A stretch of 42,761 nt of DNA from the NCBI GenBank assembly GCA_014360895.1, contig JACIWQ010000014.1:1-42761 (forward strand), read 5' to 3'. Positions within the stretch are counted from its first letter, which is position 1, and every line of letters starts with the position of its first letter. Both the position numbers and the translations under genes were made by a program. The stretch is from Thermoflexales bacterium. Its GTDB lineage: Bacteria; Chloroflexota; Anaerolineae; B4-G1; DUEL01. Under the pieces are notes generated by a model. It saw only the letters and a program-made list of their open reading frames with translations. It was not told where the DNA came from and ran no database searches. Below, piece by piece: positions 1 through 42,761 of this stretch.

Positions 1-34
1 GAGGGGACCACGCGCTGCCCGAAAGCGGCGTTAT

Positions 35-73
35 CCGGTACGACTTTGTGAGACTTTAAACCGGTACGACTTT
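35..73. repeat. Direct repeat CCGGTACGACTTT, two copies
   Basis: The 13-mer CCGGTACGACTTT occurs at 35-47 and 61-73, 26 bases apart, upstream of the first glycosyltransferase. It may be a small intergenic repeat or a paired regulator site. No function can be read from it. Confidence 0.5.
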
Positions 74-97
74 ATAGGATTCAACAGACACGAAGCT

Positions 98-160
98 CAT
101 TGTTAATTCTGTCATTGTCTATTTTGTCATTCTGTCATTCCGTCATTTTTGACATTTTTG
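98..160 (+). repeat. T-rich GTCATT iteration before the first gene
   Basis: Four GTCATT words (about 111, 126, 134 and 142) run up to the GT4 start codon. The tract replaces any recognisable ribosome-binding site for that gene. It looks like a low-complexity intergenic repeat rather than a promoter; I see no good -35/-10 pair. Confidence 0.45.
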
Positions 161-1432
161 ATGCACATCGCCCAGATCAGCGTCCATACCTGTCCGCTGG
201 CGACCCTCGGGGGCAAAGAGACCGGGGGGATGAACGTCTACGTCCGGGACCTGACCCGGGAACTGGCCCGACGGGGGCATCAGGTGGACGTGTACACCCG
301 GTCCCAGGACCCCACCGTCCCCCGCGTCAGCACCGCGCTGGGGCGCGGGGCGCGGGTCATCCACATCCCCGCCGGTCCGGAGCAACCGTACCCCAAACAT
401 CGGGTCTACGACCACCTGCCGGAGTTCGTGGCGGGGGTGCTGGCCCAGGCGGAGGCGGACGGCATCCGCTACGACGTCATCCACAGCCACTACTGGCTCT
501 CCGGATGGGCCGCCCGGGAACTGCGGGACGCCTGGGGCGCGCCCATCGTCCACATGTTCCACACCCTGGGGCACATGAAGAACGCCGTCGCCCGCACGCC
601 CCAGGAGCAGGAGCCGCCCCTGCGGATAGAGGTGGAGACGGAGATCACCCGTTTCGCCGACCGCATCATCGCCGCGACGCCGGTGGAGGAGGAGCAACTG
701 GTTCGGCTGTACGGGGCCGACCCGGCCCGCATCCGGGTGATCCCGCCGGGGGTGGACCTGGAACGATTCCGGCCTATCCCTCCCATGCAGGCCAAAGAGC
801 AATTGGCGCTGGACCCGACCTGTCGGAGCATCCTCTTTGTGGGCCGGATAGAGCCGCTGAAGGGGATAGAGACGCTGCTCAGGGCCATCGCACTGATCGC
901 CCGACGCCACCCCGAACTGGTTTGCCGGATGTGCGTCCCCATCATCGGCGGCAACCCGTACAGTGTGGAGGATAACGACGAAATGGTCCGGCTGCAGGAG
1001 TTACGGGAGGAACTGGGGATTGGGGACGTGGTCACCTTCTTGGGGGCGCAGGACCAGGACACGCTGCCCTACTATTATTCTGCCGCCGAGATGGTGGTGA
1101 TGCCCAGCGACTACGAGAGTTTCGGGATGGTGGCGCTGGAGGCGATGGCCTGCGGGACCCCCGTCATCGCCTCGGACGTGGGCGGGCTGGCCTACCTGGT
1201 CCGCCATGGGCAGACGGGGTACCGGGTGCCCGCGCGGGATGCGGAGGCGCTGGCGGCGAAAATCGTCCGCCTGCTGACGGATGAGGGGCTCCGGCGGCGG
1301 ATGGGGCAGCGGGCGGCCTGCTGGGCCGAAGGGTTCGCATGGCCCCGCATCGCCGACCGGATTGAGGAATTGTACCGGTCGCTCACCCGTCCGGACGCCG
1401 GTCAATGCAAACAGAGCGCGGATTCGCCGTAA
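161..1432 (+). CDS. GT4 glycosyltransferase, MshA/sucrose-synthase-like
   Basis: This 423-residue GT-B retaining glycosyltransferase probably moves a sugar from a nucleotide donor to a glycolipid, glycan or small acceptor in the cytoplasm. The N-terminus carries the glycine-rich GGKETGGMNVYVRDL segment typical of MshA-like and sucrose-phosphate-synthase-like GT4 enzymes. The C-terminal Rossmann half has the donor-site segment YESFGMVALEAMACGTPV with the E-x7-E pair. I chose ATG 161, which gives MHIAQISVH; an upstream TTG at 149 adds four residues and lies in a repeat. No ribosome-binding site is visible. A GT2 gene follows within 32 bases, so the two probably form a small glycan operon. The acceptor cannot be predicted. 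Confidence 0.88.
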   Translation: MHIAQISVHTCPLATLGGKETGGMNVYVRDLTRELARRGHQVDVYTRSQDPTVPRVSTALGRGARVIHIPAGPEQPYPKHRVYDHLPEFVAGVLAQAEADGIRYDVIHSHYWLSGWAARELRDAWGAPIVHMFHTLGHMKNAVARTPQEQEPPLRIEVETEITRFADRIIAATPVEEEQLVRLYGADPARIRVIPPGVDLERFRPIPPMQAKEQLALDPTCRSILFVGRIEPLKGIETLLRAIALIARRHPELVCRMCVPIIGGNPYSVEDNDEMVRLQELREELGIGDVVTFLGAQDQDTLPYYYSAAEMVVMPSDYESFGMVALEAMACGTPVIASDVGGLAYLVRHGQTGYRVPARDAEALAAKIVRLLTDEGLRRRMGQRAACWAEGFAWPRIADRIEELYRSLTRPDAGQCKQSADSP

Positions 1433-1464
1433 AACCTGCGTTCATCTGTGTCCTGTTCGTAAAC

Positions 1465-2475
1465 ATGGAATCCCCACTGGTCACCGTCATCATTCCCAAC
1501 TGGAACGGCGCGGTCCACCTGCCGACCTGTCTGGAGAGCCTTCGCCGTCAGACGTTCCGGGATTTTGAGGTCATCGTTGTGGACAACGGGTCAACGGATG
1601 AGTCGCTGGCCCTCCTGGCGCGAGATTATCCCGAGGTCCGAGTGCTCGCCCTGGGGGAGAACCGGGGATTCGCCGGGGCCTGCAACGCGGGCATCCGGGC
1701 CGCGCGCGGCGAGTTCATCGTCCTCCTGAACAACGACACCGAGGCCGACCTCCACTGGCTGGAGGAGGTGGTGGCGGCCTTCCGACGGCACCCTGAAGCG
1801 GGCCTGGTCGCCTCCAAAATGCGCCTCTTTGACCGCCGGGACGTCCTCCACACTGCCGGGGACTACTATCGGGTAGACGGTCGGCCCGGCAACCGGGGCG
1901 TCTGGGAGACCGATAGGGGCCAGTACGACCGGGAGGAGTATGTCTTCAGCGCATGCGGAGGAAGTGCGGCCTACCGGCGGGCGATGCTGGATGAGGTCGG
2001 CCTGCTGGATGAGGATTTCTTTTACTCCTGTGAGGACGTGGACCTGGCATGGCGGGCGCAACTGGCCGGATGGCGGTGCGTCTACGCGCCGCGCGCCGTC
2101 GTGTACCACAAACTGAGCGCCACCGGGGGTGGAACGACCGCCAGTTTCTACGACGGGCGGAACTTCATCTACCTGCTGGTGAAGGACTATCCGGATGACC
2201 TCTGGCGGCGATACTGGCGGGCCATTCTGCGGGCGCAAATCTATCTGGCGTGGGAGGCGCTGCGGGCCTGGCGCGGGGCGGCCGCACGGGCCCGGCTGCG
2301 GGGGATGGTGGCAGGCCTGCTGGGCATCCCCCGTATGCTCCGCAAGCGGCGCGCCGTCCAGCGGACCCGCCGGGTGGATACTGCTTATCTCCTGTCTGTG
2401 CTGACTGAGAGGGACGCAGCGGGATCGGGTCTGTCCCAACATCGTCGGGAAAAGCCAGCGGCTCAGGGCTCTTGA
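1465..2475 (+). CDS. GT2 family glycosyltransferase
   Basis: This inverting GT-A glycosyltransferase has 336 residues from ATG 1465. It shows the family signatures in order: VTVIIPNWNG at the N-terminus, VVDNGSTD, the metal/nucleotide DxD-type NNDTE, and the acceptor-side SCEDVDLAWRAQLAG. This pattern is typical of rhamnosyltransferase-like GT2 enzymes that build cell-surface polysaccharide. An in-frame ATG at 1405 would overlap the upstream gene and add a leader read from repeat-like sequence (about 1430-1460, resembling the interior of the 6.7 and 11.4 kb elements), so the later start is preferred. The C-terminal third is basic and may touch the membrane. Confidence 0.87.
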   Translation: MESPLVTVIIPNWNGAVHLPTCLESLRRQTFRDFEVIVVDNGSTDESLALLARDYPEVRVLALGENRGFAGACNAGIRAARGEFIVLLNNDTEADLHWLEEVVAAFRRHPEAGLVASKMRLFDRRDVLHTAGDYYRVDGRPGNRGVWETDRGQYDREEYVFSACGGSAAYRRAMLDEVGLLDEDFFYSCEDVDLAWRAQLAGWRCVYAPRAVVYHKLSATGGGTTASFYDGRNFIYLLVKDYPDDLWRRYWRAILRAQIYLAWEALRAWRGAAARARLRGMVAGLLGIPRMLRKRRAVQRTRRVDTAYLLSVLTERDAAGSGLSQHRREKPAAQGS

Positions 2476-2500
2476 CAAAATCTCTTTATTAGGGTATCAT
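2472..2500 (+). promoter_or_regulatory. Sigma-70-type promoter for the SPFH operon
   Basis: A consensus -35 TTGACA (2472-2477), a 17-base spacer and -10 TATCAT (2495-2500) lie about 105 bases upstream of the first SPFH gene. The -35 touches the stop codon of the GT2 gene, so the SPFH operon probably has its own strong constitutive promoter. Confidence 0.75.
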
Positions 2501-2604
2501 TCACATTGCCGTAGCAGGCAGCACACCAGCGACCCGAGAAGGCCGGGCTGACTATGGCAGCGTTCTTCTTCATACCAGGCACTATCCATTAGGATTGGAG
2601 CATT

Positions 2605-4101
2605 ATGGCGGAGCAGAAACCCTTCATCCTAGATGAGGGTCTCTCAGACCGAACAGGTAGCCTGGCGATGATCTACCTGTTCTATCTACCTTTCCTCCTA
2701 ATAGCTCTCCTGGTCCCTTTGTCCATCCTTGCCCTTCTTTTCCCTTCCCCTTTTATTTTCTGGCTTGTCGGTCTTGGCCTGGCCCTTCTAATCAACAATT
2801 TCGTCCTTTTCTTCCTGATGGTCATAGGGCTACAGAGCCGTAAGGGGATCGCAACGATCGGCCTCTTGCTCCCGATCATTCTTTGGCTGGTATGGATGTT
2901 CGCGATTGTGCCGATTACCCCGCCGCTAAAGTTGACACTGTTGGTAGCGGAAATTCTTCTTTCTGGAGTGGTGTTCCTGATTGTGCTCTTTCTGTTGGGG
3001 GGCTTTTTGCTTCCCTTTCCACCCCCGGACCGCTCTCTCTCCCGATTGGAGCGCCTCCGCCGACGTTTGGGAGAGTGCCAGCAAGTCTTCAAAATTTTAT
3101 TGGATGTCCTTATGGGGCAGAACTATCCCTTCTGGGTGGTCACCCGGGAGCCCCGGGAGGAGGATAAGATTGAAGAACGGGGAAAAGGGGATGCGCTGGC
3201 GATGTTCGCCATCGGGAACGGCATTATTATTTCCGACTGCGACCACGCGGTGGCCGTTTCCGACGGGATGAAATTCAAGGGTGCCCAGGGGCCGGGGCTA
3301 TCCTTTACCGGTTTCGCCGACCGCCCGATACGAACTCTAGACCTGCGCCCACAACTGCGCGCGTTCACCGTCCAGGGCCTGACCCGGGATGGCATCCAGG
3401 TCAAAGTGCTAGCTTTCACCCCCTTCCAGATTGACCGGGGGGAGCAGATGCCGCGCCTGGGTGAACCGTTTCCATACCGCAAGAGCGCGGCCTTCCGGGC
3501 CGTCCATGCCCAGATGATGGCCGTCGCCGGGGAGCCTGACCACCCCCAGCATGCCTGGGATGAACTCCCCCAACTCTACGGCACCCGCATCCTCCAGGAC
3601 ATTCTGGCTCAATACGACTTTGACGACCTCTACCGATACGACCCGGGCGAAGACCCTCCTCGGGTCCGCATCGCCCGGGAGTTTCGGGAGCGCCTGCGGA
3701 AGGAACTGGAGCCCCTCGGCATCCAGTTAATCGGCGGTGGAATCAGTAACTTGTTGCCCCTCAGGGAGGAAGTGCTGAAGGAGCGCGTGCGGAACTGGCG
3801 GGCGGAATGGGTGCGCCGGATTCTGATCCAGCAGGCCGAGGGGCAGCGGGAACGGCTCTGGCGCATAGAGCAGGCCCGCGCCGAAGCCCAGGCCCACCTG
3901 ATTCTGGCACTGGGGGAGCAACTGGCGGAACTGGACCGCCCCGATACGCCGGTCACGCCGCAGAAAATCGTGGACCAGTTCCTGAAAATCCTGGAAGAGA
4001 TGACCCAGCAGCCCATGATGCGGCGCTATCTGCCTCGCGAAACGCCGGAAGACCTGCGCCGCCTGGGGGCGGAGGCCGGGGGGAAGGAGGCGTCGCCATG
4101 A
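2605..4101 (+). CDS. Polytopic membrane protein with SPFH-like domain (1)
   Basis: This 498-residue protein has four predicted N-terminal membrane helices (about residues 22-46, 50-75, 83-103 and 110-135). A cytoplasmic or extracytoplasmic SPFH/Band-7-like domain follows (about 200-400), then a charged helical tail rich in Glu, Arg, Ala and Gln. SPFH proteins form membrane-bound oligomers that organise microdomains or regulate proteases; that role is inferred here. The ATG at 2605 follows GGAG at good spacing. Its stop overlaps the next start as ATGA. The next protein shares the RAEW-containing coiled segment and the 'RDGI' strand, so they are paralogues and probably partners, as HflK and HflC are. 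Four membrane spans are unusual for the family. Confidence 0.72.
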   Translation: MAEQKPFILDEGLSDRTGSLAMIYLFYLPFLLIALLVPLSILALLFPSPFIFWLVGLGLALLINNFVLFFLMVIGLQSRKGIATIGLLLPIILWLVWMFAIVPITPPLKLTLLVAEILLSGVVFLIVLFLLGGFLLPFPPPDRSLSRLERLRRRLGECQQVFKILLDVLMGQNYPFWVVTREPREEDKIEERGKGDALAMFAIGNGIIISDCDHAVAVSDGMKFKGAQGPGLSFTGFADRPIRTLDLRPQLRAFTVQGLTRDGIQVKVLAFTPFQIDRGEQMPRLGEPFPYRKSAAFRAVHAQMMAVAGEPDHPQHAWDELPQLYGTRILQDILAQYDFDDLYRYDPGEDPPRVRIAREFRERLRKELEPLGIQLIGGGISNLLPLREEVLKERVRNWRAEWVRRILIQQAEGQRERLWRIEQARAEAQAHLILALGEQLAELDRPDTPVTPQKIVDQFLKILEEMTQQPMMRRYLPRETPEDLRRLGAEAGGKEASP

Positions 4102-5387
4102 CCCCCAAATGGGCTCTCCGACACCTGAGGCGAGTGCTCTCCCGGGCTGGCCCGGTCATCATTCTGGTGACCCTCATAGGGATGCTGCTGGCTCTCATTG
4201 CCCAGGGAGGCCGGCCCCCGAATACCATCCTCTTCGCCGCCCTGAGCGTCGTCTATGCTATCCCCTGTCTCGTCGCCATCGCGTTGGCGGCCCGAATCGC
4301 GACCTCCTTCGTCAAAACTCTCTACAAGATTCGCACCCACGGAGAAGCTGGGTCGTTTCTCTACCGCCTGCTTTTCGGGGTCTGGAAATTTGGCCCATAC
4401 CTGCTGGTCAAGGAGGGCAAACTGGCGGCCGGGGAGAATTCCGTCCTGCACCGGGTCGGCGGCCCGGGGTACCTGGTCATCTACAACGACTCGGCGGTCG
4501 TCACGGAGCGGTGCGGGCGACTGGAGCGGGTCCTGAGTGCCCATCTTCCCAAACCGAAGAACTACCCCTACCTGGAGCCGTTTGAGAAAATCTGGGAAAT
4601 CGTGGACCTCCGGCCCCAGCAGTGGACGTTCCCGGTCAAGGGGATGACCCGGGATGGCATTCCCGTCATCTGCGAGGCCGACATCCGCTTTAAGATAGAC
4701 GACCGGCCCGCCGACGGCGGTGCGCCGAAACCGCCAACGGATGATGAGCCGTACCCGTTCACCCCTGAAGCGGTCTTCAAAGCCGCGACGGCCCGCTGGA
4801 TCCGGGATCCGGACTTCAAAGGGCCCCCAATGGACTGGCGGGGGCGGGTGGTGGTGGGCTTCACCGAGGGGATTCTGCGCAACATCCTGGCGGAGTACTA
4901 CCTGGACTGGCTGCTGGGCCCCACGGGGGACGAGATTGAACACCCCCGCGAGGTGATCCGTCGCCGCCTGGAAGAACAGTTGCAGCAAGAGGCGCCGAAG
5001 GTCGGGGCGCGGATTCTGAGCGTCCAATTGGGGGAGATCAAAGTGGAGGACGAACAGATCCCCACCCAGTGGATAGAGACCTGGCGGGCCGAATGGGAGA
5101 GCCAAGCCGCAACGACCCGGGTGGAAGGGGAGGCGGAACTCCTGCGGATGGAGGCAGTCCGCGCCCGGGCCCAGGCGGAGATGCTCATCACCCTGATTCG
5201 GGAACTCCAGTCCGTGGCCGTCAGCGATGCCGAACTCCGCCCGTACCTGCTGGCGACGCGCCTGGCGGAGACCCTGCGCCTGATGTCCTACGACCCCTTC
5301 ACCCGCGCCTTCCTGCCCCCCGAGGCCATCCGCACCCTCCACCGGCTCCAGCAACTCCTGGGCGAGGAGCGAATGCTGCCGGAGTGA
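4098..5387 (+). CDS. Membrane protein with SPFH-like domain (2)
   Basis: This 429-residue protein has two N-terminal membrane helices (about residues 17-37 and 42-65), an SPFH-like core (about 110-300, with VDLRPQQWTFPVKGMTRDGI) and a helical Ala/Glu/Arg-rich tail. The ATG at 4098 lies inside the upstream stop (ATGA) and follows GGAGG, so translation is probably coupled. A longer reading frame extends upstream to 3807, but it overlaps the first SPFH gene and has no family features. The LRPQ...FTV/FPVKG and RAEW segments match the upstream paralogue. A hetero-oligomeric membrane scaffold is inferred. Confidence 0.72.
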   Translation: MTPKWALRHLRRVLSRAGPVIILVTLIGMLLALIAQGGRPPNTILFAALSVVYAIPCLVAIALAARIATSFVKTLYKIRTHGEAGSFLYRLLFGVWKFGPYLLVKEGKLAAGENSVLHRVGGPGYLVIYNDSAVVTERCGRLERVLSAHLPKPKNYPYLEPFEKIWEIVDLRPQQWTFPVKGMTRDGIPVICEADIRFKIDDRPADGGAPKPPTDDEPYPFTPEAVFKAATARWIRDPDFKGPPMDWRGRVVVGFTEGILRNILAEYYLDWLLGPTGDEIEHPREVIRRRLEEQLQQEAPKVGARILSVQLGEIKVEDEQIPTQWIETWRAEWESQAATTRVEGEAELLRMEAVRARAQAEMLITLIRELQSVAVSDAELRPYLLATRLAETLRLMSYDPFTRAFLPPEAIRTLHRLQQLLGEERMLPE

Positions 5388-5440
5388 TCGGTGTTGTTGC
5401 GGAAGGTGGTTTTCCAGCCGTTCTCCAGGAAAGGAGCGAG

Positions 5441-6394
5441 ATGACGCGCTGGACTTTATGGGCGATCCCTATCAGCATGCTATATACCGAAAGCGACCGG
5501 GACTTCCCTGCTGTGCGGATGGTCGTTCGGGGATTGGGCCTTCTGAAAGTGGGGGACCTGGCCGGAGCGGAGCGGCTGATGCGGGAAGCCCTGGAGGTTG
5601 CCCGTCGGGGGCACCATTCCGTCGGTGAGGGGATGGCAGCTCTCTGCCTGAGCAACATCTACTGGGGAACCGGGGGGGAAGCAAGTCGCGCTCTGCTGGC
5701 CCGCGAGTTGGCCCAAAGAGCCCGCGACATCTTCGGGCAGCAGGCCGGCCCTGACCAGCGTCACAATGAAGCTGTTGCCACATTCAACCTTGGCCTGGTT
5801 CACCATTTGACGGGCGAACATTATGAAGCCCTCAATGAATATTATAAGGCCCAGAAGTTGCTGGACAGAGCTCGCCGATACTGGATAAGACATAACCGGG
5901 GAGAACAGGCCAGCCAGTGTGATCGGTTAGACGCGTGGATTCAACACCTGGTGGAAAGGTTGATCACATCCGATCCTCAGCAGAGGGACCTCACCCTTTT
6001 CCTCCCTATCGGCGTTGCGGATGGAGTCACAGCTACACTTTGGGGAGAGTATGGTCGGGATACATCCGTGATTTTAGATGGAAAAACCCTGAGGACGGTT
6101 CCTCTGAAAGGCCCGCTGGTCCTGACCGCTGATTGCTGCATTTTCCCCATCCCACCGCAGGTGTGGCAGCAAATCCAGCTGCCATCCGGGCAGACCGGGG
6201 ATTACGCTCTTACCCATCCCGGGAATCCTCTCAAGGATGATTCATTCTACATCTCGTTAAATAACCAGGGCATAACCCAGTTCATCCGACAGCCAGATAA
6301 GACAATCGTCGCCGAAATTCAAGGCGTCAGAGTCATTGGCGGGAAGGGGGAGCAAAACCACCGGAATTACCGCCCGATAGCCCTTTTAATCTGA
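5441..6394 (+). CDS. TPR-like protein with unrecognised C-terminal domain
   Basis: This soluble protein of 317 residues has helical TPR-like repeats in its first half (about residues 25-150, e.g. the GDLAGAERLMREALEVA and GEHYEALNEYYKAQKLL helices). A beta-rich second half (about 175-317) is not one I can assign. It has no signal peptide or membrane segment. ATG 5441 follows AAGGAGCGAG. It is the third gene after the SPFH pair, 53 bases downstream, and probably an adaptor or sensor for that complex. The C-terminal strand pattern around GDYALTHPGNPLKDD loosely recalls an S24/LexA core, but no Ser-Lys dyad is apparent, so I do not assign it. Confidence 0.65.
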   Translation: MTRWTLWAIPISMLYTESDRDFPAVRMVVRGLGLLKVGDLAGAERLMREALEVARRGHHSVGEGMAALCLSNIYWGTGGEASRALLARELAQRARDIFGQQAGPDQRHNEAVATFNLGLVHHLTGEHYEALNEYYKAQKLLDRARRYWIRHNRGEQASQCDRLDAWIQHLVERLITSDPQQRDLTLFLPIGVADGVTATLWGEYGRDTSVILDGKTLRTVPLKGPLVLTADCCIFPIPPQVWQQIQLPSGQTGDYALTHPGNPLKDDSFYISLNNQGITQFIRQPDKTIVAEIQGVRVIGGKGEQNHRNYRPIALLI

Positions 6395-6774
6395 CAGGAG
6401 TTACGCGGTCGAGCGGCGTGAAGGGATTGCTTCGCGGCTCCGCCGCTCGCAATGACCTCACCACGGGTCATTGCGAGGCGCGTAGTGCCGAAGCAGTCTC
6501 CAGGCGAGGGCACCGAACGCCCGGAGGGCCACGCCGAAGGCCACGGCCCGAGAGGCCTCGCCTCGTGGGGCTCGCCCGAGGCGCAACCCCCGGGTGCGTA
6601 AGTCCTGTCTGAGTTTCACGGGCGCAACCCGGATGCATCCGGGATGTTCCGTGTTCATCCGTGTTCCCAAACCGGCAATGGTAGACTTTATCGGAAATAG
6701 CGCCAGGGGCCTCGGCGCCACACCATTTCATAGAAAATCTGCGGCCGTCCGCGTTTATCTGCGTCCTATTTCCG
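6395..6774. other. Gene-free interval made of repeats
   Basis: About 380 bases hold no credible gene. They contain a GCTTCG-type hairpin repeat (6426-6497), a short 'CGTGTTCATCCGTGTTC'-like word near 6650, and a MITE-like element (6684-6782) that runs into prmC. Reading frames on both strands here are short and arginine-rich, as expected of non-coding GC-rich sequence. Confidence 0.7.
6426..6497. repeat. Hairpin repeat with ATTGCTTCG / CGAAGCAGT arms
   Basis: Arms at 6426-6456 and 6467-6497 pair over most of their length, from ATTGCTTCG...CAATGAC to GTCATTGCGAG...GAAGCAGT, around a roughly ten-base loop. I recognise this as a widespread class of bacterial intergenic hairpin. It lies just after the TPR gene and could also stop transcription. 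Confidence 0.7.
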
Positions 6775-6782
6775 ATGAAGTT
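6684..6782 (+). mobile_element. MITE-like element, copy A
   Basis: The 99-base element is bounded by imperfect 17-base terminal inverted repeats: GACTTTATCGGAAATAG (6684-6700) and CTATTTCCGATGAAGTT (6766-6782). A second copy in the opposite orientation lies at 11406-11513. It carries no gene. The right terminal repeat contains the ATG of prmC (6775). No target-site duplication is visible at this copy. Confidence 0.7.
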
Positions 6783-7653
6783 CGTTGATTACGCCACACC
6801 CCCCATCACCCACCGCGAAGCTCAGGAGACCGCCGGTAGCGCACTCCGGGAAGGGGCCGCGCGGCTGGCTCCCGTCACCGAGACGGCCCGGCTGGAGGCG
6901 GAGGTACTGCTGGCCCACGCGACCGGGCTGACCCGGACGGCGCTCCTGGCCCACCCGGAGCGGCCCCTCACCGCCGAAGAGCGGGCCCGCTATCAGGACC
7001 TGCTGGCCCGCCGGAGGGCGGGGGTTCCCCTCCCCTACCTGACCGGGAGGGCGGAATTCTTCGGGCTGGAGTTCGTCCTCACCCCGGAGGTCCTCATCCC
7101 CCGCCCGGAGACGGAGACGCTGGTGGAGCGGGCGCTGGCATGGGACCCCCGAACCGTGGTGGACGTGGGAACCGGGAGCGGGTGTGTGGCGGTCGCCCTG
7201 GCGGTCCAGCTGCCCCGCGCCTGCATCTATGCGACCGACCTCTCCCGCGCCGCGCTGCGCGTTGCGGCGATGAACGCCCGCCGTCACGGCGTGGCGGACC
7301 GTATCCACTTCCTGCAGGCCGACCTGGCCTCCCCCATCCGGGGCCCGGTAGACCTGGTGGTCAGCAATCCGCCCTACGTGGCGGAGGAGGAATGGGCGTC
7401 CCTGCCGGAGTCGGTGCGGGAGCATGAGCCCCGGTTGGCGTTGGACGGCGGGCCGGGAGGGCTGCGGGTGATCCGGCGGCTGCTGGCGGACGCGGCCCGG
7501 TTACTGCGCTCGGGCGGAGCTCTTCTGGTGGAGATGGGTGCCGGCCAGGGCCTCGCAGCCGTGGCCCTGGCCCGCACAACGTTCCCGACAGCGCATATCC
7601 GGATTCACCCCGACCTGGCGGGCCGGGACCGGATACTGGAGGTCATCCTGTGA
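6775..7653 (+). CDS. prmC: Release factor glutamine methyltransferase
   Basis: PrmC/HemK N5-methylates the GGQ glutamine of peptide-chain release factors with S-adenosylmethionine. The 292 residues show the helical N-terminal domain (ALREGAARLAP, then VLLAHATGLTR), the SAM-binding motif VVDVGTGSGCVAVALA near 126, and the catalytic NPPY at 198-201. Length is normal, but about fifteen extra residues precede the usual family start. The only in-frame start is ATG 6775, inside the terminal repeat of the MITE-like element, so the element appears to supply the initiation codon. No good ribosome-binding site is visible. The stop overlaps the tsaC GTG start, so the two are translationally coupled, a pairing common in bacteria. 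Confidence 0.93.
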   Translation: MKFVDYATPPITHREAQETAGSALREGAARLAPVTETARLEAEVLLAHATGLTRTALLAHPERPLTAEERARYQDLLARRRAGVPLPYLTGRAEFFGLEFVLTPEVLIPRPETETLVERALAWDPRTVVDVGTGSGCVAVALAVQLPRACIYATDLSRAALRVAAMNARRHGVADRIHFLQADLASPIRGPVDLVVSNPPYVAEEEWASLPESVREHEPRLALDGGPGGLRVIRRLLADAARLLRSGGALLVEMGAGQGLAAVALARTTFPTAHIRIHPDLAGRDRILEVIL

Positions 7654-8291
7654 GAACCCGGGTGGTTCGGGCAGAAGAGCCTGATGTCATAGAACAGGCC
7701 CTGGCCGTGTGGCAGGCGGGAGGGTTGGTTGTATTCCCCACCGATACCGTGTATGGTCTCTCCGCCCTCCCTGCCTCTACTGAGGCCCTGCGTCGGATGT
7801 GGCGGATCAAGGGCCGGGACAATGGCGCGTTCATCGCCCTGCTCCTGGCCGACCCGGAGGAACTCCCCCGTTTCGCCACCCTGCCGGAAGCTGTCCGGCC
7901 GCTGGCCCAGCACTTCTGGCCCGGCCCCGTGACCCTGATGCTTCCTCGCACGGAGGCCGTACCACCGGAAATCGGAGAGGGGCCCCGGGTGGGCATTCGT
8001 GTGCCGGCCTTGCCGCTGGCCCGGACGCTTATCCGGGCCGCCGGGGGAGCGCTGGCCGTCACCAGCGCCAATCTCCCAGGCCATCCGGCCGCCCGGAACG
8101 CTCAGGAAGTGCTGGCCCAACTGGGTTCCCAAATAGACCTGGTGATTGACGGTGGATGGGTGTCCATCGGGGCCGCTTCTACGGTGGTGGATTGTACCCG
8201 ATGGCCGCCCGTGGTTGTCAGGGAAGGCCCCATTTCCGAGGCAGACATCCGGGGGGTTCTGGGGTTGATCCGTCGGGAGGGCTCGCGGTAA
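7650..8291 (+). CDS. tsaC: L-threonylcarbamoyladenylate synthase (Sua5/YrdC family)
   Basis: This enzyme makes threonylcarbamoyl-AMP from threonine, bicarbonate and ATP for the t6A37 modification of ANN-decoding tRNAs. The 213 residues fit the YrdC-domain-only (TsaC) form, without the extra Sua5 domain. Family signatures are FPTDTVYGL near residue 29, IKGRDNG near 52, HFWPGPVTLMLPR near 90, and the TSANLPG loop near 133. Translation starts at GTG 7650, overlapping the prmC TGA. A strong bidirectional terminator follows. Confidence 0.92.
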   Translation: MRTRVVRAEEPDVIEQALAVWQAGGLVVFPTDTVYGLSALPASTEALRRMWRIKGRDNGAFIALLLADPEELPRFATLPEAVRPLAQHFWPGPVTLMLPRTEAVPPEIGEGPRVGIRVPALPLARTLIRAAGGALAVTSANLPGHPAARNAQEVLAQLGSQIDLVIDGGWVSIGAASTVVDCTRWPPVVVREGPISEADIRGVLGLIRREGSR

Positions 8292-8309
8292 CGGGGATGC
8301 AAGCCGTAA

Positions 8310-8358
8310 AAAGCAGGCCAGCGGTATGGCGAAAGACGCCGTACCGCTGGCCTGTTTT
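8310..8358. terminator. Bidirectional rho-independent terminator
   Basis: Arms at 8310-8331 and 8337-8358 form a 22-base stem, with CAGGCCAGCGGTA in the core and only two imperfect pairs, around a five-base loop. A-rich and T-rich flanks sit on either side. It separates convergent tsaC (plus) and the fmdB-like gene (minus) and should stop both. Confidence 0.88.
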
Positions 8359-8372
8359 GATGCCCGATACCT

Positions 8373-8603
8373 CTAACGCCGGGAACCGCAGCTGGCGCAG
8401 GATGCCGAGGAACAGGAAGCGCAGGAGGAGCCGCTGCCGGCGATGATCCCTTCGCTGCCGATGGCCGCGAACAGCGAAATCGCCCGCCGAGTCTCCAGGC
8501 TCCCGCAGTACGGGCAGGCGATAGGGGCATCGGCGCTGGACATCGGCCGCAGCGCGTCAAAACGGTGCTGACATTGCTGGCAGATATACTCGTACAGGGG
8601 CAT
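8373..8603 (-). CDS. FmdB-family zinc-ribbon protein
   Basis: This 76-residue protein begins MPLYEYICQQC, the classic opening of FmdB-type zinc ribbons. Two CxxC pairs (CQQC, CPYC) would bind one zinc. The Ser/Cys/Gly-rich tail (GSSCASCSSASCASCGS) is also common in this family. Function is generally unknown; some members were linked to formamidase regulation. The reading frame extends further upstream, but the start is fixed by the conserved N-terminus at 8603. It lies 44 bases downstream of dnaA on the same strand and may be co-transcribed. Expression ends at the bidirectional terminator. Confidence 0.85.
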   Translation of the reverse strand: MPLYEYICQQCQHRFDALRPMSSADAPIACPYCGSLETRRAISLFAAIGSEGIIAGSGSSCASCSSASCASCGSRR

Positions 8604-8647
8604 TCCACACCTCGCGCCGGAAATTTTACCCCCTTCGGCCCGAAAAG

Positions 8648-10051
8648 TCAAGCCCGGCGGGAATGCCGGGGGAGAGGCCCGACGAAGGTTTTGCCCCGCG
8701 TGACGGGCTCCCGATACAACTGTTCCCGAATCGCCTGAATCTCCCGCCGGAGAGCGCCGTCTTCTTCCAGCAAAGTCGCAATCCGTTCGCAGGCGTGCAG
8801 GACGGTAGTGTGGTCCCGCCCGCCCAGCCACTGCCCAATTTGGGGCAGGGACGCGCCCGCCTCCTGGCGCAGCAAATAACATGCCACCTGACGCGGGCGA
8901 ACAATGCCCTGGCGCCGACTGGAGCCTCTCAGTTCCTCCGGGTCCACGTTGTAGAAATCCGCTACGGCCTGGAGGATGGATTCCGGGGTGACCGGGGGCC
9001 GGGCACGGGCGACCATGTCCTCCAGTGCCTGCGCGGCCAGTTCGGGCGTCAGGGGCTGGTGAGTTAAAGTGGCCATCGCCACCACACGGTTCAGTGCCCC
9101 TTCCAGTTCCCGGATGTTGCTCTGGAACCGTTCGGCGATCAGGAAGCAAATCTCGTCAGGGACCGGGACGCCTAACCCGGCGGCCTTCCAGCGCAGAATG
9201 GCGATGCGCGTCTCCAGGTCGGGGGGCTGGATGTCCACAATGAGCCCCCACTCAAAGCGGGAGCGCAGTCGTTCTTCCAGTGTGGCCATCGCCCGGGGGG
9301 GACGGTCGGAGGAGATCACAATCTGCGCGCCATTGCCGTGGAGCGCGTTAAAGGTGTGGAAGAATTCTTCCTGCGTGGATTCCTTTCCGGCGATGAACTG
9401 GACATCATCCACCAGCAGGACATCCACCGTGCGGTAGACTTCCCGAAAGGCGTCGGTGGTCTGATGGCGGATGGCCTCTATCAGGTCGTTGGTGAAGGTT
9501 TCGGCGGAGACGTAGAGAGTCTGCAGGCCGCTGGCCCGGCAGACATGGCCGATGGCATGCAGGAGGTGGGTCTTCCCCAGGCCAACGCCCCCGTGAATGA
9601 AGAGCGGATTGAAGGCGCGCGCTGGCCGCTCTGCCACTGCCATGCAGGCCGCGTGAGCTAGCCGGTTGCCCGGCCCGACGATGAAAGAGTCAAAGGTGTA
9701 GCGGGGGTTCAGGGTGCCGTTGGGGCGTTCCCGCTCGGGCGAGGACCCGGCGGCCTTTCCGGCCAGCAACGGAAGCATGGGCACCGCCTCCGGTTCCTCC
9801 CGTTGCCCCTCCCAGACGACAAACCGCACGGAAGCGGTCCGCCCGGTGAGGCGGGTGAGGACGCGCGCCACGACGGAGCGAAGCCGGCTCTCCAGCCAGT
9901 CCCGCGCGTACGTGTTGGCGACGCCGATCACAAAGACGCCGTCCTCGCAGGCGACCAGGCGAGAGTTCCGCAGCCAGGTCTCAAAGGTCGCGCGCGTCAG
10001 TTCCAGTTGGAGTTCACCTAAGGCAGCCTGCCAGATACGGTTGGCATCCAT
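8648..10051 (-). CDS. dnaA: Chromosomal replication initiator protein DnaA
   Basis: DnaA is the AAA+ ATPase that binds DnaA boxes and opens oriC. The 467 residues comprise domain I (1-80, IWQAALGELQLELTRATFETWL), a short linker, the AAA+ core with Walker A GGVGLGKT (154-161) and Walker B LLVDDVQF (211-218), and the DNA-binding domain IV with the DHTTVLHA signature near 413-420. A short basic extension follows the usual end. The gene is not next to dnaN or recF here; an FmdB-type gene lies downstream and a reductase gene upstream. No cluster of TTATCCACA-like boxes is evident in the flanks, so this may not be the origin. Confidence 0.96.
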   Translation of the reverse strand: MDANRIWQAALGELQLELTRATFETWLRNSRLVACEDGVFVIGVANTYARDWLESRLRSVVARVLTRLTGRTASVRFVVWEGQREEPEAVPMLPLLAGKAAGSSPERERPNGTLNPRYTFDSFIVGPGNRLAHAACMAVAERPARAFNPLFIHGGVGLGKTHLLHAIGHVCRASGLQTLYVSAETFTNDLIEAIRHQTTDAFREVYRTVDVLLVDDVQFIAGKESTQEEFFHTFNALHGNGAQIVISSDRPPRAMATLEERLRSRFEWGLIVDIQPPDLETRIAILRWKAAGLGVPVPDEICFLIAERFQSNIRELEGALNRVVAMATLTHQPLTPELAAQALEDMVARARPPVTPESILQAVADFYNVDPEELRGSSRRQGIVRPRQVACYLLRQEAGASLPQIGQWLGGRDHTTVLHACERIATLLEEDGALRREIQAIREQLYREPVTRGKTFVGPLPRHSRRA

Positions 10052-10250
10052 ACCCGAGTCGTTCAGGGAAGATTCGTGAAAGGGAAAGGCCTTCCCCCAG
10101 AGCCATATAGGCCCACCCGCGAAGGGAGGGAGACCCTTGTGTCCGCATGGGCCAGGGATGGGTCAACGTCGCGGGAGGTTGAAGGGATAATCTCCCCGGG
10201 CAATGAGGATGAAGGGTGGGCAGCGGTGCCCAGGGTCAGGATTCGCCTTG

Positions 10251-10288
10251 ATTGTATCAAAAAGCTGTCAGCGGGCAACCCGTTGCCC
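10251..10288 (-). promoter_or_regulatory. Candidate dnaA promoter with palindrome over the -35
   Basis: On the minus strand, TTGCCC (10273-10278) and TACAAT (10251-10256) are separated by 16 bases and point toward dnaA, giving a leader of about 200 bases. The perfect inverted repeat GGGCAAC-CC-GTTGCCC (10273-10288) covers the -35 and would suit a repressor dimer. The promoter is moderately supported; the operator role is inference. Confidence 0.5.
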
Positions 10289-10480
10289 CTGTCTCTACCT
10301 TAAAACCTTCTCAAATTTAAGGTTCCGGGGCCGCTGAAGCCATCTGGTCCCGAGAGCCGTCTTGCTCCCCCCAGAGGTGGGGAGTCTTCAGGGCATTTGG
10401 GATATATGTGGGGATACCAATTGGAAAATGGGATGGAACGAAATATTTCAGCAAAGACCGGCCATTTGCGCGCGGTGTGC

Positions 10481-10522
10481 AAAAACGACCGGCAACCTGC
10501 CAGATGCTTGCTGCCGGTCGTT
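10481..10522 (-). terminator. Rho-independent terminator of the FabL-like gene
   Basis: Reading the minus strand, an 11-base perfect stem (AACGACCGGCA with TGCCGGTCGTT) is followed directly by a run of T (10481-10485 on the plus strand are A). It lies 44 bases beyond the stop codon of the reductase gene, so that gene probably does not read into dnaA. Confidence 0.82.
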
Positions 10523-10565
10523 CACCCGAAAGGACGGGGCGGGTTGGCCGCAGAGGGCTGATCCC

Positions 10566-11372
10566 TCACCCGACGATGATTTCCCCACCGTCCACCGGAA
10601 TCACCGCGCCGCTGATCCAGGTGACCGCCGGGTCGGCCAGAGCAACCAGGACGGCGGCCACATCCTCAGGGGTGGTCAGCCGCCGACCGGGGTTGCGCCG
10701 GAGGGCCTCCTGGACCCAGTCCTCGTGACCGGGGATGGCCCGCAGGGCGGGGGTATCGGCCACGCCGGGGCGCAGGCAGTTGACCGCGATCCCGCGCGGG
10801 CCCAGTTCCAGAGCCAGTTGCCGCACATGGCTCTCCAGCGCGGCTTTGGCCGCCGAGACCGCGCCGTAGGGCACGACCACCCGCTCCGCCCCCGCGCTGG
10901 AGAGGGCATACACCCGACTCCCCCGTTGCAATAGATTTCGCCGGACCAACGCCTGTACCCAATAGACCAGACTGTGAGCCATCACCCGCAGGGTCATATC
11001 CATCTGTTCCTCGCTGATTTCGTCCTGCGGATCGTCGGCGATAAAGGGACGAAGGGAGCCGAAAGCCAGGGAATGCAGGACAAAGTGGATGCTCTTCTCC
11101 GTATCCTGGGAGAGCACTTCCTGGATGCGGTCCAGGACCTGTTCCCGCTTTCGGGCATCGGCCGCGTTGGTGTTGAAGAAGACGGCCCGTCGGCCCACCG
11201 CCTCAATATCGGCGATGACCTGCTGGGCCCGGTCCAGCGTCGCCCGGGTATCCAGATGGACGCCGAAGATGTTCATACCCGCTCTGGCCAGCGCGCGGGC
11301 TGTGGCGGCGCCGAATCCGCTGGAGGCGCCCAGGATGAGCGCCCACCGACCCGTCAGTTCGTTCCTGCCCAT
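10566..11372 (-). CDS. SDR oxidoreductase, FabL-like enoyl-ACP reductase
   Basis: This 268-residue NAD(P)-dependent short-chain dehydrogenase has the cofactor motif GASSGFG near residues 16-22. The active-site tyrosine and lysine are spaced Y-x6-K (YGAVSAAK), as in enoyl-ACP reductases, rather than the Y-x3-K of ordinary SDRs. The C-terminal segment (DTPALRAIPGHEDW, then VDGGEIIVG) follows the layout I recall for Bacillus FabL. It therefore most likely reduces enoyl-ACP in fatty-acid elongation, though another SDR substrate is possible. The ATG follows GGAGGAGG. A MITE-like element lies just upstream and a terminator just downstream, so it is probably monocistronic. Confidence 0.8.
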   Translation of the reverse strand: MGRNELTGRWALILGASSGFGAATARALARAGMNIFGVHLDTRATLDRAQQVIADIEAVGRRAVFFNTNAADARKREQVLDRIQEVLSQDTEKSIHFVLHSLAFGSLRPFIADDPQDEISEEQMDMTLRVMAHSLVYWVQALVRRNLLQRGSRVYALSSAGAERVVVPYGAVSAAKAALESHVRQLALELGPRGIAVNCLRPGVADTPALRAIPGHEDWVQEALRRNPGRRLTTPEDVAAVLVALADPAVTWISGAVIPVDGGEIIVG

Positions 11373-11405
11373 TGTCGCCTCCTCCAGAAGATAGGGGATG
11401 TACTA

Positions 11406-11513
11406 AACTTCATCGGAAATAGGACGCGGATGAACGCGGACGAGCGCAGATTTTCATAGAATTTTCATAGAAAGATACGTGCTGCGCCACCTGGCGCTAT
11501 TTCCGATAAAGTC
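11406..11513 (-). mobile_element. MITE-like element, copy B, with target duplication
   Basis: This 108-base copy of the 6.7 kb element is inverted. Terminal repeats are AACTTCATCGGAAATAG (11406-11422) and CTATTTCCGATAAAGTC (11497-11513). TACTA directly flanks both ends (11401-11405 and 11514-11518), consistent with a 5-base target-site duplication. The interior differs by an extra TTTTCATAGA duplication and a changed central segment. It lies between the divergent reductase and larA-type genes. Confidence 0.75.
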
Positions 11514-11574
11514 TACTAATAATAACACCGATACTGCTCTGAAGCAACAATTATCTGCGAAGGTTTGGCCACAC

Positions 11575-11603
11575 TTGTCTCCTTCCCCGGTCGCGCATAT
11601 AAT
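11575..11603 (+). promoter_or_regulatory. Promoter of the LarA-type gene
   Basis: TTGTCT (11575-11580), a 17-base spacer and a perfect TATAAT (11598-11603) lie 53 bases upstream of the ATG. This is a clear sigma-70-type promoter. Confidence 0.75.
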
Positions 11604-11656
11604 GAGCACTGATAGAGGATAAAAGCCTGTCCCATCTTCACCATAGAGGTCACCCG

Positions 11657-12943
11657 ATGTACCGGATTCCCTACAGCAAAACCTACCTGGAATTCACCCT
11701 CCCCGCCGGGATGCGGGCAACGGTCGCGGAATTCCGCCCGGTGCCGCCCGTCCCCGACCCGGAGGCGGCGGTGGCGGAGGCGCTGGCCCACCCCATCGCG
11801 GCGCCGCCCCTGCGGGAACTGGCCCGCCCCGGCGACCGGGTCTGCATCGTCTTCACCGACATCACCCGCGCCAGCCCGGACCACATCCTGGTCCCGGCCC
11901 TCCTGCGGGAACTGGAGGCCGCCGGCGTCCGGGATGAGGACATCACGCTCCTCTGCGGCATCGGCATGCACCGCCCCTCTACCCCCGAAGAGAAGGTCGC
12001 CAAACTGGGCGCGGAGGTCGTTGCCCGCTACCGGGTCATAGATAACGAGCCGCGCAACCCCGACGCGCTGGTAGACCTGGGGATCACCCCCGGCGGGGTG
12101 CCCGTGCAGGTCCACCGCGCCGCGGTGGAGGCGGACCTGCTGGTCGCCACCGGCATCGTGGAGCCCCACCAGTACGCGGGCTATTCCGGTGGCCGCAAGA
12201 CGGTGGCCGTGGGCGCGGCCGGCGAGGCGCTCATCGCCCACACCCACGGCCCGGCCTTCGTGGACCATCCCGGCACCCGTCTGGGCCGCATTGAGGGCAA
12301 CCCCTTCCACGAGGCGGTCACCGAGGCGGCCCGCCGGGCCGGCCTGCGCTTCATCCTCAACGCCGTCCTGGACGACGAGCACCGCATCCTGCGGGTGGCC
12401 GCCGGAGACCCGGAGGCGGCCTTCCTGGAACTGGTGGCCTTCGCCCGCACCGTCTACGAGGTCCCCATCCCCCAACAGTACGATGTCGCCATCGGCGGGG
12501 TCGGGTTCCCCAAAGACACCAATCTCTACCAGGCCAGCCGCGCTCCATCCTACCTCCACTTCGCCCCTACCCCGGTGGTGCGGAAAGGCGGCTACTATAT
12601 CATCCCCGCCCGCTGCGAGGAAGGGGCCGGAGAGGGCGTAGGAGAACAGCGGTTCTTCGCCGCGCTGCGGGATGCCCCAGACATCCAGTTCGTCCTGGAC
12701 GATGCCCGCCGCCACGGCTACCCCCCCGGACAGCAGCGGGCCTTTGTCATCGCGAAGGTCCTGGAGGAGACGCGCATCATCATCGTCGGGAGTGAACACC
12801 CGGATGTGGTGGCGGCCTGCAAGATGATCCCCGCCGCCACAATGGAAGAGGCGCTGGGAATTGTCACTCGGGACCTGGGAGCCGACCTGGACGTCCTCAT
12901 CGTTCCCCACGCGATGCTGACCCTGCCCGTGGTGCAGAGCTGA
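11657..12943 (+). CDS. larA: LarA-family nickel-pincer racemase/epimerase
   Basis: LarA enzymes racemise or epimerise 2-hydroxy acids using a nickel-pincer nucleotide covalently bound to lysine. The 428 residues have the family's two-domain length. The motif HQYAGYSGGRK (171-181) places a metal-ligand-type His171 and cofactor Lys181 exactly ten residues apart, as in characterised LarA (H174/K184). GIGMHRPST near residue 108 is the other family signature. The start follows AGAGGT. The substrate is uncertain, because many homologues act on other hydroxy acids, so the symbol denotes the family. No larB, larC or larE is visible nearby. A nickel/cobalt gene set lies at the far end of the window. 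Confidence 0.85.
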   Translation: MYRIPYSKTYLEFTLPAGMRATVAEFRPVPPVPDPEAAVAEALAHPIAAPPLRELARPGDRVCIVFTDITRASPDHILVPALLRELEAAGVRDEDITLLCGIGMHRPSTPEEKVAKLGAEVVARYRVIDNEPRNPDALVDLGITPGGVPVQVHRAAVEADLLVATGIVEPHQYAGYSGGRKTVAVGAAGEALIAHTHGPAFVDHPGTRLGRIEGNPFHEAVTEAARRAGLRFILNAVLDDEHRILRVAAGDPEAAFLELVAFARTVYEVPIPQQYDVAIGGVGFPKDTNLYQASRAPSYLHFAPTPVVRKGGYYIIPARCEEGAGEGVGEQRFFAALRDAPDIQFVLDDARRHGYPPGQQRAFVIAKVLEETRIIIVGSEHPDVVAACKMIPAATMEEALGIVTRDLGADLDVLIVPHAMLTLPVVQS

Positions 12944-12944
12944 G

Positions 12945-13101
12945 GTTCGGACAAAGTTGGGACAGGGTCATCCTCACCCCTCCCCCGGCCCCTCGGGCCA
13001 CCCCCTCCCCTCTCCTGATCCTGGGTCAGGAGAGGGGAGGGGGTAGCGGCGAAGCCGCTGGGGGGTGGGGTGAGGAATGTCGCAAATCCCCTTGTCCGAA
13101 C
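12945..13101. repeat. Large nested inverted repeat
   Basis: Three nested arm pairs are visible: GTTCGGACAA (12945-12954) with TTGTCCGAAC (13092-13101), CCTCACCCC (12972-12980) with GGGGTGAGG (13067-13075), and a perfect 18-base stem (13001-13018 with 13026-13043) around a seven-base loop. The pyrimidine-rich CCCTCACCCC words recur in many environmental genomes. Placed directly after the LarA stop codon, it could end transcription as well as being an intergenic repeat. Confidence 0.8.
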
Positions 13102-13134
13102 TCACGTCCGAACTTCGTGCACCTCGTGCAGCGT

Positions 13135-13162
13135 TTGACAGTAGGGGGAAAAGGGGTATAAT
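13135..13162 (+). promoter_or_regulatory. Consensus promoter of the YbjN gene
   Basis: A perfect TTGACA (13135-13140) and a perfect TATAAT (13157-13162), 16 bases apart, form the best promoter in the window. The leader to the ATG is about 108 bases. Confidence 0.82.
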
Positions 13163-13277
13163 GGAAGACGGCACACCCTCTTTTGAGGAATGACGTCTGT
13201 CCTCATCCTCCCCTCTTCCGAAAGCAGCCGTCCTTCCCGAAAGCGTCCGTGTGACCTCCCAATTTGCGAGGAGCAAA

Positions 13278-13691
13278 ATGAACGAGTACGTATTATCCCC
13301 GGAAGAGGTATCTCCCGAGAGCATCAAGGCGGTCTTTGATGACGCCCACATCGGAGCCACCCTGACGGCCGATGATAAAGTCTGCGTGGCCGAGGAGGGG
13401 ATCAAGGTCTTTATCTCGGTGGAAGAGGATAAACAACTCCTGACGTACTTCCTCCTCTTCGGCTGGCGAGGCGGGACCCGTCCCCAGGATCAACTGGAAC
13501 TGATCAACACCCTCAACCAGAACGTGGTCTTCCTGAGGGCGTGGGCGTTCCCAGAGGGCATTGTTCTGGATTACTCCCTCCCCTACGACGGTGGGTTGCT
13601 CCCCCAGCAGGTCCTCAGCGCCTATCAATGGCTCCGGCGGACCGCCATCTGGGGCATCCAGCAGTATGACCAGAAACGTATCGTCGCCTGA
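13278..13691 (+). CDS. YbjN domain-containing protein
   Basis: This 137-residue soluble protein has the alternating alpha-beta pattern of the YbjN (type III secretion chaperone-like) fold, including LINTLNQNVVFLRAWAF followed by GIVLDYSLPYDGGLLPQQVLSAYQWL. YbjN proteins have been linked to stress and motility regulation, but the molecular role is unknown. ATG 13278 follows GAGGAGC; a start at 13251 would add nine residues with no ribosome-binding site. It is driven by a consensus promoter and followed by a perfect palindromic hairpin, so it appears monocistronic and well expressed. Confidence 0.7.
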   Translation: MNEYVLSPEEVSPESIKAVFDDAHIGATLTADDKVCVAEEGIKVFISVEEDKQLLTYFLLFGWRGGTRPQDQLELINTLNQNVVFLRAWAFPEGIVLDYSLPYDGGLLPQQVLSAYQWLRRTAIWGIQQYDQKRIVA

Positions 13692-13709
13692 GAACGTCCG
13701 TTCCCCCTT

Positions 13710-13750
13710 CATCAGGTGACAGTCACCTGAAAGGTGACTGTCACCTGATG
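13710..13750. repeat. Perfect hairpin of two AGGTGANNNTCACCT palindromes
   Basis: Two 19-base arms (13710-13728, 13732-13750) are exact reverse complements around GAA. Each arm is itself near-palindromic: AGGTGACAGTCACCT and AGGTGACTGTCACCT. The same architecture recurs at 32970-33002. It lies 19 bases after the YbjN stop codon and may act as a terminator, a protein-binding site or a REP-like element. Confidence 0.85.
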
Positions 13751-13779
13751 CCCCTCCCCTTTCCCTGGACGGCCACCTG

Positions 13780-13788
13780 TGGTATCAT
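13780..13788 (+). promoter_or_regulatory. Extended -10 element; possible leaderless start
   Basis: TGGTATCAT matches an extended -10 (TGnTATAAT). Transcription would begin about 13795, two bases before the ATG at 13797. No ribosome-binding site precedes that ATG, so a leaderless mRNA is plausible. Confidence 0.45.
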
Positions 13789-13796
13789 ACTCCCCG

Positions 13797-15302
13797 ATGT
13801 TCGCCGTTTCGCTCCCTTCATGGCCCTGGGACATCATCCGTCAGGTTGCCGCCGGACGGGGCGTTCGGGTCTGGCCGGTGGGCGGGTGTGTGCGGGACCT
13901 CCTCCTGGGCCGCCCTGTCCACGACTGGGACTTCGCCGTGGACCGGGACGCGCTGGGGCTGGCCCGCGCCGTCGCCGACGCGCTGGGAGGGGCTTTCTAT
14001 CCCCTGGACGAAGAGCGGGATACCGGGCGGGTCGTCACCCGGCGGGAAGGCCGACGGGTGGAACTGGATTTCGCCCGCCTGCGCGGCCCCGACCTGGAAT
14101 CTGACCTGCGCGACCGGGATTTCACCATCAACGCCATCGCCGTCGGGCCGGACGGGGAACTGATAGACCCCACCGGCGGCCTGGCCGACCTGGAGGCCCG
14201 CCGGGTGCGGGCCGTGGGGCCGGATGCCTTTGACCATGACCCCCTCCGGATGTTGCGCGCTGTCCGCATCGTGGCGGAACTGGGCCTGCGGCTGGAGGTC
14301 CGGACCGCCCAGTGGATCATGGAGCGCGCAGGGCAACTCCTCCGTTCATCCCCAGAGCGTATTCGGGATGAATTCGTCCGCATCCTGAACGCTCGCTCCG
14401 TCGCTTATCATCTGCACTTGCTGGACGAACTGGGTCTGATGGCGCCTATTCTCCCCGACGTGGAGGCCCTCCGGGAGCAAGCTCAGACCCCGCCCCATCG
14501 TTATAATGTCTGGTGGCATACGCTGATGACGGTGGACGCGGCGGAGAACATCCTGCGCCGGGTCGGCGCCGTCGGCGGGGAACCGGAGACCCTCTACGCG
14601 GACGCGCCGGACTGGGCCTGGGACGAGGTCCGGGAGACGCTGGCCCCCTTCGCCCCCGCGCTGGTCCGCCATCTCCGGCGGCCCACCATTGCCCCCCGCT
14701 ACCGGCGGACGCTCCTTCTCCTGGCGGCGCTTCTCCACGACGTGGGCAAGCCCCTCACGGTCACGGAAGAACTCAAACCGGGAGCATCCCACCCCGTCCT
14801 CCACTTCTACGGCCACGAGGCCGCTGGCGCGCGGCGGGCCTCGGAGTGGATGATCGGACTGCGCTTCAGCCGGGCCGAGACGGAGGCCGTCTCGGCGATG
14901 GTGCGCGCCCATCTCCGGCCCTCCCAGGTCGCCGAGGCCCCCGGCGGTGTGACGGGGCGCGCGGCCTACCGGTTCTTCCGGGCCACCGGCGACGCCGGGG
15001 TGGAGGTCGTCCTGCTGGCCCTGGCCGACCACCTGGCCATCTGGGGCCCCAACCTGCAGCCGGAGCGGTGGGCCCGTCGGCGGGCCGCCGCCCATGCGTT
15101 GCTGGAGTACTTCTTCCAGCGGACCCGGGGGGCCGGCACGCCCCCACCGCTGGTGAACGGGCGCGACCTGATGAGGGAACTGGGCCTATCCGAGGGGCCG
15201 GAAGTGGGGCGGTTGCTGGAGGCCATCCGGGAGGCCCAGGCCGCCGGAGAGGTCACCACCCGGGAGGAGGCCCTGGCCCTGGCCCGGAAACTGTCGGCCT
15301 GA
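13797..15302 (+). CDS. CCA-adding enzyme / poly(A) polymerase-like nucleotidyltransferase with HD domain
   Basis: This 501-residue class II tRNA nucleotidyltransferase has the head signature GGCVRDLLLGRPVHDWDFA with the DxD metal pair, then RDFTINAIA and DPLRMLRAVRIVAELGL (the neck), and ERIRDEFVRIL. A C-terminal HD phosphohydrolase domain carries LLHDVGKPL near residue 318. It would repair or add the 3' CCA of tRNA in the cytoplasm. Enzymes with an HD domain may also trim 2',3'-cyclic phosphates. Whether it adds CC, A or CCA cannot be decided by eye. A GTG at 13779 gives six more residues but overlaps the -10 element. Confidence 0.87.
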   Translation: MFAVSLPSWPWDIIRQVAAGRGVRVWPVGGCVRDLLLGRPVHDWDFAVDRDALGLARAVADALGGAFYPLDEERDTGRVVTRREGRRVELDFARLRGPDLESDLRDRDFTINAIAVGPDGELIDPTGGLADLEARRVRAVGPDAFDHDPLRMLRAVRIVAELGLRLEVRTAQWIMERAGQLLRSSPERIRDEFVRILNARSVAYHLHLLDELGLMAPILPDVEALREQAQTPPHRYNVWWHTLMTVDAAENILRRVGAVGGEPETLYADAPDWAWDEVRETLAPFAPALVRHLRRPTIAPRYRRTLLLLAALLHDVGKPLTVTEELKPGASHPVLHFYGHEAAGARRASEWMIGLRFSRAETEAVSAMVRAHLRPSQVAEAPGGVTGRAAYRFFRATGDAGVEVVLLALADHLAIWGPNLQPERWARRRAAAHALLEYFFQRTRGAGTPPPLVNGRDLMRELGLSEGPEVGRLLEAIREAQAAGEVTTREEALALARKLSA

Positions 15303-15332
15303 CCCTATCATTGCCCCCTCGCGGAGGTTGCG

Positions 15333-16142
15333 GTGAAATATTGCTACGACGAACTGACCTGGCCCGAGATGCGGGAGGCCATCGCCCGGCAGCCCGTGAT
15401 CCTGCTCCCCTTCGGGACGGTGGAGGATCATGGGCCCCACCTTCCCCTCAACACCGACAACATCATCGTGGAGGCCATCTGCCTGGAGGCGGCCCGGCGG
15501 GCGCCGGAGGAGATGCTGGTGATGCCCCTGGTGGCCTACGGCCTGGACGAGCACCACATGGACTTCCCCGGCACCGTCTCGGTGGACATGCAGACTCTCA
15601 TCGCCTATGTGGCCGACGTGGCGATGAGCCCGGCCCGCCACGGCTTCACCCACATCCTCATCGTCAACGGCCACGGTTCCAATGCCTCCATCGCCGACCT
15701 GGCGGCCCGGCGAGTGGTGCTGGAGACGGGGGCTATCTGCGGAGCCGTCAGCCCCAACGCGGCCATTGACCCCACCCTGGCGGAGCCGACGTTCTCGCAG
15801 ATGCGCCGCTCCGGGCCCGGCGGCGTCGCCCATGCCGGCGAGTACGAGACGGCGGTGATGCTCTATCTCCGGCCCGACCTGGTCCAGATGGACCGGGCGG
15901 TGCGGGAGATCGGACAGGTCAAACTGACCTACTTCAACTGGGACCACCCGGAGCCCAGCGCGCTGGCGTGGCAGGACTGGTGGTCGCGGATGAGCGAGAG
16001 CGGCGTCTGCGGCGACCCGACCGTCGCTACGGCCGAATTCGGTCGTGCGCTCTTTGAGACGACGGTGGAGAATTTCATCCGCTTCGTGCGGGAATTCCGC
16101 ACCATCCCCGTCCGCCCGCGTCGGGATCATCACACAGCGTAG
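15333..16142 (+). CDS. Creatininase-family amidohydrolase
   Basis: This 269-residue metal-dependent hydrolase begins at GTG 15333 behind GCGGAGG, 30 bases after the upstream stop. Creatininase-fold landmarks are visible: GTVEDHGPHLPLNTD (metal ligands Glu31, His33 and Asp), the EHHMDFPGT loop, NGHGSN, and HAGEYETA with another ligand glutamate. Family members hydrolyse cyclic amides or formamide-type intermediates, and some act in mycofactocin or riboflavin/F420 pathways. None of those partners is nearby, so the substrate is unknown. It is probably co-transcribed with the nucleotidyltransferase gene. Confidence 0.83.
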   Translation: MKYCYDELTWPEMREAIARQPVILLPFGTVEDHGPHLPLNTDNIIVEAICLEAARRAPEEMLVMPLVAYGLDEHHMDFPGTVSVDMQTLIAYVADVAMSPARHGFTHILIVNGHGSNASIADLAARRVVLETGAICGAVSPNAAIDPTLAEPTFSQMRRSGPGGVAHAGEYETAVMLYLRPDLVQMDRAVREIGQVKLTYFNWDHPEPSALAWQDWWSRMSESGVCGDPTVATAEFGRALFETTVENFIRFVREFRTIPVRPRRDHHTA

Positions 16143-16154
16143 CGCAGTCGGGCC

Positions 16155-16292
16155 TCATCCGATGAGAACGTAACGCTGGCCGCCAGGCCGGTCCACCTGA
16201 ATCCATTTCAACACCTCTGGGGCGTCCACGCGGGCCCGATAGCCGACGCCCAAGCAATATCCCACCTCTCCAACTCCGCCTGTCAGACCCAA
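16155..16292 (-). CDS. Possible small ORF or gene remnant
   Basis: A 45-residue frame on the minus strand begins at TTG 16292 behind AGAGG and ends at 16155. Its C-terminal part (DAPEVLKWIQVDRP, then GQRYVLIG) reads like real protein sequence, unlike the usual shadow frames. It lies in an otherwise gene-free 250-base gap convergent with the creatininase gene. It could be a small protein or the tail of a decayed gene. I do not recognise a family. Confidence 0.25.
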   Translation of the reverse strand: MGLTGGVGEVGYCLGVGYRARVDAPEVLKWIQVDRPGGQRYVLIG

Positions 16293-16312
16293 CCTCTTTT
16301 TATGGGTTTTTT
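16287..16312 (+). terminator. Weak terminator before the surface locus
   Basis: ACCCA (16287-16291) and TGGGT (16303-16307) could form a short stem followed by a six-T run (16307-16312). It would separate the creatininase transcript from the acyl-carrier operon. The stem is only five pairs. Confidence 0.35.
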
Positions 16313-16393
16313 CACCCCAAACTGACCCCCGCCCCCTAAAATGGAATTACAGCCATTGCGGTGGCTGGCGTAATCCTTTCAGAGGGGAGAAGA

Positions 16394-16678
16394 ATGTCCA
16401 TTAGAGCCCAAATCCGACGCTACATTCTGGAAAACTTCCTGTTCACCGACGACGAGACCCGATTGCGGGACGACGTCTCGTTTCTGGAAGAGGGCATCGT
16501 GGATTCCACCGGAGTGCTGGAACTGGTGATGTTTGTGGAAGAGACCTTCGGAATTGAGGTGCCGGACGAGGAGATTCTTCCGGAGAACTTTGATTCGGTA
16601 GAGCGCCTGACCCGATATGTGGAAGCGAAGATTCGGCAACCGGTATTTGCCCTGGCAGAAGCTGTCGCGGTTTGGTAG
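16394..16678 (+). CDS. Free-standing acyl carrier protein
   Basis: This 94-residue carrier protein has the four-helix layout and the phosphopantetheine attachment serine in GIVDSTGVLEL (Ser38). Helix II is acidic and hydrophobic (ELVMFVEETFGIEV), for docking to partner enzymes. ATG 16394 follows AGAGGGGAGA. It is not in a fatty-acid operon. It leads a locus containing an AMP-forming ligase, two amidotransferase-type enzymes and glycosyltransferases, so it probably tethers an intermediate of a surface-polymer or modification pathway. ACPs of this type occur in exosortase-associated polysaccharide loci. Confidence 0.9.
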   Translation: MSIRAQIRRYILENFLFTDDETRLRDDVSFLEEGIVDSTGVLELVMFVEETFGIEVPDEEILPENFDSVERLTRYVEAKIRQPVFALAEAVAVW

Positions 16679-16697
16679 GGGCACGCGGAGCCCTCGT

Positions 16698-17584
16698 TTG
16701 TCTCGCCAGCACCGGGCGGTCCTGCTCGCGGCCGGGCTGATGCTCCTGGCCGTCCTGGCCTGCCAGAGCACCCCCGCACCCACCGAGGCCTGGATCCCTC
16801 CGTACCTCCAGGCCTTCCTGTGCGGGGGTACGGCCCGCGTCCGCTGGACCGGGACCGCCGACTGGGGCGACATGCAGACGGGAACCCCCATTGTCTTCCG
16901 GAATCCGGCGGAGGTCATGGCCCTCGCGGACGGGGCCCGTCTCTGCCTGGGCGACGGCAGCACGCTGGAATTCTCCCCCGGCGCCCGCGTCGCCCTTCAG
17001 GAACCCGGCGCGCTCCCCCTGCTGGATGTGACTGTACTGGACGGAGAGGTGACTCTCGTCGCTCAGAAGGCGTCCTACCGTATCGGCACCGCCGCGATTT
17101 CTATGACCCTCCTGGAAGTCCCCACCCGGGCCCGGATTCGGCTGAACGGCGGGGCCGTCTATGTGCGCATTGAGGAGGGGGCCGTGAACTGCGCCACCGA
17201 CGACGAGGCCATCACGCTCCCCACCTGCTGGGAGATGCGCAAGCTGGAGGGAGAAGCCGCACAGGTCGGTACGTTCTGCGCCACGCGCATCCCTACTCCC
17301 GTCCCCACGGCCACCCGCCCGGGTCCAACACCGACCCCGACGGCCCAACGATCGCCATCGCCGTCGCCGCTGCCGCCTTCCCCATCCCCCGCGCCGACCC
17401 GGCCGCGCGGGACGAGAGCCGCGACGCCGTCCCCCACCCCGGGGATGCCCACCCGCCTCCGCCGACCAATCCGCCGCCATCCCCCACCAACCCGCCGCCC
17501 CCGCCGACGGACACTCCCGTTCCGCCCACCGACACCCCGGAGCGCCCCACTCCCACGCCCGAGCGAGGGACACCCGGGCCATGA
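16698..17584 (+). CDS. FecR-like lipoprotein with Pro/Thr linker, frameshifted
   Basis: A lipoprotein signal peptide starts at TTG 16698 behind GCGGAG and ends at the lipobox LAVLA-Cys22. A FecR-like beta domain follows (about residues 40-170), then a Pro/Thr/Ser linker. Between about 17441 and 17456 the frame breaks. Upstream, the linker reads ATPSPTPGMPT; downstream, the proline/threonine pattern continues only in another frame (PPPTNPPPSPTNPPP) and stops at a TGA (17582-17584) that overlaps the next ATG. One missing base would restore about 295 residues. As given, the first frame runs on into the next gene. It may be a sequencing error, a real lesion or phase variation. It probably sits at the cell surface. 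Confidence 0.72.
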
Positions 17585-20500
17585 GTCGCCGGAATTCTCA
17601 TCATCGTCTGTGGCCGCCGCTGCTCCTGGCCCTGCTGGGCCTCTTCGGCCTCTGCCTGGTCCTCTCTCCCCGTGCCAGTGCCCGCCCGGCCCTTCAAGAG
17701 GAGGTCACCCTCAGCCTCTCCAAAACGGAGAGCGCCGACCCGGTCCCGGCAGGCCACACCCTGGTCTACACCCTGACCTACGGCAACCCCACCACCGAGA
17801 CGGTCACCGGCGTTGTCCTGACCGACACGTTGGACCTGTCCGTCGTCTATCAGGCCGCCGTCCCCGAACCGACCCTCGTTATGCCGAATGCCCTCTACTG
17901 GGAAATCGGCGCCCTCTCCGGGGAGACGGGCGGGCAGATTGTGCTCACCGTGACCGTCTCCGCCGCGCTGCCGGATGGCGCCGTCATCACCAACACGGCG
18001 ACAATCGCCGGAGACGGCGCGCCCCCGCAGACGGTCTACGTCACCACCACCGTCGCCGCGCCGGACCTGCAGATGACCAAAGGGGATGCACCCGACCCGG
18101 CCGTGGCGGGCGCTCCGCTGACCTATACCCTCCGCTACACCAACGCGGGGAGCGCCCCCGCAACCGGCGTGGTGGTCACCGACCTCCTGGATTCCCGCGT
18201 TCTCTACGCCGGGGCTTCCCCACCGCCCGACGGCGGCGCGCCGACTACTCCGTACTGGAACGTCGACGGCCTGCTCCCCTCCGCCTCCGGCCAGATTCTG
18301 GTCTTTGTGACGGTCACCTCCGGCTTGGGGGACGGCACCGTCCTGACCAACGTCGCCCACATCGGCCGCGACGGCGCGGCCCCGCTGGCCGTCACCGAAA
18401 CGACCGCTGTCCTGGCCCACGGCAACCCGGTCTCCCTCTCCCTCGCCCCGCCGACGGCGGCGATTTCCGCCGGGGCGTCCATCGCCTACGCCCTCACCGC
18501 CCACGACCTCTACGGCAACTCCTGGGACGTGACCGGCCTGGGGAACTATTCGGTTGACCCCGCCGCCGGGGGCATCTGGGCCGCCAACCGCTATACCGCC
18601 TGCGTCGCCGGGACCTGGACGGTCACTGCGACCTACGGGGCGCTGGCGGCCACTGCGACGCTCACCGTGACCCCCGGCGCGCCGTCCACACTCACTGTTG
18701 CCCCCAAGAGCGCCACCGTCACCGCCGGGCAGGTCCAGACCTACACCGCCGCCTCCGCCGACCTCTGCGCCAACCTCATCGGCGATGTCACCTCCAGCAC
18801 CGTATTCACCATCAGCTCCGGCGCCGGGGGGGCCTGGGACGGCAACCGCTACACGGCGGAGAAGGACGGCGCCTGGACCGTCACCGCTACCTGGGGGACG
18901 CTCCACGATACCGCCGTCCTGACGGTCACCAACGTCCCACCGACGGCCCGCGCCGGGGGGCCATACACCGCCGCCGAAGGGAGCTCCGTCCTTTTTGACG
19001 GGCGCGCTTCCAGCGACCCCGGCAACGACATCGCTCTCTACGAATGGGATTTCTTCTACACGGGCGTCTTCCAGCAGCGCGCCACTGGCGTGACCGTCAC
19101 CTACGCCTACACCGATAACGGCCTCTACACCGCCGCGCTGCGGGTCTGGGACGACAACGGGGAATTCGGCCTGGATACGGCGCCGGTGACGGTGACCAAC
19201 GCGGCCCCGACGGTGGATGCGGGCCCGGACCGGCAGGTGAATGAGGGCACATCGGTCCAGTTCACCGGCGCCTTCACCGACCCCGGAAGCGGGGACACTC
19301 ACGCCATCCTCTGGACCTTCGGCGACGGGGGTTCCTTCAGCGGCGCGCTGACTCCCACCCACGTCTACAGCGAGCCGGGAGCTTTTCTGGTGACCCTGGT
19401 CGTCACCGACGACGACGGTGGCGCCGGCAGTGACTCCCTGACTGTCACCGTCCTCAACCTGCCGCCGACGGCCAGTGCGGGGGGCCCGTACAGCGGGAAC
19501 GAGGGAGCGACGATTCCCATCACCGGCACCGGTTCCGACCCCGGCGGCGGGGTTCTGGCCTACGCCTGGGACCTGAACGGGGACGGGGTCTACACTGACG
19601 CCACCACTGCCACCACCTCCTACTCCTGGGGCGAACCCGGCGTCTACACCGTCTCGCTGCGGGTGGCCGATAGCGGGGGCCTGACGGCGACGACCAGTGC
19701 CACGGTGACGGTCCTCAACCTGCCGCCGACGGCCAGCGCCGGGGGGCCGTACAGCGGGAACGAGGGGGCGACGATTCCCATCACCGGCACCGGCTCCGAC
19801 CCCGGCGGCGGGGTTCTGGCCTACGCCTGGGACCTGAACGGCGACGGGGTCTACACCGACGCGACCACCGCCACCACCTCCTACTCCTGGGGCGAACCCG
19901 GCGTCTATACCGTCTCGCTGCGGGTCACCGATTCCGGCGGCCTGACGGCGACGGCCAGCGCCACGGTGACGGTCTACAATCTGCCGCCGACGGCCAGTGC
20001 CGGGGGCCCGTACACAGGGACGGCGGGCGTGCCGGTGACCCTCGTCGGCTCCGGCTCCGACCCCGGGGGCGGCCCTCTCACCTACACCTGGGACCTGAAT
20101 TTTGACGGCCAGTACGGCGACGCCGTCGGCGCGGCCGTCCAATACACCTGGACCGTCGCCGCCGTCTACACCGTCGCGCTGCGGGTAGAGGACGCCCAGC
20201 ACGCGGCCGCCACCAGTACCGCACGCGTCACCATCCAGCCCGCCGCGCTGCACCACATCATCGTCTCCCCGGATACCGCTACCATCCAGGCCGGTCAGTC
20301 CCAGACGTACACCACCGCCGCGTACGATACATACGGCAACTGGCGGGGGGACGTGACCAACCAGACGACCTTCAGCATCCTTCAGAGCGGCCACGGGGGC
20401 TACTGGGTGGACAACGTCTACGTCTCCAGGAATCCGGGCACGTGGACGGTGGTGGGGACGCACAGCGGGATCAGCGATACCGCTGTCCTGACGGTCCTGG

Positions 20501-23448
20501 CCCCAATCCTCAACCTGGTCAAGGCCGACCTGACCGACCCGGTGGACGCCGGGGCCTATCTGACCTACACCCTGGCCTACTCCAACACCGGCAACCAGAC
20601 GGCGACGGAGTCGGTGGTCACCGACACGCTGGACGGGAACGTCATCTACAGCGGCGCCACGCCGGCCCCCAGCGGGTTCGTCAGCGGCAACCCCTACTGG
20701 ACCCTGGGGTCGCTGGCCCCCAACACTCCCGGTCAGATTACCCTGCGGGTTCAGGTCCGGACGCCCTTGACCAACGGGACGGTGCTGACCAACGTCGCGG
20801 TGATTGGCTGCGCCCAGACGGCCCCCGTCACCGCCGTCCAGACGACGACGGTCCGGTCGGCCCCGATTTTGCTTCTGACGAAGGCCGACGGCCCCGACCC
20901 GGTGGAAGCGGGCGCGCAACTGGCCTACACCCTGACCTACCAGAACACCGGCAACGAGGTGGCGCGCGGGGTGGTGGTGACCGACGTCCTGGACATCCGG
21001 GCCCTCTTTGTGAGTTCCAGCCCGCCGGCCCAGGGGAGCGGCCAGACCCGCTACTGGACTCTGGGCGACCTGGCGCCCGGCGCGCCGGGCACCATCCGCA
21101 TCACCGCCACCGTCCAGAGCCCGCTGCCCAACGGCACGGTCCTCACCAACACCGCCTGGCTGGATTCCGACCAGACGTCGCCGGTCATCGCCGTCCAGAC
21201 CACCACCGTCTCCTCTCGCCCCGTCCTCACGATGACCAAAAGCGACGCCCCCGACCCGGTCGTGGCCGGGGAGATTCTGTACTACACGATTGTTATCACC
21301 AACAGCGGCAACGAGAACGCGACAGGCGTCGTCGTCACCGAGACGTACGACGCCAACGTCTCCTACGTCTATGCTAATCCCCCGCCCCAGTCGGGGAGCG
21401 GGAACCGGCGCTGGACCTTCGGGAGCCTGCCCGTCGGGAGCCCGCAGACGATTGAGGTTGTCGTCCGGGTCGCCAGCCCGCTCCCGGCGGGGACGGTCCT
21501 GACCAACCGGGTGGCGCTGGATACCGACCAGACCGTCCCCTTCACCGTCACCGAGACAACGCAGGTTCTCTCGGAGCCGAGCCTGAAGGTCGTCCAGGTA
21601 GATGACCCCGACCCGGTCCCGGCGGGTGGGGAACTGGTCTACTCTATTGCCTGCCAGAACACGGGCACCGCGCCGGCCACCGGGGTCCGCATCACCGATA
21701 CCTACGACAGCCGGGTGACTTTCCTTTCGGCGAACCCGTCCCCGACCCAGGGGAACAACGTCTGGGTTGTCGGGACGCTCAACCCGGGCGGGGTCTACAA
21801 TTTGGTGGTGCGGGTGCGGGTCCATTCCCCCCTGCCCGACGGGACGATGCTGGCGAATATGGTCACCGTGAGCAGCAACGAGTCGCCCCCGGCGAACTTT
21901 ATCACCACCACCCAGGTGGCCGCCGCGCCCGCCGTCACCTTCACCGTCGCCGACGGGCCCGACCCGGTCCCGGCGGGGGGAACGTTAACCTACACTCTGC
22001 GCTACACCAACACGGGCAACGCCGACGCCACCGGGGTGGTGGTGACCGCCACGCTGGATCCGCGCGTCACCTTCACCGACGCGACGCCCCCGCCGACCGG
22101 AGGGAGCGGGACGACCCCGGCCTGGAACGTCGGCGCCATCCCCGGCGAGGGTGGGGTGGGGCGGATAGACCTGCGGGTCCGGGTGACGTCCCCGCTGACC
22201 AACGGCACGGTGCTCCCCTTCCAGGCCCGACTGACCTACGCCGAGGGGGCACCGCTGACGGCCACCGCCCAGACCGTCGTCACCAGCGCGCCGGTCCTGA
22301 CGCTTTCCAAGAGCGATGGGGTGACCGTTGTCTATGCGGGCGACCAACTGACCTACACGCTCATCGTCACCAACAGCGGGAACGAGGATGCGGCCGGCAT
22401 CGTCGTCACCGACACGCTGCCGAACCACGCGGCGTACCTGGGCTGCGAGCTGGCGGAGCGTTGCCAGCGGGTGGGCGAAAGCGTCGTCTTCCAGATTCCC
22501 TTCCTGCCCGCCCCGGGCGTCTTCCAGGGCCGGGTGGGGGTGCAGGTGGATCACCCGCTGGCGGCGGGGGCCGACCGGGTGGTCAACCGGGCCCGGATGA
22601 CGGCGCCCTCGCTGGCCGCGCCGGTAGAGGTAGAGGACGTGGACCTCATCGGCACCCGCCCCGACCTGCGTCTGGCGGTGGCCCACAAGCCCAGCCTCTT
22701 CTCCCCTGGCAAGGTGATGACCTTCACCGTGGCGTACTCCAACACGGGGGCGATGCACGCGGAGGGTGTCGTCATCACCGCGGTGATTCCGGCCGCGACG
22801 GTCTACGCGGGGGGCGGCTGGCAGTTCGCGGGCGGCCAGACGTACACCTATCCGGTGGGCACGTTGCCCGCCGGAAACGCCGGCCCGACGGTCACTCTGG
22901 TCATCAGCCACGTCTGGCAGGCCGGCGTGGGGGCGGAACAGTTCTCCATTCCGTTCACCATTGGCAACCCCCACGGGGACGCACAGCCAGCGGATAACAG
23001 CCACACCGTCCTCATCGGCGTCCCCGACTTGGTCATCACTGACTTCCAGGTGGAACCGACGGCGCTGAAGCCGAACGAGCTCGTCACCTTCACCATCGGG
23101 ATATGGAACCGGGGGACGGGCATGGCCTGGAATCCGGACAACAACGGGGGGTTCTGGGTGGACGTCTTCACGGACCCGGTGCCTTCTTACCCCTGCGAGA
23201 GTTACGGTTTCGCCTACGCGGGCGTGTCCGCCCTGGCGCCGGGGGGCCGCTACACGGTGACCCTGGTCTACAACGGGTTCACAGCTCAGGAGATTCAGGG
23301 GATTCGGGAGTTCTACGCTCGCGTGGACAACCACCGCCAGTACCCATACGGCCTGGTGCCGGAATCGGACGAGATGAACAATGTGGCGGGGCCGCTGACC
23401 CTGCGGCCCTACGTGGTGTACCTGCCGCTGGTGTGCAGGGGACGGTAG
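17581..23448 (+). CDS. Giant secreted DUF11/PKD repeat protein with YLPLVCR tail
   Basis: This exported protein of 1955 residues begins with a Sec signal peptide (about 1-38). Domains in order: two DUF11 repeats (41-275), two Ig-like units (280-450), five PKD domains (about 455-885, two of them near-identical), an Ig-like unit (889-970), seven further DUF11 repeats (974-1800) and a CARDB-like module (from about 1814). It ends in VVYLPLVCRGR, with the tail motif at 1947-1953. There is no transmembrane helix, LPXTG or PEP-CTERM. The DUF11 repeats start with the pattern L-x-K-x-D-x-x-D-P-V-x-A-G. It is probably a surface fibre or adhesin. Its ATG overlaps the stop of the lipoprotein gene. Confidence 0.88.
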   Translation: MSRRNSHHRLWPPLLLALLGLFGLCLVLSPRASARPALQEEVTLSLSKTESADPVPAGHTLVYTLTYGNPTTETVTGVVLTDTLDLSVVYQAAVPEPTLVMPNALYWEIGALSGETGGQIVLTVTVSAALPDGAVITNTATIAGDGAPPQTVYVTTTVAAPDLQMTKGDAPDPAVAGAPLTYTLRYTNAGSAPATGVVVTDLLDSRVLYAGASPPPDGGAPTTPYWNVDGLLPSASGQILVFVTVTSGLGDGTVLTNVAHIGRDGAAPLAVTETTAVLAHGNPVSLSLAPPTAAISAGASIAYALTAHDLYGNSWDVTGLGNYSVDPAAGGIWAANRYTACVAGTWTVTATYGALAATATLTVTPGAPSTLTVAPKSATVTAGQVQTYTAASADLCANLIGDVTSSTVFTISSGAGGAWDGNRYTAEKDGAWTVTATWGTLHDTAVLTVTNVPPTARAGGPYTAAEGSSVLFDGRASSDPGNDIALYEWDFFYTGVFQQRATGVTVTYAYTDNGLYTAALRVWDDNGEFGLDTAPVTVTNAAPTVDAGPDRQVNEGTSVQFTGAFTDPGSGDTHAILWTFGDGGSFSGALTPTHVYSEPGAFLVTLVVTDDDGGAGSDSLTVTVLNLPPTASAGGPYSGNEGATIPITGTGSDPGGGVLAYAWDLNGDGVYTDATTATTSYSWGEPGVYTVSLRVADSGGLTATTSATVTVLNLPPTASAGGPYSGNEGATIPITGTGSDPGGGVLAYAWDLNGDGVYTDATTATTSYSWGEPGVYTVSLRVTDSGGLTATASATVTVYNLPPTASAGGPYTGTAGVPVTLVGSGSDPGGGPLTYTWDLNFDGQYGDAVGAAVQYTWTVAAVYTVALRVEDAQHAAATSTARVTIQPAALHHIIVSPDTATIQAGQSQTYTTAAYDTYGNWRGDVTNQTTFSILQSGHGGYWVDNVYVSRNPGTWTVVGTHSGISDTAVLTVLAPILNLVKADLTDPVDAGAYLTYTLAYSNTGNQTATESVVTDTLDGNVIYSGATPAPSGFVSGNPYWTLGSLAPNTPGQITLRVQVRTPLTNGTVLTNVAVIGCAQTAPVTAVQTTTVRSAPILLLTKADGPDPVEAGAQLAYTLTYQNTGNEVARGVVVTDVLDIRALFVSSSPPAQGSGQTRYWTLGDLAPGAPGTIRITATVQSPLPNGTVLTNTAWLDSDQTSPVIAVQTTTVSSRPVLTMTKSDAPDPVVAGEILYYTIVITNSGNENATGVVVTETYDANVSYVYANPPPQSGSGNRRWTFGSLPVGSPQTIEVVVRVASPLPAGTVLTNRVALDTDQTVPFTVTETTQVLSEPSLKVVQVDDPDPVPAGGELVYSIACQNTGTAPATGVRITDTYDSRVTFLSANPSPTQGNNVWVVGTLNPGGVYNLVVRVRVHSPLPDGTMLANMVTVSSNESPPANFITTTQVAAAPAVTFTVADGPDPVPAGGTLTYTLRYTNTGNADATGVVVTATLDPRVTFTDATPPPTGGSGTTPAWNVGAIPGEGGVGRIDLRVRVTSPLTNGTVLPFQARLTYAEGAPLTATAQTVVTSAPVLTLSKSDGVTVVYAGDQLTYTLIVTNSGNEDAAGIVVTDTLPNHAAYLGCELAERCQRVGESVVFQIPFLPAPGVFQGRVGVQVDHPLAAGADRVVNRARMTAPSLAAPVEVEDVDLIGTRPDLRLAVAHKPSLFSPGKVMTFTVAYSNTGAMHAEGVVITAVIPAATVYAGGGWQFAGGQTYTYPVGTLPAGNAGPTVTLVISHVWQAGVGAEQFSIPFTIGNPHGDAQPADNSHTVLIGVPDLVITDFQVEPTALKPNELVTFTIGIWNRGTGMAWNPDNNGGFWVDVFTDPVPSYPCESYGFAYAGVSALAPGGRYTVTLVYNGFTAQEIQGIREFYARVDNHRQYPYGLVPESDEMNNVAGPLTLRPYVVYLPLVCRGR
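19459..19980 (+). repeat. Tandem 261-base repeat encoding PKD domains
   Basis: Two near-identical 261-base units (19459-19719, 19720-19980) encode 87-residue PKD domains; a third, diverged unit follows from 19981. The near-identity at silent positions suggests recent duplication or gene conversion. Confidence 0.85.
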
Positions 23449-23552
23449 GCCCGATGGCATTCACTTTGCGCTACCGGCCGGGCGGCCGGCGGTATATGTA
23501 GTGCAAGCTGTCAGCCTGTATCGGGCCCCGCAGAGTCTGGGGGAAAATAACG

Positions 23553-25127
23553 ATGCAATTAGTCCATCACTTTCTGGAGCAGAGCGCCGAACACTTTCCG
23601 GACAAAGTCGCGCTGGTCTGCGACGGGCGACGGTTGACCTACGCGAAGATAGAAACGCAGGCCAATCGGCTGGCCCAGGCCCTGCGCGCGCGAGGGCTGG
23701 CGCGGGGAGACCGGGTCGCGGTCTGGCTCCCCAACTCCGTTGAGGCCGTCGTCGCCATCTTCGGCGCGCTCAAGGCCGGGGGGGTCTTCGTCGTCCTCAA
23801 CGCCACCACGCCCGCCGAGAAGGTGGCCCGTATCCTGAATAACTGCACCGCCAGCGCGCTGATTCTCCCTGCCCGGCAGGCCGAGGACGCCCGCTTTCTG
23901 CGCGGGGCCGTCCCGTCGCTCCGCACCGTCATCCTCTGCGGAGAGCCGCCGGCCCCCCCGGCCGACCTGCCCGGTGAGCGGTGGGACGAGGTCCTGGATG
24001 CGGCCCCGCCGACCCGCCCGCCCTGCCCGACGATTGACGTGGACCTGGCCTGCCTCATCTACACGTCCGGCAGCACCGGCGACCCGAAAGGGGTCATGTC
24101 CACCCATGCCAACGTCGTCTTCGCCGCGTCGTCCATCATCAAGTACCTGGAGAACACTCCGGACGACGTCGTCATCAACGTCCTGCCGCTTTCGTTTGAC
24201 TACGGCCTCTACCAGTTGCTCATGGTCTTCAAATTCGGCGGTCGGCTGGTGCTGGAGCGGTCCTTCGCCTACCCGGCGGCGGTCCTGCGCCGGATAGAGG
24301 AAGAGCGGGTGACGGGGCTTCCCGGCGTCCCCACCCTCTACGCGATGTTGCTCCAGGTGAATTTGAGCCGGTTTGATCTCTCCTCACTGCGCTACATGAC
24401 CAACACGGCGGCCGCGCTGCCGGTGGAGCACATCCGCCGCCTGCGGGAACGGTTCCCCTGGGTGCGCTTCTACTCTATGTACGGCCTGACGGAGTGCAAG
24501 CGGGTCTGCTACCTGCCCCCGGAGGAACTGGACCGGCGGCCCAGCTCCGTGGGCATTCCCATCCCCGGCACGGAGGTCTGGATTGAGGACGAGACGGGGC
24601 GCCGGCTGGGGCCGGGGGAGGTGGGAGAACTGGTCGTCCGGGGTTCTCACGTAATGCAGGGGTACTGGAACGACCCGGAGGAGACGGCGCGGCGCTACCG
24701 CCCCGGTCGGTATCCCGCCGAGCGGCGGCTCTACACCGGCGACCTCTTCTATATGGACGAGGACGGGTTCCTGTACTTCGTCGCCCGCAAGGACGACATC
24801 ATCAAGACGCGAGGGGAGAAAGTAGCCCCCCGGGAGGTGGAGGAAGTGCTCTACAGACTGCCGGGGGTGGTGGAGGCGGCGGTGGTGGGTGTGCCGGACG
24901 AGGTCCTGGGGCAGGCGATCAAGGCCGTCATCGTCTGCGGGCCGGGCCTCCATCTCACCCGGCAGGACGTCCTGCGCCACTGCATGCAGCACCTGGAGGA
25001 CTTCGCGGTCCCCCGCTATGTGGAGTTTCGGGACAGCCTGCCCAAAACGCCGTCGGGGAAGATTGACCGGCGCGCGCTGGCCCTCACCTCTCCCTCTGAG
25101 TGGCCCGTGAAGCCGGGGGAGGAGTGA
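23553..25127 (+). CDS. AMP-forming acyl-CoA/acyl-ACP ligase
   Basis: This 524-residue ANL-superfamily enzyme activates a carboxylic acid as an acyl-adenylate and then transfers it to a thiol. Visible core motifs are YTSGSTGDPKG (from 170), YGLTECKR (A5), YTGDLFY (A7) and TPSGKID with the catalytic Lys503. With an acyl carrier protein seven kilobases upstream and none elsewhere in the window, loading of that carrier is a reasonable inference. Close in style to the ligases of exosortase-associated loci. It begins 104 bases after the giant adhesin; asnB-type translation starts three bases after its stop codon. The acid substrate is unknown. Confidence 0.87.
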   Translation: MQLVHHFLEQSAEHFPDKVALVCDGRRLTYAKIETQANRLAQALRARGLARGDRVAVWLPNSVEAVVAIFGALKAGGVFVVLNATTPAEKVARILNNCTASALILPARQAEDARFLRGAVPSLRTVILCGEPPAPPADLPGERWDEVLDAAPPTRPPCPTIDVDLACLIYTSGSTGDPKGVMSTHANVVFAASSIIKYLENTPDDVVINVLPLSFDYGLYQLLMVFKFGGRLVLERSFAYPAAVLRRIEEERVTGLPGVPTLYAMLLQVNLSRFDLSSLRYMTNTAAALPVEHIRRLRERFPWVRFYSMYGLTECKRVCYLPPEELDRRPSSVGIPIPGTEVWIEDETGRRLGPGEVGELVVRGSHVMQGYWNDPEETARRYRPGRYPAERRLYTGDLFYMDEDGFLYFVARKDDIIKTRGEKVAPREVEEVLYRLPGVVEAAVVGVPDEVLGQAIKAVIVCGPGLHLTRQDVLRHCMQHLEDFAVPRYVEFRDSLPKTPSGKIDRRALALTSPSEWPVKPGEE

Positions 25128-25130
25128 GGA

Positions 25131-27116
25131 ATGTGTGGCATCATCGGCATCACCGACTGGCGCGGGGACGCCCCGCCCGACGAGGAGCTTCTCCGCCGCA
25201 TGCTGGGCATCATCCGCCACCGGGGACCCGACGAGTCCGGCCTCTACCGGGACGCGCGGGCCGGCATCGGCTGCGCGCGCTTGAGCATCGTGGACCTTCA
25301 GACCGGACAGCAACCCATCCCCAACGAGGACGGCTTCCTCTGGATCGTCTTCAACGGCGAGGTCTACAACCATCCGGAGTTGCGGGCCGGACTGGAACCG
25401 CGCGGCCACCGCTTCCGCACCCGCTCCGACACCGAAGTCATCCTGCACCTCTACGAGGAGTACGGGCCGGAATGCCTGCACCACCTCAACGGCCAGTTCG
25501 CCATCGCCATCTGGGACGCCCGGCGAGGGGAACTCTTCCTGGCCCGCGACCGCCTGGGCGTCCGGCCCCTCTTCTACGTCCGACTCCCCGGCGGCCTGGC
25601 CTTCGCCTCGGAGGTCAAAGCGCTGCTCCTGGTCCCCGGCGTGGAGGCCCGGCTGGACCCGTATGGGCTGGCCCAGGCCTTCACGTTCTGGGCCCCCCAG
25701 CCGCCCCGGACGGCCTTTGAGGGGGTCCGGGAACTGCCCCCCGGCCATTTTCTGCGAGCTTCCGGGGACGAGCTCACCGTTCAGCGGTACTGGCGCTTGA
25801 CCTTCCCGCGCGCGGGGGAGGAATTGCGGCTGTCCGAGGAGGAGGCGGCGGAGGAGTTGCGGGCCCTGCTGGCCGACGCGACCCGCCTGCGCCTGCGCGC
25901 CGACGTCCCCGTCGGCAGTTATCTGAGCGGAGGGCTGGATTCCACCCTGGTGGCCGCGCTGGCCCGGCAACACATCCCCCACACCCTCTGTACCTTCTCT
26001 ATCGCCTTTGAGGAGCGCGCGTTTGACGAACGGGAGTACCAGGAACTGGCGACGGCCTTCCTGGGCACCGACCATCGGCGCACGGAGTGCACCAACGCCG
26101 ACATCGCCGCCATCTTCCCTCAGGTCGTCTGGCATGCGGAAGCTCCGCTCCTGCGGACCGCGCCAGCTCCCCTCTATCTGCTCTCCCGCCTGGTCCGCGA
26201 GAGCGGCATCAAGGTCGTGCTCACGGGCGAGGGCGCGGACGAGTTCCTGGGCGGCTACAACATCTTCAAAGAGGACAAGGTGCGGCGGTTCTGGGCCGCG
26301 GACCCCGATTCGGCGCTGCGCCCCCTGCTCCTGCGGCGCCTCTACCCCTACGTAGGCAACCTGGCCCGGACCGGCGACGCGCACCTGCGAGCTTTCTTCG
26401 GGAAGGACCTGCTGGCAGTGGAGCGGCCCGGCTATTCCCACTGGATTCGCTGGCACAACACGGCCCGCCTCTGGGGGTTCTTCGCTCCGGGACTCCTGGG
26501 CGCGCTGGACGGCTACGATCCGGTGGGGGAGTTGCTGGCTTCTCTGGACGGCGACTTCTCCGGCTGGAGTCCGCTGGCCCAGGCCCAGTACCTGGAGGTG
26601 ACGACCTTTCTCTCCTCCTACTTGCTCTCTTCCCAGGGCGACCGTATGGCTATGGCCCACTCGGTGGAGGGACGGTTCCCCTTCCTGGACCACCGGGTGG
26701 TGGAATTCTGCAACCGTCTGCCGCCCCAGTTCAAACTCAAAGGACTGCGGGAGAAACACATCCTGCGGAAGAGCGCGAACGGGCTGGTCCCGCCCGCCGT
26801 CTGGCGGCGGCGCAAACAGCCGTATCGGGCGCCTATCGCGCCCGCTTTTCTGACCCGTCCGCCGGACTATGTGGAGGAATTGCTCTCGCCGGAGGCCGTC
26901 CGCGCCGCCGGCGTCTTTGACCCCGAAGCGGTCATCCGCCTGGTCCGCAAACTGCGCTCCGGAGCCGTCATCGGCGAACGGGAGGAAATGGCGCTGGTGG
27001 GCATCCTCTCCGTCCAACTGCTCCATCATCTGTTTGTGGAAAACTTCCCGCCCGGGCCGGTTCGGGAAGCAGATGTTGTCCTCACCGGGTGGGGCGAGGC
27101 CCCCAGGAGGTCCTGA
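25131..27116 (+). CDS. Asparagine synthase (glutamine-hydrolysing)-type amidotransferase
   Basis: This 661-residue AsnB-type enzyme has an N-terminal glutaminase domain with nucleophile Cys2 (MCGIIGI), RHRGPDESG and FNGEVYNH. Its synthetase domain has the PP-loop SGGLDS (266-271) and GEGADEFLGGY. It hydrolyses glutamine and uses ATP to amidate a carboxylate. In this setting the target is more likely a polymer or carrier-bound intermediate than free aspartate, because exosortase-type loci carry a dedicated amidotransferase of this kind. It is tightly packed between the ligase (3-base gap) and the next gene (1-base overlap). Confidence 0.86.
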   Translation: MCGIIGITDWRGDAPPDEELLRRMLGIIRHRGPDESGLYRDARAGIGCARLSIVDLQTGQQPIPNEDGFLWIVFNGEVYNHPELRAGLEPRGHRFRTRSDTEVILHLYEEYGPECLHHLNGQFAIAIWDARRGELFLARDRLGVRPLFYVRLPGGLAFASEVKALLLVPGVEARLDPYGLAQAFTFWAPQPPRTAFEGVRELPPGHFLRASGDELTVQRYWRLTFPRAGEELRLSEEEAAEELRALLADATRLRLRADVPVGSYLSGGLDSTLVAALARQHIPHTLCTFSIAFEERAFDEREYQELATAFLGTDHRRTECTNADIAAIFPQVVWHAEAPLLRTAPAPLYLLSRLVRESGIKVVLTGEGADEFLGGYNIFKEDKVRRFWAADPDSALRPLLLRRLYPYVGNLARTGDAHLRAFFGKDLLAVERPGYSHWIRWHNTARLWGFFAPGLLGALDGYDPVGELLASLDGDFSGWSPLAQAQYLEVTTFLSSYLLSSQGDRMAMAHSVEGRFPFLDHRVVEFCNRLPPQFKLKGLREKHILRKSANGLVPPAVWRRRKQPYRAPIAPAFLTRPPDYVEELLSPEAVRAAGVFDPEAVIRLVRKLRSGAVIGEREEMALVGILSVQLLHHLFVENFPPGPVREADVVLTGWGEAPRRS

Positions 27117-28123
27117 TGAAATACTGCGCCCGCTGTGTCCTGCCGGAGACCTTCCCCGGCATCCGATTTGATGAAGAGGGCGTCTGCCAGTACTGCCGGG
27201 AGGCGCCGGGCCCGGAGAGACGGGCCGCACAGAGGGCCCGGCTGCGCGCCCGGTTTGAGGCCCTGGTGGAGGAAATCCACGCCCGACCCGGGTATCACGC
27301 TCTCATGGCCTGGAGCGGCGGCAAGGATAGCACCTACACCCTCTGGCTCCTGCGGGAACACTACGGCCTGCGCGTCCTGGCCTTCACCCTGGATAACGGC
27401 TTCACCTCTCCCGCCGCGCTGAAGAACATCCGCGTGGTAGCGGAGAACCTGGGGGTGGACCACATCCTGATCAAGCCGCGCTTTGACCTGTTGCGGGCCA
27501 TTTTCGTCGCGTCCGCGCAACAGGACGGCCTCTACCCGCCCCGCGCGCTGGAACGGGCCAGCAGCATCTGCAACTCCTGCATGGGGCTGGCGAAGGGCAT
27601 CGGCCTGCGATTGGCGCTGGAGCGGGGGATCCCCCTCCTGATTTACGGCTGGTCGCCCGGGCAGATACCGCTGGCCTCGGCTCTCTTCCGGTTCACACCC
27701 CCCATGCTCCGCACCTTCTTGCAGACGGCGACCGTCCCCCTGCGGACCGTCGCCGGGGACGAGGTCGCGCCCTACTTCCCTGACGACAGCATGGTGCTCC
27801 GGGCGACCGACCTTCCCTACAGCCTCGCGCCGCTGGCCTTTCTGGACTACAGCGAGGAAGCCGCCCTGACCCGCCTGCGGGCCCTGGGCTGGGAACTCCC
27901 CACCGACACCGATCCCAATTCCACCAACTGTCTGCTGAACGCCTTCGCCAACCAGGTCCACATAGAGCGAACGGGCTACCACCCCTACGCGATGGAACTC
28001 GCCGGTTTGGTCCGGGAGGGGTACATGAGCCGGGAAGAGGCCCTGGCCCGGCTGGAAGTGCCCTCCGCGCCCGAAGTCGTCGCGGCCGTCCGGGCCAAAC
28101 TGGGCCTTCCACCCCACCCCTGA
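27116..28123 (+). CDS. PP-loop N-acetyl sugar amidotransferase-like protein
   Basis: This 335-residue protein opens with a zinc-ribbon-like pair CARC...CQYC (Cys4, 7, 24, 27) followed by the ATP PP-loop WSGGKDST (67-72 for SGGKDS) and an internal CNSCMG. This arrangement matches the WbpG/PseA family, which amidates N-acetyl sugars to acetamidino forms in surface glycans. ATG 27116 overlaps the previous stop (TGATG) behind AGGAGG; an upstream GTG/ATG-like start at 27089 is less likely. It sits next to an AsnB-type enzyme that could channel ammonia. The actual sugar is unknown; no nonulosonic acid synthase is visible. Confidence 0.8.
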   Translation: MKYCARCVLPETFPGIRFDEEGVCQYCREAPGPERRAAQRARLRARFEALVEEIHARPGYHALMAWSGGKDSTYTLWLLREHYGLRVLAFTLDNGFTSPAALKNIRVVAENLGVDHILIKPRFDLLRAIFVASAQQDGLYPPRALERASSICNSCMGLAKGIGLRLALERGIPLLIYGWSPGQIPLASALFRFTPPMLRTFLQTATVPLRTVAGDEVAPYFPDDSMVLRATDLPYSLAPLAFLDYSEEAALTRLRALGWELPTDTDPNSTNCLLNAFANQVHIERTGYHPYAMELAGLVREGYMSREEALARLEVPSAPEVVAAVRAKLGLPPHP

Positions 28124-28153
28124 ACGCAACACGCAATACGCAACACGCAACAC
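28124..28153. repeat. ACGCAACACGCAATACGCAAC iteration
   Basis: Four overlapping copies of an ACGCAACA/ACGCAATA word fill the entire gap between the amidotransferase-like stop (28123) and the next ATG (28157). No ribosome-binding site is left in the gap. The word looks like an intergenic repeat family. Confidence 0.75.
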
Positions 28154-28156
28154 CCT

Positions 28157-29377
28157 ATGAGACTCCTCTTTGTCACTCCCTACGTCCCTTCCCGCATCCG
28201 CACCCGGCCCTACCACCTCCTCCGGGAACTGGCCCGGCAGGGGCATCCGGTCACCCTGCTGACGGCGGCAACGTCGGAGCCGGAGGTCCGGGATGCGGAG
28301 GAACTGCGCGGGTGGGGGATTCGGGTAGACGTCTTCCGGGTCCCCCGGGCCCGCTCCCTGGGGAATTGCCTGCTGGCGCTCCCCACCCGGGAGCCCCTGC
28401 AGGCCGTCTACGCCTACCACCCCGCGATGGAGCGGCGGCTGGCGGAACTGGCCCGCAGCGGCGAGTTTGACCGGGTCCACATAGAGCACCTGCGCGCCGC
28501 CCGGCTGGTCCGCGCCGTCCCGGGCATCCCGACCGTCTACGACTCCGTGGACTGCATCTCCCTGCTCTTTGAGCAGACCATGGCCCAGACCCCGCGCTGG
28601 ACTTCCCGCCTGCTGGCCGCGCTGGACCTGGGCCGCACCCGCCGCTATGAGGCCCGCCTGCTGGCCCGCTACAATCGGGTGGTCGTGTCCTCGCGGCGGG
28701 ACAAAGAAGCGCTGGAGGCCCTGGCCCGGCGGTACCTGCCGCCCCTGGCCCGTCCGGCGCCGATTACGGTGGTGACCAACGGGGTGGACCTGGAGTACTT
28801 CCGTCCGCAGAACGGGCCCCGGGACAGCCGGACGGTGGTCTTCACCGGCAAGATGAGTTACCACGCCAACGTCGCCGGGGCGCTTTACTTCGCGCACCAG
28901 GTGCTCCCTCTCATCTGGGCCCGGGACCCGGAGGTCCGGTTCTGGGTGGTGGGCAAGGACCCGCCGGAAGTGGTACAGCGCCTGGCCCGAGACCCGCGCA
29001 TCCTCGTCACCGGCACGGTGGACGACCTGCGCCCTTACCTGGCCCAGGCCACGGTGGCGGTCTGCCCGATCCCCTACGCGGTGGGGATTCAGAACAAGGT
29101 ACTGGAAGCCATGGCCATGGGGACGCCCGTCGTCTGCACCCGCGCAGCGGCGGAGGGCCTGGAGGCCCGGCCGGGGGAGGATTTGCTGGTCGCCGATACG
29201 GCCGAGGCGTTCGCCCACCACGTCCTGCGCGTGCTGGAGGACCCGGCCCTGGCGGAGCGCCTGGGCGCCGCCGGGCGGCGGTACGTGGAGACCTGCCACG
29301 ACTGGAGGAGTATTGCCGGGCGGCTGGTAGAAGTGTACCGGAACGCGGGAGACCGAGGAGCGGACGGGTTGTCTTGA
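28157..29377 (+). CDS. GT4 sugar transferase, exosortase-locus type
   Basis: This 406-residue GT-B transferase has the N-terminal MRLLFVTPYVPSRIRTRP segment, FTGKMSYHANVAGALYF in the hinge and GIQNKVLEAMAMGTPVV in the donor site. These are features I associate with sugar transferases found in PEP-CTERM/exosortase polysaccharide loci (TIGR03087-like, from memory). It probably extends the glycan made by this locus. No Shine-Dalgarno sequence precedes the ATG, because the repeat at 28124-28153 occupies that position; translation may rely on coupling or leaderless initiation. Confidence 0.83.
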   Translation: MRLLFVTPYVPSRIRTRPYHLLRELARQGHPVTLLTAATSEPEVRDAEELRGWGIRVDVFRVPRARSLGNCLLALPTREPLQAVYAYHPAMERRLAELARSGEFDRVHIEHLRAARLVRAVPGIPTVYDSVDCISLLFEQTMAQTPRWTSRLLAALDLGRTRRYEARLLARYNRVVVSSRRDKEALEALARRYLPPLARPAPITVVTNGVDLEYFRPQNGPRDSRTVVFTGKMSYHANVAGALYFAHQVLPLIWARDPEVRFWVVGKDPPEVVQRLARDPRILVTGTVDDLRPYLAQATVAVCPIPYAVGIQNKVLEAMAMGTPVVCTRAAAEGLEARPGEDLLVADTAEAFAHHVLRVLEDPALAERLGAAGRRYVETCHDWRSIAGRLVEVYRNAGDRGADGLS

Positions 29378-29506
29378 ATCCACGACCACGGACCTTTCGG
29401 ATAGGCGGAAATTTTTAGCAGTTCGTTCACCATAAGCATACCCGTACCGGATATACTTCTGACAGACCATTCCTGCGCGGGCCGGATTTTAACCAGGAGG
29501 ATTCCG

Positions 29507-32500
29507 ATGCTCACCATCCCTTTCCAAAAGAGAGTTCCAGCGATACCCGACCGCCCCGGTCACAGGATGTCCCGCCAGGCGGTGGCTGTCCTGCTGGCCC
29601 TCGGCCTGGCCCTGCTGATGCTGGGCATCGTGTTGGCCGCGAACAACACCACCTCTTTCCCGCCCGCTGCTGAGCAAATCGCCCTCGGCGAGGGCTACGT
29701 CGGCACCTACACCGATACCCGCGCCGCCGACGGCGTCTACCGGGTGCTCCAGGAAGCCTACGTGACCGGTACGGCCAAAACGTTGACCGACAATCCGGCC
29801 GGATTTTCTTACACTCAAACCTATACCGGCGTCATTGCCTTCATTCCCTACACGATGCCCGCCGAGGGGGGATTCATCTACCGGATTGCTCCGTACATCG
29901 CCCAGACCGGCACCACCCGACTGCGTGTCGCTCTCTACGCCGACACCGATGGCCTCCCCCGCCTCCTCCTGGCCCAGAGCGAAGTCCTCACGGTGAGCGA
30001 CGTCCTCACCGGACCCGGCTGGCTCTGGTTTGACATTGAGCCTCAGCGCATCCCCGGCAACACCCGCTACTGGATCGCCTACCAGGCGGATAACGACCAG
30101 GCTAAACTGATTGAGAGAATTGCCTCCGAGGACCAGCTCCTTCAACGTTCCTGGAGTTGGGGGCCGTTTCCTGCCTTGGCAGGGCAGGTCTGGGGTGGTG
30201 CCTTTCGCCGTCCCTGTTTCGGAATCGCCTACACGGCCACCCAATACGCGCTGGACGCTTCCTACACCGTCCCGGTCACCCCGTCCCTGGACGTCTACAC
30301 CCTGACGGTGCGGGGGGCCACGTCCGGCGAACCCTTCAGCGTCACCGCCGACGGGCATCCCGTCGGCCTGATTGCCTACACCCCCACTGCCCACACCGCT
30401 TTCTCTGACGATATGGAAAGTGGCGCTGGCGGCTGGACGGCGGACGGGTTCTATCGGGTCATCTCTGGCACCGGCTACTACAGCAGCCATGAATACGCCT
30501 GGTGGACCGATGATGTACCCTACACCAGCACCGCCACCCTTACCTCCGCACCCATCACCATCCCCTTCAGCGCCCGCAATATGGAACTCCAGTTCTGGAT
30601 GCGCATGGTCTCGGAGTTTGGTTGGGACGGTGGCTGGTTGGAGTACCGAGTTGGAGATGAAAACGGGAATTGGTCCCCGTGGTCTGAAGTGGCTCCCACC
30701 GATTTCGTTAAAGGGGGATACAACTGCATTCTGGGCGCCCCATCCGGTTGCCAGGGGCTGACCCATCTGGTCTCCGGCCCCCATAACGGCTGGAGCGGAG
30801 AGGGAGACCCAGTCAGCGGCACCATCCGTGTTCAAATCCCCATCTCCGCTACCGGACGTCTCATCCAATGGCGCTGGGTCTTTGAATGCGACCCCATCGG
30901 TGGGCAGGCGACCAGTCAACCCGACGGCTGGTGGATTGACGACGTGCGCGTGGTGGGAACGGTCGCCGAAGACACCGTGCTGGTCTGGCCCCTCCCTGTC
31001 TCGGCCGCGGACGACGGGCAGGTCGCCGTCCGCTTCCAGGATACCCTCACCAACACCTATCCGGACCTCCTGGGCATAGACCTGGTTGAGATCACCGGCA
31101 TCCTCTACAACCGCGCCCCGGTCGTCACCGTGACCTTCCCCAATGGTGGGGAGTACCTCAGCGGTACCCAGACGGTCACCTGGACCGGCCTGGACTTCAA
31201 CGGCGACGTCGTCACCTACAACATCTACCTGAGTCTGGATAACGGCGCGAACTGGTCGGATAGCTTCTATCAGGTGACTTACCCCGAGGGCGGGACGCCG
31301 GCAATTCATTCGTGGAATGGCTTCAACACAGCAGCGTTTACCGATTGCGACCAGTGCCTGCTTCGGATTGCCGCCTCAGATGGCGAGACCAGCACCGAAG
31401 ACTTCTCTGACGCGGTCTTTTTCATAGACAATACTCCACCCACAGTGACGCTCACTGCCCCGAACGGCGATGAGGTTCTGCGGGGCGGGTCGGTGTTCAC
31501 CATCACCTGGACGGCGACGGATGCCCACTTCGGGGCGATGCCCATTGGGCTGGCCTACTCGCTGGACGGGGGTGCGACCTACACGGAGATTGTCACCGCC
31601 ACGGCGAATGACGGCCAGTATGCCTGGACGGTGCCGGAGGTAGAGACGACGACGGTGCGGGTGCGGGTGACGGCGACGGACCGGGTGGGCCATTCCGCCT
31701 CCGATGCCAGCGACGGTGACTTCGCCATAGATGCTACGGTGCCCGGGGTGACGCTCACTGCCCCGAACGGCGATGAGGTTCTGCGGGGCGGGTCGGTGTT
31801 CACCATCACCTGGACGGCGACGGATGCCCACTTCGGGGCGATGCCCATTGGGCTGGCCTACTCGCTGGACGGCGGCAACTCCTACACCACCATCGTCACC
31901 GCGACGGAGAACGACGGCCAGTATGCCTGGGCGGTGCCGGAGGTAGAGACGACGACGGTGCGGGTGCGGGTGACGGCGACGGACCGGGTGGGACATTTTA
32001 CCTCCGATGAGAGTGAGGACTTTGCGATAGATAGCACTCCACCCACCGGGACGATCTCCATCGCAGAAGGAGCATACACCGGGATACGGGAAATCCACCT
32101 TTTCCTGACCGCCTCGGATGATGTGGTCCAGATGTACCTGGACGGCGACTTGGAGGATGCCGCCAACGTGCGCCGGTGGACATCTTACACCTCTCCGGTG
32201 ACAGTCACGCTGGTTGACGCTGAAGGAGGCAAGATCGTTCGCGTCCGGTACCAGGACCTGGCAGGCAATCTCAGCGGCTGGGCGGAGGCGCAACTCGTCT
32301 ACGATGCCACGCCGCCGGTCATCGCCGACCTCTCCCCGGCGAACGGGAGCACCGTAGCCACGGCGACGCCGGTCATCAGTGCCACTGTTCAAGACCAGAC
32401 CTCCGGGATAGACCCCCAGGCCATCACGATGACCGTGGATGGCGTTTTGGCGAATCCGGTGTATAATGGAAACACTGTTTCCTGGATACCGGACTCGCCG

Positions 32501-32929
32501 CTGACCAACATCTCCCACACCGTCACCCTGCTGGTTCTGGACCGCGCCGGCAACTCCACTTCCACCACCTGGGCGTTCGCCGTCAGCGAACCTCCCGCCT
32601 CCATCCTGCTCACCGCCAGCCCGCCTGCTATCGTCGCCGACGGCGTCTCCACCGCCACCATCACCGCCGCCGTCACCGACCGGTACAACAATCCGGTCGC
32701 CGACGGGACGGAAGTGGTCTTCACGACCACCATGGGGACGCTCTCCGGCGACACAGTCTACACGGCCACAACCCAGGCGGGCTTCGCTCTCGCGGTGCTG
32801 ACGGCGCCCACCACCGATGGGGTGGCCCGGATCACGGCCAGGGCCGGGTCGGCGGAAGGGAGCGTGGATGTTTTGCTGATCCGCTATCGGGTCTACCTGC
32901 CCCTGATCTTGCGTCTGGGTGGGCCGTAG
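29507..32929 (+). CDS. Large secreted multidomain protein with YLPLILR tail
   Basis: This exported protein of 1140 residues starts at ATG 29507 behind CCAGGAGG, with an extended signal peptide (hydrophobic at about 24-44, cleavage near LAANN). The N-terminal 260 residues are beta-rich and unrecognised. A MAM-like jelly-roll region follows (about 300-490, DDMESGAGGWTADG), then an NGGEYLSGTQTVTWTG domain (about 540-640) and two near-identical bacterial Ig-like units (about 645-845). Further Ig-like segments and an invasin-type Big-1 domain near the end complete it. It ends in RVYLPLILRLGGP, tail motif at 1130-1136. Probably a surface adhesin. It follows the GT4 gene by 129 bases. Confidence 0.82.
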   Translation: MLTIPFQKRVPAIPDRPGHRMSRQAVAVLLALGLALLMLGIVLAANNTTSFPPAAEQIALGEGYVGTYTDTRAADGVYRVLQEAYVTGTAKTLTDNPAGFSYTQTYTGVIAFIPYTMPAEGGFIYRIAPYIAQTGTTRLRVALYADTDGLPRLLLAQSEVLTVSDVLTGPGWLWFDIEPQRIPGNTRYWIAYQADNDQAKLIERIASEDQLLQRSWSWGPFPALAGQVWGGAFRRPCFGIAYTATQYALDASYTVPVTPSLDVYTLTVRGATSGEPFSVTADGHPVGLIAYTPTAHTAFSDDMESGAGGWTADGFYRVISGTGYYSSHEYAWWTDDVPYTSTATLTSAPITIPFSARNMELQFWMRMVSEFGWDGGWLEYRVGDENGNWSPWSEVAPTDFVKGGYNCILGAPSGCQGLTHLVSGPHNGWSGEGDPVSGTIRVQIPISATGRLIQWRWVFECDPIGGQATSQPDGWWIDDVRVVGTVAEDTVLVWPLPVSAADDGQVAVRFQDTLTNTYPDLLGIDLVEITGILYNRAPVVTVTFPNGGEYLSGTQTVTWTGLDFNGDVVTYNIYLSLDNGANWSDSFYQVTYPEGGTPAIHSWNGFNTAAFTDCDQCLLRIAASDGETSTEDFSDAVFFIDNTPPTVTLTAPNGDEVLRGGSVFTITWTATDAHFGAMPIGLAYSLDGGATYTEIVTATANDGQYAWTVPEVETTTVRVRVTATDRVGHSASDASDGDFAIDATVPGVTLTAPNGDEVLRGGSVFTITWTATDAHFGAMPIGLAYSLDGGNSYTTIVTATENDGQYAWAVPEVETTTVRVRVTATDRVGHFTSDESEDFAIDSTPPTGTISIAEGAYTGIREIHLFLTASDDVVQMYLDGDLEDAANVRRWTSYTSPVTVTLVDAEGGKIVRVRYQDLAGNLSGWAEAQLVYDATPPVIADLSPANGSTVATATPVISATVQDQTSGIDPQAITMTVDGVLANPVYNGNTVSWIPDSPLTNISHTVTLLVLDRAGNSTSTTWAFAVSEPPASILLTASPPAIVADGVSTATITAAVTDRYNNPVADGTEVVFTTTMGTLSGDTVYTATTQAGFALAVLTAPTTDGVARITARAGSAEGSVDVLLIRYRVYLPLILRLGGP
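31445..32037 (+). repeat. Tandem 303-base repeat encoding Ig-like domains
   Basis: Two near-identical units begin at 31445 and 31748 (GTGACGCTCACTGCCCCGAA), each encoding about 101 residues. Differences cluster in the middle (GGGGGTGCGACC versus GGCGGCAACTCC). This is a recent internal duplication. Confidence 0.85.
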
Positions 32930-32939
32930 GTGGTGGGAC

Positions 32940-33002
32940 AGGTGATGGTCACCTTGTAGGTGGGGGGATAGGTGACGGTCACCTTGCAGGTGACCGTCAC
33001 CT
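32940..33002. repeat. AGGTGANNNTCACCT palindromes, second locus
   Basis: Three 15-base palindromes lie at 32940-32954 (centre TGG), 32970-32984 (CGG) and 32988-33002 (CCG). The last two form a perfect hairpin around TGC, the same plan as at 13710-13750. They fill the gap between two surface-protein genes. Confidence 0.85.
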
Positions 33003-33024
33003 GGTATTTGGTATAGGGGGAAAG

Positions 33025-34269
33025 ATGACTCCGTATCGCAAGTGGTCCCGGAGAGACTTCCTGCGCGCGATGGCGATTGCGCTGGGGGGCCTGACCGTGG
33101 GCGAAAGCGTTCGCCGCTGTTTTCAGGGGATTGCCCCGATTGCCCAGGGCGACTTCACCCCCACCGCGCACGCCTACCTGCCGCTGGTGATGCGCGGCGA
33201 ATCCACTCCTACCCCATCTCCGCCCACCGCGACGTCTATCCCACCCACCTCCACCCCCTCCCTGCCGACTCCTACCTCCATACCCTCTCCTCCACCAGGC
33301 GCCTCGCGCGTGGTCCACGTCCACGCCCCCTCGGCCACCTACTGGAACGGCAGCAGCAACTACTACTACAACTACGTGAACCAATCAGTCGTGAACAACA
33401 TGGTGGACCAGGGGGTTATGGCCCTTACCGGCACCTCCACCCGCGCCGATGCCTGGCGGGCGCTCATCCCCAACTACTCCGGCGGCGTCGTTGCCATCAA
33501 GGTCAACTTCAACAACAGCCAGTTGGGCAATCTCATCAACGCTCTGATCCACCCGGTCAACGCGGTGATTCAGGGGTTGCTGGACATCGGTGTTCCTGCC
33601 CAAAACATCCTCATCTGCGACGCGGTCCGCGCCATCCCGGATTACTTCCGCAATGGCTGTCTCTACTCCGGCGTCCAGTTTTACGACCGGGATAGCGCCG
33701 AGTTTCCGGTCCGGGTCTCCTTCAGCCGTCCGGGCATCCCTGCCGAGTACCTCGCCGATGCAGCGGTGAATGCCGCGTACCTGATCAACGTCCCCATTAT
33801 GAAAGGGCACTCCATCACCGGCGTGACGCTGGGGTTCAAAAACCACTTTGGCACCATCAACAACCCTCTGAATCTGCACGAGTACGTCGCCCCGATGTGG
33901 GGCCAGTACTACGACCCCAACTACAATCCAATGGTGGACATCTACCTGACTTCTCACATCCGCAACAAAACGGTATTGGTTCTGGGAGACGGCCTCTTCG
34001 GCAGCCGGGATAACACGAACAGTGTGCCGACCCGCTGGACCACCTTCGGCAACCAGTTTCCCAACAGCCTCTTCTTCTCCCGCGACCCGGTGGCGGCCGA
34101 TTGTGTGATGTACGACCTGCTGGCGGCCGAAAGTTGCCCCTATGCCTGGGAGGAAGCGACCGACTACCTGCGTCTGGCCGCCGCGGCCGGACTGGGGGTC
34201 TACGAACTCGGGGACCCCTGGGGGAGCGGTTATAATCTCATTGACTATGTGAGGATTACGCTGACATGA
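33025..34269 (+). CDS. Tat-exported DUF362 protein with early YLPLVMR motif
   Basis: This 414-residue protein has a twin-arginine signal (SRRDFLRA, residues 8-15, then a hydrophobic stretch), so it is exported folded. Right after it comes AYLPLVMRG (motif 51-57), then a Pro/Thr/Ser linker (60-90). The body is a DUF362 domain (about 95-410; e.g. ALTGTSTRADAWRALIPNYSG, VAIKVNFNN, INVPIMKGHSITGVTLGFKNHFG). No ferredoxin cysteine clusters are present, unlike many DUF362 proteins. The function of the domain is unknown. Its stop overlaps the next ATG. The YLPL motif here is N-terminal, whereas it is C-terminal in its neighbours. Confidence 0.83.
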   Translation: MTPYRKWSRRDFLRAMAIALGGLTVGESVRRCFQGIAPIAQGDFTPTAHAYLPLVMRGESTPTPSPPTATSIPPTSTPSLPTPTSIPSPPPGASRVVHVHAPSATYWNGSSNYYYNYVNQSVVNNMVDQGVMALTGTSTRADAWRALIPNYSGGVVAIKVNFNNSQLGNLINALIHPVNAVIQGLLDIGVPAQNILICDAVRAIPDYFRNGCLYSGVQFYDRDSAEFPVRVSFSRPGIPAEYLADAAVNAAYLINVPIMKGHSITGVTLGFKNHFGTINNPLNLHEYVAPMWGQYYDPNYNPMVDIYLTSHIRNKTVLVLGDGLFGSRDNTNSVPTRWTTFGNQFPNSLFFSRDPVAADCVMYDLLAAESCPYAWEEATDYLRLAAAAGLGVYELGDPWGSGYNLIDYVRITLT

Positions 34270-37200
34270 AGACCTCAACGATGATGCTTCTTCTCCTGGG
34301 CCTGGCGGCCCTGTTGTGCGTCCTGGCTCCTTCGGGCATGGCCGGCCAGGGGCTCTCTCCTCCCTTCACGTTGACCGCAGTATCGGTTTCCGGCGAGCAT
34401 CCGGAATCCGCGTCCCTCTCGCCTTCCCTCACCATCCCCGCCGCCGACTGGCCCCAACTTCAGCGCGACCCCCAGCACACCGGCACCAGCTCCCAACAGG
34501 TCAACCCGCCCTACCGCTACTACTGGCGCTGGAACGAGGTCCCCTTCGCCAGCCGCACCCAGCCCGTCGTCGCCGACAACCGCCTCTTCATCGGCTCCCT
34601 GAACGGCACGATGTATGCCCTGGACGCCGACCAGGACGCCGGGGGCGGTACACCCACCATCCTCTGGTCGCGCGACGTCGGCGCGCCGATACGGGATACC
34701 GCCGCCGTCTACAACGGACGGGTCTACTTCGGGGCCTACGACGGCCGGGTCCACGCGCTGGACGCGGCCACCGGCAACCCCGTCTGGTCCTTCCAGACCG
34801 GGGGCGGCGTCGCCGCCGCGCCGGTGGTGGATAACGGCGTCGTCTATATCGGCTCCACCGACGGCGTCTTCTACGCGCTGGACGCCGCCACCGGCGCGCT
34901 CCGCTGGACCTACAACGCCGGCGCGCCCATCCTCACCTCCGCCGCGCTCAGCGCCGACGGCCAGACCGTCTACTTCGGCGCCGAGGACATCTATGCCTAC
35001 GCCCTGCGCACCTCCGACGGACAACTGCGCTGGCGCACCCGCCTGCAGGGGCAATCGCTGGCGGAGCGGTGGCCCGTCGTCGTGGGTAACACCGTCATCT
35101 ACCGCTCCCAGCCCCTGCGCAATTTCCACTTCCTGCTCCACGAAGGGGACGACGTGATGGACCAGGCCGGGGCGGTGAACCCGAACTGGGCCGCCGACTG
35201 GGCCGCTGTCCGCCCGCGCATTGTGGCTCACCTGACCGCCAACCCCGACCGGCAGACGTTCTTCGCGCTGGATGGGGCCACCGGCGCGCTGCGGGGCGTG
35301 GCACCTGTCCTCTACACCTACGGCGATGGCGACGCGCCGGCCCCGCCCGTCGTCAAAGACGGCGCCCTCTACCTGGTCTACCGCGCCCGTCACGGCATCC
35401 AGACCGACGGCGGCTCCGTCCACGTGACCACCCGCTACGACGCCGAACTGGGGCGCATGGACCTTTCCACCCTGGACATCACCGGCCTGACGGCGACCCA
35501 GACCTTCAATTACCAGATGCGCTATACCTCCGATGAACCCGCGATGCTCTCTATCGGTGGGAATCTGCTCTTCGTGGACAACTGGGAGCGGCTGGGGGCG
35601 CTGAACCTGCAGACCGGCGCGCTGATTGCCATCGCCAACGTGGCAAACTACTGGCCTGCATGCCCGCCGCCGGACGGCCAGTGCCCGGCATGGGGAGGGC
35701 CAATGCCGTTCTTCACCACCTGGCCCTTCCCCGGCCCGCAGGTCGGCGAAGGCGTCACTCATCGTCCGCTGGTGATTGCTTCGGGGCGGCTCTTCTGGCG
35801 GGTGGTGGACGGCGGGCTGGCCTCCATCGGGCCGGCGGGGACCCTCGCCCTCTCCCCCGCTACCTCCGGCGGCTCATCCCTCCCCCTATCCCGTACAGCC
35901 GAAGAGGGGCCGGGGGTGACGGCCACCGCATCCCTCACCCCCTACGTCTGGACCGAACCGGTCCGGCCCGTGAGCAACCCGCCCGCCGACCTGGTGCAGC
36001 AGCTGAACGACGAGGTCCGCCGCATTGTGGACGCGGGCGGTCACCTCCTCCCTTACTTTCTGGAACGAGGGTTCACCACCGAGATGCTCTTCCCCGGCGA
36101 CACGCTGTACCCGGAAGAGCCGCCCGGCCTGGCGGCCTGTCACCCCGGCAACATCTACTGGTTTGACCCCGGCGAACTGGTCTATACGCTGAGCATCGCC
36201 TACCCCTACCTCTCATCCGACCTGCAGAGCCGTGTGCAGTCGTATCTTTCCGCTGAAATGGCTCGCTACCCGCCCCTGGAGCCCCTGCCCTGGCCGCCCG
36301 AATGGCTGACCAATGGCGTCGCGCGGGAAACGTACCCGGTCTCCTTCCGCCCCAACTGCTGGCCCCCGCCGGAGCCGCCGCTGAGCACGCTCTATGCCCT
36401 CTGGGCCTATGCCCGGTACACCGGGGATTGGGCCTACGTCCAGAACCGCTGGTCGCAGATAGACGCACTCTTTGACCGCAAGAAGGGGAGCATAGATTCC
36501 TACGCCGCCATCAGCGGGGCCATCGGCTATGCGCGCATCGCCCGCCAACTGGGCCGCACCGCCGACGCCGCCGAAGGAGAACAGGTCGCCGTCCAGGCGA
36601 TGACGCGGGGGCTGAACTTCCAGCAATTCCTGACCACCGCCAACGCCCGCTACCCGGACCCCAGAGACCAGCGGACCGGCTGGCGCGCGCCCGTCTTCTT
36701 CGGACTGGTCCCCGAAGTGGGCCGCTACATCTCCGACACCAACCGCATCACCGCGACAGCTTACCTCAACGACCTCACCGACAGCGACGGCGTCTTTCTC
36801 TGGTACATCACCCGGCTGGGGCTCCAGGCCGAAATCGGGGAATCCAGTTTCCACGGGCCGGACCTGGCCTGGTCGGTCTTTCTGGCGAAGGCGTACGTGG
36901 AAGGGGCGGGGCGTTCTACCCTGCGCCGGTACCTGGACCGCCCGTGGGGGCTGGGAGATGTCTATTATCTTCAGAAACTGGTCGCCACCATAGAGGCCAC
37001 CGGTATAGAGGACACCACGCCGCCGGTCATCAGCAACGTGCAGGTCCTGGGGGTCACCTTCTACAGCGCCACTGTTGCCTGGCAGACGGACGAACCGGCG
37101 ACCAGCGAGGTGGAATACGGCCTGACCTCGTCCTATTCGTCCCGAATCACCCAGGGCGGCGCAGTCACCGAGCACCGCGTCGCCATCACCGGCCTGCGGC

Positions 37201-37325
37201 CCGATACCCTGTACCACTTCCGGGTCTGCTCTACCAGTGCGGGCGGACGCAGTTGCTCGGGGGACGGCACGTTCACGACTCTGCACGGCTATTCGCTCTT
37301 CCTGCCGGTGATTTTCAGGAAGTAG
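34266..37325 (+). CDS. Secreted PQQ-type propeller / glycosidase-like protein with FLPVIFR tail
   Basis: This exported protein of 1019 residues has a signal peptide (1-27). PQQ-like propeller blades follow (about 60-320; repeated ALDAATG-x-x-x-W, VVDNGVVYIGSTDG). An alpha-helical toroid-like region comes next (about 570-880, e.g. PPLSTLYALWAYARYTGDWAYV), then a fibronectin/phosphatase-N-like domain (about 915-1005) and the tail LFLPVIFRK (motif 1012-1018). The helical toroid recalls six-hairpin glycosidases, but no catalytic acids can be assigned. Translation is coupled to the DUF362 gene (ATGA overlap), and the next gene starts 13 bases downstream. A cell-surface polymer-handling role is inferred. 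Confidence 0.8.
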   Translation: MKTSTMMLLLLGLAALLCVLAPSGMAGQGLSPPFTLTAVSVSGEHPESASLSPSLTIPAADWPQLQRDPQHTGTSSQQVNPPYRYYWRWNEVPFASRTQPVVADNRLFIGSLNGTMYALDADQDAGGGTPTILWSRDVGAPIRDTAAVYNGRVYFGAYDGRVHALDAATGNPVWSFQTGGGVAAAPVVDNGVVYIGSTDGVFYALDAATGALRWTYNAGAPILTSAALSADGQTVYFGAEDIYAYALRTSDGQLRWRTRLQGQSLAERWPVVVGNTVIYRSQPLRNFHFLLHEGDDVMDQAGAVNPNWAADWAAVRPRIVAHLTANPDRQTFFALDGATGALRGVAPVLYTYGDGDAPAPPVVKDGALYLVYRARHGIQTDGGSVHVTTRYDAELGRMDLSTLDITGLTATQTFNYQMRYTSDEPAMLSIGGNLLFVDNWERLGALNLQTGALIAIANVANYWPACPPPDGQCPAWGGPMPFFTTWPFPGPQVGEGVTHRPLVIASGRLFWRVVDGGLASIGPAGTLALSPATSGGSSLPLSRTAEEGPGVTATASLTPYVWTEPVRPVSNPPADLVQQLNDEVRRIVDAGGHLLPYFLERGFTTEMLFPGDTLYPEEPPGLAACHPGNIYWFDPGELVYTLSIAYPYLSSDLQSRVQSYLSAEMARYPPLEPLPWPPEWLTNGVARETYPVSFRPNCWPPPEPPLSTLYALWAYARYTGDWAYVQNRWSQIDALFDRKKGSIDSYAAISGAIGYARIARQLGRTADAAEGEQVAVQAMTRGLNFQQFLTTANARYPDPRDQRTGWRAPVFFGLVPEVGRYISDTNRITATAYLNDLTDSDGVFLWYITRLGLQAEIGESSFHGPDLAWSVFLAKAYVEGAGRSTLRRYLDRPWGLGDVYYLQKLVATIEATGIEDTTPPVISNVQVLGVTFYSATVAWQTDEPATSEVEYGLTSSYSSRITQGGAVTEHRVAITGLRPDTLYHFRVCSTSAGGRSCSGDGTFTTLHGYSLFLPVIFRK

Positions 37326-37338
37326 AAGGGGATCCGTC

Positions 37339-39156
37339 ATGCAAACGATACCGATGTGGAAGAACATTTGTGGCCTTGTAGCGGCGCTCCTGTTGCTGGG
37401 GAGCGCCCCTCCGCCCGGCGACCGTCCTCCGGAGACCGGAATCGCCGCTACTGCCACCCGCCGCGTCAACGTCTGGCCCGGCGCGGGGAGCCAGGTGGAC
37501 GACAACACGGCCTCCATCTTCTGGTTCGGGCACGAGACCGACCACAACCTCTACAACTACGTGGACGTGCGGGTGGGCTACACCAGCCAGCATCTGCGCA
37601 TCTTTGTGACGGTGGTGGACTATAATCTCTGGCAGATGCCCTCAGAGGATAAGGACCCCCGCCTCTACGACGGCGTCGCCATCTATCTGGATACCGCCGG
37701 AGACCGCGCGACGGCCCCGCAACCGGATGATTACTTCTTCGTCAACAGCTGGCGTCACTCCTGGCCGGGGGAGAACAAAGAGGCCTATCACCGGGACGGC
37801 CGAGGGACGGGGAGCGGCTGGAACGAGGCCTGGTCGGGGACATGGACAGAGACGGTGGGGGCGAACTGGTATAACACCGGTCCGAACAACAATGGCAACT
37901 GTCCTTCCACCCGCTCGGACTGCGATGCCGGCTGGTCCACCGTCATCACCATCCCCTTCTCCACGCTGGGCCTGGCGGGCCCGCCACCTTCCGGCACCAT
38001 CTGGGGACTGGGGCTGTACATCTACGACCGGGATGCTCCAGAACCGGCGGCGCTGGTCAGCCCGCCGCCGGTGTGGCCGGAGACCCTCTCGGCCAACAAC
38101 CCCGGTACGTGGGGGGAGATCGCCTTCAACCCGCCCCGTTACTCCCCTCCGTCTGCCGTCCCCACCGGCACGACGGTCGTCCGGCGCGACCTGGGGGGCA
38201 CTGTTGCCGACGCCTATGTGGGCGGCGACGGCAACTGCGACGGCGGCTACCTGGGCGGCGGCGACGTCAACCACGGCGACGAGGGCCTTTTCGTCGCCAG
38301 CCAGTCCCTGATTGCCGATTTCCCCTGCTGGAGCAAGTCCTACCTGAAGTTCGGTTTAGGCGGCATCCCGCCGGGAAAGGTTATCCTCTCGGCGACCCTC
38401 ACTTTGCATCTCTGGGGTAACGCCGGTTACGTCCCCTCACAGGCCCCGCCCTCCTACACGCATCTCTTCACCGTCGCCGAGGACTGGGATGAGCATACCA
38501 TCATCTGGAACACCGCGCCGATGGCAAAGGAGAACCTGACCGCAACCTGGGTCTATCCGCGCACCGACAGCGGGCCCGATTTCCCCGGCATCCCGTATAC
38601 CTGGGACGCCACGCAGGCGGTGGCCGAGGCGTATGCGGCGGGCCGGCCGCTGAACGTGGCCCTCTACACATCCGACACGAACTTTCATAGCAGCAAGTAT
38701 TACGTCTCGTCGGATGCCGATAGCGATTGGATCCCGGTGGCGAAACCCACGCTGACGGTGTTGTGGGGAGACCCGGCGCCGGGGATAGAGAAGCAGGTCA
38801 GCCGCTCCACCGCTCGCACCGGAGACCCGCTCACCTACACCCTGCGGCTGCTGGGAGCTGGCACCACCCTCTATCTGCGCGACCCCATCCCCAACGGCAC
38901 GGCGTACAGGCCGGGGAGCGTCACCGGCGGCGCATCGTACAATCCGGCCGCCAACCGCATAGAGTGGACGGGAGCGCTGAGCCCCAGCGCGCGGCTGACC
39001 ATCACCTTCGGGGTCACCGTGACCGCCACCGGCCCGCTGGCCATTGTGAATACCGCGACCCTCACTGATGGCGTCCATCCCCCCCTGACGGCCTCCGCGA
39101 CAACCATTGTGAACGGTTTCCCTCTCTATTTGCCCCTCGTGCTGAGGGCGTGGTGA
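37339..39156 (+). CDS. Secreted CBM9-like / DNRLRE / DUF11 protein with YLPLVLR tail
   Basis: This exported protein of 605 residues has a signal peptide (about 1-36). A CBM9-like sugar-binding domain follows (about 38-265, with VDVRVGYTSQHLRIFVTVVD), then a DNRLRE-type domain (about 275-470, KSYLKFGLGGIPPGKVILSATLTL, DWDEHTIIWNTAP). A short DUF11-like unit (about 480-590) precedes the tail LYLPLVLRAW (motif 597-603). ATG 37339 follows GAAGGGG; an internal ATG at 37354 is possible. It closes the operon with the DUF362 and propeller genes and probably binds a surface or external polysaccharide. Confidence 0.8.
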   Translation: MQTIPMWKNICGLVAALLLLGSAPPPGDRPPETGIAATATRRVNVWPGAGSQVDDNTASIFWFGHETDHNLYNYVDVRVGYTSQHLRIFVTVVDYNLWQMPSEDKDPRLYDGVAIYLDTAGDRATAPQPDDYFFVNSWRHSWPGENKEAYHRDGRGTGSGWNEAWSGTWTETVGANWYNTGPNNNGNCPSTRSDCDAGWSTVITIPFSTLGLAGPPPSGTIWGLGLYIYDRDAPEPAALVSPPPVWPETLSANNPGTWGEIAFNPPRYSPPSAVPTGTTVVRRDLGGTVADAYVGGDGNCDGGYLGGGDVNHGDEGLFVASQSLIADFPCWSKSYLKFGLGGIPPGKVILSATLTLHLWGNAGYVPSQAPPSYTHLFTVAEDWDEHTIIWNTAPMAKENLTATWVYPRTDSGPDFPGIPYTWDATQAVAEAYAAGRPLNVALYTSDTNFHSSKYYVSSDADSDWIPVAKPTLTVLWGDPAPGIEKQVSRSTARTGDPLTYTLRLLGAGTTLYLRDPIPNGTAYRPGSVTGGASYNPAANRIEWTGALSPSARLTITFGVTVTATGPLAIVNTATLTDGVHPPLTASATTIVNGFPLYLPLVLRAW

Positions 39157-39173
39157 AGAAAGTGTGCCGGAAA

Positions 39174-39207
39174 ATGTTCCTGGCACTTCTCCCAGCGCCA
39201 GGAACAT
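39174..39207 (+). terminator. Hairpin after the surface-protein operon
   Basis: ATGTTCCTGGC (39174-39184) and GCCAGGAACAT (39197-39207) pair perfectly around a 12-base loop, 17 bases after the stop codon. No T run follows, so it may be an intergenic repeat or a rho-dependent/processing hairpin. GTGCCGGAA...TTCCTGGCAC overlaps as a rival fold. Confidence 0.5.
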
Positions 39208-39212
39208 CCATG

Positions 39213-39240
39213 CTCTGCGCTCTCCGCGTCTCTGCGGTGA
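39213..39240. repeat. CTCTGCGCTCTCCGCGTCTC intergenic word
   Basis: The segment CTCTGCGCTCTCCGCGTCTC, followed by TGCGGTGA, is a word I recognise as a common intergenic repeat in environmental bacterial genomes. It relates in style to the arms at 40377-40444. Confidence 0.45.
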
Positions 39241-39256
39241 ACCCTTGCCCCCTCAT

Positions 39257-39285
39257 TTGCACAAAGCGGAGGATTCGTGTATCCT
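39257..39285 (+). promoter_or_regulatory. Weak promoter before the GT2 gene
   Basis: TTGCAC (39257-39262) and TATCCT (39280-39285) are 17 bases apart, 57 bases before the ATG. Match to consensus is partial. Confidence 0.3.
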
Positions 39286-39342
39286 TACTGCATGCCCCCG
39301 GCATCGCCCTGAATCGCCCGCCGGGGCTTGCAGGAGAATCCG

Positions 39343-40260
39343 ATGCCTGAGGCCCCCCTGCTCACCGTCGTCATCGTCAGTTGGAATGTACGCAATCTGC
39401 TGATGGCCTGCCTGCGCTCCCTCCAGGCCGACCTGGCGCAGGCCGGCCTCCCCGCCGACATCTGGGTGGTGGATAACGGCTCCGCCGACGGCACGCCGGA
39501 GGTCGTCGCGCGGGAATTTCCTGCCGTCCGTCTGATTGCCCGGCCCGATAACCCCGGCTTCGCCGCGGCCAACAACCAGGCCATGCGCGCCGTTCTGGAG
39601 ACGGCCCCGCCCCGCTACTTCTGGCTGCTGAACCCCGATACCGAAGTCCTCCCCGGCGCGACAGTCGCCCTCATCGCCGCTATGGAGGCCCATCCCCGCG
39701 TCGGGGTGGCCGGCGCGAAACTCCTCTACCCCGATGGCTCCCTCCAGCACTCCGCCTTCCGTTTCCCGGGACTGGTCCAACTGGCCTTTGACCTTTTCCC
39801 GCTCCCCCCGCGCCTCTATGAGACCCGCCTGAACGGCCGCTACCCGCGCCAACTCTACGACGGGGATGCCCCCTTCTATGTGGACCACCCGCTGGGGGCG
39901 GCGATGATGGTCCGCACGGAGGCGGTGGAGCAAGTGGGACTCCTGGACGAGGGATACCGTATCTATTGCGAGGAGATAGACTGGTGCTGGCGGATGCGGC
40001 GGGCGGGCTGGCGGGCCCTCTGCATTCCGGCGGCGCAGGTGATCCATCACACCGGGCGCTCCACGGGCCAGGTTCCCCTTTCGTCCTTCGTCAATCTCTG
40101 GACCAGCCGGGCCCAGCTCTATGCCCGCCATCACGGGCCCGTCACCCGCCGCCTGGCCTGGGCGCTGGTCCGGGCCGGGATGCGGCGACGGATGCGGGGC
40201 GCTCCTCCCGAATGGCAGGAGGCCATCCGGCAGGTCCTGAGCGCGTGGGAGCGCCTGTAG
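39343..40260 (+). CDS. GT2 family glycosyltransferase
   Basis: This 305-residue inverting GT-A transferase has LTVVIVSWNVRNLL at the N-terminus, VVDNGSADGTPEV, the DxD-type LLNPDTEVLPG, and EEIDWCWRMRRAGW in the acceptor region, as in rhamnosyltransferase-like proteins. It has no membrane helices. ATG 39343 follows CAGGAGA; an ATG at 39328 would add five residues. Organised as a single gene between repeat-filled gaps, it may serve the same surface glycan as the upstream locus. Confidence 0.86.
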   Translation: MPEAPLLTVVIVSWNVRNLLMACLRSLQADLAQAGLPADIWVVDNGSADGTPEVVAREFPAVRLIARPDNPGFAAANNQAMRAVLETAPPRYFWLLNPDTEVLPGATVALIAAMEAHPRVGVAGAKLLYPDGSLQHSAFRFPGLVQLAFDLFPLPPRLYETRLNGRYPRQLYDGDAPFYVDHPLGAAMMVRTEAVEQVGLLDEGYRIYCEEIDWCWRMRRAGWRALCIPAAQVIHHTGRSTGQVPLSSFVNLWTSRAQLYARHHGPVTRRLAWALVRAGMRRRMRGAPPEWQEAIRQVLSAWERL

Positions 40261-40376
40261 AAGCCGCAAAGGATACGGAGCACGATGACCTGCCCTGTCG
40301 CTGTGAGCGAAGCGAAGCAGAATCCGCCCGACACTATTGCAACTGGAAAGTTACCACCTGTGCGGTTGATTTATTG

Positions 40377-40444
40377 AACCGCGAAGGACGCAAAGAGCGC
40401 AAATTCTTTAGAGTTTCTTTGCGTCCTTGGCGCTCTTTGCGGTT
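40377..40444. repeat. Inverted repeat AAGGACGCAAAGA / TCTTTGCGTCCTT
   Basis: A perfect 13-base stem (40384-40396 with 40416-40428) sits inside outer arms AACCGC (40377-40382) and GCGGTT (40439-40444). The words GCGCAAA and GCGCTCTTTGC offer a rival pairing. It lies between convergent GT2 and CbiO genes and could work as a two-way terminator as well as a repeat. Confidence 0.75.
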
Positions 40445-40487
40445 TTGAAAAGGTGCCTCCCTACCGACGCGCCGGCAGGTAATCCGA

Positions 40488-40509
40488 CAGGTGGAAATCT
40501 TCCCACTTG
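40488..40509. repeat. Imperfect palindrome CAGGTGGAAATCTTCCCACTTG
   Basis: A 22-base imperfect palindrome (arms CAGGTGG and CCACTTG) lies 24 bases from the 3' end of the cbiO-type gene. It is unlike the other repeat words here. Confidence 0.5.
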
Positions 40510-40532
40510 TGGCGGAGACGTGCCAGGCCCTT

Positions 40533-41237
40533 TCACCGCAGCCCATGCCGTTCCAGCAATTCGTTATCGGCCAGGAGGGCCGCCGTGGGGCCGTCGGCGA
40601 CGACGACCCCGCCATCCATCACCACCGTGCGGGGCAGGAGTTCCGCCACCAGTCCCAGGTCGTGGGTGGCGACCAGCATCGTCTGCGGGAGGGTCCGCAG
40701 GACCTCTATCAGCCGTCGGCGGGCGCGGGGGTCCAGCCCCGCCGACGGCTCGTCCAGCAGGAGCACTTCGGGTTGCATCGCCAGGACGGTGGCGATGGCG
40801 GCCCGCTTTTTCTCCCCCGCGCTGAGGTGGTGGGAAAGCCGTCCCTCAAATCCCTCCAGGCCCACCTGGCTCAGGGCATAGGTCACCCGCTGGCGGATTT
40901 CCGATTCCGGCAGGCCCGCGTAGAGGGGCCCGTAGGCCACGTCGTCAAAGACGGTGGGGGAGAACAACTGGTCATCCGGGTCCTGGAACACCAACCCCAG
41001 ACGGGCCCGCAGATGGCGCGCGTTGCCGTCGTGCAGGTCCTCCCCGAAGAGGCGCACCGTCCCTCGCCCCCTCAGCAGGCCGACCAGGGCCAGCATAAGG
41101 GTGGATTTCCCGGCGCCGTTGGGCCCCACCAGCGCCACCTTCTCCCCTTCTATCAGGGTCAGGTGGACACCCCGCAGAGCTTCCCGCCCGTCCGGGTAGG
41201 TCAGGTAAAAATCACGAACCTCAATGACCGGGCGCAT
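40533..41237 (-). CDS. cbiO: CbiO-type cobalt/nickel ABC transporter ATPase
   Basis: This 234-residue ATPase would power an energy-coupling-factor transporter. Motifs are Walker A GPNGAGKST (38-46), the CbiO/EcfA Q-loop block FQDPDDQLFSPTVFDDVAYGP, signature LSAGEKKR, Walker B LLLDEPSAGLDP and the switch His in ATHDLG. Cobalt or nickel is favoured over other ECF substrates because the gene is last in an operon with a CooT-like protein and a His-rich protein. The membrane partners CbiM and CbiQ are not in the window and may lie beyond its right edge or elsewhere. It starts directly after the upstream stop codon. Confidence 0.86.
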   Translation of the reverse strand: MRPVIEVRDFYLTYPDGREALRGVHLTLIEGEKVALVGPNGAGKSTLMLALVGLLRGRGTVRLFGEDLHDGNARHLRARLGLVFQDPDDQLFSPTVFDDVAYGPLYAGLPESEIRQRVTYALSQVGLEGFEGRLSHHLSAGEKKRAAIATVLAMQPEVLLLDEPSAGLDPRARRRLIEVLRTLPQTMLVATHDLGLVAELLPRTVVMDGGVVVADGPTAALLADNELLERHGLR

Positions 41238-41678
41238 TTATCCGTGCGCATGGGGGTGGCCGGGGTGTTCGTGCTCCTGCGCGGCCAGCGCGCCCCCCAG
41301 ATGGTCCAGCGCTCCCTGCAGCGCCTCGTTGGCCTGGGCCAGTTTGTGGGCCGCCGTCCACAGGTGGTCGGCGACATGGAACTCCCTGGCCGCCTGAGCC
41401 CGCTCGGCCCACTTAGAAAACTCCTCCGCGTGCTCCTCGTTGTGCTCTATCCAGTGCGGGAGCAGAAGCCGCAATCGGGTCAGGTCTTCGGAAACCACCG
41501 GCTCGTCCTCCTCAAGATGATGATGGGCCGGCTCACCCTCTCCAGGTGGGTCGGGAAGTTGGGCGAATGTTGTCCGGCAGAGGGTGCAAACCGGTTCGTT
41601 GTTGACCAGGATAATCCGACCGCCGCAGAATGGACAGGTCCATTGAACGCGAGTGCCACAACCGCATTCTATGCACAT
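41238..41678 (-). CDS. Cys/His-rich metal-binding protein
   Basis: This 146-residue protein has an N-terminal double zinc-ribbon-like set (CIECGCG, CPFCGG, CTLC), an acidic HHHLEEDE segment, a helical middle (LLPHWIEHNEEHAEEFSKWAERA) rich in His/Glu, and a histidine tail HEHPGHPHAHG. It likely binds nickel, cobalt or zinc, perhaps as a store or donor for the transporter. The family is not one I can name with confidence. Its start overlaps the end of the methyltransferase gene by ten bases, and the CbiO-type start follows immediately, so translation is coupled. Confidence 0.72.
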   Translation of the reverse strand: MCIECGCGTRVQWTCPFCGGRIILVNNEPVCTLCRTTFAQLPDPPGEGEPAHHHLEEDEPVVSEDLTRLRLLLPHWIEHNEEHAEEFSKWAERAQAAREFHVADHLWTAAHKLAQANEALQGALDHLGGALAAQEHEHPGHPHAHG

Positions 41679-42418
41679 TTTCCGTCTCCTTTCGCCGCCG
41701 GGTGGGTGCGAACGGCAACGGCCAGCGCCTGCTGTTCCATCCCCCCGGCGAGTTCCCCCTCAAAAAAGCACTCCAGATGGCGAACGTGGAAACCGGCCCC
41801 TTGCAACAGACCGACCCATCGGTCCGGGCCAAACTCCGCTCTCAGGGGTTCTATGGAGAACAGGAGGCTGCCCGGCGCCATCACCCGCGCGACCTCGCGC
41901 AGGATGCCCGTTGCGTTCACCTCCGGGGGCCGGTGGTGGAGCACCCAGGCGATGACCGCTGAGACGAAGACGCCGTCGGTGAACGGGAGCGCTTCGCCAG
42001 TGGAGCGGACCACTTTTGGGAAGCGGCTCCGGCGCATCAATCTCGCTCCCAGCGACATCGGCTCCACGTACACTATATCTAACCCTCGCTCCTGGTAAAG
42101 GGGGGCCAGCCGCCCCCAGCCCGCGCCGACATCCAACAAGGGCCCCCGGGCATCGGCCAGGGCCCGGCGCAGCGCGGCCATCTCTGCCCGTTCCGCTTCG
42201 GCCTCGGTGGCGGCGTCCTGGCAGGCCAGCGCGACGTGCTCCTGGAGGGTCTCCTCCCAGTCGGCCGCTCGCCGGACCATATCGTAGCAGACCCAGTAGG
42301 CGTAGGCTGTCACTGCCCACTCCAGGTCTACGTCCGGGGACAACTGGCCGGCCAGGGCCTCCCGCAGGCGCTCGCGCGTCCGGTCGTATCGGGTCAGGTC
42401 GTCCATCGGGGCGGACAC
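41669..42418 (-). CDS. Class I SAM-dependent methyltransferase
   Basis: This 249-residue protein has a helical N-terminal cap (1-85) and a Rossmann methyltransferase core with motif I LLDVGAGWGRLAPLY near 93, an acidic post-I residue in VYVEP, and the VIAWVLHHRP segment typical of the type-11 family. The substrate is unknown. Start is GTG 42418; an ATG at 42406 is also possible. It lies between a CooT-like gene (4-base gap) and the Cys/His-rich gene (overlap), an unexpected partner for metal-handling proteins. Confidence 0.78.
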   Translation of the reverse strand: MSAPMDDLTRYDRTRERLREALAGQLSPDVDLEWAVTAYAYWVCYDMVRRAADWEETLQEHVALACQDAATEAEAERAEMAALRRALADARGPLLDVGAGWGRLAPLYQERGLDIVYVEPMSLGARLMRRSRFPKVVRSTGEALPFTDGVFVSAVIAWVLHHRPPEVNATGILREVARVMAPGSLLFSIEPLRAEFGPDRWVGLLQGAGFHVRHLECFFEGELAGGMEQQALAVAVRTHPAAKGDGKCA

Positions 42419-42421
42419 TTC

Positions 42422-42613
42422 CTATTCCAGAGTAGCCGCCAGATAGACCCTGTGCCGGAGGAAGTCTATCTTCTCAATCCGGCCGCGCACCCGCTTCTGC
42501 TCCCCCAGCAGATTGACCAGCAGAAACTCATCCCCCTCCGGCTGAAGCAGGACGACGTCTTCCATAATCAGTTGGGGATGGTCTCCGTCCGTGTAGACTT
42601 TAGCTTCGCACAT
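42422..42613 (-). CDS. cooT: CooT-family nickel-binding protein
   Basis: This 63-residue protein begins MCEAKVY, with the conserved Cys2 that binds nickel in CooT, and continues with the family pattern of short strands (EDVVLLQPEGDEFLLVNLLGE, then a basic KRVRGRIEKIDF). CooT was described as a nickel chaperone for carbon monoxide dehydrogenase, but most homologues occur without it, as here. ATG follows GGAGG. It leads the minus-strand operon with a methyltransferase, a Cys/His-rich protein and a CbiO-type ATPase. Confidence 0.84.
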   Translation of the reverse strand: MCEAKVYTDGDHPQLIMEDVVLLQPEGDEFLLVNLLGEQKRVRGRIEKIDFLRHRVYLAATLE

Positions 42614-42660
42614 AGAACCTCCGAAGTCAAGGGACCGTCACCTCGCGGGTGCGCCCCATT

Positions 42661-42709
42661 CCTGTCGGGAAGGAGCCGGTGCGCTCGCACCAGCCCTTCC
42701 GCCGATAGG
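42661..42709 (-). promoter_or_regulatory. Structured leader upstream of cooT
   Basis: CCTGTCGG-GAAGG pairs with CCTTC-CG-CCGATAGG, enclosing an inner GGTGC-GCTC-GCACC stem, about 50 bases upstream of the cooT ATG. It could be an attenuator, a metal-sensing RNA or an intergenic repeat. It does not match the cobalamin or NiCo riboswitch conserved cores I know. The window ends 52 bases further on. Confidence 0.45.
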
Positions 42710-42761
42710 GCACAAACCACACCGCAGCAGGAAGACCTCCCTCGGGGTGAGGCAGCCCTCA

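Follow-up and report, generated by a model that had tools for sequence, protein, structure and literature searches.

The window analysed is a 42,761-nt stretch of a Thermoflexales bacterium contig (JACIWQ010000014.1). It carries prmC, the gene for the peptide chain release factor N5-glutamine methyltransferase, downstream of a TPR-protein ORF and upstream of a Sua5/YrdC (L-threonylcarbamoyladenylate synthase) gene, and the 5' end of prmC is occupied by one copy of a MITE family (Table 1). PrmC matches TIGR03534 at 271.9 bits (cut-off 199.1), aligns with PF17827 (PrmC_N) from residue 23, has the motif NPPY at 198-201 and is 78-87% identical to the proteins of five congeners; the gene is intact, and the genome contains no second full-length copy. 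No Rfam family was found in 6300-7000.

Table 1. Features in and around the 5' end of prmC (window positions).
Feature	Position	Strand	Basis or remark
TPR-protein ORF	5069..6394	+	Upstream of prmC; conserved neighbour; sister homology from about codon 115
Putative former prmC start with truncated remainder MFRVHPCSQTGNGRLYRK	6644..6700	+	18-codon ORF, ends at TAG 6698 in left repeat
Target-site duplication, left copy GGT	6680..6682	+	2/3 bases match right copy
MITE copy	6683..6783	+	101 bp including terminal A and terminal base; 35-copy family alignment with flanks, ends set by 3-bp duplication
Left terminal inverted repeat GACTTTATCGGAAATAG	6684..6700	+	17/17 to family consensus; holds TAG 6698-6700
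Predicted RNA hairpin	6684..6782	+	Terminal-repeat stem contains AUG 6775
Right terminal inverted repeat CTATTTCCGATGAAGTT	6766..6782	+	17/17 to family consensus; holds ATG 6775
prmC (peptide chain release factor N5-glutamine methyltransferase)	6775..7653	+	292 codons from the repeat's ATG
Codons ATG AAG TTC (M-K-F) from element	6775..6783	+	Direct reading and boundary test
Target-site duplication, right copy GTT	6784..6786	+	
TTG just past element	6785..6787	+	One base off the prmC frame
Sua5/YrdC (L-threonylcarbamoyladenylate synthase) gene	7650..8291	+	Overlaps prmC end; conserved neighbour

The sequence-only reading had placed a MITE-like element at 6684-6782, and both its inverted repeat (15/17 bases complementary between 6684-6700 and 6766-6782, two mismatches) and its repeat family are borne out, with 6683-6783 as the better bounds. 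All boundary choices and duplication lengths were searched over 35 family copies; the best-supported rule has A as first base, T as last base and a 3-bp target duplication, which is exact in 18 of the 35 copies as against 3.9 in shuffled flanks (z 7.8). A TA target duplication of the IS630/Tc1 type was considered and rejected, as the flanks resemble TA but the systematic test favours 3 bp and assigns the A and T to the element as its terminal bases. Independent support for a 3-bp duplication comes from a gntR-family gene (L064:587-700, contig C15 of the source genome, G000), where a copy sits exactly on the start codon with ATG as the duplication: ATG flanks the copy on both sides, the junction reads ATG-AAG-TTT-ATG-GAA in frame, and the empty, uninterrupted site is found in sister genome G001. 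In length (100-101 bp, in a class of about 50-600 bp), terminal inverted repeats, repetition and target duplication the family has the features of MITEs. Being only about 100 bp, the element is too short to encode a transposase of its own, and no autonomous element sharing its terminal repeats was found among the solo terminal repeats and two DDE_3 transposase matches of this draft assembly, a kind that often loses IS copies.

The family numbers about 40-50 copies in the 3.57-Mb draft genome. A 141-bp query spanning the prmC element has 41 matches, and the right repeat alone has 76 at two or fewer mismatches against 0 for a reversed-pattern control; because of these genome-wide matches the inverted repeat at prmC is not a chance palindrome. 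The 35 two-ended copies that could be aligned give a consensus of 100 bp, and mean identity is 96% for the terminal repeats as against 89% for the interior. Among them the prmC copy has the most diverged interior (47/66 to consensus; 81% to the nearest other family copy), and both of its repeats are perfect (34/34). A second family copy lies in the window at 11406-11513 on the minus strand; its AGT duplication is exact, and its interior contains a small repeat, tttcatagaattttcatagaa. In G001 and G003 (L078, L080, L089, L090) there are sister MITE families that share the terminal repeats, CTATTTCCGATGAAGTCT, but have other interiors, and L089 comprises the right half only of such an element, directly after aacaggaggaaaccATG.

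Upstream of ATG 6775 the prmC frame is open for 30 codons, free of ATG, GTG and TTG, back to TAG 6682, a stop created at the element's left junction; downstream, the next in-frame ATG, GTG or TTG is codon 116. For these three codons over that interval, the earlier statement that PrmC has no in-frame start other than ATG 6775 is correct. Read from there, the protein begins MKF-VDYATPP... (peptide MKFVDYATPPITHR), of which the element contributes the first three residues and residues 4-10 (VDYATPP) are old leader sequence. When the element and one duplication are removed, an open frame into prmC is restored with an ATG at 6644 (MFRVHPCSQTGNVDYATPP...), reading ...VLSEFHGRNPDASG-M-FRVHPCSQTGN(V/G)DYATPPITHREAQETAGSALREGA or, from that start, MFRVHPCSQTGN(V/G)DYATPPITHREAQET.... 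Sister N-termini in the matching frame are MALSVSIRVHPRSPINCNLSGHSITNGGNEETVGDAL (IRVHPRS) in G002 and ...CIRAIRVHPCPISDIAAALREGA (IRVHPCP) in G001, to be compared with FRVHPCS in the reconstruction, and because of this match ATG 6644 is plausibly the earlier prmC start; against certainty on this point, the leader of G004 reads another frame. GTG 6661, a candidate former start when the flanks are joined at 6683/6783, was discarded, since proper removal including one duplication frames ATG 6644 instead. The insertion added 104 bp including the duplication and hence shifted the frame. The proposal that it replaced both the native 5' end and the start of the gene can therefore be kept in part: prmC appears to have been cut from an earlier in-frame start and its sole standard start now lies in the repeat, but the native 5' end is still present at 6644-6682 and the element adds only M-K-F.

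Comparing prmC 5' ends with those of relatives, as the sequence-only reading had suggested, brings out the locus without the element. The genus sample comprised seven genomes including the source genome, and the species sample was a single draft metagenome-assembled genome of 262 contigs; the relatives are likewise metagenome-assembled Chloroflexota, labelled Anaerolineae in several cases and Thermoflexus sp. in one. The gene order TPR-prmC-sua5 is kept in G001-G004 and its TPR-prmC part also in G006, and the prmC element copy is absent from the syntenic locus in all five of these same-genus relatives. In G004, 48 bp matching 6631-6678 (81% identity, ending 5 bp before the element) run straight into prmC, and in G002 homology with the window picks up again at 6803. 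Conservation of PrmC with its sisters starts between residue 11 (G002) and residues 15-17 (G004), so translation must begin upstream, and both of these sisters conserve EET-V/I at residues 17-20. The PrmC start of outgroup genera aligns near residue 18, and in several of them prmC follows directly on the apparent end of prfA (prfA read by eye), with an ATG near residue 18. Measured against these outgroups, the earlier count of about fifteen extra N-terminal residues is confirmed, the extension amounting to about 17; attributing it to the insertion does not hold, as most of it is older, the N-termini of G002, G004, G001 and G003 also being extended or rebuilt. The G004 leader (L113:3270-3345) has no in-frame ATG and only GTG and TTG starts, none with a Shine-Dalgarno sequence.

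The leader into which the new element inserted may have a related history. Aligned with a sister MITE family from G001, the prmC leaders of G001 and G003 match its right part with scores of 69 and 57 (shuffle maxima 32 and 30), that of G002 aligns with repeat units of the G001 sister MITE family at 53 (shuffle maximum 30), and that of G004 more weakly at 36 (shuffle maximum 28). These alignments are suggestive: the interrupted leader seems to be itself debris of the same MITE superfamily, a reading limited by the fact that short ATCCGTGTCC-type units are common across the genus. In G001 (L114:1300-1390) and G003 (L115:3870-3960) the PrmC N-termini IRVHPCPISD look as if a MITE end had been translated, GTG codons being the candidate starts. 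Repeat-like sequence, cattgcgaggcgcgtagtgccgaagcagtctcc, also occurs in the window at 6410-6600, between the TPR gene and prmC.

In a survey of 47 copies or solo ends with an ATG in the right repeat, this ATG is in frame with genes for a DUF2207 protein (L040), an M24 peptidase (L043), a GntR regulator (L064) and a glycosyltransferase (L075). The same holds for an ORF of 278 codons that has no Pfam match (L073). All of the other genes in frame with a repeat ATG, at least five, retain another start, and prmC is the sole recognised gene among the copies and ends surveyed that lacks an alternative. The M24 peptidase copy had been a candidate for a second captured start and was rejected, as the sisters share a native GGAGG...TTG start that is retained here.

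Taken together, these observations make it probable that insertion of the MITE cut off ATG 6644 and that the ATG of the right repeat now starts PrmC. The MITE family would have expanded in the source species and one of its copies inserted into the prmC 5' end with a 3-bp target duplication. ATG 6644 would have been separated from prmC by this event, its frame now running into the left repeat and terminating there at TAG 6698, and the right repeat's ATG-AAG-TT would have landed in frame with the remaining prmC, giving a start at 6775 and the N-terminus MKF-VDYATPP.... Such an N-terminus would have been tolerated because the tail lies outside the folded domain: in the AlphaFold2 model of PrmC (mean pLDDT 87) residues 1-14 fall below 50 and the first helix begins at residue 20, so that the tail is predicted to be disordered. 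The points against this account include a duplication that matches at only two of three bases at the prmC copy. Judged from sequence, translation most likely begins at ATG 6775; our confidence in this start is moderate because no Shine-Dalgarno sequence was found before it, its AUG is buried in a predicted stem, and a scan of 6380-6900 for sigma-70-like promoters gave none. A Shine-Dalgarno sequence is, however, present in only 22% of the long ORFs of this genome when the longest start is taken and in 38% when all starts within 40 codons are allowed, with a background of 14%. The RNA of 6682-6800 has a predicted fold of -39.8 kcal/mol (z -3.4) that places the AUG within the stem formed by the repeats, and for transcripts beginning upstream of the element the predicted pairing probability of the AUG is about 1 (unpaired 0.0). 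Partial release is predicted if transcription starts at or beyond 6692, or if a ribosome is halted at TAG 6698, the first AUG base then being free at 0.97 and the other two at 0.23 and 0.05.

Burial of the AUG in read-through RNA, together with the missing Shine-Dalgarno sequence, the outgroup PrmC start near residue 18 and the at least five other copies whose ATG is in frame with an ORF that keeps its own start (such as the M24 peptidase with its TTG and GGAGG), would also be expected if the repeat ATG were incidental and PrmC were translated from a non-standard codon, such as ATC 6805, that is closer to the conserved domain. We consider this unlikely. Non-standard start codons are rare, every sister with a readable 5' end has coding sequence before residue 18, residues 17-20 are conserved, and ATG, GTG and TTG are wholly absent between codon 1 and codon 116. 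An error of assembly is less likely again, and very improbable: the genome is a 262-contig metagenome draft, the repeat is about 100 bp long and TTG 6785 is off frame by only one base, so that a misjoined repeat or an indel near the C6 run could have made the frame, but none of the other 34 parsed copies is as distinctive as the one at prmC, which makes confusion of reads unlikely, and both flanks match the syntenic sister locus.

A start at ATG 6775 is compatible with a further proposal, which we hold to be possible although on balance doubtful, namely that the element also carries a promoter, the mRNA beginning inside it with a short leader and a free AUG. The partial freeing of the first AUG base predicted for transcripts from 6692 onwards speaks for it, and outward promoters at MITE ends have been reported, for example as predictions in MITEAba12 (PMC6382973). 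The absence of any promoter from 6380-6900 in the scan for the sigma-70-like type speaks against it. The alternative route to an exposed AUG would be a self-adjusting switch, in which translation of the 18-codon leader stops at UAG 6698 and holds the hairpin open. UAG is read by RF1, and RF1 is methylated by PrmC; were there such a switch, low PrmC would slow RF1 termination at UAG, leave the hairpin open for longer and yield more PrmC. We regard this as a highly speculative idea with very little chance of being correct, and extend the same reserve to the broader one that MITEs of this superfamily have remade the prmC 5' end of the clade time and again.

If PrmC does start at ATG 6775, a terminal repeat that is conserved for the mobility of the element also provides a core translation gene with its only standard start codon. 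The locus would then offer a measurable example of start-site turnover, in which the states before and after insertion can be compared through sister species without this copy, and a warning for annotation, as repeat masking would delete the start of an essential-type gene. We found no described case in the open-access literature searched of a terminal repeat acting as sole standard start of a core gene, which is not proof of novelty. Fusions between MITEs and genes are already known from Rickettsia palindromic elements (RPEs), RU elements and Correia elements (PMC2229807, PMC2759123, PMC10969869). MITEAba12 of Acinetobacter baumannii is likewise short and non-autonomous; it has inverted repeats and target duplications, and near its ends lie start codons that according to its authors could permit fusion with adjacent coding sequences (PMC6382973); it differs from the prmC element in sequence and target duplication, and its fusions were proposed from the consensus only, whereas prmC is a specific core gene without another standard start. 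Among the enterobacterial elements RU-1, RU-2 and RU-3 (ERIC, YPAL; PMC2759123), RU-2 forms the N-terminal part of the predicted Y. pestis protein YP_0349, but it supplies a long peptide to a predicted gene, whereas the element described here gives a core gene only its terminal ATG (M-K-F). RPEs resemble it as small repeats that lie in frame in conserved protein genes and are tolerated (PMC2229807, PMC10969869); they are read through as an internal peptide, whereas the prmC element breaks the frame, which would resume from the element's far end with three residues gained.
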